A stretch of DNA of 64,000 nucleotides, taken from NCBI GenBank assembly GCA_003246455.1, contig QKAF01000110.1, positions 87,926-151,925 on the forward strand. Reading direction: 5' to 3'. This document shows, in pieces, positions 1 to 64,000 of this stretch. Position 1 is the first letter of the stretch. Every line of letters starts with the position of its first letter. This DNA comes from Bacteroidota bacterium (GTDB lineage Bacteria > Bacteroidota > Ignavibacteria > SZUA-365). The position numbers and the translations under genes are program-made. The notes under the pieces are model-generated. The model did no database searches and had not been told where the DNA came from. It was given only the letters and a program-made list of their open reading frames with translations.

Positions 1-12
1 GATTTAGCAAGA

Positions 13-1347
13 TTATGAGAATGTCTCGAGAAAATGCGTATCAAAATCACCTTCTCGAAACGCGGGGTGCTGCATGACCTTTTTATGGAAAGGCAACGTG
101 GTGCTGATGCCCTCGATGACGAACTCGTCCAGCGCCTGCATCATGCGATCCAGGGCTTCTTCACGGGTATGCCCGTGAACAATCAGCTTCGCAATCATCG
201 AATCGTAATACGGGGGAATCGTGTATCCCTGGTAGGCGTGTGAATCGACACGCACACCGAAACCGCTGGGCTGATGCCAGGTGGTGATGATGCCGGGAGA
301 CGGCCGGAAATCCTTCGACGGGTCCTCCGCGTTGATGCGGCATTCGATGGCATGTCCGAACGGGGTCGGGTAACCTCCCTCGGGGAGGGTTTCGCCTGCG
401 GCGGCGCGGATCTGTTCGCGTATCAGGTCCACGCCCGTCACCTCTTCGGTCACGGGATGCTCGACCTGGATCCGCGTATTCATCTCCATGAAATAGAAAT
501 TCTTGTTCTTGTCGAGAAGGAACTCGATGGTTCCGGCCCCTTCGTACCGAATGCTTTTCGCAGCCGCCACCGCAGCTTCACCCATGCGCTGCCGCAGTTC
601 GGGGGAAACCGCGGGCGACGGAGACTCCTCAATCAGCTTCTGATGGCGACGCTGCACCGAACAGTCGCGCTCGCCGAGGTGATACACATTCCCGTGCTGA
701 TCCCCGACGATCTGAATCTCCACATGGCGGGGTTTCTCGATATATTTTTCCAGATACAGGTCGCCGTTGTTGAACGCGGCTTCCGCCTCGGCTTTTGCCA
801 TGCGGAACTGTTTTTCAAATTCATCGCGGTTTCGAACGATCCGCATTCCCTTCCCGCCGCCGCCGGCAGACGCCTTCAGGATGACGGGGAACTCGATGTC
901 GCGTATGATTTCGAGACCGTCTTCCAGATTCTGTACGAGTCCGTCACTGCCCGGCACCGTCGGCACTTCGGAAGCACGGACGGTTTCCTTCGCCAGTGAT
1001 TTATTGCCCATCCGGTGAATCATCTCCGGCGACGGGCCGATGAACTTGATGCCGGATTCATGACAGATTTCCGAGAACGAAGCGTTCTCCGCAAGAAACC
1101 CGTACCCGGGATGGATGGCGTCCGCACCGGTGATCTCCGCGGCCGCGAGGATGCGAGGAATATTGAGGTAGCTCTCGCGTCCCATGGGAGGACCGATACA
1201 CACCGCTTCATCGGCAAAACGGACGTGCAGAGAATGCTCGTCCGCTTTCGAATACACCGCAACGGTCTTGATACCCATCACCCTGCAGGTGCGTATGATG
1301 CGGAGAGCGATCTCCCCTCTATTTGCAATCAGGATCTTCGAAAACAA
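13..1347 (-). CDS. accC: Acetyl-CoA carboxylase biotin carboxylase subunit
   Basis: 444 aa; [26 protein letters not shown] start, ATP-grasp Gly-rich [26 protein letters not shown]; adjacent accB. Confidence 0.97.
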
Positions 1348-1388
1348 ATGATCTCCTCCGGTAGGGTCACCGACCTGGCCGTCGCCGG

Positions 1389-1865
1389 TCAGGACGGATC
1401 GATGAGAAAGAGGGGTTGATCGTATTCGACGGGCTGCCCGTTTTCAACCAGAACCTTGACGATCCGGCCCGCGACATCCGATTCGATTTCGTTCATGATT
1501 TTCATCGCCTCGATGATGCAGAGGATCTGCCCCTGGCCGATGCTGTCGCCGACCTGGACATACGGAGCGGCATCCGGCGAGGACGACCGGTAGAACGTCC
1601 CGACGATCGGGGAGCGGACCTCATGATGATCCCCGGCAGTGTCCGCTGCGGCTGCTGCCGGAGCGGGAGATGCGGGTGCGTGAGCTGCCGGTGCAGCGGC
1701 GACGGGCGCCTGCTGCGCCGCGGGATACGGCATACTGATCACCTGCGATTCGTGCGCAAATGTCCGCGTGATCCGCAGCCGCTTTCCTTCTTCTTCAATC
1801 TCCAGTTCAGCGATCTGGGCGTCGTTGACGATCTTTATGCATTTCCGAACGAACTGTAAATCCAT
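1389..1865 (-). CDS. accB: Acetyl-CoA carboxylase biotin carboxyl carrier protein
   Basis: 158 aa; Ala/Pro-rich linker and biotinylation motif [12 protein letters not shown]; upstream of accC in the same operon. Confidence 0.96.
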
Positions 1866-1895
1866 GCCAGCTCCGCTTGATGAATGTTACCGCAA

Positions 1896-2456
1896 TTATT
1901 TAACGCGTTCGAGATAGGCGCCGCTGCGCGTGTCGATCCTGAGGACCTCGCCCTGCTCGATGAAGAGCGGAACGTTGACTGTCGCACCGGTTTCCACGAC
2001 CGCACGCTTGCTGCCGCCCTGTGCGGTATCCCCACGCACTCCGGGTTCGGTTTCGGTCACTTCGAGCTCGACCGTAATCGGGAGCTCGCCGCTGATGGGG
2101 GTATCACCGTCCATCAGAATCTCGCAGACCTCGCCTTCTTTCAGGAACTTGACTGCGTCCCCGAACGCGGCGCCGGTGACATGGATCTGATCGTAGGTTT
2201 CCTGATCCATGAAACAGAGGTAATCTCCCTCCGGGTAGAGGTACTGATACTTCCTGCGTTCGACACGCACGACATCCACGGATTCGCCAGGTCGGAAGCG
2301 CTGTTCGAAGGTGGATCCGCTGCGCATGTTACGAAGTTTTGTCTGCACCATTGCGCCGCCCTTGCCGGGTTTGTGATGACGCCATTCGACGATCTGGTGC
2401 AGATCGCCGTTGAAGCGGATGATCAATCCGTTCCGAAAATCAGTTGTTGAACCCAT
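1896..2456 (-). CDS. efp: Translation elongation factor P
   Basis: 186 aa; N-terminal HHKPGKGGAMVQTKLRN loop and C-terminal GDTAQGGSKRAVVETGATVNVPLFIEQGEVLRIDTRSGAYLERV typical of EF-P. Confidence 0.96.
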   Translation of the reverse strand: MGSTTDFRNGLIIRFNGDLHQIVEWRHHKPGKGGAMVQTKLRNMRSGSTFEQRFRPGESVDVVRVERRKYQYLYPEGDYLCFMDQETYDQIHVTGAAFGDAVKFLKEGEVCEILMDGDTPISGELPITVELEVTETEPGVRGDTAQGGSKRAVVETGATVNVPLFIEQGEVLRIDTRSGAYLERVK

Positions 2457-2505
2457 ACGATATACTGTGTAACGTCTAAAGTGAATATGAAATGAAACAG
2501 AAATG

Positions 2506-2536
2506 ACAAGTTAGGGATGAAGCAAAATAAAGTCAA
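2506..2536 (-). promoter_or_regulatory. Candidate Bacteroidota-type promoter for efp-accB-accC
   Basis: On the minus strand: TTGA-N19-TAACTTGT about 50 nt upstream of the efp ATG. Confidence 0.55.
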
Positions 2537-2654
2537 GCTGGGGCGCGGAGGCCTGATGAATCGAAATCCTTGATTCTCTGTGTGTTAGTGGGCGTTCCTC
2601 AAGTGATCCTTCCAAAACTGGCCGGCGACCCTCTCCGGGGCACGGTTCGATCTG

Positions 2655-2685
2655 TTTCGTGACCCGAGGGAATTCCTTATCTTTT
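2655..2685 (+). promoter_or_regulatory. Candidate promoter directly preceding CDS 2692
   Basis: TTTC-N19-TATCTTTT; -7 element ends 6 nt before the ATG. Confidence 0.45.
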
Positions 2686-2691
2686 GAGACT

Positions 2692-3708
2692 ATGAAGCGT
2701 TTCGTTCCAGACAGATACATATCCCTCGGGCTTGCGGTGCTGGCCGCGATTCTCCTTGGACAGGCATGCGGAAATGAGCAGCGCGTGATACCGAAAGAGG
2801 AGACCGGCGAACCGAACACCCTCCCGCCGGAGATGCTGCTTTACCGCGAGGCGCGCGATGCGTTCATCCAGTGGACCGAAGTGTTCGCCCCCGAGCATGA
2901 TGCCGCATCCGCGTACTCGCTGCTGAGCGCAGCGAGCCGCAGGTCGCTGCAATCGTATGGTGTCCGTGACGGCGCGACGTTCCGCTCCTGGTTCGATTCG
3001 CAGGCGGATGCAGGGAAAACGCCGTTCTCCTACACGCTGTCGCGGTTCGATGTACTCGATATCGAACTCGTTGACAGCAGCAGTGCGCTCGTTACCGCGA
3101 CTTTTCTCGTGCACCACCATCAGAGCACGTTCGAAAGTGTCGGGACCTTCACTCTCCGGAGGGAACGGGGCGCGTGGGTCGTACCGTTTGCCGAATCCTC
3201 CAACTTCGAATCAGGATGGTGGCAGAAGGAGAAACAGTTCGCAATGCGCATGAGCGAGGAAGGACTGTCCCGCATCACCTCGGATTCCCTTTCCCTCTCC
3301 CTGAAATACCCCGTCGCCTGGGATGTCGTGAGCGTCAACCACACGGCACTTCCGACACAGCCGGCATCCCTTCGCGGAGTGGCATTGCAGTACATCGATC
3401 CGACCAGTCTTGCACCGGTCGCGTTCGTCCGCCTCGCCGCGCTCCCCCTCCCGCTTCCCGATTCCCTGCTGCACAGAACGGACTCCACGGCTCGCGGCAC
3501 CCTGGAGTTTCTCCGCACGGAACGGGTGAGCAGCGACAACGGAGCCGTCGTCCAGGGAGAGCTCCGATGGTTCGCGGATCCCGCCAACAACCGGTACCTT
3601 CTATTCTATTCCGCGGTCGATCCCACATATGTGAAATACGAGAACTTTGCCGAAACGTTTGCCGCTATCCGTAAATCGATAATCACCACCAACGAGGTTC
3701 TGCCCTGA
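2692..3708 (+). CDS. Secreted/lipoprotein of unknown function
   Basis: ORF with N-terminal signal peptide MKRFVPDRYISLGLAVLAAILLGQACGNEQ; ORF-track start 2659 trimmed to ATG 2692. Confidence 0.75.
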   Translation: MKRFVPDRYISLGLAVLAAILLGQACGNEQRVIPKEETGEPNTLPPEMLLYREARDAFIQWTEVFAPEHDAASAYSLLSAASRRSLQSYGVRDGATFRSWFDSQADAGKTPFSYTLSRFDVLDIELVDSSSALVTATFLVHHHQSTFESVGTFTLRRERGAWVVPFAESSNFESGWWQKEKQFAMRMSEEGLSRITSDSLSLSLKYPVAWDVVSVNHTALPTQPASLRGVALQYIDPTSLAPVAFVRLAALPLPLPDSLLHRTDSTARGTLEFLRTERVSSDNGAVVQGELRWFADPANNRYLLFYSAVDPTYVKYENFAETFAAIRKSIITTNEVLP

Positions 3709-4616
3709 TGTCTCTCCGCGCATTTCTCCTTCTTTTTATCTTCTTCGGCATGACTGCTTGCAGCACGGACCGCTCGAGCGATCGGGGACCTGGGCAAACG
3801 ACTTCCGGAACGGAAGCGCCAGGCATGGAGGCGGAGACGCCTCAGCAACCTGGGGCGTACACCGGCGACCCTGAACTGCGAAAGAAACTGCTCGGGGACC
3901 TGGATGTGATCCGCAGAACGAATCTCGATGCGTCGCGATCCACGGACATTCAGACCCTGATAACAGAATTATACAGTCTGTGCCAGACGCTCGGCGTCAC
4001 CGCCCGGGCCCTGGACAACAACGGCGCCTTTTCGTCAGAAATCGACACGGAGCTCAAACGCTTCAAAACGGGCGACAGCAAACATACCGACGAAGCGGGT
4101 AAAGTGATGAACGGCATGTCCGGCGTCTACAGCATGTATGCCCTGCTCGCAAAAATGAAGTTTGTCGGACAGGCGGAAAAGCAGACCGAAATCCAGGAGA
4201 TCCACGACGAGACCATCAAGGCGCTGCGGCCCGACGCTCCCGCCGTCGAAGCTGCCGCGGCGATTGCCGATGCCTGTTATGCGCTGTCGAGCATGATCAT
4301 TCGTGAAATCGACACTGAAAACCGCTACGGCAAAGCGTTCGAACAGATCGATCGCCAGTACCAGCAGGGTGTCCGTGTCGCAAAGAAGCAGGAGGACGTG
4401 TTCATCAACGGGATGTTCCGTACGTTCGAAGTTTCGCAGCTCTGGCTTCTGTCGATCGACACCAAGGCAAGCGAGCGCATCAGTGAGCTCAACAATGGCG
4501 TCCTGACCGACAGCGGCGAAGCCACCAACGTGGGAATGCAGATGGGGATCGCCGTCAAGTATCTGTTTCTGATATCCTACCTTATTGCACAGGGAACTGT
4601 GAACCTTACCACCTGA
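3708..4616 (+). CDS. Predicted lipoprotein, unknown function
   Basis: 302 aa; MSLRAFLLLFIFFGMTACSTDRS signal/lipobox-like N-terminus; start overlaps upstream stop. Confidence 0.75.
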   Translation: MSLRAFLLLFIFFGMTACSTDRSSDRGPGQTTSGTEAPGMEAETPQQPGAYTGDPELRKKLLGDLDVIRRTNLDASRSTDIQTLITELYSLCQTLGVTARALDNNGAFSSEIDTELKRFKTGDSKHTDEAGKVMNGMSGVYSMYALLAKMKFVGQAEKQTEIQEIHDETIKALRPDAPAVEAAAAIADACYALSSMIIREIDTENRYGKAFEQIDRQYQQGVRVAKKQEDVFINGMFRTFEVSQLWLLSIDTKASERISELNNGVLTDSGEATNVGMQMGIAVKYLFLISYLIAQGTVNLTT

Positions 4617-4626
4617 CGCAGCGCCA

Positions 4627-5610
4627 ATGCAGAATTGGTCCGTGCATACCGTTTCGCTGCATGATCAGCCTGCCCTGTGGGACACCCTGCATGCCTCCGC
4701 CGTCAACGCGACGGTGTTCAGCAGCACGCGGTGGATGACCCTGATGTCGCAGGTGTTCCAGCGCAGACCGCTCGCTTTCGTGCTCACCGGGTCCGAGGGG
4801 CCCGCCTGCGGCATACCGCTACTCATGCATAAACGGGGTCCGCTGCGCGTCGCTGCGGCACTGCCGATTACCCTCTATGCCGGACTGCTCCGCGCAGACC
4901 GCGACTGCGCCGGATTCCCTGTACTGATGTCCGCAATGGAACGGTATTTCCACTACATCGCCGTCAGTGCGATTACCCATCCCGACGAAGACGGCGTTCT
5001 GCTCCGGCGGGGCTGGCGGCTGCGGAAACAGCAGAGCATAAGAATCCCGATTCATGATATGAGCGCGGTGTGGGACGGATACAGCCAGTCTCTCCGACGC
5101 AAACTGCGGCGGGCGTCCGAGGGAGGATTCCGGCTCGACGACGATCCTCCGACATCGCTCATCGTACGAATGTTCGAACAGAGCTATCTCCGGCACGGGA
5201 ATCTCCCCCCCATCCCTTCTGCGACCGTCGAGCGCTGGCTGACGCTGCTGCGGCAGCAGCGTCTCGTTCACTGCTTCGCCGCGCGCCACGCCGACGGACG
5301 GTGTGCGGCGGTCCGGGTCGTCATCAGGGACGGCGACATGCTGTACGACTGGCTTGCCGGCACTGATCCTGCTGTGGCGCCCGCGTCGTCGCACTGGCTC
5401 GTTCATTCCGTCCTGGAGCTCTTCTCGCAGGCCGGCTGCAGCGGCTTCGACTTCATGGGGGCCAATACGCCGGGCGTCAGTGATTTCAAACGGGGCTTCG
5501 GCGGACAGACCGTGGAATATCATGAAGCGGAATGGTACCGCCCGAACCTGCTTCGGCATGTAAACGCCATTCGCGGTAAACGACTGCGTCTCAGGAGAGG
5601 ATTCCGATGA
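4627..5610 (+). CDS. GNAT / FemAB-like acetyltransferase
   Basis: 327 aa; YSQSLRRKLRRASEGGFRL ... SGFDFMGANTPGVSDFKRGFGGQTVEY resembles BioF2-like/FemAB acyltransferases. Confidence 0.75.
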   Translation: MQNWSVHTVSLHDQPALWDTLHASAVNATVFSSTRWMTLMSQVFQRRPLAFVLTGSEGPACGIPLLMHKRGPLRVAAALPITLYAGLLRADRDCAGFPVLMSAMERYFHYIAVSAITHPDEDGVLLRRGWRLRKQQSIRIPIHDMSAVWDGYSQSLRRKLRRASEGGFRLDDDPPTSLIVRMFEQSYLRHGNLPPIPSATVERWLTLLRQQRLVHCFAARHADGRCAAVRVVIRDGDMLYDWLAGTDPAVAPASSHWLVHSVLELFSQAGCSGFDFMGANTPGVSDFKRGFGGQTVEYHEAEWYRPNLLRHVNAIRGKRLRLRRGFR

Positions 5611-7736
5611 AATTTTATTCCTCCCTACTCGTTCTGGTGATTCTGACAGTACTGAACGCCGGTGCTCTCCTGTCCCAGATCGCCGAGCCAGACAGCGGCA
5701 GAACGAGTCTTGACACCACGATGGGAATTCCGGATGCTACACCCGCGCTCCTTCCGGCAGACAGCCTGCAACCGGGTGAGACGCCGCTCGCTGTGAAGCA
5801 TGAGCACGCCGGGATCTCTCCCGCCGTCTGGCATTGGAGCAAGGATTCCATCGGACTGATGGAATATCACCATCTCGGGGAAATCGCAGCCGCGCATCCC
5901 GCGGTATCGCTGTACAGCCTCGGAAACTACGGACAGCCCGCATGGTTCGGCATCGGGGGGTCGTCTCCTCTTCAGTCGACGGTGACGGTGAACGGTATCG
6001 TCGCGGACGACCTCACGAGCGCGCTGCCCGACCCGAACCGCTTCTCCACAGAGGATGCCGCCTCGTTCACGTTGTATCCCCAGTACCAGGCATTCTGGTA
6101 CGGGACGCCCGGGGACGCGGCGGTGATGGATGTCGAGGAAAAGACCTGGGATGCTCCCCGTCCCATCACGCGGCTCCGGCATACGGAAGCCGCAAACGAG
6201 TACCTGTACACTGACGCCATGTTCACGCTCAACACGAGCGAGAGCGACAACATCTATCTCGGACTCACACGTTCGAGTATCGGATCCTCGAGCGGAAATA
6301 ACGCGGCCCGGTTCGAAAACAACCGCTTCGAGAGCTGGAATGTACGGCTCCGATTCCGTCATGCGATGAGCGCGGCGGTGGTCGTGACGACGCGTCTTCT
6401 GTACGACGAAAACCTGACGCTTCTCAACGGCGGCATCAGGGGAAACTTCACCCCCTTTACCGCGCAGCCATATTATTTCGAGGACGAATCGGTGGGCACG
6501 TTCTCGGCAACGGCGTTCGATCCGCTCGCCGCGCAGGTCGCAAACAGCACGATGAAGTCCGAGCGGCAGCACTACCTTGCGGAAGGCGGTCTGCGGGTTC
6601 AATGGAGCGCGGATTCCTCGCAGGTGACAAGTCTGCGAATATCCGCTGATGCGGATGTTCGGCGGTTTCGTGACAATCTTCTCACGCTGAACAACACGCT
6701 CACGATTGAGAATCCCTCACTGAATCTTACGGATGACTGGTCGCTGCTCAAAGCGGTGCTTGACCATGAGACGAATCTGAGCTGGGCGAAACTTGAGCTG
6801 CAGGGTCTTTTCGGACGATACGCCGCGGAAATGGGCGGAAACGCCCTGGATGATGCCGACGTCCTCGCGCACGCGCGAGGGAAACTCAGCCTTATTCTCG
6901 GGCCGGTATCCGTCTCGGGATTTGCGCGCCTCGACCAGCAGTTCGGAAACAGCACGATCTCCTTTGGTGCTGGCGGCGAACTCCCGCTCGGATTCCTCAG
7001 TCTCTGGGGCGGCGCCTCTTTTGCCGCGCGTCCTCGTTCACTCGTGGAACGTCTCTTCTCCGGTTCCGATGTCCGCGTCACCGGTGATCGGACACCCGAC
7101 CTCGACAAGATTGCCATCGCGGAAGCGGGAGTGCGCATTCATGCGGACTGGATCGATCTGGGAATGCGCGGCTTTGTCCGCAACGAAACCCGGTATACCG
7201 ACATCCGCGCGTATTCCTTCACCGATTCCCTGCTCGGACGCTATCGCCTGGAGATCACCGAATTGCCCGGCGGCGTTCAGCGCAGGTTTTACGGGGGAAG
7301 CGTGGACGCGCGTCTTACGTTCTGGAGATTTCACATCGATCAGCAGGCGGCGTTCATGTCCACGGACGGGACGGCGTATGACCTGCTCGCGCCGCAGGTC
7401 AGGTATTCAGCGGAACTCTTCTATCGCGGGGTGCTGATCGAAGGGACTCTGGATCTCCGAGTGGGCGGGAGATTCTCCTATGCGGATCGCTTCACGCCGC
7501 TGCTCTATCATCCGGAAACAGGACTGTTTCTTCGTTCCGCCGTCATCGATCCCGCCCCGAGAAGCTATACCGACATGAAACGGATCGATCTCTTTCTCTT
7601 TGCCACGATCAAGCAGAGGGCGACACTGCATCTCGCTCTGTACAACCTGCTCGATGACCAGTACATCACCACGGAATTCTATCCCATGTTCGACCGGGCG
7701 TTCAGGCTTGGCGTGGACTGGGTCTTTTTCGACTGA
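5607..7736 (+). CDS. TonB-dependent-receptor-like outer membrane beta-barrel protein
   Basis: 709 aa; signal peptide, plug-like segment, repeated amphipathic strands, C-terminal LHLALYNLLDDQYITTEFYPMFDRAFRLGVDWVFFD; ATGA overlap with the GNAT gene. Confidence 0.8.
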   Translation: MKFYSSLLVLVILTVLNAGALLSQIAEPDSGRTSLDTTMGIPDATPALLPADSLQPGETPLAVKHEHAGISPAVWHWSKDSIGLMEYHHLGEIAAAHPAVSLYSLGNYGQPAWFGIGGSSPLQSTVTVNGIVADDLTSALPDPNRFSTEDAASFTLYPQYQAFWYGTPGDAAVMDVEEKTWDAPRPITRLRHTEAANEYLYTDAMFTLNTSESDNIYLGLTRSSIGSSSGNNAARFENNRFESWNVRLRFRHAMSAAVVVTTRLLYDENLTLLNGGIRGNFTPFTAQPYYFEDESVGTFSATAFDPLAAQVANSTMKSERQHYLAEGGLRVQWSADSSQVTSLRISADADVRRFRDNLLTLNNTLTIENPSLNLTDDWSLLKAVLDHETNLSWAKLELQGLFGRYAAEMGGNALDDADVLAHARGKLSLILGPVSVSGFARLDQQFGNSTISFGAGGELPLGFLSLWGGASFAARPRSLVERLFSGSDVRVTGDRTPDLDKIAIAEAGVRIHADWIDLGMRGFVRNETRYTDIRAYSFTDSLLGRYRLEITELPGGVQRRFYGGSVDARLTFWRFHIDQQAAFMSTDGTAYDLLAPQVRYSAELFYRGVLIEGTLDLRVGGRFSYADRFTPLLYHPETGLFLRSAVIDPAPRSYTDMKRIDLFLFATIKQRATLHLALYNLLDDQYITTEFYPMFDRAFRLGVDWVFFD

Positions 7737-7832
7737 TTCACGGATGTTTCCGTGGAATCGGGATAAAACGATTCAATTCTATCATAACACATTCAGCGTT
7801 TCAATCAGACGCGATATTTCTGGAGGAACAAC

Positions 7833-9017
7833 GTGAAAGACATCCGGAACAAGAAATTCGAAACCCAGGCCGTGCATGCCGGAACAGAAGAAAACGAGCA
7901 TGGCGCAGTCGTGACGCCGATTTACCAGACCTCGACGTTCAAATTCAAAAACGTGCAGCACGGAGCGAACCTGTTTTCCGGAGAGGAAGAGGGCTACATC
8001 TATACACGCATGCGCAACCCCACCGTCGAAGCGATGGAAAATGCCATTGCCGTCCTTGAGGGCGGAGCACGGGCCCTGGGCTGCGGCAGCGGGATGGCCG
8101 CGGTACATACCGCTTTCGCCGCCCTCCTCAAGGCTGGCGACCACGTGGTGTGCAGCGAATCGGTGTACGGCCCGACAACCACACTCCTCAAGACGGTTCT
8201 GCATGGCTTCGGCGTGGAATCCACCTTTGTCAACACGGCTGATATCGATGCCGTACGCGGCGCTGTTCGCCCCGGCACAAAAGTGATCTACGTGGAAACC
8301 CCGGGGAACCCGACGCTGGTCATCAGCGACATTCAGGCCATTGCCGAGATCGCGCATGCACACGACGCAAAACTCGTCGTCGACAATACCTTCATGGGAC
8401 CGGCCATGCAGCGTCCGTTTGAACTCGGCGCGGATGTCATTATCCACAGCCTGACGAAGTCTCTCAACGGACATGCCGATGTCGTCGGCGGTGTCGTCGT
8501 GGTCAGGGACGAGGAGATGTATCCGCATTTCCGCAAGACACTCAATCAGATCGGCGGTGTGATCGACCCCTTCAACTCATTCCTGGTCCATCGCGGGCTG
8601 AAAACACTCTCCCTCCGCATTCAGCGCGCGTCCGAAAGCGCCATGCGCGTCGCACAGTACCTCGAGAAACATCCCAAGGTTGCATGGGTGCGCTACCCCG
8701 GGCTCCCCAGCCATCCGCAGTACGAAATCGGACTGAAGCAGATGTCCGGTCACGGCGCCATGATCGCGTTCGAGCTTTCGGACGGACTCGAAGCCGGCAA
8801 AACGCTGATGGACAATGTGCACCTGTGCCAGCTTGCGGTCAGCCTCGGCGGCGTCGAAAGCCTGATTCAGCATCCCGCATCCATGACGCACGCGAGTATG
8901 GGGAAGGAACAGCGCGAACAGGCGGCGATCACGGACGGCCTCGTGCGTCTTTCCGTTGGAATCGAGGACGTGGACGAAATCATTGCGGATCTCGACGCGG
9001 CTCTCGCACTCTGCTGA
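7833..9017 (+). CDS. Cys/Met metabolism PLP-dependent enzyme (cystathionine gamma-synthase / methionine gamma-lyase family)
   Basis: 394 aa, GTG start with SD tctggaggaa; FETQAVHAGTEEN, YIYTRMRNPTVEAME, PLP-Lys motif DVIIHSLTKSLNGHADVVGG. Confidence 0.93.
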   Translation: MKDIRNKKFETQAVHAGTEENEHGAVVTPIYQTSTFKFKNVQHGANLFSGEEEGYIYTRMRNPTVEAMENAIAVLEGGARALGCGSGMAAVHTAFAALLKAGDHVVCSESVYGPTTTLLKTVLHGFGVESTFVNTADIDAVRGAVRPGTKVIYVETPGNPTLVISDIQAIAEIAHAHDAKLVVDNTFMGPAMQRPFELGADVIIHSLTKSLNGHADVVGGVVVVRDEEMYPHFRKTLNQIGGVIDPFNSFLVHRGLKTLSLRIQRASESAMRVAQYLEKHPKVAWVRYPGLPSHPQYEIGLKQMSGHGAMIAFELSDGLEAGKTLMDNVHLCQLAVSLGGVESLIQHPASMTHASMGKEQREQAAITDGLVRLSVGIEDVDEIIADLDAALALC

Positions 9018-9040
9018 CCTCATCCCGCTGCAGAAAAGAA

Positions 9041-9064
9041 AAGAGGCCTTCGGGCCTCTTTTTT
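9041..9064. terminator. Intrinsic (bidirectional) terminator
   Basis: AAGAGGCC-TTCG-GGCCTCTT followed by TTTT (A-run on the left), between convergent genes. Confidence 0.9.
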
Positions 9065-10281
9065 CATGATGCGATCTGCTCCGTAATCGGTGCCCCGGAG
9101 ACCCGGGTGACCCGTCTCAGGAGCGGGAAGAGTATCGCAACACACAGCACCTCGGTTATCCCGGCGGCGAGGAACGACGCAGCATACCCGAAGGCATCGC
9201 TGATCACGGCGCCTGCAATGGGTCCGAGAGCAAAGCCGATCGAACCCGCCGCATTGAACCCGCCCATCGCGGAGGTACGCATGTCAGCCGGCGCTCCTGA
9301 TGCCGCAAGCCAAAGCGTCGGTGCATACATGATCGACGCCAGGACGCCGCAGACGATCATCAGGGGCAGAAGGCCGGAGACGGGGACGTATCCGACGAGC
9401 ATCACCGCCACACCGTAGAGCAGCGATCCGATCAGCAGCAGGCGAATTCCGCCGATACGATCAACCACGCGCCCCATCGGCATCGTCAGCAGGGAAAACG
9501 GCAGCAGGTAGCCTGCGAGCAGGCGTCCGCTCTCTGCTGCGTTCAATCCGAATGCCGTCGCGGCATACAGCGGGAAGGTAACGGCAAAGAAGCCCACCGT
9601 GAATCGATCGATGAACGTGAAGGCATAAGGAATGGACAGCGCCGGGCGTTCGCGGAGCACCAGCAGCGCATCACGAAGCGAACGCGCCCTCCCTCCTGCC
9701 TGCGGATCGATGTAGCGGTATGCGAGAGCGGCGCAGGCCAGAAGGATCACCGCGCCGATCGAGCACAACAGGACCATGGAGCGTGCACCGATTGCTCCGC
9801 CGAGCGGAAACGCGAGGGTTGTCCCGAGGGCGATCGCGCCCCCGAGCGTGCCCATGACGCGTCCATAATGGCCTTTTCGCGCGACGTCGACGGCAAGCGC
9901 CATGACCAGCGAAAACCCCAGAACGCTCATGGCGCCTTCACCGAACCGAAGAAGCAGGAGCAGTGGGTAATTGTCGACGAACGGGAGCGCGAAGTGAAAG
10001 ATCGCCGTCGCGGTATATCCGAGGACGAGCAGTTCCCTTTTCCTTCCGCTTCGATCCGCCACCGCGCCCCAGATGAACGCAAACACGACGTGCGGGACCA
10101 GGTAAGACACCGCGAACAGAGAGGCCGCCGTATCTGATAATACGAACCGGTCGCGTACAAAGCTGCCGATATTCGGAAAAACGACCGCAGTCGACAGGGT
10201 GCTTGCGAAACCGAGAAAAGCCAGCAGCATCGTCTGGCGGAATTCCTCGTTCCTGTCATGAGTCATTCGATTCTCGTTCAT
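9064..10281 (-). CDS. MFS transporter
   Basis: About 405 aa with about 12 hydrophobic segments, FAVSYLVPHVVFAFIWGAVADRSGRKRELLVLGY MFS motif; start could be 10311. Confidence 0.9.
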   Translation of the reverse strand: MNENRMTHDRNEEFRQTMLLAFLGFASTLSTAVVFPNIGSFVRDRFVLSDTAASLFAVSYLVPHVVFAFIWGAVADRSGRKRELLVLGYTATAIFHFALPFVDNYPLLLLLRFGEGAMSVLGFSLVMALAVDVARKGHYGRVMGTLGGAIALGTTLAFPLGGAIGARSMVLLCSIGAVILLACAALAYRYIDPQAGGRARSLRDALLVLRERPALSIPYAFTFIDRFTVGFFAVTFPLYAATAFGLNAAESGRLLAGYLLPFSLLTMPMGRVVDRIGGIRLLLIGSLLYGVAVMLVGYVPVSGLLPLMIVCGVLASIMYAPTLWLAASGAPADMRTSAMGGFNAAGSIGFALGPIAGAVISDAFGYAASFLAAGITEVLCVAILFPLLRRVTRVSGAPITEQIAS

Positions 10282-10363
10282 GTTCTTTACAACATGCGAA
10301 CCGCTGCGCATAGTTCGCGTTCTGCGCCTGTTTTCGCAAATAGTTATCTCTTGCCGGTTTTGC

Positions 10364-10394
10364 TTGACAATGAATTCTCCTCGTGTTATTTTTG
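10364..10394 (+). promoter_or_regulatory. Candidate rpsU promoter
   Basis: TTGACA / TATTTTTG: TTGA-N19-TATTTTTG, a perfect TAnnTTTG -7 element. Confidence 0.65.
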
Positions 10395-10445
10395 AGATCT
10401 GAATGATAATTGACTGACTTTCAACCAGTTAGCTAGGAGAATTAC

Positions 10446-10637
10446 TTGATCGGCATCATCGTCCAGGAAAACGAACCCATCGACCGCGCTATCAAGCGCT
10501 TCAAGAAAAAATACGAGCGTTCGGGCATTCTGAAAGAATTCAAGAAGCGGACCTATTACACCAAGCCTTCCATCAAGAAGAGAATGAAGAAGCAGAAGGC
10601 CGTCCGCCGCGCAAAGCGCACTTCTGACGAATCCTGA
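10446..10637 (+). CDS. rpsU: 30S ribosomal protein S21
   Basis: 63 aa; IGIIVQENEPIDRAIKRFKKKYERSGILKEFKKRTYYTKPS; TTG start with SD taggagaa, in-frame TAG just upstream. Confidence 0.96.
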   Translation: MIGIIVQENEPIDRAIKRFKKKYERSGILKEFKKRTYYTKPSIKKRMKKQKAVRRAKRTSDES

Positions 10638-10728
10638 AACTGACGCTGTTCTGGGAGGATCGAGGCGGCCACCCCGCCCGTCCGTAACATAAAACACTGT
10701 CCCTTTCACACCCGGTACTGGATGCGGT

Positions 10729-12054
10729 TTGGACTATCATTTCTATTACCACACCATGGCCGACGGCACAGTCAAGCAGGTCAACCCGTTTACCGGTGTC
10801 GAGGTCTGGTCTGTCCCGGGACGTGGAAGCAAACCGCTGAGCGACACATTTCGATCCTCCGACTCCTCCCCGGTCGAGAAGCAGGATCCGGAATCGTATT
10901 GCGCGTTCTGCCGTGCGCGCTACTTTGAAACCGCTCCGGAAAAGGCCCGCGTCGTGCGTGACGGCGGACACTTCCAGACGCTGCATCATGTGTCTCCTAC
11001 CGATTACTACGCCACCGCTCCGATATTCCGCCGTATCTCCAACCTCTTCGAGATTCTCTCCGTCGACTACTGGCGCAGGAATTACAACTACAAACTCTCC
11101 GCCCGCAATCTCCACTGGAAGGAAGCGTATCTCTCGCATACCGTCGGCCTCAAGCACGTCATGGATCTGCTTGACTACAAGCTGAAGCGAAGCGGGAAAT
11201 CCGATGAGGAAATCGCCTCCATCAGCGCGGAAGAGAAGTTCCTGCTTGCGGACGCGTTCTTCGGCGGTGGCCATGAAATGATCATCGTAGCCCCGCATTA
11301 TCAAGCCTCTCCCGGTCGGCCGACCTCGCTGTTCTCCACCGCGGACATGACTGACGACGAGCATTACCAGTATTACGCGTTTATCATCGACGCGATGGAA
11401 GACATCTCGAGCAACAACCGGTACGTTCGCTCCATCAGCGTTTTCAAGAACTGGCTGCGTCCCGCAGGTGCGACGTTCGACCATCTTCACACACAGATCG
11501 TGGCCATCGACGAATGGGGCGAGTCGATGGAGCGGCAGATCAAGATGGTTATCCAGGACAAGAACGTGTACAACACGTACGGTCCGAATTTCGCGGGACA
11601 TCAGAACCTGGTGTTCGCGGAGAATGATTACGCACTCGCTTTCGTCGGCATCGGGCATCGCTACCCGACGATCGAGATTTTCTCGAAAAGCGTGAATGCA
11701 CGTCCGAACGATCACACCGATGCAGAGGTGCGCGGCATGAGCGATCTCGTCCGCGCCGTGCATGCCGCCGTTGGGGGCGACGTTTCCGTGAACGAAGAGT
11801 GGCATCACACGCCGATGGACAGCATTTTCAAAATCCCATGGCACGTGTTCATCAAGCTCCGCGTCAATACGCCGGCGGGTTTCGAAGGCGGAACGAACAT
11901 TTTCATCAACCCGATCACTCCGGTCGGACTGCGCGACAGAATCGTCCCGCAGATGTACATCCTGCGTCTCGAAGGGAAAATCGCCCCGACCATCCGCATA
12001 GCGGAGGAATGCCACCTCACGCCGAATCCCCTTCACTATTACAAGACCACCTGA
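10729..12054 (+). CDS. GalT/HIT-superfamily protein (DUF4921-like, galactose-1-phosphate uridylyltransferase related)
   Basis: 441 aa; N-terminal YCAFCRARYFETAPEKARVV and GATFDHLHTQIVAIDEWG (HxHxQ motif); TTG start. Confidence 0.75.
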   Translation: MDYHFYYHTMADGTVKQVNPFTGVEVWSVPGRGSKPLSDTFRSSDSSPVEKQDPESYCAFCRARYFETAPEKARVVRDGGHFQTLHHVSPTDYYATAPIFRRISNLFEILSVDYWRRNYNYKLSARNLHWKEAYLSHTVGLKHVMDLLDYKLKRSGKSDEEIASISAEEKFLLADAFFGGGHEMIIVAPHYQASPGRPTSLFSTADMTDDEHYQYYAFIIDAMEDISSNNRYVRSISVFKNWLRPAGATFDHLHTQIVAIDEWGESMERQIKMVIQDKNVYNTYGPNFAGHQNLVFAENDYALAFVGIGHRYPTIEIFSKSVNARPNDHTDAEVRGMSDLVRAVHAAVGGDVSVNEEWHHTPMDSIFKIPWHVFIKLRVNTPAGFEGGTNIFINPITPVGLRDRIVPQMYILRLEGKIAPTIRIAEECHLTPNPLHYYKTT

Positions 12055-12057
12055 CGC

Positions 12058-13086
12058 GTGACTATTCTCGGCATAGAATCCTCCTGCGATGAAACGTCGG
12101 CCGCGATCGTCACTGACGGGGTCCTCCGATCGAATATCATCTCGTCGCAGTATTTTCATACCGAGTACGGCGGCGTTGTCCCCGAGCTCGCCTCCCGCGC
12201 GCATCTGCGTTCCGTTCTGCCGATCGTTCGTGAAGCGCTTCATGAGGCACAGGTCGACGTATCCGAACTGAACGCTGTCGCGGCGACGCAGGGACCCGGG
12301 CTCATAGGTTCACTGCTCGTCGGACTCAACGTCGGGAAATCCCTGTCGGTCAGCCTCGGCATTCCGTTCATTCCGATCCATCACATCGAAGCGCACCTCT
12401 TCTCGACCTTCCTGCAGGATCCGCACCCCGCCTTCCCTTTTCTGGGGCTGGTCGTATCCGGCGGTCATACGCTTCTGGTCCGCGTCAACGGAATCGGCCG
12501 CTATGAACTCCTCGGCAGCACGATAGACGATGCGGCCGGCGAGGCGTTCGACAAGGTGGCAAAGATGATGGGACTCGGATTCCCCGGAGGCCCCGTCATG
12601 GACCGCCTCGCCTCGCAGGGAAATCCCCGCGCGCATGCATTCCCCCGCCCCCTGCTCGACAGTGATGACTATCGATTCAGTTTTTCGGGTCTGAAAACCT
12701 CTGTACTGTACCACCTCAGGCGGATCGCCAGGGATGGTGTGCTGGACCTCACGGATACCGAGAGAAACGACATCTGTGCCAGTTTCCAGGCGGCGGTCGT
12801 GGACGTCCTCGTCGGCAAGGCAGCCCGTGCGGCGGTCGAGCACGGCATTCATGATATCGCCATCGTAGGAGGCGTCTCCGCGAACAGCGAACTCCAGCGG
12901 CGGCTTCGGGGCGCCGGTGAACGGAATGGATTTCGCGTCTTCATTCCGGATCTGATTTACTCCACCGACAATGCGGCGATGGTCGCGCGGCTTGCGTCGC
13001 TGAAGCTCGAGACGAATGCCGAGGGGACACTGAACGCACCGGCATTCGCCCGCATCGGAGATACGCTGTTTGATGCGCATTCGTAA
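12058..13086 (+). CDS. tsaD: tRNA N6-adenosine threonylcarbamoyltransferase TsaD
   Basis: 342 aa; ILGIESSCDETSAAIV, VVPELASRAH, HHIEAHLFS, VSGGHT; GTG start. Confidence 0.97.
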   Translation: MTILGIESSCDETSAAIVTDGVLRSNIISSQYFHTEYGGVVPELASRAHLRSVLPIVREALHEAQVDVSELNAVAATQGPGLIGSLLVGLNVGKSLSVSLGIPFIPIHHIEAHLFSTFLQDPHPAFPFLGLVVSGGHTLLVRVNGIGRYELLGSTIDDAAGEAFDKVAKMMGLGFPGGPVMDRLASQGNPRAHAFPRPLLDSDDYRFSFSGLKTSVLYHLRRIARDGVLDLTDTERNDICASFQAAVVDVLVGKAARAAVEHGIHDIAIVGGVSANSELQRRLRGAGERNGFRVFIPDLIYSTDNAAMVARLASLKLETNAEGTLNAPAFARIGDTLFDAHS

Positions 13087-14068
13087 CATTCTCATCATCG
13101 CGGCATCTGTCCTGGCCCTATTCGCAGCCGGAGGATACTACAGCGTTCACTCACCGCATGCACGGAGCACTGCCGAACCAGTCAGCATACCGCGCGGAAC
13201 CCCTCTGAAGAGTATCGCCGCCATACTCGCGGATAATGACGTCATCTCCAACGAGTTCCTTTTCATGGTGGCCGCGAAGCTGTCGGATAAAGGGAAGCAT
13301 CTTCAGAGCGGGCTGTATCTCTTCCCTCCTCATCTCTCGATAATGGATGCTCTGACAATCCTGGCCAACGGCAGCCATCAGGCCTATCGCAACATCACGG
13401 TCCGTGAAGGGCTCACCGTGCGTCAGATTGCAGCGATCCTTTTAGACCGTGCAGGAATCCCTGCTGATACAACGCTGCGATTGTGCGGGGACCGCGCGTT
13501 CATAAAAGAATTGGGGCTGAACACGGGCTCCCTCGAAGGATATCTCCTTCCTGAAACGTACCGCGTCCGATTCGACGAAGGCGCCCGTGTACTGCTCAGG
13601 CGGATGGCGGAGGCGCAGACGGCACTGTTCACCGACGATGCGTTGCAGCGGATGCGCTCGCTCGGAAGAAGCCGGCATGAAATCCTGACCATGGCCTCGC
13701 TTGTCGAGGGCGAGACGAGACTCGCCGGCGAACGCGCCCGGGTTGCCGGGGTGTATTACAACCGTCTTCGCCGCGGGATGCTGCTGCAGGCCGACCCGAC
13801 GATTCAGTACATCATTCCGGACGGCCCCCGCCGTCTTCTGTACCGGGACCTCTCGATCAACAATCCCTACAACACGTACATGTATGCCGGACTGCCTCCC
13901 GGTCCCGTCAACAATCCCGGGAAAGAATCCATCCTTGCAGCCCTGTCCCCGGAGTCGCATCATTTCTTATATTTCGTTGCGGACGGAAACGGCGGACATA
14001 CGTTCTCGCGAAACATCGATGAACACAACCGTGCCGTCGCAGCCTATCGCAAATCCAGACGGAAATGA
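13070..14068 (+). CDS. mltG: Endolytic transglycosylase MltG (YceG-like)
   Basis: 332 aa; ILTMASLVEGETRLAGERARVAGVYYNRLRRGMLLQADPTIQY, SPYNTY-like NNPYNTYMYAGLPPGPVNNPG. Confidence 0.95.
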   Translation: MMRIRNILIIAASVLALFAAGGYYSVHSPHARSTAEPVSIPRGTPLKSIAAILADNDVISNEFLFMVAAKLSDKGKHLQSGLYLFPPHLSIMDALTILANGSHQAYRNITVREGLTVRQIAAILLDRAGIPADTTLRLCGDRAFIKELGLNTGSLEGYLLPETYRVRFDEGARVLLRRMAEAQTALFTDDALQRMRSLGRSRHEILTMASLVEGETRLAGERARVAGVYYNRLRRGMLLQADPTIQYIIPDGPRRLLYRDLSINNPYNTYMYAGLPPGPVNNPGKESILAALSPESHHFLYFVADGNGGHTFSRNIDEHNRAVAAYRKSRRK

Positions 14069-14069
14069 C

Positions 14070-15776
14070 ATGAGCGGCCCAGACCGGAAACATGCATCGT
14101 TCTTGCTCGCAGCCCTGCTGGCGTTCATTCTGGCTGGCTGCGCATCGCAGCGGCCTCCTGAAGGCGGTCCTCCAGATACGGAGCCCCCGTTCGTCGTCGA
14201 GACGGATCCTGCGGACGGGACAGTTTTCTTTACAGGCCAGGAAGTAACGATCGAGTTCAACGAATACGTGCAGCGTCAGTCATTCCAGGACGCAGTGCAT
14301 ATATCCCCTCTCCTCGAGGTACCGCCGAACTACGAGTGGTCCGGAAGTTCGGTCACCATCGTATTCCCGGAACCCCTGCTGGAAGACCGCACCTACGTCA
14401 TCACTGTCGGGACAAAAGTGCGCGACCTGCGCGCCGGCAACGCGATGAAGGAAACGATGCATCTTGCTTTTGCCACGGGTGACAGCCTTGACAACGGAAG
14501 CTTCAGCGGAACCGTTTTCGGAGATCCGCCGTCCGGCGTCAGCCTCTTCGCGTATCTGCTGTCCCCCGGTCGATCCGATACACTGGACCCTGCAGAGGAC
14601 CGCCCCGATTACGCCGTACAATCATCGGAAGACGGCAGCTTCCATTTCTTCAATCTCGCTCCCGGAGACTACCGAGTCTTCGCCGTGCGGGACAAGAGCA
14701 ACGATATGCTCTACAATGCGGAACAAGAGGAGATCGGTATTCCGGATCACGATATGATCGTCGAGGATTCTCTTTCCGCTTCGTCCGCGCTTCGTTTCTA
14801 TATGCATGCGGATGACACCACACGCCCTGCGATCCAGCGGGTCGAGGCGATAAACGAGCGCATCGTCCGCGTGAAATTCAATGAGACGGTGTATCCCCAG
14901 CCGCTCCCGCTTCGCCATGTTCACATCTCCGACTCCGCCAGCGGCGAACAGCTTCCCCTGATTTCAACCGTCCCATCGGCGGGGGAGCGTTTTGGATGGG
15001 ACTTCCTCCTTGGTACGGCGATGAAGGAAGCGACCTACGTTGTCGTCATCGACTCCCTTGCCGACGGTGCCGGCAATCTCATGAGCGACAGCCCTGCGCC
15101 TGAATCCTTCACGGGATCCGTGCTGCCCGATACCGCCCGTCCGCTCATCACCGAACAGATCCCTGCAGACCGCGCAAAAAACGTGGTGCCCGACAGCAGT
15201 TTCCGTTTCTCGTTTGACCGGCCCCTTCTGCTCGGTCCGGCGTTCTCACTCACGGATTCAACAGGCGCGAAGGTCGAACTGACGTTACGACAGGAGACGC
15301 GGACCGACATCGTCATCCTTCATCCTGCCCTGATGCCGGAAGCCTCGTACTCCCTTTGCTTCGATATGCGTGAAATGCGTGATTCGCTCAACGGACGCGG
15401 CGTCGGTGACAGCACACTCTGTATTACCTTCACGACGGGTGTTTCAGACCAGGGCGGCACGCTCTCGGGAAGCATCAAAACGCAGGACTCTTCGGCTGCG
15501 GTCGTCGTACGCGCACGTGAAATCTCCCGGCAGCCGAAAGTGCGATCCGTACGTACCGACAGCAGCAAAACATTCCGCATGGAAGGACTGCAGGAAGGGA
15601 AATACCTGCTCGATGCCTATATCGACAGCAACGGCAACGGCCGTTATGATTTCGGAAAAGCATTTCCGCTGCAGAAGCCGGAACCCTATGGAGCGATCCG
15701 CGATACTCTGCGGGTGCGTGCCCGGTGGGAAACGAACGGAATCATCATCCCGGTACAGACTGGGCCCACTCCCTGA
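14070..15776 (+). CDS. Ig-like (Big_5/SbsA-like) domain lipoprotein
   Basis: Start ATG 14070 inside longer ORF 13701; lipobox LAGCASQRPPEGGPPDTEPPFVVETDPADGTVFFTGQEVTIEFNEYV. Confidence 0.82.
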   Translation: MSGPDRKHASFLLAALLAFILAGCASQRPPEGGPPDTEPPFVVETDPADGTVFFTGQEVTIEFNEYVQRQSFQDAVHISPLLEVPPNYEWSGSSVTIVFPEPLLEDRTYVITVGTKVRDLRAGNAMKETMHLAFATGDSLDNGSFSGTVFGDPPSGVSLFAYLLSPGRSDTLDPAEDRPDYAVQSSEDGSFHFFNLAPGDYRVFAVRDKSNDMLYNAEQEEIGIPDHDMIVEDSLSASSALRFYMHADDTTRPAIQRVEAINERIVRVKFNETVYPQPLPLRHVHISDSASGEQLPLISTVPSAGERFGWDFLLGTAMKEATYVVVIDSLADGAGNLMSDSPAPESFTGSVLPDTARPLITEQIPADRAKNVVPDSSFRFSFDRPLLLGPAFSLTDSTGAKVELTLRQETRTDIVILHPALMPEASYSLCFDMREMRDSLNGRGVGDSTLCITFTTGVSDQGGTLSGSIKTQDSSAAVVVRAREISRQPKVRSVRTDSSKTFRMEGLQEGKYLLDAYIDSNGNGRYDFGKAFPLQKPEPYGAIRDTLRVRARWETNGIIIPVQTGPTP

Positions 15777-15947
15777 AAGCGTCGCATGCCCCATCGCGCC
15801 TGTCGTCCTCGTGCTCACAGGCGGTCCCGCCACCGTGACATTTCTTGACAACTTCTGACCCCCGCGTAACAACCGGGATAAGGCATTCCCGTAGTATGGA
15901 CTGTGCGAATTGCCGAACCGACCTGTTACGTAAAAGGAGAGGAAGTC

Positions 15948-16394
15948 ATGAAAACCATACGGATACCGCTGATCACCCTGCTGACGATCCTCGCTGTGTC
16001 AATCCTCCATGCGCAGTCCGACACCGCCGACGGATCGGGAAGTCTGGATCTCGGAACCGCACGTCCGGAAAGGATCGAGGTGGCGGAAGAAAACTATGCG
16101 GCAGGACTTGCTTCCGACAATGACGGGCTCGTCGAATCCAGTCTGTACTATGCTGTTCGGATGCGTCTCGCATTCCCTGAGCGGACTTTCACCGCACTGC
16201 AGTCCGCAGTCGACAGGCTGGTGAAGTGCGGCCGAACCCACTGTATTCGCTACAAGGCCTCCCTCGCCAGCACCATCTTTTCTTCACCGGCCCTGATCGA
16301 CGTGGATCGAGTCGGCCTTCCGACGGACATGAACGCATACTTCTCCGACATTGCCCGACAGCTCGAACAGAAACTCCTGGTAAGCAACGACTGA
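15948..16394 (+). CDS. Secreted hypothetical protein
   Basis: Signal peptide MKTIRIPLITLLTILAVSILHAQS; strong SD aaaggagagg; start trimmed from 15903. Confidence 0.75.
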   Translation: MKTIRIPLITLLTILAVSILHAQSDTADGSGSLDLGTARPERIEVAEENYAAGLASDNDGLVESSLYYAVRMRLAFPERTFTALQSAVDRLVKCGRTHCIRYKASLASTIFSSPALIDVDRVGLPTDMNAYFSDIARQLEQKLLVSND

Positions 16395-16409
16395 ATCAGG
16401 TCATGCAAG

Positions 16410-16445
16410 AACAGAAAAGCGCTCCGATCGGAGCGCTTTTCTGTT
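16410..16445. terminator. Bidirectional terminator; 36-bp perfect palindrome
   Basis: AACAGAAAAGCGCTCCGA|TCGGAGCGCTTTTCTGTT between convergent genes. Confidence 0.85.
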
Positions 16446-16960
16446 CATTTCTTTCGTTCGCGAATCACCTTGAATACATTATCCCGTACAACCCAGGCCT
16501 CCGTGATCCCGGCTGCTCTGAGTTTCTCCCGAAGGGATTCCGCTTCCGCTTTGAGTATGAAATCTCCCGCGCGGATCTTGTAATACGGCGCATCGTACCC
16601 CATGTCGAGACGACCGGTAATGATCTCCAGGGAATCTGTTTTTGATCGCAGCTGCTCGAGCCTTTCCCTCGCATCGTCGATATTCGTGGTCGAATACAAC
16701 TGCACGCGAAAACCCATGGTTTTCTCTTTGCGTTCGATCCATTCCGGCTGCTTCTCCGGTATTGTCTGCCGCTGCTCTGCCGTGGTATCCTTCGGCTGTA
16801 CCGTCTCGCGACGGTATTCAGAAGGATCGAAATTCCGCTCCTGTTCGCGGATGGTTTTCGCAGGCGCATCCTGTACCGAGTCGCCGCTGGAGGAGCAGGC
16901 GGCGAAGAGAAGGAATGAACCGAAAAGCGCCGCCGAATATTTGTAAGGGAAATAACTCAT
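16445..16960 (-). CDS. SPOR-domain lipoprotein
   Basis: 171 aa; LLFAACSSSG lipobox; C-terminal GFRVQLYSTTNIDDARERLEQLRSK...YYKIRAGDFILKAEAESLREKLRAAG SPOR pattern. Confidence 0.85.
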   Translation of the reverse strand: MSYFPYKYSAALFGSFLLFAACSSSGDSVQDAPAKTIREQERNFDPSEYRRETVQPKDTTAEQRQTIPEKQPEWIERKEKTMGFRVQLYSTTNIDDARERLEQLRSKTDSLEIITGRLDMGYDAPYYKIRAGDFILKAEAESLREKLRAAGITEAWVVRDNVFKVIRERKK

Positions 16961-16988
16961 GCGGGCAACGGGCCGTTATCGTTCCGTT

Positions 16989-17573
16989 TCATCGCGCTAC
17001 TTCCACGGTAAATGCATCCGGGTAGCCGCGGGACTGCACTTCGAGTTTGAACTCCGCTGCCTGTTCCCGCGTCTGGTACGATCCGAGAGTGACTTTGTAG
17101 TATCCCGTCACCGGATCGTAGCGTTTGTACACCGGCTGATTGAATTTCTGTTTCAGTTCCTCGATGAGCTGGAACGCCCCGGCTTCCGCCTTGAACGCAC
17201 CAAGCTGAACGCTCCACATCATACTCCCCGCACGGGGTGCGGCTGCAGGAGCGGCTGTTTCCGGAGCGGGTTTTTGAGGAACGGATTCCTGCCGGGCAGG
17301 CGGCGCAGCGACGGGCGGTTCCGCATCCCCACCGGTCCTGACCGGTACAGGTTTCTCCTCCGCAGGCATATCCTCATCCTCCACAGCTTCCAGCTGAACG
17401 GGCTCGTCCGTTTCCGGAATGATCGGCTCCTCCCTGTCAACACGCTGGAATGCGCCGTTCTCATCCGGCTTCTGCTCATCGGTATTGCTCAGTTCATCGC
17501 TGGAACTGCAGCCGACGAGGAGCGCCGTGATTAGAAACAGCGGAATGATTGTTCTCAAATAGCGAATCGACAT
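16989..17573 (-). CDS. SPOR-domain lipoprotein (tandem paralogue)
   Basis: 194 aa; LLVGCSSSDE lipobox; MMWSVQLGAFKAEAGAFQLIEELKQKF...YYKVTLGSYQTREQAAEFKLEVQSRGYPDAF. Confidence 0.87.
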   Translation of the reverse strand: MSIRYLRTIIPLFLITALLVGCSSSDELSNTDEQKPDENGAFQRVDREEPIIPETDEPVQLEAVEDEDMPAEEKPVPVRTGGDAEPPVAAPPARQESVPQKPAPETAAPAAAPRAGSMMWSVQLGAFKAEAGAFQLIEELKQKFNQPVYKRYDPVTGYYKVTLGSYQTREQAAEFKLEVQSRGYPDAFTVEVAR

Positions 17574-17585
17574 AGTACCTCCGGT

Positions 17586-18296
17586 CTATCTTCTCGGACT
17601 GACAATTGCAATGCTGGAACTCGTTCCGATGCGGTTTGCGCCCGCCTCGATCATTCGTTCCGCCGTTTCCCTGTCCCGGATCCCCCCGCTCGCTTTCACA
17701 CCGAAATGCTCGCCGACGACGGAGCGCATCAACCGAACCGCTTCGGGGGTCGCGCCGCCGCTGGCGAAGCCGGTGGACGTCTTCACATAATCCGCCCCTG
17801 CATCCCTGACGATGCGGCACGCCGTTATAATTTCATCTTCCGTCAGGAGGCAGGTCTCGAGGATGACTTTCACTGTCGCATTCTCCGAAGCGGACCTGAT
17901 AAGCTGCGTCACCTCGGTGATGTCGTGCGCGACATATGCACCGTCGCCCTGCTTGAGCCGACCGACATGCAGCACCATGTCGAACTCTTCCGCACCGTCA
18001 CGCAGGGCTATCTCCGCCTCCCGCGCTTTTACTTCCGTATGACTCGCACCCAGGGGAAAGCCGATGACCGTACAGACACGCGAAGCGCTCTCGTGCAGCA
18101 CATTGCTGCAGAGACGCACCCAGGTCGGGTTCACGCAGACGGAAGCGAAACCGAATGCGCGCGCCTCGTCACAAAGCCGTAAAATATCACTTTCCCCTGC
18201 TTCGGGCTTGAGCAGCGTATGATCGATCATCGAAGCGAGCTTCGTATCGATTATTCGCCCGTCTGCCCCCGCGATCGAACGTTCGTGAGCAGTCAT
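17586..18296 (-). CDS. deoC: Deoxyribose-phosphate aldolase
   Basis: 236 aa; MIDHTLLKPEAGESDILRLCDEA, VKVILETCLLTEDEI, ADYVKTSTGFASGGATPEAVRLM. Confidence 0.96.
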   Translation of the reverse strand: MTAHERSIAGADGRIIDTKLASMIDHTLLKPEAGESDILRLCDEARAFGFASVCVNPTWVRLCSNVLHESASRVCTVIGFPLGASHTEVKAREAEIALRDGAEEFDMVLHVGRLKQGDGAYVAHDITEVTQLIRSASENATVKVILETCLLTEDEIITACRIVRDAGADYVKTSTGFASGGATPEAVRLMRSVVGEHFGVKASGGIRDRETAERMIEAGANRIGTSSSIAIVSPRR

Positions 18297-19078
18297 CAGA
18301 TACCGAACCTCAGGACAATCGATGAACGGAGAGTGGGGATTTTCCAGTCCGCAGTGCCGTCAAGCACGGATGTAAGCGGGTAGTCGAGCTGAACCTCCGG
18401 CGCCACGGTGAAACCGCGCACAATCGGAAAATCGTAGCCGACGCCGAGCAGCAGTCCGGCGCGAAGCAGCGGATCGTGCTGCGTGTCGAGATTCTCATCG
18501 GCCAGCATTCGGCTGCTGGTCCCTGAAGCCGCATAGGTGTAATTCGGGGATGTAATGAACTCTTCATCACGCAGCGTCCCATCGAGATAGAATCCCGCCG
18601 TCGCACCCGCCATAAGGTACAGTCCATTCAAACCGGAATACCATGTCAGCGCGAACGCCGTGCCGAAGTACCTGAGTCCAACCTCTGCCCGTCGATGAAA
18701 ATCAACAACAGCAGAACTCCCGTCCGATACAAGCATCGGGCTGGAATAATCCTTGACATACTCGGTGGAATAATCTTCATATAACCCGTGCAACCGTATG
18801 CCAAACCATCTGTTGATGAAGATGTCCAGATGTACTCCTGCATGGTATCCGACACCGTTCCCTCCGTCGAATACGCAGTTGCACTCATTCGGCGGGCCCG
18901 TGAGCCCGAAATTGAAATTCGGACCGGCCTCGAGTCCCACGGCGATCGCACCGGGATAGGCCTGCCTAAAACCGTGTGCATGCGGAATCCGCTGCGCAGC
19001 CGATTCCGTGACAAGAATGATCGTGAGGATGAACGCGATCGTTGAGATGCGAATGATGGCCGAAGTGTTGCGTGCCAT
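18296..19078 (-). CDS. Outer-membrane beta-barrel protein
   Basis: Signal peptide (MARNTSAIIRISTIAFILTIILVTESAAQR), Gly/aromatic alternation, C-terminal SSIVLRFGI; start trimmed from 19138. Confidence 0.78.
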   Translation of the reverse strand: MARNTSAIIRISTIAFILTIILVTESAAQRIPHAHGFRQAYPGAIAVGLEAGPNFNFGLTGPPNECNCVFDGGNGVGYHAGVHLDIFINRWFGIRLHGLYEDYSTEYVKDYSSPMLVSDGSSAVVDFHRRAEVGLRYFGTAFALTWYSGLNGLYLMAGATAGFYLDGTLRDEEFITSPNYTYAASGTSSRMLADENLDTQHDPLLRAGLLLGVGYDFPIVRGFTVAPEVQLDYPLTSVLDGTADWKIPTLRSSIVLRFGI

Positions 19079-19101
19079 GGAATTCCAGAGAAATGTTGGT
19101 A

Positions 19102-19884
19102 TCAGATAGCGAACCGAAGGTACAGATTGAATTGCCACGCGGCGAGTTTCCAGCTGGAGTAATCCGAGACGACCGGTGTGAGCGGCATCGACATCATGAG
19201 TTCCGGGGCAACGGCCAGTCGTTCGTGTATCGGCACGATATAGCCCAGTCGCGCGGCCAGTCCCAGACGGATCGCGGCGGCACCGGAATAGTATCTGTCG
19301 AGATTATCGTCCATGAATACCTGTTCGGTCCTTCCGTTCGAATCATAGACGATTCCCGCGGTTTTGATCGTTTCCGTCTCCTCAATGCGATCGCTGATAA
19401 TCAGTCCCAGTTCGGGCCCGGCTGCCAGATAGAGACCGTTGACCGGCAGGTCCCATTTCGCGGCGACGCCGAGTTCGATCATCGAAAGCGAAAGAACCGT
19501 TTCGAGATCAAAATCCACCCACGTGAATTCACCCCCTCCGGACAGCGGGACATACTCCAGTCGTTTCTGGCTTTTCTCATATGTCGTGCTGAACCGGCGG
19601 TACCCCAGTGTGGCGAACAGGGAAAAATCCTTCGAGAGAGGATAGTCGGCAAACCCACCCAATTGCAGCCCCAGGCCTGATCCGGTGCCGTATTCGCAGT
19701 CACAGAGCGTTTTGAAACTTCCCATACTGCTGATCCACGCCGCCCCGGCATAGGGTCCGACATGCATGCTCCATGGAACCGGACGCAAAATATCGTCTTC
19801 GCCACCTGGCGGCCGTTCCGCGAGCAACGTGACCGGAAGAGCGATAAAACAGAGGATAAGGATACTCTTTCGCATGAATGCCAT
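19102..19884 (-). CDS. Outer-membrane beta-barrel protein (paralogue of neighbour)
   Basis: 260 aa; signal peptide, C-terminal WKLAAWQFNLYLRFAI aligns with neighbour WKIPTLRSSIVLRFGI. Confidence 0.78.
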   Translation of the reverse strand: MAFMRKSILILCFIALPVTLLAERPPGGEDDILRPVPWSMHVGPYAGAAWISSMGSFKTLCDCEYGTGSGLGLQLGGFADYPLSKDFSLFATLGYRRFSTTYEKSQKRLEYVPLSGGGEFTWVDFDLETVLSLSMIELGVAAKWDLPVNGLYLAAGPELGLIISDRIEETETIKTAGIVYDSNGRTEQVFMDDNLDRYYSGAAAIRLGLAARLGYIVPIHERLAVAPELMMSMPLTPVVSDYSSWKLAAWQFNLYLRFAI

Positions 19885-19938
19885 CAGGTGAATTGAACAG
19901 CAGGCATATTACAACGGACCGGAGAAAGATACAACCGG

Positions 19939-20703
19939 TCAGATCCGGACCAGCACGGACTTCTCTACCCAGCCGGTCTTTCCGTCCTCGAGACGGATGC
20001 GGTAGTAATCGCTCTTCGATCCGAGTATTTTCACCTTCAGGCCCTCATGGACGATGAAACTCTCCACTCCCGTTTCATCGGGCGTACTCCGGACCGTCAC
20101 TTCCGACGGCATGATCACGGCATTTCGGTGTTCTTCGAGTTCGTTCGATTTCAGCACGGTCAGTGACACTGCCGCACCGAAAAAGAGGAGCAAGACGATC
20201 CCTGCCACGAGCGCAAAGCGCCGGAGAATCACCTGCCGGAACCCGAAAAAGACAAAACCGGAAACACAGAGGAGACAGAACAGAATCAGCGACGAGGTGA
20301 AGAACGCCGACGGCTGATGTGCATCCTTGATATCGTTCCACCACCGAACGAAAAACAGCAGCGGGATCGGCTCCACCCTGTCTCGCAGTCGCGCCCGCAC
20401 GACATTGAGATTATGGGCCACATCCGCATTGCCGGGTTCGAACTGCAATGCCCGTTCATAGGACAGGATACTGACGGCAAGTTCCCCGTTTTTGTACGCC
20501 GCGTTTCCGAGGTTATAGTACAGATCGACATCGGCATATCCGTCATCGATCAGGGACTGAAAAATGGCGATGGCCTGTTTGTATTCTGCCTTTTTATAGA
20601 GTTCGACGCCCTGCTGATAGCGCTCGAATGGATCCTGCTGCTGCCCTGCGGCAATCGGGTGCAGCAGCAGAAGGAGGATGCCGATGCGAAGCATGGTGGT
20701 CAT
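19939..20703 (-). CDS. batE: BatE-like TPR + SH3-like protein
   Basis: 254 aa; TPR (DVDLYYNLGNAAYKNGELAVSILSYERALQFEPGNADVAHNLNVVR), TMs, C-terminal SH3 VKILGSKSDYYRIRLEDGKTGWV; last gene of bat cluster. Confidence 0.85.
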   Translation of the reverse strand: MTTMLRIGILLLLLHPIAAGQQQDPFERYQQGVELYKKAEYKQAIAIFQSLIDDGYADVDLYYNLGNAAYKNGELAVSILSYERALQFEPGNADVAHNLNVVRARLRDRVEPIPLLFFVRWWNDIKDAHQPSAFFTSSLILFCLLCVSGFVFFGFRQVILRRFALVAGIVLLLFFGAAVSLTVLKSNELEEHRNAVIMPSEVTVRSTPDETGVESFIVHEGLKVKILGSKSDYYRIRLEDGKTGWVEKSVLVRI

Positions 20704-22541
20704 GTCAACACCTTCATGGCCTGTTCCGTATGGATGATCGCCTCTTTCGCCTGGTCGTAAAGCGCCCGCATCTCTTCCGAACTCGCGCGGGAAGGCGAGA
20801 ACCGCGCATATTCGACGGCGTTGAGGGCGGTACGCATGCGCTCCACCAGATCCGGGGCGACGTTGCGGCTTTGCAGCCTTTCGACGACGGTTTCGATCGC
20901 GATCTCGGAAGTCGGCATCGCGAGCTTGTCCTGGACGTAGCCCCAGAGGGCTCGCGCGATTTCGAGATAATACGCGTCGGTATTTCCGGCTTCGAGATAT
21001 TTCTTCGATGCACTCAGGCGCCGTTCCGCGACGCGGGTAGCGCGTCGCCGCTTCATGCCGGCGATATCTTCGTGCTCGCGATCATAGCGCTGCTTCCACA
21101 TCAGGGCAGCCAGCAGCAGGACGAGTGGAAGCAGATACCAGAGCAGCATGACTGCCGGACGTACTCCGAGCGAAACGTCCCGACTGAGCTGCGGCCGGCG
21201 TTCGCGTATGGGCCTGACATCCATCGAGAGATAGTCCACATATTTCTGGGTAAGATCGCCGGCGTTCTTCCTGGCATCCCCTTCGGCGATGTCCATGCTG
21301 AACGCCTGCGACTCGAGGGTGACATACTTCTTTTTTCCAAGATCGAAGTAGGAAAAAACCACGGGAGGAATCGTGACTTTTCCGGCATACCGCGGCACGA
21401 GCAGATACTCGAACGTCTTGCTGCCTGCGAGCGTCCCATCCTCGGCGCGGGCGTCTTCGTCTATGGTCGGATCGTAATGATCCACACCCGAGGGGAACGT
21501 CACCGCAGGTTCGTCGAGCAGCCTGATGTTCCCCTTCCCGGAGAGGACGATCGAGAGCGTCGCGGTTTCATTCGCCTTCAGGGCATTACGGTCAAGCGTC
21601 GCACGCATCTCATACGAACCGACAACCCCGGTGAATCCGGTCGGTTTGCCCTCTTCCGGGAGAGGACGAACCTTCACCTTCACTTTCTGTGTCAGAAGGG
21701 TTTTCTTCACATGATCGTAGCTGTCGAAAAGCGGGTCGCTGAAGAAACGGTCAAACGCGTCGCTCCCCCTCCTTCGCTGTTTCCTCACCCGCACGGTGGT
21801 CCCGATTTCGAACGGTTCGATTGTCAGGTCGCCCGCCTGGGTGGGGAAATACAGCACTTTCCGCAGCATGTACGTTTCGTACTGCCGGCCGTTATAGACC
21901 TCGACACGAGGCTGCAGCTGCGTCGGTGCCTCGACGTCTTCGGACCAGAATCCGACCATGCGGGGAAGTTTGATGGGATTGTCGAGTTGGAATGCGACAC
22001 GGGAATAGAGCTTATAGGTCACGGTCAGTGGTTCGCCGAGGAACACGTCCGTTTTGTTCGGAATCGCCCGGATGAACAGGTTGTCCCCCAGATCCACATC
22101 AGGGGTCTTGCTCTGCTGTTTGGCGCCGCTGTTCGGAACGGCGCGTGTGACGGTGATCCGAACCGTATTGGTGGTGAGCTGTTTTCCGTCATAGGTAATC
22201 GTGGCGGATGGAAGCGGAAACGACCCTGTCGTGCGCGGCTGCAGAAGGTAGGTCCAGGAAATGCTGGTGGAAACGCGGCCATTGATGATCTGCATCTGCT
22301 GCGAGGTCGAGGGACCGTTCAGCGTCAGAAAATTCCGATTGAGATCAGGCGCCCGGAAGTCTCCGTACTGTCGGAGTGTCCCGCCCGACAGTGTATATGT
22401 CACCTGGAACTGCTCTCCGAGCGGCACCTCCGTACGATCGACCGAGCAGAGGAACTGCGTCTCCTGCGAGAGAGAGAACCCGACGGGCACGAAGCCGATC
22501 ATCAATATAAGGAGCAATCTCCGTATCATGCTTCTCACCAA
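20700..22541 (-). CDS. batD: BatD-like protein
   Basis: 613 aa; FLCSVDRTEVPLGEQFQVTYTLSGG, IPNKTDVFLGEPLTVTYKLYSR; position in bat cluster. Confidence 0.9.
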   Translation of the reverse strand: MVRSMIRRLLLILMIGFVPVGFSLSQETQFLCSVDRTEVPLGEQFQVTYTLSGGTLRQYGDFRAPDLNRNFLTLNGPSTSQQMQIINGRVSTSISWTYLLQPRTTGSFPLPSATITYDGKQLTTNTVRITVTRAVPNSGAKQQSKTPDVDLGDNLFIRAIPNKTDVFLGEPLTVTYKLYSRVAFQLDNPIKLPRMVGFWSEDVEAPTQLQPRVEVYNGRQYETYMLRKVLYFPTQAGDLTIEPFEIGTTVRVRKQRRRGSDAFDRFFSDPLFDSYDHVKKTLLTQKVKVKVRPLPEEGKPTGFTGVVGSYEMRATLDRNALKANETATLSIVLSGKGNIRLLDEPAVTFPSGVDHYDPTIDEDARAEDGTLAGSKTFEYLLVPRYAGKVTIPPVVFSYFDLGKKKYVTLESQAFSMDIAEGDARKNAGDLTQKYVDYLSMDVRPIRERRPQLSRDVSLGVRPAVMLLWYLLPLVLLLAALMWKQRYDREHEDIAGMKRRRATRVAERRLSASKKYLEAGNTDAYYLEIARALWGYVQDKLAMPTSEIAIETVVERLQSRNVAPDLVERMRTALNAVEYARFSPSRASSEEMRALYDQAKEAIIHTEQAMKVLT

Positions 22542-23392
22542 TCCTTGTCGACATTGACGCGTCTCCCCTGCTGCTGACGCTTCTTTTTCTGTAGTTCCTT
22601 TTCATCGCGCTGCAGGGCCCGCAGAATCTGCTCGGCCTGCTGTTTCGACATATTCTGCTCTTTCTGCGGCTTCGGCTGCTGCTGCTGATCCTGCTTCGCC
22701 TTGTCCTGCTGCTGGTTGTCTTTCTGATTCTGCTGCTGCTGCTGATCCTTGTCCTGCTTGTCCTTCTTCTGCTGCTCTTCCTGCTTGTTCTTATCCTGGT
22801 TTTTCTGATCCTGCTGCTTGTCCTGCTTCTGATCCTTCTTCTGCTGATCTTTCTTCTGATCCTGGTTCTGGTTCTGCTGCTGCTTCTGCAGATCTTCCAG
22901 CTTTTTCCTCGCGTACGTCAGGTTGTAGCGCGCGTCCTGGTCGGTCGGATCCACCTTGAGCGCTTTCTTGAACATCTCAATGGCCTGCTTGTAACCCTCC
23001 ATCTGAAGATTCCCCGCCTGCTCGCCTGCGGCCTGCTTGAGCGCAGGGTTGTCCATTCCCTTGTCCGCCGCGTTCAGGAAGGTGTTTCCCGCGTTATACA
23101 GCGTGCGGGAGAGCGTCTCCCGGTCCTTTATGCGCAAGCCCGCTTTTTCGTACTGCTCCAGGGCCGCCTTGATATCATCGCTGCGATATGCGGCATTTCC
23201 CGCGTTGAAAAAGCTTTCCGGGCGCTCCGGCTCGGCGATCGCCGCCTGCTCGTATTTCTCGCGGGCCCTGTCGTATTTCTTCTCATGATACAGGTCGTTG
23301 CCGTCATTGACGGTGCCCCGATACGACTGTGCCGATGCGGCGGCGCCGCAAGCGACGATGAATAACAGGAACACGATGAGGTGACGCATCAT
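22535..23392 (-). CDS. batC: BatC-like TPR protein with Gln/Lys/Asp-rich tail
   Basis: 285 aa; TPR repeats followed by QKKDQQKKDQKQDKQQDQKNQDKNKQEEQQKK low-complexity region. Confidence 0.9.
   Translation of the reverse strand: MMRHLIVFLLFIVACGAAASAQSYRGTVNDGNDLYHEKKYDRAREKYEQAAIAEPERPESFFNAGNAAYRSDDIKAALEQYEKAGLRIKDRETLSRTLYNAGNTFLNAADKGMDNPALKQAAGEQAGNLQMEGYKQAIEMFKKALKVDPTDQDARYNLTYARKKLEDLQKQQQNQNQDQKKDQQKKDQKQDKQQDQKNQDKNKQEEQQKKDKQDKDQQQQQNQKDNQQQDKAKQDQQQQPKPQKEQNMSKQQAEQILRALQRDEKELQKKKRQQQGRRVNVDKDW
22600..22900 (-). repeat. Low-complexity CAG/AAG-type repeats encoding the BatC Q/K/D tail
   Basis: Repeated ctgctgctgatcctgcttctg-like units. Confidence 0.8.
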
Positions 23393-23393
23393 G

Positions 23394-24446
23394 TCAGCTT
23401 CTCCTCCGTTTCTCGTTCGGTGCGAAAATCGAAAACCGCGCCAGGAAGCGGTTGCGGGTTTCGGAAAGGAACAGTTCCGAGATCAGGAGAATCAGGCCCA
23501 GAAATACGAGATACTGAAATCGATCTTCATAATCCGTGAATTGCTTGGTGCCGAACTCCTTCTTCTCCATGCGTTCGATCTGATCGAATACCGTGGCGAG
23601 ATTGTCACGCCCGCTCAGCGCCTGCGTGAAGGTGCCGCCGGTCGCCGCCGCCACCTTCTTCAGCGTCTCCGCATCGAGTCGCGAGAGTACGAGTGATCCG
23701 TCATTGTCTTTCTTGTATCCCGGCTGTCCGCCGCCCGACGAAATCGGGATCGGCGCGCCTTCGAGGGAGCCCATACCGATGGTGTGGATGACGATGCCTT
23801 CATTCGCGGCCTCGACGGCCGCCGCGACCGGATCATCCTCGTGATTTTCTCCGTCGGTGATGATGACCATCGCCTTGTATTTGCCCTCTTCCTTTCGGAA
23901 CGATTCCCGCGCAAGTTCGATGGCGGAGCCGATGGCCGTTCCCGGGGTGGGCGCCATACCGGCATCGATGACATCGGTCAGCATGAGTGCCGCACTGTAA
24001 TCGGATGTCAGGGGCAGCTGCGTATAGGCATCCCCGGAAAACACGACGATGCCGATTCTGTCGCCCTTGAGGTTATTGATGAGATTCTGCAGTTCTTTCC
24101 TCGCCGCGCTGATGCGGTTGGGCTGAATATCTTCCGCACGCATGCTTGCCGACACATCGATGGCTACGATCAGATCGATGCCGCTTCGCGTCACCTCCTC
24201 GAATTTTGTGCCGATCAGGGGATTTGCGTACGCAAGGATCAACGCGGTAAATGCGAGCAGCGTGATTCCCCCGCGGAGCCAGTATTTGACACGGCTCCGC
24301 CGATCGACAAGCGCAAGCACGCTCCCCTGTTCACCGTAGCTGCGAATGCTTCTGTTCTTCAGGTACCATGCGAACCAGAGCACCGCCGCGACAGCGGGAA
24401 CAATCAGCAGGTAAATGAAATATTCGGGATGGGCGAATTTTATCAT
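23394..24446 (-). CDS. batB: BatB-like VWA-domain membrane protein
   Basis: 350 aa; VWA MIDAS-type DLIVAIDVSASMRAEDIQPNRISAARKELQNLI. Confidence 0.93.
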   Translation of the reverse strand: MIKFAHPEYFIYLLIVPAVAAVLWFAWYLKNRSIRSYGEQGSVLALVDRRSRVKYWLRGGITLLAFTALILAYANPLIGTKFEEVTRSGIDLIVAIDVSASMRAEDIQPNRISAARKELQNLINNLKGDRIGIVVFSGDAYTQLPLTSDYSAALMLTDVIDAGMAPTPGTAIGSAIELARESFRKEEGKYKAMVIITDGENHEDDPVAAAVEAANEGIVIHTIGMGSLEGAPIPISSGGGQPGYKKDNDGSLVLSRLDAETLKKVAAATGGTFTQALSGRDNLATVFDQIERMEKKEFGTKQFTDYEDRFQYLVFLGLILLISELFLSETRNRFLARFSIFAPNEKRRRS

Positions 24447-24470
24447 GGTCGGCGCAGGCCTGTTCGATTG

Positions 24471-25469
24471 TCAGGGAATTTTGCGGAAAACGAAAGCAGA
24501 AAGCCCGAGTTCCAGCAGCAGCATTGCGAGCGCTGCGAGTACATAATCGTAGAACAGCTCGGTGTAACGGTGGAATTCCGTTACCTCGATCTTCGTCCGC
24601 TCCAGCTTGTCGATATCTTCATAGATCTGCTTGAGCTTTTTGTTGCCCGTCGCACGGAAGTACTCTCCCCCCGTAATCTGGGCGACCTGGCGAAGCATAT
24701 CTTCGTCGATCTCAACGGGGACGGGCTGATACTGGATTCCGTATGCCGTTTTGAACGGATACGGTGCCATGCCGCGCGTGCCGACGCCGATCGTGTATAT
24801 GCGCACGCCGAAGGTCTGCGCGATGTCCGCGGCCGTGGCCGGATCGATCGACCCCATGTTGTTGACACCGTCGGTCAGGAGGATCATGACCTTGCTCTTG
24901 GACTTGCTGTCTTTCATGCGATTGACCGCATTGGCGATGCCTTCTCCGATCGCGGTGCCATCCTGCAGATACCCGGTTTCCACTTTCCGCAGGAGATCGA
25001 TCAGAACGCTGTAATCCGTGGTCAGCGGACATTGGGTAAAGCTCTCACCGGCGAAGATTACGAGTCCGATGCGATCGTTGACGCGGGCGCGGATGAAATC
25101 CTCACCCACGGCTTTTGCCGCTTCCAGACGGTTCGGACGAAAATCCTCCGCGAGCATGGAGCCGGAGATGTCGAGGACGATGGTGATGTCGATCCCCTCG
25201 CGGTACACCTTTTCTCCGCGCGCGGAAGACTGCGGTCGCGCGAACGCGACGATCAGAAGCGCGAGTCCCAGCATGCGGAGGATAAACGGGAGATGACGCA
25301 GCCGCACCCGCCAGCCGGCAGGCAGCGCATCGAATACCGCGATCGAAGAATGTCGTATGGACGCGGTCAAGCGTCCCTGCTTCCAGAAGTGCCACACCGC
25401 CAGCAGAGGAATGACGAGCAGCAGCCAGAGGAAAGCGGGATTGGCAAACTGCGTGATCTGCTCAAACAT
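24471..25469 (-). CDS. batA: BatA-like VWA-domain membrane protein
   Basis: DITIVLDISGSMLAEDFRPNRLEAAKAVGEDFI; start trimmed from 25574 to MFEQITQFANPAFLWLL. Confidence 0.93.
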   Translation of the reverse strand: MFEQITQFANPAFLWLLLVIPLLAVWHFWKQGRLTASIRHSSIAVFDALPAGWRVRLRHLPFILRMLGLALLIVAFARPQSSARGEKVYREGIDITIVLDISGSMLAEDFRPNRLEAAKAVGEDFIRARVNDRIGLVIFAGESFTQCPLTTDYSVLIDLLRKVETGYLQDGTAIGEGIANAVNRMKDSKSKSKVMILLTDGVNNMGSIDPATAADIAQTFGVRIYTIGVGTRGMAPYPFKTAYGIQYQPVPVEIDEDMLRQVAQITGGEYFRATGNKKLKQIYEDIDKLERTKIEVTEFHRYTELFYDYVLAALAMLLLELGLSAFVFRKIP

Positions 25470-26487
25470 CGCCCAACCCTCCTTCCGTCCGCTCCGGGTC
25501 ATGCACCGCGTCTGCGGGCTCGGAGGAGACAACTGCTTCGGATTCCGAAACACGGGGCACGGCCGGCAGGTCACCAGCCTGCCTGGTGCTCTCCACGAAC
25601 TGCACCGACACGTTCATCGCGTCTTCGTGCTGAAGCGAGGAGGGCGTGAATTTTGCAAACTTCGTCAGGTCCGCCGTTTTCAGGACCCGTTCAACCTTCT
25701 CGACGGTCTGCGGAGAAAGCCCCAGCATTGCCAGCCCGGGCATGATCTCGGATGTCGTCTGTTCCATCGCGGGCACGCGGAAGCGGCGCTCAATATACAT
25801 GCGAAGGATGTCCGTCACGCCGGACTGATATGCCTTGTGTTCCCCGTGCTGCCACAGTTTCTGCTCACGCAGCGAATGCAGCGCCTGCAGCGCGGCGATG
25901 TGCGCGGGAATATCCGGCTCGGGCGCTTCAGGTACTTCTTCCGGGCGGTTTTTCCTTCTCAGGTACCAGCGATACCCGAACCAGCCCGCGAGAAGGACAA
26001 GAAGGATCACGCCGGCGTACAGCAGGTAGTCCCAGATCGTCAGCGGCACATGCAAGACATCCTTGATGTCTTTGAAGGCCTGCGTCGTATCGAGGGCGAC
26101 GGTTCCCATTTCGAATTCGAAGGAAGGACTGTAGGCGAAATATGACGCCGTGTCACCGGGGATGCTGTATTTCACACGCACGCGAAGCGCGATACTTCCC
26201 GTATCGAAAATGGTTGCGACCACGTCCTGCCGATACTCCCTGCGATCCCCCTTCATTCCGATCTCCGCCTCGTCGGCGGAGACGAATTCCCCGCCTTCGA
26301 AATCGTCGTCCGTCGAAGGGAGCTGCACGGTGTATTTCGCAGGCGCGTCAACGGTCAGGTGAAGGGTGATCCACTGGCCGATCTGAAAGCGGTTGGAATC
26401 CGCGCGTGCCGAAACGTGGACATCCTGCGCGTGCAGACCGGTACCGCAGGCGACTGCAATGAGTATTGCCAGAAAAAGGTGTTTCAT
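25462..26487 (-). CDS. BatD-like/BatD-related membrane protein of the moxR-bat operon
   Basis: 341 aa; signal peptide, VHVSARADSNRFQIGQWITLHLTVDAPAKYTVQLP, mid TM WDYLLYAGVILLVLLAGWFGYRWYLRRK. Confidence 0.75.
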   Translation of the reverse strand: MKHLFLAILIAVACGTGLHAQDVHVSARADSNRFQIGQWITLHLTVDAPAKYTVQLPSTDDDFEGGEFVSADEAEIGMKGDRREYRQDVVATIFDTGSIALRVRVKYSIPGDTASYFAYSPSFEFEMGTVALDTTQAFKDIKDVLHVPLTIWDYLLYAGVILLVLLAGWFGYRWYLRRKNRPEEVPEAPEPDIPAHIAALQALHSLREQKLWQHGEHKAYQSGVTDILRMYIERRFRVPAMEQTTSEIMPGLAMLGLSPQTVEKVERVLKTADLTKFAKFTPSSLQHEDAMNVSVQFVESTRQAGDLPAVPRVSESEAVVSSEPADAVHDPERTEGGLGDV

Positions 26488-27362
26488 CAGTAGCGTTTCT
26501 CCCGCATCCGGAAAAATTCAACCAGCGGCTGGATGTATCCCTGCTGCACATCGATGGAAATGCGGTCAACGTTCGAGAGAAGGAACCGGCGACGACGCTC
26601 CGCACTCCGCTCTTCCCATTGACGCCGGTAGCCGAGGCGCACCGCGGCGCGCGAGGTATCGATCCATTTCTCCGCGCCGGTCTCCGCGTCCCGCAGTTTG
26701 ACGAGCCCGATGTCCGGCAGATCCATTTCCCGGGGGTCCGTCAGTTCGACCGCGATGAGATCATGCTTTCGCGCGACAATTTTGAGAGGACGATCGTATC
26801 CCTCGGCCATGAAGTCCGAGACGAGAAAGGCAATCGACCGTTTCTTTGTCACGTGGTTGAAATACTCGAGCGCGCCGCGAATGTCGGTGCCGCTTCCTTC
26901 GGGCTCGAACGCGATGATGTCGCGGATGATCCGCAGAATATGGGACCGGCCTTTTTTCGGGGGAATGAACTTCTCGATGCGGTCGGTGAAGATGATCATA
27001 CCGACTTTGTCAGAGTTTTTGATCGCGCTGAACGCGAGAACGGCACAGAGCTCGGCCGCGATATCCCGCTTGAATTTCGGCGACGTCCCGTAGTCCTGCG
27101 ATGCGCTCATGTCCACGAGCAGCATGACGGTCAGCTCCCGCTCCTCCTCAAACACCTTGACGAAAGGCCGGTTGAAGCGCGCGGAGACGTTCCAGTCGAT
27201 CGTGCGCACGTCGTCGCCGAACTGGTATTCCCGCACTTCGGAGAATTCCATGCCGCGTCCCTTGAACACGGAATGGTATTCACCGGAAAAGAGCTGATTG
27301 ACGAGTCCCCGGGTGCGGATCTCGATCTGCCGGACGTTTTTCAGAATCTGTTTGGTATCCAA
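26487..27362 (-). CDS. DUF58 domain protein
   Basis: 291 aa; GEYHSVFKGRGMEFSEVREYQFGDDVRTIDWNVSARFNRPFVKVFEEERELTVMLLVDMSAS. Confidence 0.95.
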   Translation of the reverse strand: MDTKQILKNVRQIEIRTRGLVNQLFSGEYHSVFKGRGMEFSEVREYQFGDDVRTIDWNVSARFNRPFVKVFEEERELTVMLLVDMSASQDYGTSPKFKRDIAAELCAVLAFSAIKNSDKVGMIIFTDRIEKFIPPKKGRSHILRIIRDIIAFEPEGSGTDIRGALEYFNHVTKKRSIAFLVSDFMAEGYDRPLKIVARKHDLIAVELTDPREMDLPDIGLVKLRDAETGAEKWIDTSRAAVRLGYRRQWEERSAERRRRFLLSNVDRISIDVQQGYIQPLVEFFRMREKRY

Positions 27363-27364
27363 GA

Positions 27365-28354
27365 TCAGGGAACCTCGATGGTGTCGAGAATCTCCTGCAC
27401 GATCATTTCGGAGTTCATCTCCTCCGCCTCTGCCTCGTAGGTGACGGCGACACGGTGACGGAGCACGTCGAAACAGATCGCGCGAATATCTTCCGGTATG
27501 ACATACCCGCGACGATTGACGAAGGCATGGGCCTTCCCGGCGATCGCGAGGTTGATGCTCGCACGCGGGGAACCGCCGTAGGCGATGTAGCTGCTGATGC
27601 GATCGAGCTTGAAATCACGGGGCCGCCGCGTCGCTTCGACGATGTCGAGGATGTAGCGTTCGATTTTCTCATCCATGTACACCGCGTGCAGCGCCTTCCG
27701 CGCACGGAGCACGTCATCGGTCGAGACGACCGGATTGGCGACAGGGATCTCCTGCGAGATCTGCTGGCGCATGATCGCAAGTTCTTCCTCACGCGCGGGA
27801 TAGTCGATCTTGATCTTCAGCATGAAGCGGTCAACCTGCGCCTCGGGCAGCGGATAGGTTCCCTCCTGCTCGATCGGGTTCTGCGTCGCCATGACGAGAA
27901 ACGGCGACGGAAGCGGATAGGTATGTTCGCCGATGGTCACCTGCCGCTCCTGCATGGCTTCGAGCAGCGCACTCTGCACCTTTGCGGGTGAACGGTTGAT
28001 TTCATCGGCAAGAATGAAATTGGCGAACACCGGGCCCTGTTTCGTCTGAAACTCACCGGTCTTCTGATTGTATATCATCGTACCCACCAGGTCGGCAGGG
28101 AGAAGATCCGGTGTAAACTGGATGCGGTGGAAGCTCGCCTTCATGGAGGCTGCGAGCGTCTTGATCGCCGTCGTTTTGGCAAGGCCCGGCACCCCTTCGA
28201 GAAGGATGTGGCCGTCGCCCAGCAGACCGATCAGCAGACGTTCCACCATTCCTTTCTGGCCGATTATAACCTTTCCGATTTCCATTTTCAGGGCGTCGAC
28301 AAATGCGCTTTCCTGCTGAATGCGTTCGTTGATTTCCTGGATATTGACTTGCAT
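27365..28354 (-). CDS. MoxR-family AAA+ ATPase
   Basis: LLEGVPGLAKTTAIKTLA Walker A, FANFILADEINRSPAKVQSALLEAMQE Walker B; start trimmed from 28429. Confidence 0.96.
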   Translation of the reverse strand: MQVNIQEINERIQQESAFVDALKMEIGKVIIGQKGMVERLLIGLLGDGHILLEGVPGLAKTTAIKTLAASMKASFHRIQFTPDLLPADLVGTMIYNQKTGEFQTKQGPVFANFILADEINRSPAKVQSALLEAMQERQVTIGEHTYPLPSPFLVMATQNPIEQEGTYPLPEAQVDRFMLKIKIDYPAREEELAIMRQQISQEIPVANPVVSTDDVLRARKALHAVYMDEKIERYILDIVEATRRPRDFKLDRISSYIAYGGSPRASINLAIAGKAHAFVNRRGYVIPEDIRAICFDVLRHRVAVTYEAEAEEMNSEMIVQEILDTIEVP

Positions 28355-28617
28355 TGGCACTCCAATGGTCCGAATGATGATGAGCGATGCGATACGCAGG
28401 ACAACGGCCTCACTGTCGCGAAACGGCAATCCCTGCGAAAAGAGTTATCAGGGTAAATTAAACATCCGACGGAATCGCGTGCAAACCCAAACGAAACACC
28501 CTGCGCGTACAATCGTTCACCGCGCGGGCGGGACGGGACAATCCGTTTTGACGTACCGGCAGGCCGGTTTGTTCCCTTTTTCCCTTCAGAGGAAATGCAG
28601 CGCCGCCATTCCGCGAT

Positions 28618-29730
28618 TCACCGTTTGCGAAGAGACTGGATGACGTACTTCGAATATCCGTACTTGATCTTCGACGGAATGGACGCGAGGGAGAGCCTGT
28701 TTGTGGGAAACGCGAACGACGGTTCGAAATAACAGTTGATCGTGCATCCCTCGCAGAATGCGTGCCGTCCTTCGTGCTGCTGATGCCAGCGCACGCGGTC
28801 GGAACGGAGCGCCGCAGCGAGGTCGTTGCCGACAGGGATTTTTTCATAATGCAGGTGATAGCATGGGAGAAGGATTTCGTTCTGCGGTGAAATAACCAGG
28901 ACGCGGCTCACTGCCCGGCACAGGGGATCCGCAACCCTGTTTCCGCCGTTCCGCCGCAGCGTCAGGAATGAGGGATTGAGGTACACCATGGGTTTCCGCG
29001 CGAACTCCTCGGTTCTCCGCATCGCCTCATCGCTCAGTCCCTCTGCGCGGAAATACTGGAAGATGGGGTTGAGCAGCAGCATCAGGCCGTGTTCTCTCGC
29101 GAGGTCGTACACCCCTGAGAGCTGATCGGTATTCTCATTCGTTACCGTGAAGAGCAGGTCCGGTTTTTCGCCGAGCTGCTTCGCGATCTCGATGCTTTCG
29201 AGCACGTGCCCGAAACAGTCGACACCCCGCATCGCGTTATGCTGTTCCGCATCGGCGCTGTCGAGGGAGAAATGCAGAAGATCGACTTTTCCTGCCAGTT
29301 CCTCCGCCCGCTTCGGATACAGCAGGGCGTTCGTCGTGATGCTCGACCTCATGCCGAGACGCCGAACCTCCGCCGCAATCTCGCCGATGTCCGGATGCAG
29401 CAGGGGCTCGCCGCCGGTCAGGTCGACGAATCGGACACCGAGCGGGCGCATGGCGCTGAGATTCCGCATGACATCCTCCGTCCGGGCATGACGGGAATCG
29501 CGAAAAGCCGCGTGATCTCCGAAATGGCAGAAATCGCAGTAGGCGTTGCACCGGTACGTCAGGTAATAGTTGCAGAGCAGAGGCATGCGCCGGGACCTTT
29601 CACAGCAGCGAATATTCAGCTTCAGGAATCGAGGACATGCGGAATGATACAAAACCGTCGGCGCATTTCCATATTCCCCGGATGCGGAACGGGATTGTCC
29701 GGAATCGAGTTTTTCTTCATACTGGTGCAC
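28618..29730 (-). CDS. Radical SAM protein
   Basis: CxxxCxxC motif CNAYCDFC, DLTGGEPLLHPD, extra Cys cluster CEGCTINC near the C-terminus; exact start uncertain (29586-29730). Confidence 0.87.
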   Translation of the reverse strand: MHQYEEKLDSGQSRSASGEYGNAPTVLYHSACPRFLKLNIRCCERSRRMPLLCNYYLTYRCNAYCDFCHFGDHAAFRDSRHARTEDVMRNLSAMRPLGVRFVDLTGGEPLLHPDIGEIAAEVRRLGMRSSITTNALLYPKRAEELAGKVDLLHFSLDSADAEQHNAMRGVDCFGHVLESIEIAKQLGEKPDLLFTVTNENTDQLSGVYDLAREHGLMLLLNPIFQYFRAEGLSDEAMRRTEEFARKPMVYLNPSFLTLRRNGGNRVADPLCRAVSRVLVISPQNEILLPCYHLHYEKIPVGNDLAAALRSDRVRWHQQHEGRHAFCEGCTINCYFEPSFAFPTNRLSLASIPSKIKYGYSKYVIQSLRKR

Positions 29731-29750
29731 GACAAGCTACGACTGAAGCC

Positions 29751-30389
29751 ATGCGTTACCACGAACTGACCGAAATGATCGAGGCGGGCGAAGGACTCAA
29801 AACGGAGTTCAAGCGACGCGTCTCCTCCGGCAAGAAGATTGCCAAGGAGATGATCGCATTCGCCAATACCCGCGGCGGGGTGATCATCTTCGGAATCGAT
29901 GACGACAAGTCCGTTGTGGGAGTTGACAGCGAAAAAGCGGAACTCGAGGACATCTCTCACGCCGCGGCGCATCTCTGCGATCCCCCGATCCCGCACCGGG
30001 TGACGATATTCAACATGAGCAACCGTGATGTCATCTGCATTGAAATCCCTGAAAGCGACTGCAAGCCGCATTACCTGATCGAGGAAAACGACGAACGAAC
30101 GGCCTATGTTCGCGTGGGAGAAAACAGCGTGCAGGCAAGCCGCGAAATGGTCCGCGTGCTGCGGCACCAGTACGGAGAGTCTGAGCCTGTACGCCTCGTT
30201 TTCGGCGAGGCGGAAAAACGGCTTTTCGCCTGGTTCGAGAAACACGACCGGATCACCGTGAAGGAATATGCGAAGCTGATAAACGTTTCCGAGCGACGCG
30301 CATCCCGTCTCCTCGTGCGCCTGATCCGGGCAGGCGCCGTGGCGATTCATACGCATGAGAAGACCGATTACTTCACGCCCATGCTCTGA
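29751..30389 (+). CDS. Schlafen/AlbA_2-type ATP-binding domain protein
   Basis: GEGLKTEFKRRVSSGKKIAKEMIAFANTRGGVIIFGIDDD, with C-terminal winged-helix-like segment; start trimmed from 29637. Confidence 0.85.
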   Translation: MRYHELTEMIEAGEGLKTEFKRRVSSGKKIAKEMIAFANTRGGVIIFGIDDDKSVVGVDSEKAELEDISHAAAHLCDPPIPHRVTIFNMSNRDVICIEIPESDCKPHYLIEENDERTAYVRVGENSVQASREMVRVLRHQYGESEPVRLVFGEAEKRLFAWFEKHDRITVKEYAKLINVSERRASRLLVRLIRAGAVAIHTHEKTDYFTPML

Positions 30390-30462
30390 CCCCGGCGTCT
30401 CCCGCATGGGCCGGCGATCGCACGCTGCGTGCAGAGACCTGTCCCTGCCGAGAATATTGCCG

Positions 30463-30494
30463 TTTGCATATTTCATCGGATAGGCGTAACTTTA
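30463..30494 (+). promoter_or_regulatory. Candidate tRNA-Ala promoter
   Basis: TTTG-N20-TAACTTTA, ending 10 nt before the tRNA 5' end. Confidence 0.6.
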
Positions 30495-30504
30495 TAAACC
30501 CTTC

Positions 30505-30577
<73 letters not shown>

Positions 30578-30578
30578 C

Positions 30579-30609
30579 AAAGGTCTGATTCATCAGACCT
30601 TTTCTTTTT
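30579..30609 (+). terminator. Intrinsic terminator of tRNA-Ala
   Basis: AAAGGTCTGA-TTCA-TCAGACCTTT followed by TCTTTTT. Confidence 0.88.
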
Positions 30610-30641
30610 CCAGTCCACTTGCACAGTTTCGCGGAGCCCCC

Positions 30642-31061
30642 ATGTCCCTTCCCGAAGATATCGTCGAGCCGCTGGTCGAAGCAGCCAGGGAGGTACGCGC
30701 AGCGGCATACGCGCCGTATTCCGGATTTCGTGTCGGCGCGGCATTGCTCTGCGACGACGGCACGGTGTATACCGGGTGCAATGTGGAGAACAGTTCCTAC
30801 GGCCTCACCTGCTGCGCCGAACGAAATGCCGTGTACGCGGCAGTCGCCGCGGGTGCCCGGATCTTCCTCGCAATCGCCGTGGCGGCCGACGGCATGCCGG
30901 TTCCGCCATGCGGCGCATGCCGACAGGTGCTCAGCGAGTTCGCCCCCGACCTTCCGGTGATCCTTGCCGGCGGCGCTGGCGGACACCGGGTCCTTTCCCT
31001 GACCAACCTCCTCCCCGAGCCCTTCACATCGGATTACCTCAGCGCTGAATCGAACGAATAG
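30642..31061 (+). CDS. cdd: Cytidine deaminase
   Basis: 139 aa; CNVENSSYGLTCCAERNAVYAAVAAG and PPCGACRQVLSEF zinc motifs. Confidence 0.96.
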   Translation: MSLPEDIVEPLVEAAREVRAAAYAPYSGFRVGAALLCDDGTVYTGCNVENSSYGLTCCAERNAVYAAVAAGARIFLAIAVAADGMPVPPCGACRQVLSEFAPDLPVILAGGAGGHRVLSLTNLLPEPFTSDYLSAESNE

Positions 31062-31151
31062 CCACCGGCGCGACCCCGCCGCAGCTTCGCGGCAATCCCT
31101 CCCCGGCAATCCCGAATCGGTCGACGCCGTGTCTCCCGGGCATCGTGAGAC

Positions 31152-31182
31152 TTGCGTCTCTGGCCGATAGTTTCTATAATTG
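31152..31182 (+). promoter_or_regulatory. Candidate promoter for CDS 31278-OmpA
   Basis: TTGC-N19-TATAATTG (also TTGCGT-N17-TATAAT). Confidence 0.5.
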
Positions 31183-31277
31183 CCGCATATCCGACATCCA
31201 TACTTTGCATGGCGCCCGATGCAGTGTACCGCGGCGTTTCCATCCATTACCGACACACAATGTCACACAGAGGAATC

Positions 31278-32258
31278 ATGGACATGCGAAAACTGATATG
31301 CAGGTCGCTGTGCCTCGGACTTTTACTCGGCACATTAACGATAACCATCCCGGCGCGTGCATTCGCGCACGATCCCGGTAAATATACCTTGTCCTGGCTC
31401 GCCAGCGACGGAGGGGACGTCCTGCGTCCCGAGCGCTCCGGCGGCGCCTACCACTGGTACCTGGGGCTCGATGCCGGTCTGACGTACTCCATTTTCCAGA
31501 ACGGACCGGTGAGTCTCTACATGCCGAATCCGCACAACAGCAAGTATCCCCTGCAGGCAACGGATGACGGCGGCAACGGCCTCGGCTTCGTGATCGGGGG
31601 AGCGCTCGATCTCCCCCTGTCGGAAAGCATCGGCCTGATGGGACGGCTGAATTACCACACGCGTTCCGGCACCGCCACGACAACCACGTTCCCGGTTCCC
31701 GCGGTTCGGTACTACCCTGACGGCAGCACGGAACTCGTCGACGCGACGATCGAGGATAAGGTCACCTGGACTTTCGATCATCTGCAGCTCGACCTCCTCC
31801 TGCGGATCCAGCTTCAGAAGGATGCGTGGTACCTGTTTTTCGGCCCCTCCTTTTCTTCCATTCTTTCGAACAAAGCCGAGCTCGATCAGCGTATCGTCGC
31901 ACCCGAGGACATCTACTACGTGGAGGAGGTCAACGGTTTCGACGACATCGTCAACAATCTTCGCACCGCTTCGAACAGCGCCGAAATCGCCGGCATACGC
32001 AGCGGACGCTTCGATCTGAAATTCGGTCTCGGGACCTGGATCCCTCTCACCGAGACGCTTTTCCTGACTCCCGAGCTCTCCCTTGCGTATCCCCTGCTCA
32101 AACTGGTGGAGGCCGATTACGCACATGACCGCTTCGGGCAGATCGGGGACAACGCGGCAATATTCGAACGCACGGAGCCCTTCATCGAAAACAATGCTGA
32201 TTTCAACATGATCACTGTTTTCTTCACCCTCGGCCTTCGCTGGCGGATCGGATCATAA
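31278..32258 (+). CDS. Outer-membrane beta-barrel protein
   Basis: Signal peptide MDMRKLICRSLCLGLLLGTLTITIPARAFA; beta-strand pattern, C-terminal MITVFFTLGLRWRIGS; SD agagga; start trimmed from 31152. Confidence 0.8.
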   Translation: MDMRKLICRSLCLGLLLGTLTITIPARAFAHDPGKYTLSWLASDGGDVLRPERSGGAYHWYLGLDAGLTYSIFQNGPVSLYMPNPHNSKYPLQATDDGGNGLGFVIGGALDLPLSESIGLMGRLNYHTRSGTATTTTFPVPAVRYYPDGSTELVDATIEDKVTWTFDHLQLDLLLRIQLQKDAWYLFFGPSFSSILSNKAELDQRIVAPEDIYYVEEVNGFDDIVNNLRTASNSAEIAGIRSGRFDLKFGLGTWIPLTETLFLTPELSLAYPLLKLVEADYAHDRFGQIGDNAAIFERTEPFIENNADFNMITVFFTLGLRWRIGS

Positions 32259-32272
32259 AGGAGGATCGTACC

Positions 32273-33790
32273 ATGAACAAGCATACACGCATCATGACGC
32301 TGCTCCTGCCGATCCTGCTTCTGAGTCTTCCGGCATGGGCACAGGACGAAAAGCCGATCCGTCCATCCATCACTCCCGAGGCGTACGATGTTTCCATCCG
32401 GGCGCTGAGCGCGCTGAATTCCAGTGCGAACGATTTTGCGCCGCTGCTTCTCGGCAACGGCCGCGTCATGTACTTCACCTCGGACCGGGACGGAGATCAG
32501 AACATTTACTCCGCGGTCCAGGGCGGCAGCAACTGGGAGCAGGCGCAGGAAGCCGGTCCTCCCCTGAACACCTCGGGTGACGAAGGCGGGACCACCATCA
32601 CTCCTGACGGACACTGGATGGTGTTCACCGCCTGCGACCGGTCGGACGGACTCGGCGACTGCGACCTGTACATTGCGGAGTACGTCGGGGGAAGCTGGCG
32701 CAACGTGAAGAATCTCGGTGCGAAGGTGAATTCTCCGTCCTGGGATTCGCAGCCCAGCATTTCTCCCGACGGTCTCATGCTCTTCTTCGTTTCCGAACGG
32801 CCGGGCGGATCAGGAGGAACGGACATCTGGATGAGTTCCCGCAGCTATGGCGGGGAATGGCAGCAGGCCGTCAACCTGGGAAGGACCGTCAACACCAGCG
32901 GCGACGAACTCGCGCCCTGCATTGCTGCCGACAACACGACACTGTACTTCTCGAGCGACATGCATCCGGGAATCGGCGGACAGGACGTGTATCGGACGCG
33001 AAACACGGGCAGCAGCTGGTCATCGCCGCAGCATCTCGGCACGCCGGTGAACAGTGAGTACGACGACTATTTCTGCAGTCTGAAACTCAACAGTGAAGAC
33101 ATGTACTTCGCGTCCAATCGGGCCAGCAGCGGCGAGGATCTCGATATTTTTCTCGCGATACCGAACCCCCTCCCTCCGGGCTCTGTCACCACGGTGGTCG
33201 GTAACGTGACCGATTCGCAGTCCCAGACTCCTCTGGGAGCGACGCTCACGGTGCGCGACATCCAGAGCAATGAAATCGTCAGCAGTTTCGAGAGCGACGC
33301 GGTGGACGGGAGTTACGTCGTCGTGCTCCAACCGGGAAAAACCTATGTCATCACGGCGGAGTCTCCCGGGTACCTGTTCTACTCGGACCGCTTCGAGGTT
33401 CCTTCGGATTCAAAAAACACCAGTGTCCGGAAGGATATCGCGATGACGCGTGACATCGTCCGGCTTCTCGTGTATTTCGATTTCGACCAGGCATCGCTCC
33501 AGCCGGCTTCCGCCGTCGACCTCAACCGTGCCGTCGACTGGCTGAAAGCGAATCCGACAGTGAAGGTCGAACTTTCGGGACACACCGATAATGTCGGCGC
33601 GAAAGATTACAACAAGAAACTGTCGCAGGACCGCGCTCAATCCGTCATGGATTACCTCGTCGGCAAAGGCGTCTCTCCCGCCCGGCTCCGCGCAATGGGG
33701 TACGGCATGGAGCAGCCCATCACCACGAACGACACGGACGAAGGACGAGCCATGAACAGACGGGTCGAGTTTCGCGTCGTTTCACGCTGA
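32273..33790 (+). CDS. OmpA-family protein with PD40/WD40-like beta-propeller repeats
   Basis: 505 aa; repeats MYFTSDRDGDQNIYSA, PSISPDGLMLFFVSERPGGSGGTDIWMS; C-terminal VELSGHTDNVGAKDYNKKLSQDRAQSVMDYLVGKGV. Confidence 0.95.
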   Translation: MNKHTRIMTLLLPILLLSLPAWAQDEKPIRPSITPEAYDVSIRALSALNSSANDFAPLLLGNGRVMYFTSDRDGDQNIYSAVQGGSNWEQAQEAGPPLNTSGDEGGTTITPDGHWMVFTACDRSDGLGDCDLYIAEYVGGSWRNVKNLGAKVNSPSWDSQPSISPDGLMLFFVSERPGGSGGTDIWMSSRSYGGEWQQAVNLGRTVNTSGDELAPCIAADNTTLYFSSDMHPGIGGQDVYRTRNTGSSWSSPQHLGTPVNSEYDDYFCSLKLNSEDMYFASNRASSGEDLDIFLAIPNPLPPGSVTTVVGNVTDSQSQTPLGATLTVRDIQSNEIVSSFESDAVDGSYVVVLQPGKTYVITAESPGYLFYSDRFEVPSDSKNTSVRKDIAMTRDIVRLLVYFDFDQASLQPASAVDLNRAVDWLKANPTVKVELSGHTDNVGAKDYNKKLSQDRAQSVMDYLVGKGVSPARLRAMGYGMEQPITTNDTDEGRAMNRRVEFRVVSR

Positions 33791-33845
33791 AGCCAGAGCA
33801 CTCTGCAGTGCGGCCACGCTTCCTGCTGCCTCACTGACGGAAACG

Positions 33846-33870
33846 GAAAAGGCGCCACAGGCGCCTTTTC
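33846..33870. terminator. Intrinsic terminator
   Basis: GAAAAGGCGCC-ACA-GGCGCCTTTTC between convergent genes. Confidence 0.87.
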
Positions 33871-33895
33871 TCATACGGTCGAAACAAAATCTCGA

Positions 33896-34369
33896 TCATG
33901 CTTTCTCAGGTGTTCCGTCCATTTCCACCCGGATAAGCTCGATCTTCGAATTCACGAGCAGCGGCTCGATACGGTCGATTTTGTAGGGCTTGAGGTAGAA
34001 AATGCGCCGGATACCGGTATTCATCAGCGTTTTCAGGCAATGATAACAGGGGCTAGCCGTGATATAGATATCCGCGTCGTTGATCTCCACTCCATGTTTC
34101 GCCGCCTGGGCGATGGCATTTATTTCCGCGTGGATCGTGCGAAAGCAGTTTTCCTCTTCCTCCCCGTCGGGGTTCCGCGAGACGTAGATAAGGCAGCCGA
34201 CGTCGGTGCAATGCGGGTGACCGGCCGGGGAACCGTTATAGCCCGTCGCGATCACATTCTTGTCCTTGACGATCACCGCGCCGATTTTGGCACGCGTACA
34301 GGTTGCGCGATCTGCGACCAGCGTCGCAATACGCATGAAATACTGGTCCCAGCTGAGACGTGTCGACAT
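33896..34369 (-). CDS. dCMP deaminase (ComEB-like)
   Basis: [15 protein letters not shown] and [19 protein letters not shown] zinc motifs, [23 protein letters not shown]; start trimmed from 34426. Confidence 0.93.
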
Positions 34370-34517
34370 TCCTGCTCCACTTTTGTGATTGGAAAGAATA
34401 TACATCCCCGCACGGGTAACACACAAAAACCGCGGCGGGGTACGGCCACCTTGTGATTCAAAAAATTCTGCTTCATTTTACCGGAAATCGCTGTCCCAAC
34501 ACCCCGGGGTATTTTTC

Positions 34518-35849
34518 ATGCCGCAAAAAGCCAAGAAAATATTCGTTGTCGATACAAACGTCATCCTTCATGACAGTTCATGCATCTACAAGTTCGAGGA
34601 GCATGATGTCGTCATTCCGATCGCCGTGCTGGAGGAACTCGACCAGTTCAAGAAAGGAAACGAATCGCTGAATTTCCATGCACGCGAATTCGTTCGCGCG
34701 CTCGATGCGCTGAGCGGAGACAAACTCTTTGACGGAGGCGTCAAGATCGGTCGGGGAATGGGAAATATCAGCATCCGTCTCGACGAAGAGATCGAACGCG
34801 ATTTCGCGCTGAGTTTCCCGGCCGGTTCGCCCGATCACCGGATACTGCACTGCGCTTACTCGCTGAACAAGAAGTATCCGCGACGACAGGTTATCGTCCT
34901 CACCAAGGATGTGAATCTGCGCATGAAGGCCAAGGGCGTCGGTCTCATGGCCCAGGATTTCGTCAACGACATGGTGAAGGATATCGATACGCTGTACACC
35001 GGACGGCGTGTCATCGAAGCAGTGGAAGAATCGCTTATCGACGCGCTTTATCAGCCGCCGTTCGAGGTGCCCGCGGAGCAGTTCGCCGAGTACAAGACCT
35101 TCCGTCCGAACGAGTTCTTCATTGTCCGCTGCGGAAAGAAATCGGCCCTTGCGACGTATGAGCCGGTCTCCCGGCTGATGAAGCGTGTGGATAAAGTGCC
35201 GTCATACGGCATAACCCCGAGAAATTCCGAACAGACCTTCGCGCTCGATGCGCTCATCAACCCCGACATTCCCCTTGTCTCCCTTTGCGGCAAGGCGGGA
35301 ACGGGCAAGACGCTTCTCGCACTGGCCGCCGCTCTCGAGAAGCGAAAACTGTATCGTCAGATCTACATCGGCCGTCCTGTCGTCCCGCTCAGCAACAAGG
35401 ATCTCGGCTTCCTTCCCGGCGACATCCAGTCAAAGCTCGATCCGTACATGCAGCCGCTGTTCGATAACCTGGGCGTGATCCAGAACCAGTTTCCGGAATC
35501 GGATGTCAAGCACCGCCGCATTCAGGAAATGCTCAAGGAGGAGAAGCTCGTCATCTCCCCCCTCGCGTACATACGCGGCCGCAGCCTCGTCAACATTTAC
35601 TTCATCGTCGATGAAGCGCAGAACCTGACGCCGCACGAGGTGAAAACCATTATCACGCGTGCGGGTGAGGGTACGAAGTTCGTCTTCACCGGCGATATCT
35701 ACCAGATCGATCACCCGTATCTCGACAGCCGTTCCAACGGACTGAGTTTCCTGATCGACAAGATGAAAGGGCAGAAACTCTACGCGCATGTGACCCTGGA
35801 AAAGGGGGAACGTTCGGAGCTCGCCGAGCTCGCGAGCGATCTCCTGTAG
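34518..35849 (+). CDS. PhoH family protein (PIN domain + PhoH ATPase)
   Basis: KIFVVDTNVILHDSSCI PIN start; LCGKAGTGKTLLALAAALE Walker A; VDEAQNLTPHEVKTIITRAGEGTKFVFTGD; start trimmed from 34389. Confidence 0.95.
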   Translation: MPQKAKKIFVVDTNVILHDSSCIYKFEEHDVVIPIAVLEELDQFKKGNESLNFHAREFVRALDALSGDKLFDGGVKIGRGMGNISIRLDEEIERDFALSFPAGSPDHRILHCAYSLNKKYPRRQVIVLTKDVNLRMKAKGVGLMAQDFVNDMVKDIDTLYTGRRVIEAVEESLIDALYQPPFEVPAEQFAEYKTFRPNEFFIVRCGKKSALATYEPVSRLMKRVDKVPSYGITPRNSEQTFALDALINPDIPLVSLCGKAGTGKTLLALAAALEKRKLYRQIYIGRPVVPLSNKDLGFLPGDIQSKLDPYMQPLFDNLGVIQNQFPESDVKHRRIQEMLKEEKLVISPLAYIRGRSLVNIYFIVDEAQNLTPHEVKTIITRAGEGTKFVFTGDIYQIDHPYLDSRSNGLSFLIDKMKGQKLYAHVTLEKGERSELAELASDLL

Positions 35850-35858
35850 GATGCCGGC

Positions 35859-36224
35859 ATGCGAAGCGTAACACGTCTCCTCGTCGTCGGCGACCGGGTG
35901 CTGGTGACACCGGAAGACCCGGACTCGATGACAAAATCCGGGCTGTACCTCCCTCCCAGCGTGCAGGAAAAGGAGAAAATCCAGAGCGGGTACGTTGTGA
36001 AAACCGGACCGGGCTATGCCGTCCCGAATCCGGGATACGACGATCAGCCGTGGACCGAGCAGAAGGAAATGATCAAGTACATCCCTCTCCAGGTCGAGGA
36101 AGGCGACTTCGTCATTTTCATGAAGTCACAGGGCATCGAAGTGGAGTTCGAAGAGCGGAAATACATCATCGTTCCGCATGCGGCGATACTGCTCATCGTC
36201 CGAAACGAACTGCTCCCGGAATAG
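35859..36224 (+). CDS. GroES-like co-chaperone family protein
   Basis: 121 aa; LLVVGDRVLVTPEDPDSMTKSGLYLPPSVQEKEKIQSGYVVKTGPG mobile-loop-like segment. Confidence 0.8.
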   Translation: MRSVTRLLVVGDRVLVTPEDPDSMTKSGLYLPPSVQEKEKIQSGYVVKTGPGYAVPNPGYDDQPWTEQKEMIKYIPLQVEEGDFVIFMKSQGIEVEFEERKYIIVPHAAILLIVRNELLPE

Positions 36225-36277
36225 CGCCTTCCCTTCCGAACGTACGCCGCGGCCACGATCGCCGGAGGGGGTTCTGC

Positions 36278-36308
36278 TTTCATATCTGACAGCAAAAATG
36301 TAATTTTC
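36278..36308 (+). promoter_or_regulatory. Candidate promoter for CDS 36350
   Basis: TTTC-N19-TAATTTTC. Confidence 0.55.
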
Positions 36309-36349
36309 CGTACGCGATTCACTTGACACTATTTGAAAGAGGAGGTTGT

Positions 36350-37141
36350 ATGCGAAAGACAGCCATACCGCTGCTGTTACTGCTCTGTATGTGGACCATC
36401 TCGCTCCAGGCGCAGCAGACAACGGTCGTTGCCGATAACGCCGAAGAAGAAGATCTGCACCTGAAAATCGGGGCTCTCGCCGGATTGACGCTTGCGATGA
36501 ATACCGCAGACTACCAGGTCAGCCGGGTCTCCCGTTTTCTCGCCCTCGGTTCCCATTTCGGCGTCCGCGCCAGTGTTCCCCTCGGACGCAAGACGCGCAT
36601 CGTCGGCGGCCTCGGCTATCACACGCTGTCGTTCAAGGACGAAAACAAGCGCATCTCCTTCAATGATAATATCGACAACCACAGCACCGATATTCCGAAC
36701 AACGGGACGCTGACAACGAGCGGAACGTTCCAGTACACCGTCGTCACGGCCCTGCTGCAGTTCAGTCAGTTCTTCATCGGGGTCAATGTCGGCATCCCCG
36801 TCTCCAGCGAAATGAAAAACGAAGGAGACAATTTCACCATTCCCGAAGGCGGAATCGATCCCGCATCCGACTGGGTCGACAACAGTTCGCTGAGCGTCGG
36901 ACGACGCATCCGGCCGGACATCACCCCGGAGAAAGATGATATCAACACCCTCATCGAGCTGCGTGCCGGCGGAGAATTCCCGATCATGAAATCGCCCGTG
37001 GGCGACCTGAATTTCGGGATCAGTCTCGGCTGGACCTTCAACGAGATTCTCAAGGACTCAAGAGCGAATCTCCCGAACTACGCCGATCAGTTCTATCTGC
37101 CGAACGTCCTCTTCCACGTGTCATACATGTTCAACATCTGA
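36350..37141 (+). CDS. Outer-membrane beta-barrel protein
   Basis: MRKTAIPLLLLLCMWTISLQAQQ signal; barrel-like; C-terminal LPNVLFHVSYMFNI; SD agaggagg. Confidence 0.8.
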   Translation: MRKTAIPLLLLLCMWTISLQAQQTTVVADNAEEEDLHLKIGALAGLTLAMNTADYQVSRVSRFLALGSHFGVRASVPLGRKTRIVGGLGYHTLSFKDENKRISFNDNIDNHSTDIPNNGTLTTSGTFQYTVVTALLQFSQFFIGVNVGIPVSSEMKNEGDNFTIPEGGIDPASDWVDNSSLSVGRRIRPDITPEKDDINTLIELRAGGEFPIMKSPVGDLNFGISLGWTFNEILKDSRANLPNYADQFYLPNVLFHVSYMFNI

Positions 37142-37160
37142 CACCTGCCCCAGAGTATTG

Positions 37161-37186
37161 GAGGGTCCCAAGGGACCCTCTTTTTT
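37161..37186 (+). terminator. Intrinsic terminator
   Basis: GAGGGTCCC-AA-GGGACCCTC-TTTTTT. Confidence 0.92.
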
Positions 37187-37208
37187 ATCGCCTTCATTCC
37201 CTGCCGCC

Positions 37209-37239
37209 TTTCTCCCGCAATCGGTATTTCGTAACTTGC
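37209..37239 (+). promoter_or_regulatory. Candidate glgB promoter
   Basis: TTTC-N19-TAACTTGC, 32 nt before the ATG. Confidence 0.5.
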
Positions 37240-37270
37240 TGATTCACGATACCAGAGATCAGCAGATACC

Positions 37271-39499
37271 ATGATGCGCAGTACCGCCTCCGTCGAAGAC
37301 ATTTACCGGATCATCTATACCGAGCACTTCGATCCCTACGCCGTGCTCGGCATACACCAGGTACGTTACAGGAACAGGGACTGTGTCGCCGTACGGGCTT
37401 TCATGCCCCTGGCGGCGCATGCGTTTGTCGTGCGGGAATTTGCCGATGGCCGTGTTGAGGAATTCCCGATGCTGCGCGTGCACGAAGAAGGTTTCTTCGA
37501 ACACGTATTCGAGCAGGAATCCGATCCGTTCCCGTACAAGCTTCGCCGCGAAACCCTCGACGGCGAGTCGTACACCTTCTTCGATTCGTATTCCTTCCTT
37601 CCGCAGCTGACAGAATACGATCTCCATCTCTTCGGCGAGGGAAACCACTACCGGGTCTATGAGAAGCTCGGAGCGCACTACACGGAGATCGCAGGAATCG
37701 GAGGAGTCGAGTTCGCGGTGTGGGCGCCGAATGCCCGCAGTGTGAGCGTCATCGGATCGTTCAACGACTGGGACCGCCGTCGGCATGCGATGCGCGTGCT
37801 CGGCACCTCAGGGGTATGGGAAATTTTCATTCCCGGTGTCGCGGACGGCGAACTCTACAAGTATGAGATCAAGACGAAAGACGGACACGTCCTCGCGAAG
37901 GCCGATCCTTTCGGAACGGCGATGGAGGTGCGGCCGCGGACCGCCTCCGTCGTGCATCTGCCTTCCCCATTCGACTGGACTGACGCATCCTGGCTCGAGA
38001 CGAGACGGGATGCGGATCTCCTGCATGCCCCGGTGTCCATCTACGAGGTACACGCCGGATCGTGGCGCAAGCAATCCGTCGAGGACGGCCCGGACCGCCT
38101 GCTCACGTACCGTGAGCTTGCCGACGAGCTTCTTCCCTACCTCGTGGAGAACGGGTACACGCATGCGGAGTTCCTGCCGATCACCGAGCACCCATTCGAC
38201 GGATCCTGGGGGTACCAGGTGTCCGGATACTATGCGCCGACCAGCCGCTACGGCTCACCCGAGGATTTCATGTACCTCGTCGACCGCTTCCACGCGAGCG
38301 GCATCGGGGTCATCCTCGACTGGGTCCCCGCGCACTTTCCGAAGGATTCGCATGCGCTGGGATGGTTCGACGGCTCGCATCTCTTCGAGCACGACGACCC
38401 CAGGAAGGGCGAGCACATGGACTGGGGAACCCTGATCTTCAACTTCGGTAGGAAGGAAGTCCGCAACTTCCTTATCGCGAACGCCCTCTACTGGCTCGAC
38501 CGTTTCCACATCGACGGACTGCGTATCGACGCTGTCGCCTCCATGCTGTATCTCGATTACTCGCGGAACGATGGCGAATGGATTCCGAACGAATTCGGCG
38601 GCAGGGAAAACCTCGAAGCGATCGATTTCCTTCGACAGCTCAACTGGGTCGTGCACTCGTACTACCCCGGCGTGGTCGTCATGGCAGAGGAATCGACGGC
38701 GTTCACCGGCGTCACACACAACGTCGACAGCAACGGACTCGGGTTCGACCTCAAGTGGAACATGGGCTGGATGAACGATACCCTGGAATACTTCGAAAAG
38801 GATCCGATATTCCGGAAATATCATCACAACAATCTCACGTTCAGCCTCCTCTACGCGTTCAGCGAACGCTTCATGCTGCCGATATCCCATGACGAAGTCG
38901 TCCACGGGAAGAAGGCGCTCATCAGCAAGATGCCCGGCGACTACTGGCAGAAGTTCGCCAATATGCGTCTCTTCTTCGGCTATCAGTATGGCCATCCGGG
39001 AAAAAAGCTCCTGTTCATGGGACAGGAATTCGGGCAGTGGGACGAATGGAACCATGACACGCAGCTGGACTGGAAACTGCTGGACTTCGATGCGCACCGC
39101 CAGCTTCTTGCGTGGGTTCGCGACCTGAATCATCTCTATCGCCGCGAAAAGGCACTGTATGAAGACGATCTTTCCTGGGAAGGCTTCCAGTGGATCGACC
39201 TCGAAGATGCCGATCGAAGCATCCTTTCGTTCGAACGCATCGCTGCCGACAAAAATGACCGGGTTGTGTTTCTCTGCAATTTCACCCCGACGGTTCATCA
39301 CGGGTACCGTCTCGGTGTCAGCCAGCCGGGGACATACCAGGAGCTGCTCAACAGTGATGCGGAGTGCTATGGCGGCAGCGGCGTCGGCAATTTCGGTCAG
39401 GTTGTGTCGGAGGATGTCCCCATGCACGCCCGTGCGCAGTCGGTTCTGCTCTCCGTCCCCCCGCTGGGTGTCCTGGTGCTCAAGCGCGTCACGGACTGA
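37271..39499 (+). CDS. glgB: 1,4-alpha-glucan branching enzyme
   Basis: 742 aa; VEFAVWAPNARSVSVIGSFNDWD, VILDWVPAHFPKD, GLRIDAVASMLYLDYSR, PISHDEVVHGKKALISKMPGD. Confidence 0.97.
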   Translation: MMRSTASVEDIYRIIYTEHFDPYAVLGIHQVRYRNRDCVAVRAFMPLAAHAFVVREFADGRVEEFPMLRVHEEGFFEHVFEQESDPFPYKLRRETLDGESYTFFDSYSFLPQLTEYDLHLFGEGNHYRVYEKLGAHYTEIAGIGGVEFAVWAPNARSVSVIGSFNDWDRRRHAMRVLGTSGVWEIFIPGVADGELYKYEIKTKDGHVLAKADPFGTAMEVRPRTASVVHLPSPFDWTDASWLETRRDADLLHAPVSIYEVHAGSWRKQSVEDGPDRLLTYRELADELLPYLVENGYTHAEFLPITEHPFDGSWGYQVSGYYAPTSRYGSPEDFMYLVDRFHASGIGVILDWVPAHFPKDSHALGWFDGSHLFEHDDPRKGEHMDWGTLIFNFGRKEVRNFLIANALYWLDRFHIDGLRIDAVASMLYLDYSRNDGEWIPNEFGGRENLEAIDFLRQLNWVVHSYYPGVVVMAEESTAFTGVTHNVDSNGLGFDLKWNMGWMNDTLEYFEKDPIFRKYHHNNLTFSLLYAFSERFMLPISHDEVVHGKKALISKMPGDYWQKFANMRLFFGYQYGHPGKKLLFMGQEFGQWDEWNHDTQLDWKLLDFDAHRQLLAWVRDLNHLYRREKALYEDDLSWEGFQWIDLEDADRSILSFERIAADKNDRVVFLCNFTPTVHHGYRLGVSQPGTYQELLNSDAECYGGSGVGNFGQVVSEDVPMHARAQSVLLSVPPLGVLVLKRVTD

Positions 39500-39528
39500 G
39501 CCGCGCGGCGGACCGGAACACCCCCGGC

Positions 39529-41811
39529 TCAGTTTTCCGCGACCAGCACGAAACAGCAGCCTGGCTCGACCACGATGTGATCGGATTCTACATGGCGCAT
39601 CGCATCGGTTCCCGCCGCATGCGCATCGACCATCACCCCCCATCGTCTCCCCTCTGGCAGCGGATACCGCGCCGCTTCGCCCGAGTTCCCGTTGATCAGC
39701 ACGATCAGATCCGGTTCTCCGTCCATCCCCTTCAGCTCGAATCCTCCAGCTATTCCCACGTCCGCCGCCAGGAAGCGATAATGTCCTATCGGGGCGCGCC
39801 GAAGTGACCGGTGCGCCTTTCGCAGAGCGATCAGTCCTCGATAGTAGGCGACGAGTTCCCTGTTCCATTCCGCATGAGAATAATTCAGCCAGTTCGTTTC
39901 GTCGTCTTTTTCGTAGCTGTTATGGTCGAGGGTTCCGGGTCGCGTATCGGCCAATCCGCGATCCGCAATCACCTTGCTGCGTGCAAATTCCTGGCCGGCG
40001 TGCAGCATCACCGCCCCCTGTGCGGTGAGCAGAATGACTGCCGCCATGCGTGCGATCCTGAGCTGTTCCGCCGTCAGCCGGACATGTTCTTCCATGTCGC
40101 GGATAGGCTGCCCGGGCCGCGCCGTTCCGGTCGCAATACGGATGAAATCGCCGAGGGTGTAATCGTCGTGTGATTCGAGATAGTTCACCGCATGCGCGGA
40201 GCTGCGAAACGGGCCGTTCTTCTCAACCGTGGATCCGAGCATCCACTTTCCGAAATCTTCGGGCTCGCTCGTTCCCCAGGAGCCGAAGAGATATCCACGC
40301 GCCCGCATCGCATCGCTGCCCTTCACACCGTTCCGGAAGATATCGTTCCAGGCGCTGTACCCGAGCTCGGAAAACGACTTCAGGTCGTACCGCCCTCCTC
40401 CCCAGGGCTCCGCAATCAGCAGGACACCCGGGTGCACCGCCTGCGCGGCCTTTCTGACTTCCGCAAGCGTTTCCCGGTCAATCATCGCGGCGAGATCGAA
40501 ACGGAATCCGTCGATATGATACTCGGTAATCCAGTGCATGATGCTGTCGACGATGAGTCTTCGCGCCATCGGCATTTCCGTTGCGAAGTCGTTACCGCAG
40601 CCGCTCTCCTCAAGGAATGTGCCATTGGGCGCCCGGCGATAATAGTATTTCCGGTCGATGTACTTCAGCGGCTGGTAGTCGTACTGCGAGGTATGATTGT
40701 ACACGACATCCATGATCACCGCAATCCCTGCGCGATGAAACGCCTTCACCATGTCGCGGAACTCATTCACATGTGCCGGCGCCGCGAGATTCCAGGTTCC
40801 GTCCAAGTTGTTCGCCTGCTCCGAATACCGGGGTTCCGGTGCAAAGAAATACGACGTCATGTATCCCCAGTGATTGCGCTCGTAGGGATTCCAGTAATTG
40901 TACATGCCGTCACTGACATGCCTGTGGTACGGAAGTTCAATACTGGCGAAATGCTGGCAGGGCATCAGCTCCACTGCGTTGACACCCAGATTGCGGATGT
41001 GGCTGATGCCGCCGCGCTTCCCTTCCTGTACGAGGCCTCGATATGTCCCGGCTTTTCCGCCTGCGATTCCGCTCGATGCATGCGCGGTCATGTCCCGGAC
41101 ATGCATTTCATACACGACGAGATCCGAAGGATCGACGGTCACGTGTGTGTCGCCTTCCCAGTCGTATCCGGGAATGTGGCCCGGCAGCACCGACCGTGCG
41201 GGATGCCGCCAGACATTCGCCGTCACGACCGCCGTGGCGTAGGGATCCGCGATGGGGATCTGGCTGTTGAACATTTCACCGATTCCGCGCGGGCCGTCGA
41301 TACGGTACGCGTAGTACCTCTCACTGTCCTTGCAGCGCAGCGATATTTCCCATACGCCCGCCTCACCGGGTGAGAGGAAATACTCGGTACCGACGCTCTG
41401 CTCGGGGTGCTCGAAGAGATACAGGCGTACGGCGGTCGCCCGCGGCGCAAAGATCCGAAAGATGTGATTCCCGTCTTCCAGCGTACAACCCAGCCGCGCC
41501 GTCGGACGGAGCATCTCGAGGCAGGGACCGATATCGACAGGCACGATGCCTCTCCGCCGTACCAGGACGGTGTACTCCTTCCCCAGATCGAACGGTTCGG
41601 TGGTCAGCAGAAGGTCCATCCCTTCCACTTGCATTTCCCGCACGGCAATCAACGGAGTTACGATGATGTCGGCCGGGGAAAGTGCTTCCGGAGATTCGGC
41701 AAACACCAGGCGGAGCCGGGTCGGTTGTTCAAGCTGTGCGTGGAGGACGCTCATGCGGTTTCGGCAGGAAGTGATCGCTACGGGTGACTGCATGCCGGTT
41801 TCATTCGGCAC
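39529..41811 (-). CDS. pulA: Type I pullulanase
   Basis: 760 aa; VVYEMHVRDMT, VIMDVVYNHTSQYDYQPLKYIDRKYYYR, IDGFRFDLAAMID, NYLESHDDYTL. Confidence 0.95.
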   Translation of the reverse strand: MPNETGMQSPVAITSCRNRMSVLHAQLEQPTRLRLVFAESPEALSPADIIVTPLIAVREMQVEGMDLLLTTEPFDLGKEYTVLVRRRGIVPVDIGPCLEMLRPTARLGCTLEDGNHIFRIFAPRATAVRLYLFEHPEQSVGTEYFLSPGEAGVWEISLRCKDSERYYAYRIDGPRGIGEMFNSQIPIADPYATAVVTANVWRHPARSVLPGHIPGYDWEGDTHVTVDPSDLVVYEMHVRDMTAHASSGIAGGKAGTYRGLVQEGKRGGISHIRNLGVNAVELMPCQHFASIELPYHRHVSDGMYNYWNPYERNHWGYMTSYFFAPEPRYSEQANNLDGTWNLAAPAHVNEFRDMVKAFHRAGIAVIMDVVYNHTSQYDYQPLKYIDRKYYYRRAPNGTFLEESGCGNDFATEMPMARRLIVDSIMHWITEYHIDGFRFDLAAMIDRETLAEVRKAAQAVHPGVLLIAEPWGGGRYDLKSFSELGYSAWNDIFRNGVKGSDAMRARGYLFGSWGTSEPEDFGKWMLGSTVEKNGPFRSSAHAVNYLESHDDYTLGDFIRIATGTARPGQPIRDMEEHVRLTAEQLRIARMAAVILLTAQGAVMLHAGQEFARSKVIADRGLADTRPGTLDHNSYEKDDETNWLNYSHAEWNRELVAYYRGLIALRKAHRSLRRAPIGHYRFLAADVGIAGGFELKGMDGEPDLIVLINGNSGEAARYPLPEGRRWGVMVDAHAAGTDAMRHVESDHIVVEPGCCFVLVAEN

Positions 41812-41884
41812 GAATTGAAAATAGGGCAGATCGGAACCCGGATCAATTTGTATGTTCCGACAAAACGGGTTTACTTTGGTGGCG

Positions 41885-42628
41885 ATGAAACTTGCCGATC
41901 ATACCACGCACTACAAACGCGATGCGGAACAGTTCGATTACTTCGCCGAACGAAGCGGCGCGGACCTCGATGCTGCCAGGCGGCTTCAGGAGACTGTCTT
42001 CCACAGTATTTCCGCTGCCGCTCCGCACAGGGTGCTGGATCTCGGCAGCGGCGGAGGTTGGCTTCTGGACGCATACGACGCGCGTCGCGGTACACCGACA
42101 CATGTGGTGTCGGCGGACTTGGGCATCGCAAACCTCCGTAAACTTCGTTCGCGGCACCCGGACGCACTGCTTGTTGCGGCGGACGCGGAACGCCTGCCGT
42201 TTCGCGGGTCCAGTTTCGACGTCGTCGTCGCTTCGGAGGTCCTCGAACATCTCAACAGGCCGGCGCACGTGGTTCGTCAGGCCGCCGCGATCCTCAGACC
42301 CTCGGGTCAGCTTGTTGTGAGTACGCCCTACCGCGAAAAGCTGCGGTATTATCTCTGCATCCACTGCAACCAGCCCACTCCCGTGAACGCTCACCTCCAC
42401 TCTTTTGATGAACATTCCCTTTCCGCAATGTTCGGGGAAGCAGGCTTGCGGGGGATACGCTTCCGGCTGTTCCAGAACAAGGCCATGGTCGTGCTGCGTG
42501 TTTCATGGATGCTGCGTTTTCTGCCGTGGTCGCTATGGGGAATGATCGACCGATTGTTTAATTTTATCCTACGAAAACCGCACTCCATTGTGTTGACTGC
42601 TGACAAGACTGACACACATGACCATTGA
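41885..42628 (+). CDS. Class I SAM-dependent methyltransferase
   Basis: RVLDLGSGGGWLLDAYDAR motif I, FDVVVASEVLEHLNRP; start 41885 or 41852. Confidence 0.88.
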   Translation: MKLADHTTHYKRDAEQFDYFAERSGADLDAARRLQETVFHSISAAAPHRVLDLGSGGGWLLDAYDARRGTPTHVVSADLGIANLRKLRSRHPDALLVAADAERLPFRGSSFDVVVASEVLEHLNRPAHVVRQAAAILRPSGQLVVSTPYREKLRYYLCIHCNQPTPVNAHLHSFDEHSLSAMFGEAGLRGIRFRLFQNKAMVVLRVSWMLRFLPWSLWGMIDRLFNFILRKPHSIVLTADKTDTHDH

Positions 42629-44384
42629 CCGCTTCCTCGGTTCAGCGTTTCTCCCCCCCCTCTATCGCACCTTACCCCGGGTGATTATAACCTTTCTTTT
42701 GATGGTCGTCAGTCCCGTCGTGTCGTCAGGACAGGTATTGTCTCCACTGGCCGCACCTTCCTGCGGCATGCAATCCGCTCCGCAGCACGCTCTGTTCAAA
42801 GGCATCGCCCCGCATGGCGGCGCGCATCTGCCGACGCGCGGTGCTCTGCGCGGCCTCGTCGTTTTCGTTGAGACACTCAACGACACCTCGCCGGATCTTT
42901 CCTGGCCGCTGGGGACTATGCCCTCCTGGAGCGCCGCCTATAAGGACCGTGTTGAACGGTACTTCGCGGACATGTCCGGCGGAGCCATGCAACTCCAGCT
43001 CGATGTGTACCCGGACCTGATGATCACACGCGGAACAGAGGACGGCTACGTGTACTGGAGTCAGAACTTCGGGCATGCCATCAATGAAATACTCGATTCC
43101 ATCGATACGAAGCTGGATTTCGGGATCTATGATCTGTGGGATGCCGAGGGAAAGGTTTACCGCCTTCAGCCCGGTCCGGACGGGAGAGTCGATCTCCTGA
43201 TCTTCATTTTCCGGAGCATCGCGAACACGACGTTTCTTCCCTTTTCCGGCGTTTCGGACCTCGGATTCGCCGGATACCATTTTCTTGACGGTTCCCTGGC
43301 GCGGTGGGTGTACGGCGGTACCGGGCAGTTCAACGATGCCGGCGCTTCCGGACTGACGATCTGCAGAGCCCCGGGATACCGTATGGTCATCGACCAGGAA
43401 TTCGCCTTCCAGGTGACGCTTCATGAACTGGGACACAAGCTGTTCGGCGAAGGGCATCCGGCCGAAATTTTCGGCGGTCTCGGGCTGATGGCCAATGCCG
43501 GAAACGGCTATGCGATGAACGGCTTCGAACGGCAGCTCGCGGGGTACATCGATTTTCGCGAAGTCGCAGCGGATCAGGATACCGTTGTCACCCTGCGGGA
43601 TTATGTCACGACCGGTGAAGCGGTACTCATCCCGATTCCCGAGGTGGATCGAGCATATTACAGCCTCGAATACCATACCCGGCAATCGGAATGGGATTCC
43701 GCCCCTGTCGAAGGCCTGTATGCATTCCGCATTTACGACAGCTGGAGCAAGAACCAGAAAGAAGTCCATGTCGTGAGTGCGGAAGGAAAATACAACTGGG
43801 CGCTCGATACGATCTCAGGAACGATCTATCCCACGACACCCTCTCCGCTCAAGGGGTACAATCGTTTCCAGCGGATTCCCATTAATGGAAAGAACTACTG
43901 GGCCGAGGGCTGGTGGGGCGACTCCCGCTGTGCTTTCACGCTCGACCGGCCGGAATTTGCGGTGCTGAAGAATCCGACACCGGATTTTCTTTTCGGCACG
44001 GATACCATACGGACAAATCTTCATATTTCCCTGCTCACGGCTGACGAAAGCAGCGCAACGGTGCGAATCTCGTATCAGAGCCCGGTGATCCTGTCGACCG
44101 GCAGCAGCCCCGCGTCCGCGTTTTCTCTCTCTCTTCCGTACCCGCATCCACTCCGGGATCATGGCAGCGGCGTGATACCGTTCACGACCTCCCGCGGCGG
44201 CCCGGTACGCCTCAATCTGTATGACGCGACCGGACGCATGCTTCGAACCCTGCTGGAGAAAGAAGTCCCGGCGGGAAGCCAGAAGTGCTCGATAAACGTC
44301 GATGGCCTTCCCGCGGGGGTCTACCAGCTCGTCCTTCAATCTGCTGAAGGCAGAAGCACGCAATCCATTGTCATTACTCGCTAA
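42618..44384 (+). CDS. Secreted M6-like metalloprotease with T9SS-type C-terminal sorting domain
   Basis: 588 aa; signal sequence, HELGHKLFGEGH zinc motif, C-terminal PLRDHGSGVIPFTTSRGGPVRLNLYDATGRMLRTLLEKEVPAGSQKCSINVDGLPAGVYQLVLQSAEGRSTQSIVITR. Confidence 0.85.
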   Translation: MTIDRFLGSAFLPPLYRTLPRVIITFLLMVVSPVVSSGQVLSPLAAPSCGMQSAPQHALFKGIAPHGGAHLPTRGALRGLVVFVETLNDTSPDLSWPLGTMPSWSAAYKDRVERYFADMSGGAMQLQLDVYPDLMITRGTEDGYVYWSQNFGHAINEILDSIDTKLDFGIYDLWDAEGKVYRLQPGPDGRVDLLIFIFRSIANTTFLPFSGVSDLGFAGYHFLDGSLARWVYGGTGQFNDAGASGLTICRAPGYRMVIDQEFAFQVTLHELGHKLFGEGHPAEIFGGLGLMANAGNGYAMNGFERQLAGYIDFREVAADQDTVVTLRDYVTTGEAVLIPIPEVDRAYYSLEYHTRQSEWDSAPVEGLYAFRIYDSWSKNQKEVHVVSAEGKYNWALDTISGTIYPTTPSPLKGYNRFQRIPINGKNYWAEGWWGDSRCAFTLDRPEFAVLKNPTPDFLFGTDTIRTNLHISLLTADESSATVRISYQSPVILSTGSSPASAFSLSLPYPHPLRDHGSGVIPFTTSRGGPVRLNLYDATGRMLRTLLEKEVPAGSQKCSINVDGLPAGVYQLVLQSAEGRSTQSIVITR

Positions 44385-44396
44385 ACCGGATCTCAA

Positions 44397-45293
44397 ATGA
44401 AGACGCTTGGAATAGAACAGAACTTCCTCGGAATCGAAGATGCGCATTCAACGCTCGACAATGCGGAGATCGCCATCGTGTCCGCGCCGTACGAACACAC
44501 GGTATCTTATGGCGGAGGAACCGCACGGGGACCCGCGGCAATCCTCGAGGCATCGCACTATGTTGAATTCTGGGATGAAGAATTCCGGCGCGAGCTCTGT
44601 TTCGAGAAAGGGATCGCCACGGTGGAACCCATCGATTTCGGCTCGGCGGCTGATGGCGAGGCCCTGGGGATGATCGAGGAACAGGTCCGTGCGCTTCTCG
44701 CCAGGGATAAATTCGTGGTCACGCTCGGTGGGGAGCACACGATCTCTGCCGCCCCGATCAGGGCGCATCTGGAAAAGTACCCCGAAATGACGGTCCTCCA
44801 GATCGACGCGCATTCCGATCTCCGCGAGTCGTACGAGGGCTCCGAATACAGTCACGCCTCCGTGATGGCCCGCGTCCTGGAATTTCTCCCACCCGCGCGC
44901 CTCGTCCAGGCGGGTATCCGTGCGCAGTGCCGGGAAGAGTATGAACGCATCGAGCGCGACGGGCTTCAGACGTTTTTCGGGTGGGAAATCCGACAGGGCG
45001 TCTATGGCCAGTCGTGGAAGGAACGGGTCCTGGACGCGCTCGGCGAGACGGTCTATATCACCTTCGATATCGACGGTCTCGATCCCTCCATCATGCCCTC
45101 GACGGGAACGCCCGAACCGGGAGGACTGCTCTGGGATGAGACGATTCAGCTCATGAAACTGATCGGGAAACACCGGAAAATCGTCGGTTTCGACATCGTC
45201 GAACTCGCCCCGGTCAGCGGTGTGACATGGCCGGACTTTCTTGCCGCCAAACTTGTATCGAAAATGCTCAACGCCGCGTATCTCGGCGTGTGA
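44397..45293 (+). CDS. speB: Agmatinase / ureohydrolase family
   Basis: 298 aa; VTLGGEHTISAAPIRAH, QIDAHSDLRESYEGSEYSHASVM, ITFDIDGLDPSIMPSTGTPEPGG. Confidence 0.93.
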   Translation: MKTLGIEQNFLGIEDAHSTLDNAEIAIVSAPYEHTVSYGGGTARGPAAILEASHYVEFWDEEFRRELCFEKGIATVEPIDFGSAADGEALGMIEEQVRALLARDKFVVTLGGEHTISAAPIRAHLEKYPEMTVLQIDAHSDLRESYEGSEYSHASVMARVLEFLPPARLVQAGIRAQCREEYERIERDGLQTFFGWEIRQGVYGQSWKERVLDALGETVYITFDIDGLDPSIMPSTGTPEPGGLLWDETIQLMKLIGKHRKIVGFDIVELAPVSGVTWPDFLAAKLVSKMLNAAYLGV

Positions 45294-45318
45294 CCTGCTG
45301 AGCCCCCGGGAATAACCT

Positions 45319-46362
45319 CTATTCTTCTGCCACGTAATCGCGAATACGCTGGAGCGCTTCCTGCATATCCGGAGGCAGAGGGCTTTCGAATGCCACGCGT
45401 TCCCCTGTCACCGGATGCGTGAAGCCCAGAGTTCGCGCATGAAGGGCCTGCCGGGTGAGCAGCAGCAGCAATTCATGGATGAAGCTTTTGTAGCGGCCGG
45501 TGACTGCGCCATAATGGATGCGCCTCCCGCCGTAGGTTGGATCGCCGAAAACCGGGTGGCGGACGTGAGCCATATGCACGCGAATCTGATGCGTCCTGCC
45601 TGTCCGCAGCTTCAATCGAACCAGTGAGACGAAGCCGAAGTCTTCAATAACCGTGTATTCGGTTGCGGCATACTTCCCCCCCTCCACTACCGCCACCTTT
45701 TTCCTGTCGCTCGGGTGCCGCGCGAGCGGCTCCTCGATCAGTCCGGTGGAGTTCTTGAAACTGCCCCATACGATGGCCTGGTATTCCCGATCGATGCTGT
45801 GATCGGCGAACTGCCGCGATATTCCCTGGTGCGCCACGGTGTTTTTCGCGACCGCCAGCAGGCCGGAAGTGTCTTTATCAAGCCGATGCAGGATTCCCGG
45901 GCGATCTTCTCCCCGTTCCCGTGACAGGTTCTCGGTGTGGTACAGGAGGCCGTTTACCAGGGTCCCGGTGTAATTCCCGAATGCGGGATGGGTGACCATG
46001 CCTGCGGGTTTATTGACGATGATGACTGATTCGTCCTCGTACACGATATCGAGGGGAATGGGCTCGGCCTGCACTTCGGGCGGCGGCGGTTTCGGGACGG
46101 TGCAGACGACCTGGTCGCCCGGGCAGACGATTCTTCCCGCTTTGGTCACGACCACACCGTTGACCACGACCCCTCCCGCTTCAATGAGCAGTTTCACTTT
46201 CGTGCGGGAGGCGTTCTCAACGCTTCGTGTGATAAACTGATCGAGCCGCACCCTGCGCGCATTCGGCGCCGAGCGCAGCTCGTAGACGGTAACCTCGGGA
46301 CTGTCGTCGTCCTGGAGATCGTTGTCGTTTTCAGGAAGTTCCAGATCGGAAGATTCAGGCAT
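45319..46362 (-). CDS. rluD: 23S rRNA pseudouridine synthase RluD family
   Basis: S4 domain RLDQFITRSVENASRTKVKLLIEAGGVVVNG; RPGILHRLDKDTSGLLAVAKN catalytic motif; start trimmed from 46440. Confidence 0.95.
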   Translation of the reverse strand: MPESSDLELPENDNDLQDDDSPEVTVYELRSAPNARRVRLDQFITRSVENASRTKVKLLIEAGGVVVNGVVVTKAGRIVCPGDQVVCTVPKPPPPEVQAEPIPLDIVYEDESVIIVNKPAGMVTHPAFGNYTGTLVNGLLYHTENLSRERGEDRPGILHRLDKDTSGLLAVAKNTVAHQGISRQFADHSIDREYQAIVWGSFKNSTGLIEEPLARHPSDRKKVAVVEGGKYAATEYTVIEDFGFVSLVRLKLRTGRTHQIRVHMAHVRHPVFGDPTYGGRRIHYGAVTGRYKSFIHELLLLLTRQALHARTLGFTHPVTGERVAFESPLPPDMQEALQRIRDYVAEE

Positions 46363-46966
46363 GCCCTTCGCCGGGAGACGTATGTGACTGCTCGTCGGAG
46401 GGTTTGCCTTCAGGCGAGGAAGCGACATTTTTTTCCTCATGCGGAAGGCCGGTGATGAGAAGCATCACCACCCCGACGGAAACCGCCGCATCCGCGATGT
46501 TGAAAATGGGCCAGAACTTGAATCCGCCTCCACCCAGGTGCACCGTGAAAAGATCGATATCGAGGAAATCGACGACATTGCCGTAGAACATTGGGGCGGT
46601 ATCGTAAAGGACCCCGTAGAACGTCCGGTCTACCAGGTTCCCGAGCGCACCAGCCAGAATCATGGCAAGTGAAAGACGGAGCAGCAGCTTTGCGTTCCGA
46701 TGGCGATAGAGGTAATACACGATACCGATCGAGGCGAGAAGCGAGAAGATCACAAGGAACAGCTTTCCGCCGAGGTCCAGCCCGAAAGCCATATTGGGAT
46801 TTTCGATGTAGGTGATCTTCAGCCAGTCTCCGACGACGGGGATGGATTCACCATACCTCATCCCATCGATCACGATGCCGAGTGCGGGAAGAGAGATCCC
46901 TTTGACGATCAGCTTCGAGAGCTGATCGGCAAAGAGGATACCGAGGGATAAAAAGAGTATTCGCAT
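46355..46966 (-). CDS. lspA: Lipoprotein signal peptidase (signal peptidase II)
   Basis: 203 aa; ADQLSKLIVKG, ALGNLVDRTFYGVLYDTAPMFYGNVVDFLDI, FKFWPIFNIADAAVSVGVVMLL. Confidence 0.95.
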   Translation of the reverse strand: MRILFLSLGILFADQLSKLIVKGISLPALGIVIDGMRYGESIPVVGDWLKITYIENPNMAFGLDLGGKLFLVIFSLLASIGIVYYLYRHRNAKLLLRLSLAMILAGALGNLVDRTFYGVLYDTAPMFYGNVVDFLDIDLFTVHLGGGGFKFWPIFNIADAAVSVGVVMLLITGLPHEEKNVASSPEGKPSDEQSHTSPGEGHA

Positions 46967-46993
46967 AACGTGTACGGCCTTTCCCGTTCAGGA

Positions 46994-48103
46994 TCAGCGC
47001 GCTTTCGTCTCCTGTTTGCAGTTCACGCACATCCGCGCATGGGGCACCGCTTCGAGCCGGCCCTTTTCGATCAGATTGCTGCAAACGATGCAGATACCGT
47101 AGTTCCCGCTTTTGATGCGCTGAAGTGCGTCCGTCAGATGAGAGATGAATTTTCGCTCACGGGCGGCGAACAGATATGCTTTCTCGCGCTCCATTGCATC
47201 GGTGCCCTGATCCGCCATGTGCAGGGAATACGTTGAATCCTCGCTGAATTCCCCAGAAGACGAATCGTTGAGACGCTCCTCGATACTCATGAGTTCTTCA
47301 TTCGCATCGTGGATTTTCTGCATGATGATCACGCGGAAATAATCAAGATCCTTATCCGAATAGGTCTTCTGCGTACGCGGTTTTACCGGCGCGTTGGATT
47401 CCCCTTTCTTCTTGACGAGCAGCCCCTGCTTGCCCTGGTATTTCGGGACGGCAACCGGCGCTTTCTTCGAACGGCGCGTGTATTTCCGCTTTGTGCGGGT
47501 TTCCGGCACCGCAGCTTCTTCCGTCGGTACGGCAGCGTCGACGGCGACAGGTTTCGCGGGGCGCGATTTCCTGACGGGTGCGGCTTTCCCCGGCGCTTTC
47601 GCGGCGGCCGTTTTCCGTGCTGCGCCGGTCGCTTCCGTCTTCACCGCGGCTTTTTTCGCGGCAGCTTTCGCTTTCGGGGCCTCTTTCGCTTTCGGGGCAG
47701 CTTTGGTCTTCGCCGCGGCCTTCGATTTCACCGCAGGTTTTGCTTTTTCGGCATCCTTGGATTTCGACGCGGGCCTGGATTTGGAAGCGGCATCTCTCTT
47801 CGCCGCAGGCTTCGTCTTCGCTGCCGCGCTCTTGCTGTCCGCTTTGGATTTTGCAGCCGGCTTGGACTTCGCCGTCCCTGCGCTGGTTTTGGCGGTTTTG
47901 CCGTCTGCTTTTTTCGGCGCGCTGCTGGTCTTTGCCTTCGCGCTCGAGGCGGATTTCGCCTTCACCGCTTTTCCGTCGGTCTTGGAATTTTTCGTGTTTT
48001 CTTTCACTGAGGCCGCTTTTGCTTTCTTATTTTCAACGGCGTCATCACCCTTGCGGGCGGATGCACTCGTTTTTGAGGGTGTCTTTTTTTTCGCTGCCAT
48101 CAC
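46994..48103 (-). CDS. DksA/TraR zinc-finger protein with long histone-H1-like Lys/Ala-rich N-terminus
   Basis: 369 aa; about 200 aa K/A/S/P-rich, then KRKYTRRSKK, then DksA-like region with CIVCSNLIEKGRLEAVPHARMCVNC. Confidence 0.92.
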   Translation of the reverse strand: MMAAKKKTPSKTSASARKGDDAVENKKAKAASVKENTKNSKTDGKAVKAKSASSAKAKTSSAPKKADGKTAKTSAGTAKSKPAAKSKADSKSAAAKTKPAAKRDAASKSRPASKSKDAEKAKPAVKSKAAAKTKAAPKAKEAPKAKAAAKKAAVKTEATGAARKTAAAKAPGKAAPVRKSRPAKPVAVDAAVPTEEAAVPETRTKRKYTRRSKKAPVAVPKYQGKQGLLVKKKGESNAPVKPRTQKTYSDKDLDYFRVIIMQKIHDANEELMSIEERLNDSSSGEFSEDSTYSLHMADQGTDAMEREKAYLFAARERKFISHLTDALQRIKSGNYGICIVCSNLIEKGRLEAVPHARMCVNCKQETKAR

Positions 48104-48144
48104 AGTATCTCCTAATCAAGGAAAACAGGGCACCGCGCTGGGAG

Positions 48145-51100
48145 TCAGTCGGTGATGGTGGTGGTAATATACACGCTGCAGGTAAATTCGTTCACGTCAA
48201 GACGCGATCCGCTTCCATCAGGGATCGTTGCCCTAACGATTTTTTCCGCAAGTGTTTCATCGCAAATATACGATTCCATTCTGAGAATTGCCCGTGTCAG
48301 GGCTTCATCCGTCGAATCAAAGGTGATGACGATTCTGTCGGTGACAGAATACCCGCTTTCCTTTCGAAGCGTCTGTATCTTGCTCACGAACTCGCGTGCC
48401 GTCCCTTCGTCCAGTAATTCATCCGTCAGGACGGTATCGAGCGCGACCACAAGGTCATTGTCCGCGCCGATCGTCCAGCCTTCGATATCCTGATGCTGGA
48501 TTTCGATATCCTCGCGTGAGAGGGTGACTTCCTCTCCGTCGAGAGAGAGAACGATGCTTCCCTCGGATTCCACCCGGTTGATTTCATCCAGCGTGAATGC
48601 ATTCACCCTGGCGGTGATCGCTTTCACCAGCTTGCCGAATTTGGGACCGATCGCCTTGAAATTCGGTTTCGCTTTCTTCCGGAGCATCTCCGAATCGTTC
48701 GCGATGAATTCGATATCCTTGATGTTCGTTTCGTCGATGATGATCGAGTGCATCGCACGGACATGCTCCACGATTTCAGGTGACGTGGTCGCGACCAGGA
48801 TGCGCGCAAGCGGCTGGCGGGTTTTGATGCGCGTCTGCTCACGAAGCCCGCGTGCGAGATAGACAACCCGCTGCGCGATGTTCATGCGGCTCTTGAGATT
48901 GACGTCGATCATTCCCGGCTCGGGGAGCAGTGCGAGGTGCACGGACTCAGCGGCCGTCTCCTGCGCGAAGTTCACCGTCAGTCGCTGGTACAGATGCTCA
49001 GACAGAAACGGTGCGAACGGGGACATGAGCTGTGCGACCGTAAGCATGCATGTGTGCAGCGTCTGGTACGCGGCGAGTTTGTCTTCAGACATCTGCCCTT
49101 TCCAGAATCGGCGGCGGTTCCGACGCACATACCAGTTGGAAAGCTGGTCCACGGTAAACTCCGTGATTGCGCGCGCCGCCGGCGTCACGTCATAGGCATC
49201 CATGGAACTGCGGACATCGCGGACTAGTGCGTGGAGTTCGGTCATGATCCACTGGTCGATTTCGGGGCGCCGGTCGACAGGGATTTCCGCTTCCGTTCCT
49301 TCGTACCCGTCGATGTTCGCGTACAGAGCGAAGAACTGGTACGTGTTGATCAGGGCACGGAAGAAATTCCGCTGCACGCCTTCGATGTCTTTTTCGTTGA
49401 ACATGGTCTGCCGCCATGGAGGGCTTCCCACCGTCAGATACCACCGGGTGGCGTCCGCGCCGTACTGCTCCAGCACGACGAACGGATCGACGACATTCCC
49501 CTTCGACTTCGACATCTTCTGGCCATTCTTGTCGAGGACGAGTTCATTGACGATCAGGTTCCGGAACGCGGGTTTGTCGAAAAGCGCGGAGGAGATCGCG
49601 TGCAGGGTATAGAACCAGCCGCGCGTCTGATCGATGCCTTCGCAGATGAAATCCGCGGGGAAGCTCGCCTCGAACGTTTCCCTGTTTTCGAAGGGATAAT
49701 GATACTGCGCGAAAGGCATCGCGCCGGAATCGAACCACACGTCGATCAACTCCGAGGTCCGCCGGTAAATTGTGCCGTTTTTCTCAAAGAGGATTTCGTC
49801 GACCCACGGTTTATGCAGATCGATATCCTCACGTGTCGGAGCGACGCGTTCACCGTCGACGACGCGGAAACCCTGAAGGAGCTCTTCGATCGACCCGACG
49901 ATGAACATGTCCGAACCATCTTCGGCGATCCAGATCGGAAGCGGGGTTCCCCAGTAGCGGTCACGGGAAAGCGACCAGTCCTTGTTGTCTTCGAGCCAGT
50001 TTCCAAAACGTCCGGCACCCACTTCAGGCGGACACCAGTTGATCTCCCTGTTCAGTTCAATCATCCGGGAGGCATACTCGGTCGTCCGGATGTACCAGCT
50101 GTCGCGGGCGTAGTAGATCAGCGGATTGTCGCAGCGCCAGCAATGAGGGTAGCTGTGCATGTAATCCTTCGAAGACCGGTAGATACGCCCTTTCTCTTTG
50201 AGCATGCGGATGATCTCAGGGTCTACCCCGTCTTCCTTGTGCGTGGCGAACTGAATTGTCTTGACCAGCCGTCCGGCGAAATCCGTCACTTCTTCCGTGA
50301 AGCGGCCACTCGTCGTCACGGGAAGCACAAACGGCAGATCATACTTCTTCATCATTTCGTAGTCATCAACGCCGAATGCCGGCGCCATATGCACGATACC
50401 CGATCCATCTTCGGTGGTGACGAAATCCCCGCCGACGATGTAGAAGGCCTTTTTGTCCACCGGCACGTAATCGAAAAGTCGCTCGTATTCCTTGCCCAGG
50501 AGGTCACTCCCCTTCATTTCCGCGAGCGTTTCATATTCTTCGCTGATAACGGCGAGGCGCTCCTTCGCGAGGTACAGGACGCCATGCTCCGCCGTCCGGA
50601 TTTTCACGTAGTCGACGTCCGGATGCACGGCGAGTGCGACATTCGAGATCAGCGTCCACGGAGTGGTCGTCCACACGAGGATGTTCGCATCCTCATCGAC
50701 GCATTTGAACTTCACGTAGACATTCATGTCCTGCACATCGGCATAGCCGAGGGCGAGTTCATGCGACGACAGCGGTGTCTCGCAGTGCGGACACTGCGGG
50801 ACGATCTTGAATCCCTTGTAGACGAGCCCCTTCTTGTAAAACTCCTTCAGCGCCCACCAAACCGACTCGATATAATCGTTGGTGCAGGTGATGTACGCGT
50901 CCTGGAGGTTGATCCAGTAGCCCATCCGTTCGGTAAGCTTCTGCCATCCTTCGGGGTATTCGATATGGTGATAGACGAAGTCTTTCGCTTTCTGGTTGAA
51001 TTTCTCAACCCCGTATTTCTCGATATCGGACTTCTGCTCAAACTTCAGCTCTTTCTCCAGCGCGACCTCGATCGGAAGCCCGTGGGTATCCCAGCCGGCT

Positions 51101-51351
51101 TTCCGCATCACCTGGTGGCCCGTGACGGTCTTGTAGCGGCACACCATGTCTTTCAGCGTCCGCGCCATCACGTGATGGATACCGGGTTTGCCGTTTACCG
51201 ACGGCGGTCCTTCATAGAACGTGAATCGTTTTGCGCCGGCGCGTTCGTCGATGCTTTTCTGAAAGATCTGGTGTTCGCGCCAGAATGCGAGGATTTCCTG
51301 TTCCAGTTCGGCGTAGCTGAATTTTTCCGGAAAGGGCTGAAAGGTGGCCAT
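48145..51351 (-). CDS. ileS: Isoleucyl-tRNA synthetase
   Basis: About 1069 aa; GPPSVNGKPGIHHVMARTLKD (HxGH-type), NGQKMSKSKGN (KMSKS), WDTHGLPIE; start trimmed from 51399. Confidence 0.97.
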   Translation of the reverse strand: MATFQPFPEKFSYAELEQEILAFWREHQIFQKSIDERAGAKRFTFYEGPPSVNGKPGIHHVMARTLKDMVCRYKTVTGHQVMRKAGWDTHGLPIEVALEKELKFEQKSDIEKYGVEKFNQKAKDFVYHHIEYPEGWQKLTERMGYWINLQDAYITCTNDYIESVWWALKEFYKKGLVYKGFKIVPQCPHCETPLSSHELALGYADVQDMNVYVKFKCVDEDANILVWTTTPWTLISNVALAVHPDVDYVKIRTAEHGVLYLAKERLAVISEEYETLAEMKGSDLLGKEYERLFDYVPVDKKAFYIVGGDFVTTEDGSGIVHMAPAFGVDDYEMMKKYDLPFVLPVTTSGRFTEEVTDFAGRLVKTIQFATHKEDGVDPEIIRMLKEKGRIYRSSKDYMHSYPHCWRCDNPLIYYARDSWYIRTTEYASRMIELNREINWCPPEVGAGRFGNWLEDNKDWSLSRDRYWGTPLPIWIAEDGSDMFIVGSIEELLQGFRVVDGERVAPTREDIDLHKPWVDEILFEKNGTIYRRTSELIDVWFDSGAMPFAQYHYPFENRETFEASFPADFICEGIDQTRGWFYTLHAISSALFDKPAFRNLIVNELVLDKNGQKMSKSKGNVVDPFVVLEQYGADATRWYLTVGSPPWRQTMFNEKDIEGVQRNFFRALINTYQFFALYANIDGYEGTEAEIPVDRRPEIDQWIMTELHALVRDVRSSMDAYDVTPAARAITEFTVDQLSNWYVRRNRRRFWKGQMSEDKLAAYQTLHTCMLTVAQLMSPFAPFLSEHLYQRLTVNFAQETAAESVHLALLPEPGMIDVNLKSRMNIAQRVVYLARGLREQTRIKTRQPLARILVATTSPEIVEHVRAMHSIIIDETNIKDIEFIANDSEMLRKKAKPNFKAIGPKFGKLVKAITARVNAFTLDEINRVESEGSIVLSLDGEEVTLSREDIEIQHQDIEGWTIGADNDLVVALDTVLTDELLDEGTAREFVSKIQTLRKESGYSVTDRIVITFDSTDEALTRAILRMESYICDETLAEKIVRATIPDGSGSRLDVNEFTCSVYITTTITD

Positions 51352-51361
51352 GATCGTGCTG

Positions 51362-51595
51362 TTATTTCCTGGATAAAGATTGTATTGCGTATGCGACAAA
51401 CGTGAGCAGCAGGCTCAGGAGAACACTGGTCGCGAGCGGGACATAAAGGGAACCGCCCGGAATATCGATCTCGAAATCACCGGGGAGTTCTCCGATAAGC
51501 GGAATTCCGTGAAAGTACATCGCCACCCACAGAAGGAGCACGCTCAGAAGGAGCAGCGCCGCGATGAGCCTGACTGGTGTGAAGCGATCGTCCAT
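51362..51595 (-). CDS. Small membrane protein, DUF2905-like
   Basis: IGELPGDFEIDIPGGSLYVPLATSVLLSLLLTFVAY; start trimmed from 51724. Confidence 0.7.
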   Translation of the reverse strand: MDDRFTPVRLIAALLLLSVLLLWVAMYFHGIPLIGELPGDFEIDIPGGSLYVPLATSVLLSLLLTFVAYAIQSLSRK

Positions 51596-51606
51596 CGAGA
51601 TTCCGC

Positions 51607-52434
51607 CTATACGTCCAGCCGGGCGATGACGCCCTTCATGAGCGCCCGCAGCCGCGGTTCCGTACCGTTGGCGATCTTGATGATCGACGGGACATCCACG
51701 GGTTCGAGGGCGTCGGGGAAGCACTCATCGGTGATGATGGAAAACGCGAGCACTTTCATTCCCATATGAATGGCGACGATGTTTTCGGGCACCGTCGACA
51801 TTCCGACGACATCGGCACCGATGCCGCGCAAGAAACGGTACTCGGCCCGGGTTTCAAGATTCGGACCGGCCACGGCGACGAAAACTCCTTTTCGCAGCGG
51901 GATGCGCTCCTCGAGTGCAACAGACTCCGCCAGTTCGATATAATGCTCGGAGTACGCCTCGCTCATATCGGGGAAACGTGGCCCGAGGGTTTCGTCGTTG
52001 GGGCCGATGAGCGGATTGTCCCCGATCAGATTGATGTGATCATAGATCACCATGATATCTCCCCTGCGAAACGTCGGATTCATTCCGCCTGCCGCGTTGG
52101 AGATCAGCAGGGAACGCACGCCCAGCGCGTGCATGACGCGCACGGGAAAAGTCACCTGTTTCAGGGTGTAGCCTTCGTAGAAATGAAAGCGGCCCTGCAT
52201 GGCGACGACCGATTTCCCGCCAAGTTTTCCGAAGATCAGCTTTCCTTTGTGGGACTCCACCGTTGAAATCGGGAAATGCGGTATGTCCTTGTATTCGAGT
52301 ACGATTTCCGTTTCGATTTCCTCGACGAGTCCCCCGAGGCCGGTACCGAGGATGATACCGACGGAAGGCGTGCTCGCCGTATGGCTTCGGATGAAGTTTA
52401 CGGCATCCTGCATCTGTGCGCGTATTTCAGACAT
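51607..52434 (-). CDS. Purine nucleoside phosphorylase
   Basis: 275 aa; VGIILGTGLGGLVEEIE, AMQGRFHFYEGY, LLISNAAGGMNPTFRRGDIMVIYDHINLIGDNPLIGPN. Confidence 0.96.
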   Translation of the reverse strand: MSEIRAQMQDAVNFIRSHTASTPSVGIILGTGLGGLVEEIETEIVLEYKDIPHFPISTVESHKGKLIFGKLGGKSVVAMQGRFHFYEGYTLKQVTFPVRVMHALGVRSLLISNAAGGMNPTFRRGDIMVIYDHINLIGDNPLIGPNDETLGPRFPDMSEAYSEHYIELAESVALEERIPLRKGVFVAVAGPNLETRAEYRFLRGIGADVVGMSTVPENIVAIHMGMKVLAFSIITDECFPDALEPVDVPSIIKIANGTEPRLRALMKGVIARLDV

Positions 52435-53084
52435 TATTGTATTCCCTGCTGATCTAATCGCTCAATGATTTCATCCATCGCGTCGGTATCGAGCCCTTCC
52501 CTGGTGCGGGTTGCACGCTGGAGAGCCGAGGCCATCGGACGCGACGGTTTCCCGCGCTCGAGCGCGGCGAGAAAATCCACCTGCGCCCGGAGGATCGATT
52601 TGATACGCGTGATAAGCGCGAGTTTTTTCGTTTCCAGCAGGTCGATCTGCTCCTTGAGCCCCTGGAGACGCGCATTGCCCTGCATGAGCTGCCGCTCCGC
52701 CCGCCGTTCCGCATCGCGGATCACGATTTCCGCTTCGCGGCGGGCATTTTCCAGAACGGCTTTCCGCTCCTGTTCGACCTTGTACGACATCGCGGCAGCG
52801 CTGGCCTCCGCCTGTCCGACCATTTTCTTCGAAGCGTCCTTCATTTCCGCGAGCATGCCGCGGACGCGCTGTTCGAGAACCTGGGATTGACGAAGCTGCT
52901 GTTCGAGCGAGCGGATTTCATTTCGCAGGGCATGATTCTCATCATACATCCCCACGATCTCTTCCGCCAGGAGTCGGAGATACGCCTGGACCTCTTCCGG
53001 GTTCAACCCTTTTTTGACGGTCGAAAAGGATTTGCGGGAAATCGATTCTACGTTCACGGCAATCACCTCACGCTCTGGGTCCAA
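52434..53084 (-). CDS. DivIVA domain protein
   Basis: 216 aa; SISRKSFSTVKKGLNPEEVQAYLRLLAEEI followed by long coiled coil. Confidence 0.88.
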   Translation of the reverse strand: MDPEREVIAVNVESISRKSFSTVKKGLNPEEVQAYLRLLAEEIVGMYDENHALRNEIRSLEQQLRQSQVLEQRVRGMLAEMKDASKKMVGQAEASAAAMSYKVEQERKAVLENARREAEIVIRDAERRAERQLMQGNARLQGLKEQIDLLETKKLALITRIKSILRAQVDFLAALERGKPSRPMASALQRATRTREGLDTDAMDEIIERLDQQGIQ

Positions 53085-53745
53085 AAATGGCGCTTCCTAT
53101 ACGGATAAGCGTGGCGCCTTCTTCAATTGCGACTTCAAAATCGTTTGTCATACCCATGGACAGTTCGCCGACGGATTTTCCGGGATACCTGCTGACCAGT
53201 TCGTCGCGCAGCGATCGCATCAGCCGAAACGCGGGGCGAACCCGTTCGGGATCGTCTTCATATGCGGCGACGGTCATCAGGCCTCGCAGCCGCACATGCG
53301 CCGTTTGCATGATATGATCGGCAAGCGCGGGCAGCGCGTCCGGAGTCACCCCGAATTTGGATTCCTCGCCGCTGCTGTTCACTTCTATCAGAACATCGCA
53401 GACGCGGTCGAGTTGACTGCACTGCCGATCGATTTCATCGGCAAGCGCCGCGGTATCGACCGAATGCACCAGCACGACCGATTCGGCGATGTACTTCACC
53501 TTGTTGCGCTGCAGGTGGCCGATCATATGAAACCGGTGCGAACCCAGAGCGCCGCGTTTATCCAGATATTCCTGAACCCGATTTTCACCGATATCGCGAA
53601 GGCCTTCCGCGAGGACTTCGTTGACGCGTTGAGCACTCTGCGTCTTCGTCACCGCGACCAGTGTGACCTCTTCTCGCGCGCGACCGCTTCGTTCGCAGGC
53701 GCCGCGTATACGTTCCTCGATATTCGTGATGCGCTCTGCCAACAT
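53068..53745 (-). CDS. yggS: YggS family PLP homeostasis protein
   Basis: Start trimmed from 54423 to MLAERITNIEERIRGACERSGRAREEVTLVAVTKTQ; GENRVQEYLDK, HMIGHLQRNKVKYI, LSMGMTNDFEVAIEEGATLIRIGSAIFG. Confidence 0.95.
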   Translation of the reverse strand: MLAERITNIEERIRGACERSGRAREEVTLVAVTKTQSAQRVNEVLAEGLRDIGENRVQEYLDKRGALGSHRFHMIGHLQRNKVKYIAESVVLVHSVDTAALADEIDRQCSQLDRVCDVLIEVNSSGEESKFGVTPDALPALADHIMQTAHVRLRGLMTVAAYEDDPERVRPAFRLMRSLRDELVSRYPGKSVGELSMGMTNDFEVAIEEGATLIRIGSAIFGPRA

Positions 53746-53752
53746 AAGACAA

Positions 53753-53783
53753 TGAATATATTCGCCCGGCACCTCAATTCCAA
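53753..53783 (-). promoter_or_regulatory. Candidate yggS-divIVA promoter
   Basis: Minus strand TTGG-N19-TATATTCA, 7 nt upstream of the yggS ATG. Confidence 0.45.
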
Positions 53784-53871
53784 GGCACACCGCAGTTCCA
53801 GGCCCCTCGCCCGCCCTGTTGAAAGGGTTCGGACGCGATGCAGGAATATCCGGTGCCGGCCGCGTATCCAT

Positions 53872-53903
53872 TTTGAATATCACTGCATTATTGCATAACT
53901 TCC
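53872..53903 (+). promoter_or_regulatory. Candidate promoter of PfkB-family kinase gene
   Basis: TTTG-N20-TAACTTCC. Confidence 0.55.
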
Positions 53904-53973
53904 AGCGACTTACCGTACCATTTGTTTTTGTCCTCCGCCGGACAAAGCACAAACTCTGAAGAGGAGCAAAGGG

Positions 53974-54939
53974 ATGAACGACTTGAGAGTGCCACCCCCG
54001 GTTATCTACGATTTGACCACGGTCGGTGAAGCGTTCGTTGAGCTGCGTGCGGAAGACTCCGCCCTGCCGGAAGCCACGAACTTCGTCAAACGGATCACCG
54101 GATCCGCGGCCATGATCTCGATCTACTACAGCATGCTGGGCGGAAAGACCAACTGCATCGCTTCCGTGGGAGCGGATGCGCACGGGACATTCGTACAGAA
54201 CACCCTGCGTCAGCATAAAGTCAACGTCTCCACCATGCAGTTCTCGCGCGAGCATCAGACGAGCCTGCTGTTCACTTCGCGGCTCGGGCGCATAATCCAG
54301 TCCGCCTACTACCGGCTTTCGGAGTGGCAGCTGCACAACACGAAGGAGCACGTGACGCTCGCGCAGGGCAGCCGCATTGTCCACGGAAGCGGCTTCTGCC
54401 TCTGGAAGCACCCCGCGCGGCACAGCGTGTTCGAGATTCTTCGCCTTTCGAAGAAATTCGAAAGCACCACGGTGCTGCAGCCGTTCTATGAGCCGGCGCT
54501 GTGGCGCAACAGGAATGACGCGCTGTCAACCATCAAAAAGACCCTGCAGTTCGCCGACATTCTGACACCGACGATCGACGACGCCGAGAATCTCTTCGGG
54601 AAGGCTACGCGCGAGGATTATCTGAAGAACTACCACGACATGGGCGCGAAAACCGTGATCATGACGATGGGGAAACAGGGCGCGCTGGTATCGGACGGAA
54701 ACAAGGTCGTTCGCGTCCCCGCGGTGGAAGCCGAGGTGGTGGATCCGAGCGGCGTGCACGACGCTTGGCATGCAGGACTCTTCTACGCGATCAACAACGG
54801 CAAGCCGCTGGCCAACGCCACCTACTTCGCCAATGCCGTCGCGGCATGGGTGCTGAGCCGAGACGGTTCACTGGTGGATCTTCCCGCCCCCGGGGAAATC
54901 ACCCAGCAGCTTCTCGACAAACCGTTCGAAGACGTGTAA
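53974..54939 (+). CDS. PfkB family carbohydrate/adenosine kinase
   Basis: 321 aa; TTVGEAFVELRAED, ITGSAAMISIYYSMLGGKTNCIASVGADAHGTFV, C-terminal DPSGVHDAWHAGLFYAI (variant GAGD region); SD agaggag. Confidence 0.87.
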   Translation: MNDLRVPPPVIYDLTTVGEAFVELRAEDSALPEATNFVKRITGSAAMISIYYSMLGGKTNCIASVGADAHGTFVQNTLRQHKVNVSTMQFSREHQTSLLFTSRLGRIIQSAYYRLSEWQLHNTKEHVTLAQGSRIVHGSGFCLWKHPARHSVFEILRLSKKFESTTVLQPFYEPALWRNRNDALSTIKKTLQFADILTPTIDDAENLFGKATREDYLKNYHDMGAKTVIMTMGKQGALVSDGNKVVRVPAVEAEVVDPSGVHDAWHAGLFYAINNGKPLANATYFANAVAAWVLSRDGSLVDLPAPGEITQQLLDKPFEDV

Positions 54940-54944
54940 CAGCA

Positions 54945-55526
54945 TCAATCAAGAAAGCGGACAGGGATCTGCAGTGCTTCTTCGAGGCGCTGCAGATATT
55001 CGTCCCGCGATATCTCGAAGGCGCCGAACCGGAGGAGATGCGACGTGGTATACTGCACGTCCAGCAGCGTCATCCCGCGGTCATTCATCCGGGCGCAGAG
55101 CGCAGCCATCGCGACCTTTGATGCGTCGCGCTTCAGGAAAAACATCGACTCCCCGAAAAACGCCCCTCCCATCGACACGCCATACAGCCCCCCGGCCAGT
55201 TCCCCGTCCTGCCATGCTTCGACCGAATGCGCATACCCCAGCTCATGGAGTGCGACGTATGACGCGATAATCGCTTCCGAAATCCACGTGTCGTCGCGCG
55301 CGGCGCAGTGCCGCATCACGCTTTCGAAACAGGTATTGATGCGGATCTCGAATCTTCCGGATTGGAGGGTTTTACGGAGACTGCCGGAAATGTGCAGCCG
55401 GGAGGGTTCAATAATCGTGCGCGGATCGGGACTGTAGAGCATGATCGGCCCCTCCCTGCCCTCCGCCATGGGAAAAATGCCCGAGGCGTACATGGTGAGC
55501 AGGTCGGAGACGGAGATGGCTGTCAT
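54945..55526 (-). CDS. aat: Leucyl/phenylalanyl-tRNA--protein transferase
   Basis: 193 aa; YASGIFPMAEGREGPIMLYSPDPRTIIEP, HSVEAWQDGELAGGLYGVSMGGAFFGESMF. Confidence 0.95.
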   Translation of the reverse strand: MTAISVSDLLTMYASGIFPMAEGREGPIMLYSPDPRTIIEPSRLHISGSLRKTLQSGRFEIRINTCFESVMRHCAARDDTWISEAIIASYVALHELGYAHSVEAWQDGELAGGLYGVSMGGAFFGESMFFLKRDASKVAMAALCARMNDRGMTLLDVQYTTSHLLRFGAFEISRDEYLQRLEEALQIPVRFLD

Positions 55527-55529
55527 GGA

Positions 55530-56411
55530 TCATTGCTCCCGTTCGTCGTCCATGTCCTCTTTCAGCCGCTGCAGGGTTTTAAGCGACGATACGCCCAGGA
55601 CGCGTGCCACGGTCTCGAGCGGTTTCCCGGCCTGAAGCGCCGACGCTGCATAGGTATTCCGCAGCATCGAGGGGGTGATTTCATTCATGCCGGCGTTCCG
55701 TCCGACGCGTTTCACCAGCTGGTCCACCGCTTGCTGGGTCAGCGCGGTCCCGTCGTAGGTAATGAACAGCGGTTCCTTCCGCAAACGCTTGGCCATGATG
55801 GCCACGCCGCGCCATCGCATGTACTGGCGAAGCGCGTTCTGCGCGCGGGATGTCAGGTAGACGAAGCGGGTGGTCTTGCCGCGCACGCCCTTGATGAAGA
55901 GGCGGGCCTCACGCGGGGTCATGTGCACATCACCGACGGTGATCGCACAGAGTTCGCTGCTGCGCAGCCCGCTGTGCAGCAGCAGCAGGATGACGGCGGC
56001 CTCGAGGGGACCGGGATTCCGTTCCGCCGTGCGGGCCAGCAGCAAGGCGTCCTTTCGCGGCAGCACGATCGGTGCGCGGGGTTCCGCGTTGATCCCGCTT
56101 ATCGCGGAAGCCGGGTTGTTCTCCATCGCGCCGTTCTGCACGCAGTATTCGAAAAACTGACGCAGCGCCGTGATTTTCCGGTTCACGGAAGCAGGTGAGG
56201 AATTCCTTGTCAACAAAAAGGTCCGGAAATCCTGGACATCGCTTCGCGTCAGCTGGGTCAGCGCAAATTCTTCCCCGAACGTGTTTCCGCACCACTGGGA
56301 AAACTGGCGAAGGTCGTTCGCATAGGAGCGGATAGTGTTGAGGTGCTTTCCCTCCCGGGTGAGATGCGCTTCAAAAGCCAGTTGTATTTCGAGTACCTGT
56401 TGTCCTGCCAT
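55530..56411 (-). CDS. Xer-type tyrosine recombinase homologue lacking catalytic Tyr/His
   Basis: 293 aa; SAM-like N-domain, LLHSGLRSSELCAI, ITPSMLRNTYAASALQAGKPLETVARVLGVSSLKTLQRLKED. Confidence 0.87.
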   Translation of the reverse strand: MAGQQVLEIQLAFEAHLTREGKHLNTIRSYANDLRQFSQWCGNTFGEEFALTQLTRSDVQDFRTFLLTRNSSPASVNRKITALRQFFEYCVQNGAMENNPASAISGINAEPRAPIVLPRKDALLLARTAERNPGPLEAAVILLLLHSGLRSSELCAITVGDVHMTPREARLFIKGVRGKTTRFVYLTSRAQNALRQYMRWRGVAIMAKRLRKEPLFITYDGTALTQQAVDQLVKRVGRNAGMNEITPSMLRNTYAASALQAGKPLETVARVLGVSSLKTLQRLKEDMDDEREQ

Positions 56412-56535
56412 AATTCAGGAGAGACGTCTTTTTTCTGTAACAGCGAATCAATCAGGAAATATCTCACGCCGGAGAGAAAAAACAAAACTCCGTCATTCCA
56501 ACGCACGGATTCCGCATTGAAACAGCCGCAGCCGC

Positions 56536-56566
56536 TTTCAGGAATGGCCGATATTTTGTATTTTAG
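56536..56566 (+). promoter_or_regulatory. Candidate gyrA promoter
   Basis: TTTC-N19-TATTTTAG, 38 nt before the ATG. Confidence 0.5.
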
Positions 56567-56604
56567 GATGATATATTTAAACCATCCGTACACCTGACAG
56601 GCCT

Positions 56605-59070
56605 ATGTCAACTCCCACCGAAAAGATCCTCCGCGTCAGCATCGAGGACGAACTTAAAAGCTCCTATATAGATTATTCGATGTCGGTTATCGTCTCCCGC
56701 GCGCTGCCGGATGTGCGGGACGGTCTCAAGCCCGTGCATCGCCGTATCCTGTATGGGATGAACGAACTGAGCCTCACCCCGACCCGTCCGTACAAGAAAT
56801 CCGCCCGTATCGTCGGAGAAGTGCTCGGCAAGTACCATCCGCACGGCGATTCCGCCGTGTACGATACCATGGTGCGCATGGTGCAGGATTTCTCCCTGCG
56901 CTATCCCCTGGTGCAGGGACAGGGCAACTTCGGTTCCGTCGACGGTGATTCCGCCGCCGCCATGCGTTATACCGAAGCGCGCATGGCCCCGATCGCCCTT
57001 GAAATGCTGCGGGACCTGGAAAAAGACACGGTTGATTTCCAGCCGAATTTCGACGATTCGCTGCAGGAACCGCGCGTCATGCCTGCCCTGCTGCCGAATC
57101 TGCTCGTGAACGGGACAGGCGGTATCGCCGTGGGAATGGCGACCAACATCCCGCCGCATAACCTCGGCGAAATCATCGACGGACTGTCGGCGATGATCGA
57201 AAATCCGGATATCAGTCCTGAAGACCTGATGAAGCTGGTGAAGGCGCCGGATTTTCCGACCGGCGGCATCATTTTCGGCTACCAGGGTGTGCAGGATGCC
57301 TACCTGACCGGCCGCGGGAAGATCATCGTGCGGGGACGCGCGAACATCGAGACGCTGAAGAACGGCCGCGAGAATATCATCATCAGCGAACTTCCCTATC
57401 AGGTGAACAAGGCGAACCTGATCGAAAAAATCGCGGAACTCGTCAAGGCCGGGAAAATCGAAGGCATCAGCAACATCCGCGACGAATCCGACCGCGACGG
57501 CATGCGCATCGTGATCGAGACCAAGCGCGACGGCAACCCCGAGGTCGTGCTCAACAACCTGTACAAGCACACGCAGATGCAGGTCACCTTCGGTGCGATC
57601 ATGCTGGCCCTCGTCGACGGGCGGCCGAAAGTGCTCGCGCTGAAGGAGATCATGCAGCATTTCCTCGAGTTCCGGCACGAAGTCGTGATTCGGCGCACGA
57701 AGTTCGAACTCGCCGAGGCAGAGCGCCGCGCACATATTCTCGAAGGCTACCTCATCGCGCTCGACAACATCGACGAGGTCATCGAAACGATCAAGAAATC
57801 GCGGGATGTTGATGCGGCGCGCAGCAATCTCATGCGCAAATTCAAGCTCAGTGAGATCCAGGCCAAGGCCATTCTCGACATGCGTCTCCAGCGCCTGACC
57901 GGTCTCGAGCGGAAGAAAATCGAGGACGAGTACAAGGAAACCATCAAGCTCATCGCGCGTCTCCGCGGGATCCTCGAAAACGCGACGCTGCGCTGGCAGG
58001 TCATCGGTGACGAACTCCGCGCCCTTCGCGACAAGTACAGCGATGATCGCCGCACGGAGGTCATTTATGACTACGCGGACTTCAAACTCGAGGACATGAT
58101 CGCCGAAGAGGACGTCGTCATTACGATCAGCCACCAGGGCTTCATCAAACGCACCCCGGTCAGCACGTATCGCCGCCAGGGCCGCGGCGGGAAGGGCGTC
58201 GCCGGTTCGGCCACGCGTGACGACGATTTCGTCGAACACATGTTCATCGCCTCGACGCATCACTATATCCTGTTCTTCACCGACAAGGGACGCTGCTACT
58301 GGCTGAAAGTGTTCGAGGTGCCGGAAGGCGGCCGTACGGCACGCGGACGCGCGATCATCAACCTGATCAGCAAGCAGAAAGATGAGAATGTAGCGGCCTT
58401 CGTCACCGTGAAGGAATTTACCGACACCCAGTACATCATGATGAGCACCTCGCTCGGAACCGTCAAAAAGACCGTTCTCAGTGCGTACGGCAATCCGCGT
58501 TCCACCGGAATCATCGCCATCAATCTGTCGGAAGGCGACAACCTCATCGACGCGAAAATCACCGACGGCAACAGCGATATCCTTATCGCCACCCGAAACG
58601 GGCAGGCGATCCGCTTTACGGAATCCGACGTCCGCGACATGGGACGAAACGCGACCGGTGTACGCGGAATCGCGCTCGCCGGTGACGATATCGTCATCGG
58701 TATGGTCGTGGGACGCCCGAACGGGAACGTTCTGGTGGTCAGCGAGCACGGCTACGGAAAGCGCAGCGAGGTTTCCTCCTACCGCCATACCAAGCGCGGC
58801 GGCAAAGGGGTGATCACGATGAACGTCACCGCGAAAACCGGGCCGGTACTTTCGATCAAGGACGTTTCTGATCAGGATGACATTGTGATCATCACCTCAC
58901 GCGGCCAGGTCATCCGTCAGCACGTCAGGAAGCTCCGCGTCATGGGACGAAACACCCAGGGCGTCCGACTCATCGATCTTCGCGACGGGGACTCGATCGC
59001 CGACGTGGCGAGAGTATCCTCCGATACAGAAATCGAGAACGGATCGGAAGCGACGGACGACGTACAGTAA
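56605..59070 (+). CDS. gyrA: DNA gyrase subunit A
   Basis: 821 aa; [43 protein letters not shown]-terminal beta-pinwheel repeats incl. GRGGKGV. Confidence 0.97.
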
Positions 59071-59248
59071 CGGGAACGGAACCCTCCCATCCGAAGGGTG
59101 CCGGCCGGTGTACGCGGCATATTGAAGTGTCGATTTTTCGTGCGTCAACTTCGAGCGCTTCGGCAACTCGGAAGCGGTAACCCATGATGCGTGAAGAAGG
59201 TAGGTCGCTCACATTATAGAGATTTCAGAGCTAAAAGTGAGCTTCCTA

Positions 59249-59279
59249 TTGACTTTTTTCCCATTCCTGACTAGGTTCC
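59249..59279 (+). promoter_or_regulatory. Candidate promoter of three-gene envelope cassette
   Basis: TTGA-N19-TAGGTTCC. Confidence 0.4.
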
Positions 59280-59396
59280 GAGTATTCCTGTATAAGAGGT
59301 ACTGTACCATCATACCCTTTTTCGATCAGAACACGATCCGTCCCGAAGCTGCTTGCCTCCCGAGGCTGGTCGTTCATTCCACAGTCTGAGGTGTCC

Positions 59397-59903
59397 ATGA
59401 ACTGCATTCGTATCGCATTCAGCACGCTTTTGCTGACAATGTTTCTCCTGCCCTCCCTGAGTTTCGGACAGGGCAACGAAGGAACGATCGAGGCGTCCTG
59501 GAACCGAGCCCCTTCCCAGCCGGCCGAACGGATCGTGACGCCTCCGCCTCCCGCCCCCGCTCCGAAAACCGGAGACATGAGCTATACGAAAACCGCGTGG
59601 GAGAGCCAGCGTGCCAATACTTCGCGTCCCTGGCCTGCCCTTTCCGCCAATCCCACGATGAAAGAATATTTCGACGTCAACACTGCAGTGATCGATTCGC
59701 TGTCCCATTTGTACTGCCTTTCCAGCAACTACATCGGTACGCTGCGCATTCGTAACCAACAGGCAATGCAGAGCAAGGAACCCGGCATGCGGCAATTCGA
59801 CTACGACGGCAAGGCGAAGCCGGCCGACAGCGGTCAGCCGTCCCTGCAGGCGCTGCACAAGGAACTGCTGCAATTGCTGGATCGCTGTCTTGTCGGTCGC
59901 TGA
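59397..59903 (+). CDS. Secreted hypothetical protein
   Basis: MNCIRIAFSTLLLTMFLLPSLSFGQG signal peptide, Pro-rich segment. Confidence 0.75.
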   Translation: MNCIRIAFSTLLLTMFLLPSLSFGQGNEGTIEASWNRAPSQPAERIVTPPPPAPAPKTGDMSYTKTAWESQRANTSRPWPALSANPTMKEYFDVNTAVIDSLSHLYCLSSNYIGTLRIRNQQAMQSKEPGMRQFDYDGKAKPADSGQPSLQALHKELLQLLDRCLVGR

Positions 59904-59961
59904 CCGGATGGCCTCCATTATCCGTGAATACTACTTTGGCACACATATCAGGAGCCTGCTC

Positions 59962-60372
59962 ATGAAACACTGTGTTCGTTTCTCTCTTATCGCCCTTCTG
60001 CTGATTCCTCTCTTTTCCGGCTGCCAGCCGATCGTGGAGGACCAGGATAACAACTGGATCACGTATGAAGTGCGTGAAGGACTGAATTACAACGACGCAT
60101 GGATGGTTGTCGTCGACGCCCTGCTCACCCGGGGATATCAGTTCGAGACGCTTTCGAAGGATGATGGCTACATGAAATCCGAGTGGCTGCACGAGACCGT
60201 GGAGTCGCAGGGCGTTGAAATCCGGACCCGCATTTCCGTGAAATTCACCTACGGCCGCCGGACGGTGCGCGTGAAAATCGACGAGGATTATCTGATCGGC
60301 TATAAGGAACCTGGTATTGACATTCCCCGTGTCGCTGACCTGAAGGTCGAACTTCGCGACCGCCTGCTTTGA
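59962..60372 (+). CDS. Small lipoprotein, unknown function
   Basis: MKHCVRFSLIALLLIPLFSGCQPIVEDQD lipobox; start trimmed from 59890. Confidence 0.77.
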   Translation: MKHCVRFSLIALLLIPLFSGCQPIVEDQDNNWITYEVREGLNYNDAWMVVVDALLTRGYQFETLSKDDGYMKSEWLHETVESQGVEIRTRISVKFTYGRRTVRVKIDEDYLIGYKEPGIDIPRVADLKVELRDRLL

Positions 60373-60419
60373 TCCCAGCTGACACCAGGAATGCTATTTC
60401 ACCAACTCCGGAGGCCAAT

Positions 60420-61379
60420 ATGAACGCTCACACTGCAACACATCCCCGCCGCGCTCGCGTGTCTTGCACGGTACTCTGGGCGATGGTGGCGGTTTTGAGT
60501 ATTTCGGTGCTCAGCCCCGCACAAAGCCGTGCCCAGGGACGGGCCCTCGTGGATGTGGCGCGCCAGGCCGTCGTACAGATTCCCGACGGCATGACCAGCC
60601 TGAACATGTCCATCTATGGTGTCACGCTCGGCATGCCGTGGGGTGAGGCGCGGAACATCCTCGACCGTGGCAATGTGCCGTACATTTTCCAGAAGGGCAC
60701 CTCCCCGGTGGTGTATATTCCGCCGACGAATTCGACCTATTACTTCATTCTCAATCCGAGCTCCTATGCCGTGATCGAGATGGGCGTCATCGGGACGGCC
60801 GATCTCCCCCTCGACAATCAGTACCTGTTCGACGGGCATCGGTGGAGACTGACGACGGCGCGCACGCAGTTCTTCGGAAACGAAGGCGAGTACGTGGTCA
60901 ACGAAGAAGGTGAGATGTACAATTTCCCCTATCACGGTTTCGTGCTGAAGTATCTCACTCCCGAGACATTCCGTTTCGTCATGGTCGCCCCGACGAATTC
61001 CCCGCTGACGACATACGGACAGCAGTTCAAACCGGGCAGCCACACTCCTCCCCCGCCCCCTCCGCCCGTAACCCAGCAGCCGGTCAAACTGCAGCAGCCG
61101 GAACTTGAAATGTGGCTGCAGAAGTTTCAGATGGCACGCGACAATTTCGAGTCCCGCCGTTACAGCACCGCACTCAGCGTATTCCAGGAGATTTCCGAGC
61201 AGGCTCCCGACGCATTGCTGAAAGTGCGCAGCATGTACTGGATGGGCGAAACGTATTTCGGGATGAAGCGATACAGGGACGCGCGTGAACAGTTCGAGCG
61301 GGTCCTGAGCGCAACCGACATCGAAACGCTTCGCGCACCGGCGAAACTGATGATCGGGAAGTGCAACAAGTTTCTGTGA
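60420..61379 (+). CDS. Secreted protein with C-terminal TPR (YbgF-like) region
   Basis: Signal sequence; QMARDNFESRRYSTALSVFQEISEQAPDALLKVRSMYWMGETYFGMKRYRDAREQFERVL; start trimmed from 60369. Confidence 0.77.
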   Translation: MNAHTATHPRRARVSCTVLWAMVAVLSISVLSPAQSRAQGRALVDVARQAVVQIPDGMTSLNMSIYGVTLGMPWGEARNILDRGNVPYIFQKGTSPVVYIPPTNSTYYFILNPSSYAVIEMGVIGTADLPLDNQYLFDGHRWRLTTARTQFFGNEGEYVVNEEGEMYNFPYHGFVLKYLTPETFRFVMVAPTNSPLTTYGQQFKPGSHTPPPPPPPVTQQPVKLQQPELEMWLQKFQMARDNFESRRYSTALSVFQEISEQAPDALLKVRSMYWMGETYFGMKRYRDAREQFERVLSATDIETLRAPAKLMIGKCNKFL

Positions 61380-61399
61380 GTCGCTGACATCGCAGCATT

Positions 61400-61428
61400 A
61401 CGGGATCCCACGGGATCCCGTTTTTTTT
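61400..61428 (+). terminator. Intrinsic terminator
   Basis: ACGGGATCCC-AC-GGGATCCCGT followed by T7. Confidence 0.9.
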
Positions 61429-61454
61429 CTCTATCCCTCAATTTCCTAACTTGC
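61424..61454 (+). promoter_or_regulatory. Candidate mce-uvrC promoter
   Basis: TTTT-N19-TAACTTGC, overlapping the upstream terminator T-run. Confidence 0.4.
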
Positions 61455-61505
61455 ATTGATACGGTGAATCCGCCGTTTTCTTGTTTCACTAGCAGACGCA
61501 AACCA

Positions 61506-61910
61506 ATGATCAAACGCATCGCGCATATCGGTATCGCCGTGAAGGATCTCACGGATGCGCAGAAAACCTTTGAAACGCTGCTGAACCTGCAGCCATCCCA
61601 CGTCGAACGCGTGGAAGCACAAAAAGTCGACGTCAGCAGCTTTCACGTCGACGACACCAACCTCGAACTGACCAGCGGCATCAGCGAGGATTCTCCCATC
61701 AGCCGTTTCATCGAAAAACGCGGCGAAGGAATTCATCACATGGCGTTCGAAGTGGACGATATCCATGCGGAACTCGCCCGGCTGAAGCAGGCCGGAATTC
61801 GGCTCATCGACGAGGAACCGCGCATGGGCGCTGACAATTTCCTCGTCGCCTTCATTCACCCGAAATCGGCAGGCGGCGTTCTCCTGGAGCTTTGCCAGCC
61901 GGCTGACTGA
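61506..61910 (+). CDS. mce: Methylmalonyl-CoA epimerase
   Basis: IKRIAHIGIAVKDLTDAQKTFETLLNL, EGIHHMAFEVDDIHAELARLKQAGIRLIDEEPRMGADNFLVAFIHPKSAGGVLLELCQ; start trimmed from 61464. Confidence 0.95.
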   Translation: MIKRIAHIGIAVKDLTDAQKTFETLLNLQPSHVERVEAQKVDVSSFHVDDTNLELTSGISEDSPISRFIEKRGEGIHHMAFEVDDIHAELARLKQAGIRLIDEEPRMGADNFLVAFIHPKSAGGVLLELCQPAD

Positions 61911-61922
61911 CCCACGGGTACG

Positions 61923-63833
61923 ATGACAGAACACGCGATTCCGGACGATCTGCGCTTCAAACTGGACAACCTCCCGAAGTCCCCGGGCGTGTACCAGTTC
62001 AAGAACGCCGACGGCAAGATCATTTATGTCGGCAAGGCGAAGAACCTCCGGAATCGCGTTCGTTCATATTTCCAGGAGAAGGGCGCATACGATCCGAAAA
62101 GGGAGATGCTCGTGTCCCGGATCGCCGATCTCGAACTCGTGGTCACCGACTCCGAAGTCGAAGCGCTGCTCCTGGAGAACAACCTGATCAAGGAGCATAA
62201 TCCGCGATACAACATCCGGCTCAAGGACGACAAGAGCTATCCGTATATCGTCGTCACGAACGAGCCGTACCCCAGAATCTTCCCTACCCGTAACATCCGT
62301 CGCGACGGTTCCCGCTACTACGGGCCGTACACCGACGTCAAGGCGATGCACCTGATGCTCCGAACGATACGGAGCATTTTCCCCATCAGGAGCTGCGATT
62401 ATCAGCTCAGCGCGGAGACGATCGCTCGTGGGACGATACGCGTGTGTCTCGATTATCATATCCAGAAATGCGAGGGACCATGCGAGGGGCTCGTCAGTCA
62501 GGAGCATTATCGCGACATGATCGAGCAGGTCGAGCAGCTGCTGAAAGGAAAGACGCGCGCCCTCCGGCAGCATCTCGAAGAAGAAATGGAATCACATGCC
62601 GAGCAGCTCGCATTCGAGAAAGCCGCGGAACTTCGAAACCGTCTCAATGCGCTGAAGATTTACCAGGACAAACAGAAAGTCGCGTCGTCCGATTTCAAGG
62701 ACCGCGACATCATTGCGCTCGCGCGAAAAGAAGGCGACGCGGTCGGTGTCGTCTTCCGCGTGCGTGACGGGAAAATCGTCGGGAAGCAGCACTTCCCCTT
62801 CACCGGAGCGGAGATCGAGGCGGATGCAGACATCATCGAGCACATCGTCCACCGGTATTACACGAAGACCATGGACATTCCCGCGGAGATCGTCACGCCC
62901 TATGAACTCGAATCGCAGGCTGCGCTCGAGGAGTGGCTGCGTGAGAAGGCGCAGATGCGCGTGCAGTTCACCGTGCCCAAAATCGGCGACAAGCTCAAAC
63001 TGCTCAACATGTGCCGCGCGAATGCCGTATTCATCCTGGATGAGATCGTGCTGCAGAAACTGAAAGCGGCCAGCACCCTGCCGAAATCGGTGGAGATGCT
63101 GCAGGCGGACCTGCACCTTGCCGAAACTCCCCGGCGGATAGAGTGCTTCGACATTTCCCATTTCCAGGGCGCCGAAACCGTGGCCTCTATGGTTTCATTC
63201 CTTGACGGGAAGCCCCGGAAAAGCGAATACAGGAAATACGGAATTCGGACCGTCGAGGGTGTCGATGATTTCGCCAGCATGCGCGAGGTGGTCTATCGAC
63301 GGTATTCCCGGCTGCTAGAAGAAGGCCAGCCCCTGCCCGACCTCATCGTCATCGATGGCGGCAAGGGTCAGCTCTCCTCCGCCGTCGAAATGCTGAAGGA
63401 ACTCGGTCTCGAATCGCAGCCGGTCATCGGTCTGGCAAAGCGTCTCGAGGAAGTGTTTGTTCCCGGCGAGAGTCTCCCGATGAATATCGCAAAGACGTCC
63501 GCCGGACTGAAGCTCCTGCAGCGCATCCGCGACGAAGCCCACCGCTTCGCAATTACCTACCACCGCGAGAGGCGGAGCAAGAGCACCCTGCAGACCGAAC
63601 TCGAGGCAATCGACGGAGTGGGCCCCAAACGCGCGCAGACGCTTCTCACGGAATTCGGATCAGTCCGCGCGGTTCAGGAGGCGGATGTTGAAACGCTGGC
63701 CGCGCACGTCGGTTGGTCGGCTGCGAAAAACGTGCATCAATATTTCCATTCCCAGGACTTGCAGAACGGGGTCACGTCGGAAGGCGATGATACCGACGAT
63801 CCCGGGACGATCACAGAGAACGGAGATTCATGA
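61923..63833 (+). CDS. uvrC: Excinuclease ABC subunit C
   Basis: 636 aa; GIY-YIG LPKSPGVYQFKNADGKIIYVGKAKNLRNRVRSYF, UvrC homology region DLIVIDGGKGQLSSA, C-terminal HhH. Confidence 0.97.
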   Translation: MTEHAIPDDLRFKLDNLPKSPGVYQFKNADGKIIYVGKAKNLRNRVRSYFQEKGAYDPKREMLVSRIADLELVVTDSEVEALLLENNLIKEHNPRYNIRLKDDKSYPYIVVTNEPYPRIFPTRNIRRDGSRYYGPYTDVKAMHLMLRTIRSIFPIRSCDYQLSAETIARGTIRVCLDYHIQKCEGPCEGLVSQEHYRDMIEQVEQLLKGKTRALRQHLEEEMESHAEQLAFEKAAELRNRLNALKIYQDKQKVASSDFKDRDIIALARKEGDAVGVVFRVRDGKIVGKQHFPFTGAEIEADADIIEHIVHRYYTKTMDIPAEIVTPYELESQAALEEWLREKAQMRVQFTVPKIGDKLKLLNMCRANAVFILDEIVLQKLKAASTLPKSVEMLQADLHLAETPRRIECFDISHFQGAETVASMVSFLDGKPRKSEYRKYGIRTVEGVDDFASMREVVYRRYSRLLEEGQPLPDLIVIDGGKGQLSSAVEMLKELGLESQPVIGLAKRLEEVFVPGESLPMNIAKTSAGLKLLQRIRDEAHRFAITYHRERRSKSTLQTELEAIDGVGPKRAQTLLTEFGSVRAVQEADVETLAAHVGWSAAKNVHQYFHSQDLQNGVTSEGDDTDDPGTITENGDS

Positions 63834-64000
63834 TACGGTCGATTTTCCTCATTGCCTGCCTGCTGCTTTCCTTCGGCACGCATGATCTCCGGGCGCAGCG
63901 CATTCCAGACGCTTCCCTTCACGAAATCATCCGTCGCGGCATACAGCTTTCGGGTCAGCAGAATTACACCGCTGCCATGAGCGCGTTCGACCGTGCGATT
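63830..64000 (+). CDS. Secreted TPR protein, truncated by window end
   Basis: MIRSIFLIACLLLSFGTHDLRAQRIPDASLHEIIRRGIQLSGQQNYTAAMSAFDRAI; ATGA overlap with uvrC stop. Confidence 0.7.
   Translation, partial: MIRSIFLIACLLLSFGTHDLRAQRIPDASLHEIIRRGIQLSGQQNYTAAMSAFDRAI

Follow-up and report, generated by a model that had tools for sequence, protein, structure and literature searches.

A third, catalytically dead Xer-type protein kept across a bacterial order, with a possible role in non-cutting DNA binding

What remains for a Xer-type tyrosine recombinase to do when the residues that cut DNA have been lost? The question is raised by a gene in a 64,000-nucleotide stretch of a Bacteroidota genome (hereafter, the window; contig QKAF01000110.1), which the initial annotation described as encoding an intact, full-length, apparently catalytically dead DNA-binding relative that might act, structurally or in regulation, as the partner of another Xer. 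The open reading frame starts with ATG, encodes 293 aa, and has no internal stops; its product is indeed a full-length two-domain Xer-type tyrosine recombinase, with both domains above the Pfam cut-offs (Phage_integrase, 73 bits; Phage_int_SAM_1, 48.5 bits). The Pfam matches and the predicted fold (see below) place it in the tyrosine recombinase superfamily. Features of the locus are listed in Table 1.

Table 1. Coordinates of the dead Xer gene, its key codons and helices, and its neighbours in the window.
Feature	Position	Strand	Basis
Dead Xer-type tyrosine recombinase gene (293 aa)	55530..56411	-	ORF, Pfam, orthologue alignment
Leu283 codon, site of the nucleophilic Tyr	55563..55565	-	alignment; L/V/F in 15 orthologues
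Val274 codon, site of the GH-motif His	55590..55592	-	alignment
Ser248 codon, site of the HxxR His	55668..55670	-	alignment
Arg251 codon, second catalytic Arg, invariant	55659..55661	-	orthologue alignment
Arg150 codon, first catalytic Arg, invariant	55962..55964	-	orthologue alignment
Helix 226-239 (QQAVDQLVKRVGRN region), equivalent of major-groove helix K; 7/14 residues invariant	55695..55736	-	model and alignment; XerH helix K in PMC5241119
Helix D, N-terminal core-binding domain, residues 73-92; 8/20 invariant	56136..56195	-	model and alignment
aat (leucyl/phenylalanyl-tRNA-protein transferase), following in the same unit after 3 nt	54945..55526	-	gene order
gyrA, divergent neighbour, context and not part of the unit	56605..59070	+	Pfam, gene order
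Promoter-like element TTG-N19-GATATTTC upstream of the dead Xer gene	56456..56485	-	conserved in f1 genomes, G007 included

Catalytic positions were read from an alignment with canonical XerC and XerD, the copies from the same genome included. Here, the His of the HxxR motif is replaced by Ser248, the His of the GH motif by Val274, and the nucleophilic Tyr by Leu283, exactly as the initial annotation had read them, down to the codon of the missing Tyr; R150, E153, and R251 are retained. The hairpin, 3 residues longer in this family than in XerC/D, carries K174 in the window copy. In Xer proteins, the Tyr is followed by helix N, which joins neighbouring subunits (PMC3646895). This C-terminal helix is absent from the dead Xer protein, a loss that the annotation did not remark on: the chain stops about 10 residues past position 283, without the HP[RK] tail.

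Orthologues (473–552 bits; 45–91% identity) were found in 15 of 16 genomes sampled from this order, other Xers reaching at most 128 bits in the same search, and are present in every genome whose assembly covers the locus. The remaining genome (G012, 74% complete) yields no gyrA or aat match either, hence the locus is probably just not assembled there. Outside the order, no member was found in a 396-genome sample of the phylum, where the best match scores about 126 bits; named public relatives are Bacteroidetes/Ignavibacteria MAGs.

The Tyr, both His, and helix N are missing in 15/15 orthologues. Position 283 is Leu in 11, Val in three, and Phe in one; position 248 is Ser in 10, Thr in four, and Met in one; position 274 is Val in 11, Thr in two, Ile in one, and Met in one. 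No orthologue has an intact R-K-H-R-H-Y set, and no conserved Tyr is seen in the C-terminal part past residue 254. Since the 14 further orthologues share the losses, sequencing error and an alternative alignment register are both ruled out. Among the residues reported earlier as retained, both catalytic Arg are invariant, whereas the hairpin Lys holds for the window copy and not as a family trait, position 174 being Lys in nine orthologues and Arg in six. R150, E153, R177, R182, R251, and N252 are invariant; the invariant basic residues are R28, R78, R84, R150, R177, R182, R189, R195, R201, R209, R211, K234, R235, and R251.

Loss of catalytic residues is also what a decaying pseudogene or a mobile-element remnant might show; decay is refuted by the constraint on the gene. 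The frame is open in 15 genomes, in fixed synteny with housekeeping genes, and dN/dS of close genome pairs is 0.015–0.10 (below 0.11 throughout); dS is near saturation in several of these pairs, so that protein identity is the safer measure, and by this measure the dead Xer exceeds both XerC and XerD in every genome pair tested. No close relative was found in viral contigs, and the matches in phages and plasmids are only generic recombinases of about 30% identity. We regard a pseudogene or remnant as extremely improbable.

In the tree, all 15 dead Xers group in a single, fully supported clade whose stem measures 2.9 changes/site; the clade falls on the XerC side, the long branch making its sister group uncertain. 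Between the R-II helix and the Tyr segment, both included, entropy is 0.70–1.26 in the dead Xer family vs 0.04–0.24 in the XerC/XerD encoded alongside it. The reverse holds for helices B, C, D, E, I, and K and for the hairpin, where the dead Xer family is the more conserved. In XerH, DNA contacts are carried by the N-terminal helices and helix K (PMC5241119). Judged from sequence conservation, constraint has left the catalytic C-terminus and is concentrated on the putative DNA-binding helices; helices C, E, and I are likewise very conserved although not all of them have to point towards DNA, and they may have a protein–protein or other role. Repurposing predicts this pattern: rapid change at first, then strong constraint on parts other than the catalytic ones.

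The retained residues could also mean that the protein still cuts DNA, via another nucleophile or a Tyr supplied in trans: besides the invariant R150, E153, and R251 and the Lys or Arg at 174, Ser276 and Thr253, close to the active-site region, do not vary in the family. Both His are lost, however, and the C-terminal segment that bears the nucleophile is relaxed (entropy 1.1–1.6) and lacks a conserved Tyr, and we consider residual cutting very unlikely. The losses in 15 orthologues, the purifying selection, and the focus of conservation on helices that probably face DNA lend good support to the earlier description as a catalytically dead DNA-binding relative.

The AlphaFold model predicts a complete two-domain recombinase fold (pLDDT 87.5), domain orientation being uncertain at a pTM of only 0.61. 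The nearest PDB structures to the model are XerA, archaeal Xer, Cre, integron integrase, and XerH. The best PDB match by sequence is chain 14 of 9i5v (401 aa), named "Ribosome-associated translation inhibitor RaiA"; its residues 10–288 align as a Xer-type recombinase, hence the chain is either a Xer–RaiA fusion or mislabelled.

The search for a second intact Xer and a dif site, proposed in the initial annotation, recovered both. Intact XerC and XerD were recovered across the order, with no XerD from the G013 assembly, and 10 of the 16 genomes have a perfect dif match, in the window's genome ACTTCCTATAATAAACATTATGTAAAGT. With these present, the dead Xer is not needed as a recombinase for chromosome dimer resolution. 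It might nevertheless serve as an accessory or antagonist of XerC/XerD, occupying or flanking a dif arm and modulating dimer resolution without cutting; the presence of XerC and XerD, and of a perfect dif in most of the order, the window's genome included, is in line with such a role, as are the closeness of the dead protein to Xer proteins and the retention of both Arg. Against it, the subunit-linking helix is missing throughout the family; the recognition helix K starts with TQQ, vs SSR in XerC and SRM in XerD of these genomes; the gene is unlinked to xerC, xerD, or dif; the dif flanks, compared by eye, share nothing beyond the 28 bp except a stem-loop; and the dead Xer is missing from other members of the class and phylum. 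A role at dif is a serious alternative, though an unlikely one, and the proposed partnership with another Xer, possible in itself, finds no support in linkage, helix N, or the recognition helix. A regulator or DNA-binding protein that acts on its own is at least as good a fit as a Xer partner.

The dif site of the window's genome lies at G000:C161:1056-1078 (L163), with equivalents (L155–L166) in other genomes that are identical to ACTTCCTATAATAAACATTATGTAAAGT or close variants. The stem-loop follows about 25 bp downstream, e.g., CCCTGCTTACAGGG and CCCGCCGTCACAGGCGGG, and by eye its arms covary between genomes. One assembly (G005) has two near-identical dif matches, C1:741-763 and C10:153861-153883, which may reflect duplication in the assembly or the integration of an element at dif.

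The gene is directly followed by aat in 15/15 genomes, and a divergent gyrA faces it in 14/15. In the exception (G007), the dead Xer gene and aat have relocated together, away from gyrA and with a four-base overlap, and the promoter-like TTG-N19-nAnnTTT has travelled with the pair. The layout is compatible with co-transcription, and the dead Xer and Aat are probably made together from a shared promoter. This linkage suggests that the function could be tied to Aat (the N-degron pathway) or to gyrA, e.g., through regulation of its own unit or of gyrase expression. However, aat is present in 11 of the 12 genomes searched in the class beyond families f1 and f3, and has no Xer relative in its vicinity there; gyrA is not adjacent in G007; and the upstream intergenic region has no conserved operator-like inverted repeat or palindrome, only the Bacteroidota-type promoter being conserved. 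ATATTTCNNGATT occurs in a single copy in the genome. We consider a function in Aat or gyrA control doubtful.

Among known proteins, XerC and XerD (TIGR02224 and TIGR02225; Xer subgroup of simple tyrosine recombinases) share with the dead Xer the two-domain fold, the length, R-I, E, and R-II. The dead Xer differs in lacking the Tyr, the His, and helix N, in its longer hairpin, and in occurring as a third gene in genomes that already have true XerC and XerD; its best NCBIfam matches, XerC (157.7 bits, cut-off 335) and XerD (152.7 bits, cut-off 330), stay far below the thresholds, hence by catalytic set, family score, and helix N it is not an active XerC or XerD. Streptococcal XerD-like proteins, like the dead Xer extra Xer-like proteins of the chromosome, are not known to act at dif. 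They are of a different lineage (NF002685/PRK02436; 34.7 bits for the dead Xer, cut-off 178).

The sole direct precedent found in the literature on XerD-like and inactive tyrosine recombinases is MrpR (YopR), the master repressor of the Bacillus prophage SPbeta, which has a tyrosine-recombinase fold with catalysis lost (PMC10516654). The dead Xer likewise combines the recombinase fold with an incomplete active site, and both proteins have Val at the GH/W-His position. The losses otherwise differ: MrpR retains K and Y and lost R-I and His, while the dead Xer lost the Tyr and both His and retains both Arg; and MrpR is prophage-borne, whereas the dead Xer is chromosomal and order-wide, in synteny with housekeeping genes across 15 genomes. 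MrpR is an earlier example of a tyrosine recombinase that has lost catalysis and works as a DNA-binding protein; a chromosomal, order-wide, operon-fixed form with different lost residues was not found in the literature searched.

The reading that we prefer, with a probability of about 0.55, is that of a third Xer-type protein that has passed down one order by vertical inheritance, is catalytically dead, and has been repurposed as a non-cutting DNA-binding protein, perhaps a regulator of the MrpR type. It would have arisen from a XerC-side (or related simple) tyrosine recombinase by loss of the nucleophile, both His, and the subunit-linking helix N, the fold and the phosphate-gripping Arg pair being kept. 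The protein would then clamp a specific DNA site as a Xer monomer or dimer does, with R150 and R251 gripping a backbone phosphate without cleavage; it would thereby bind DNA without recombining it, most likely to regulate transcription much as MrpR does. Somewhat more tentatively, at a little short of even odds, this chromosomally fixed, order-wide paralogue may be a non-cutting factor (a regulator or an organiser of a chromosomal site) that recognises a site of its own, different from dif, beside a complete XerCD/dif system.

The authors of the MrpR study suspected a wider use of dead tyrosine recombinases as DNA-binding proteins (PMC10516654). Automatic annotation would probably label the dead Xer an ordinary recombinase, and such proteins are therefore probably overlooked. 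The dead Xer would be a chromosomal case of this kind, kept across an order, in which selection has shifted from catalysis to the parts that probably face DNA.
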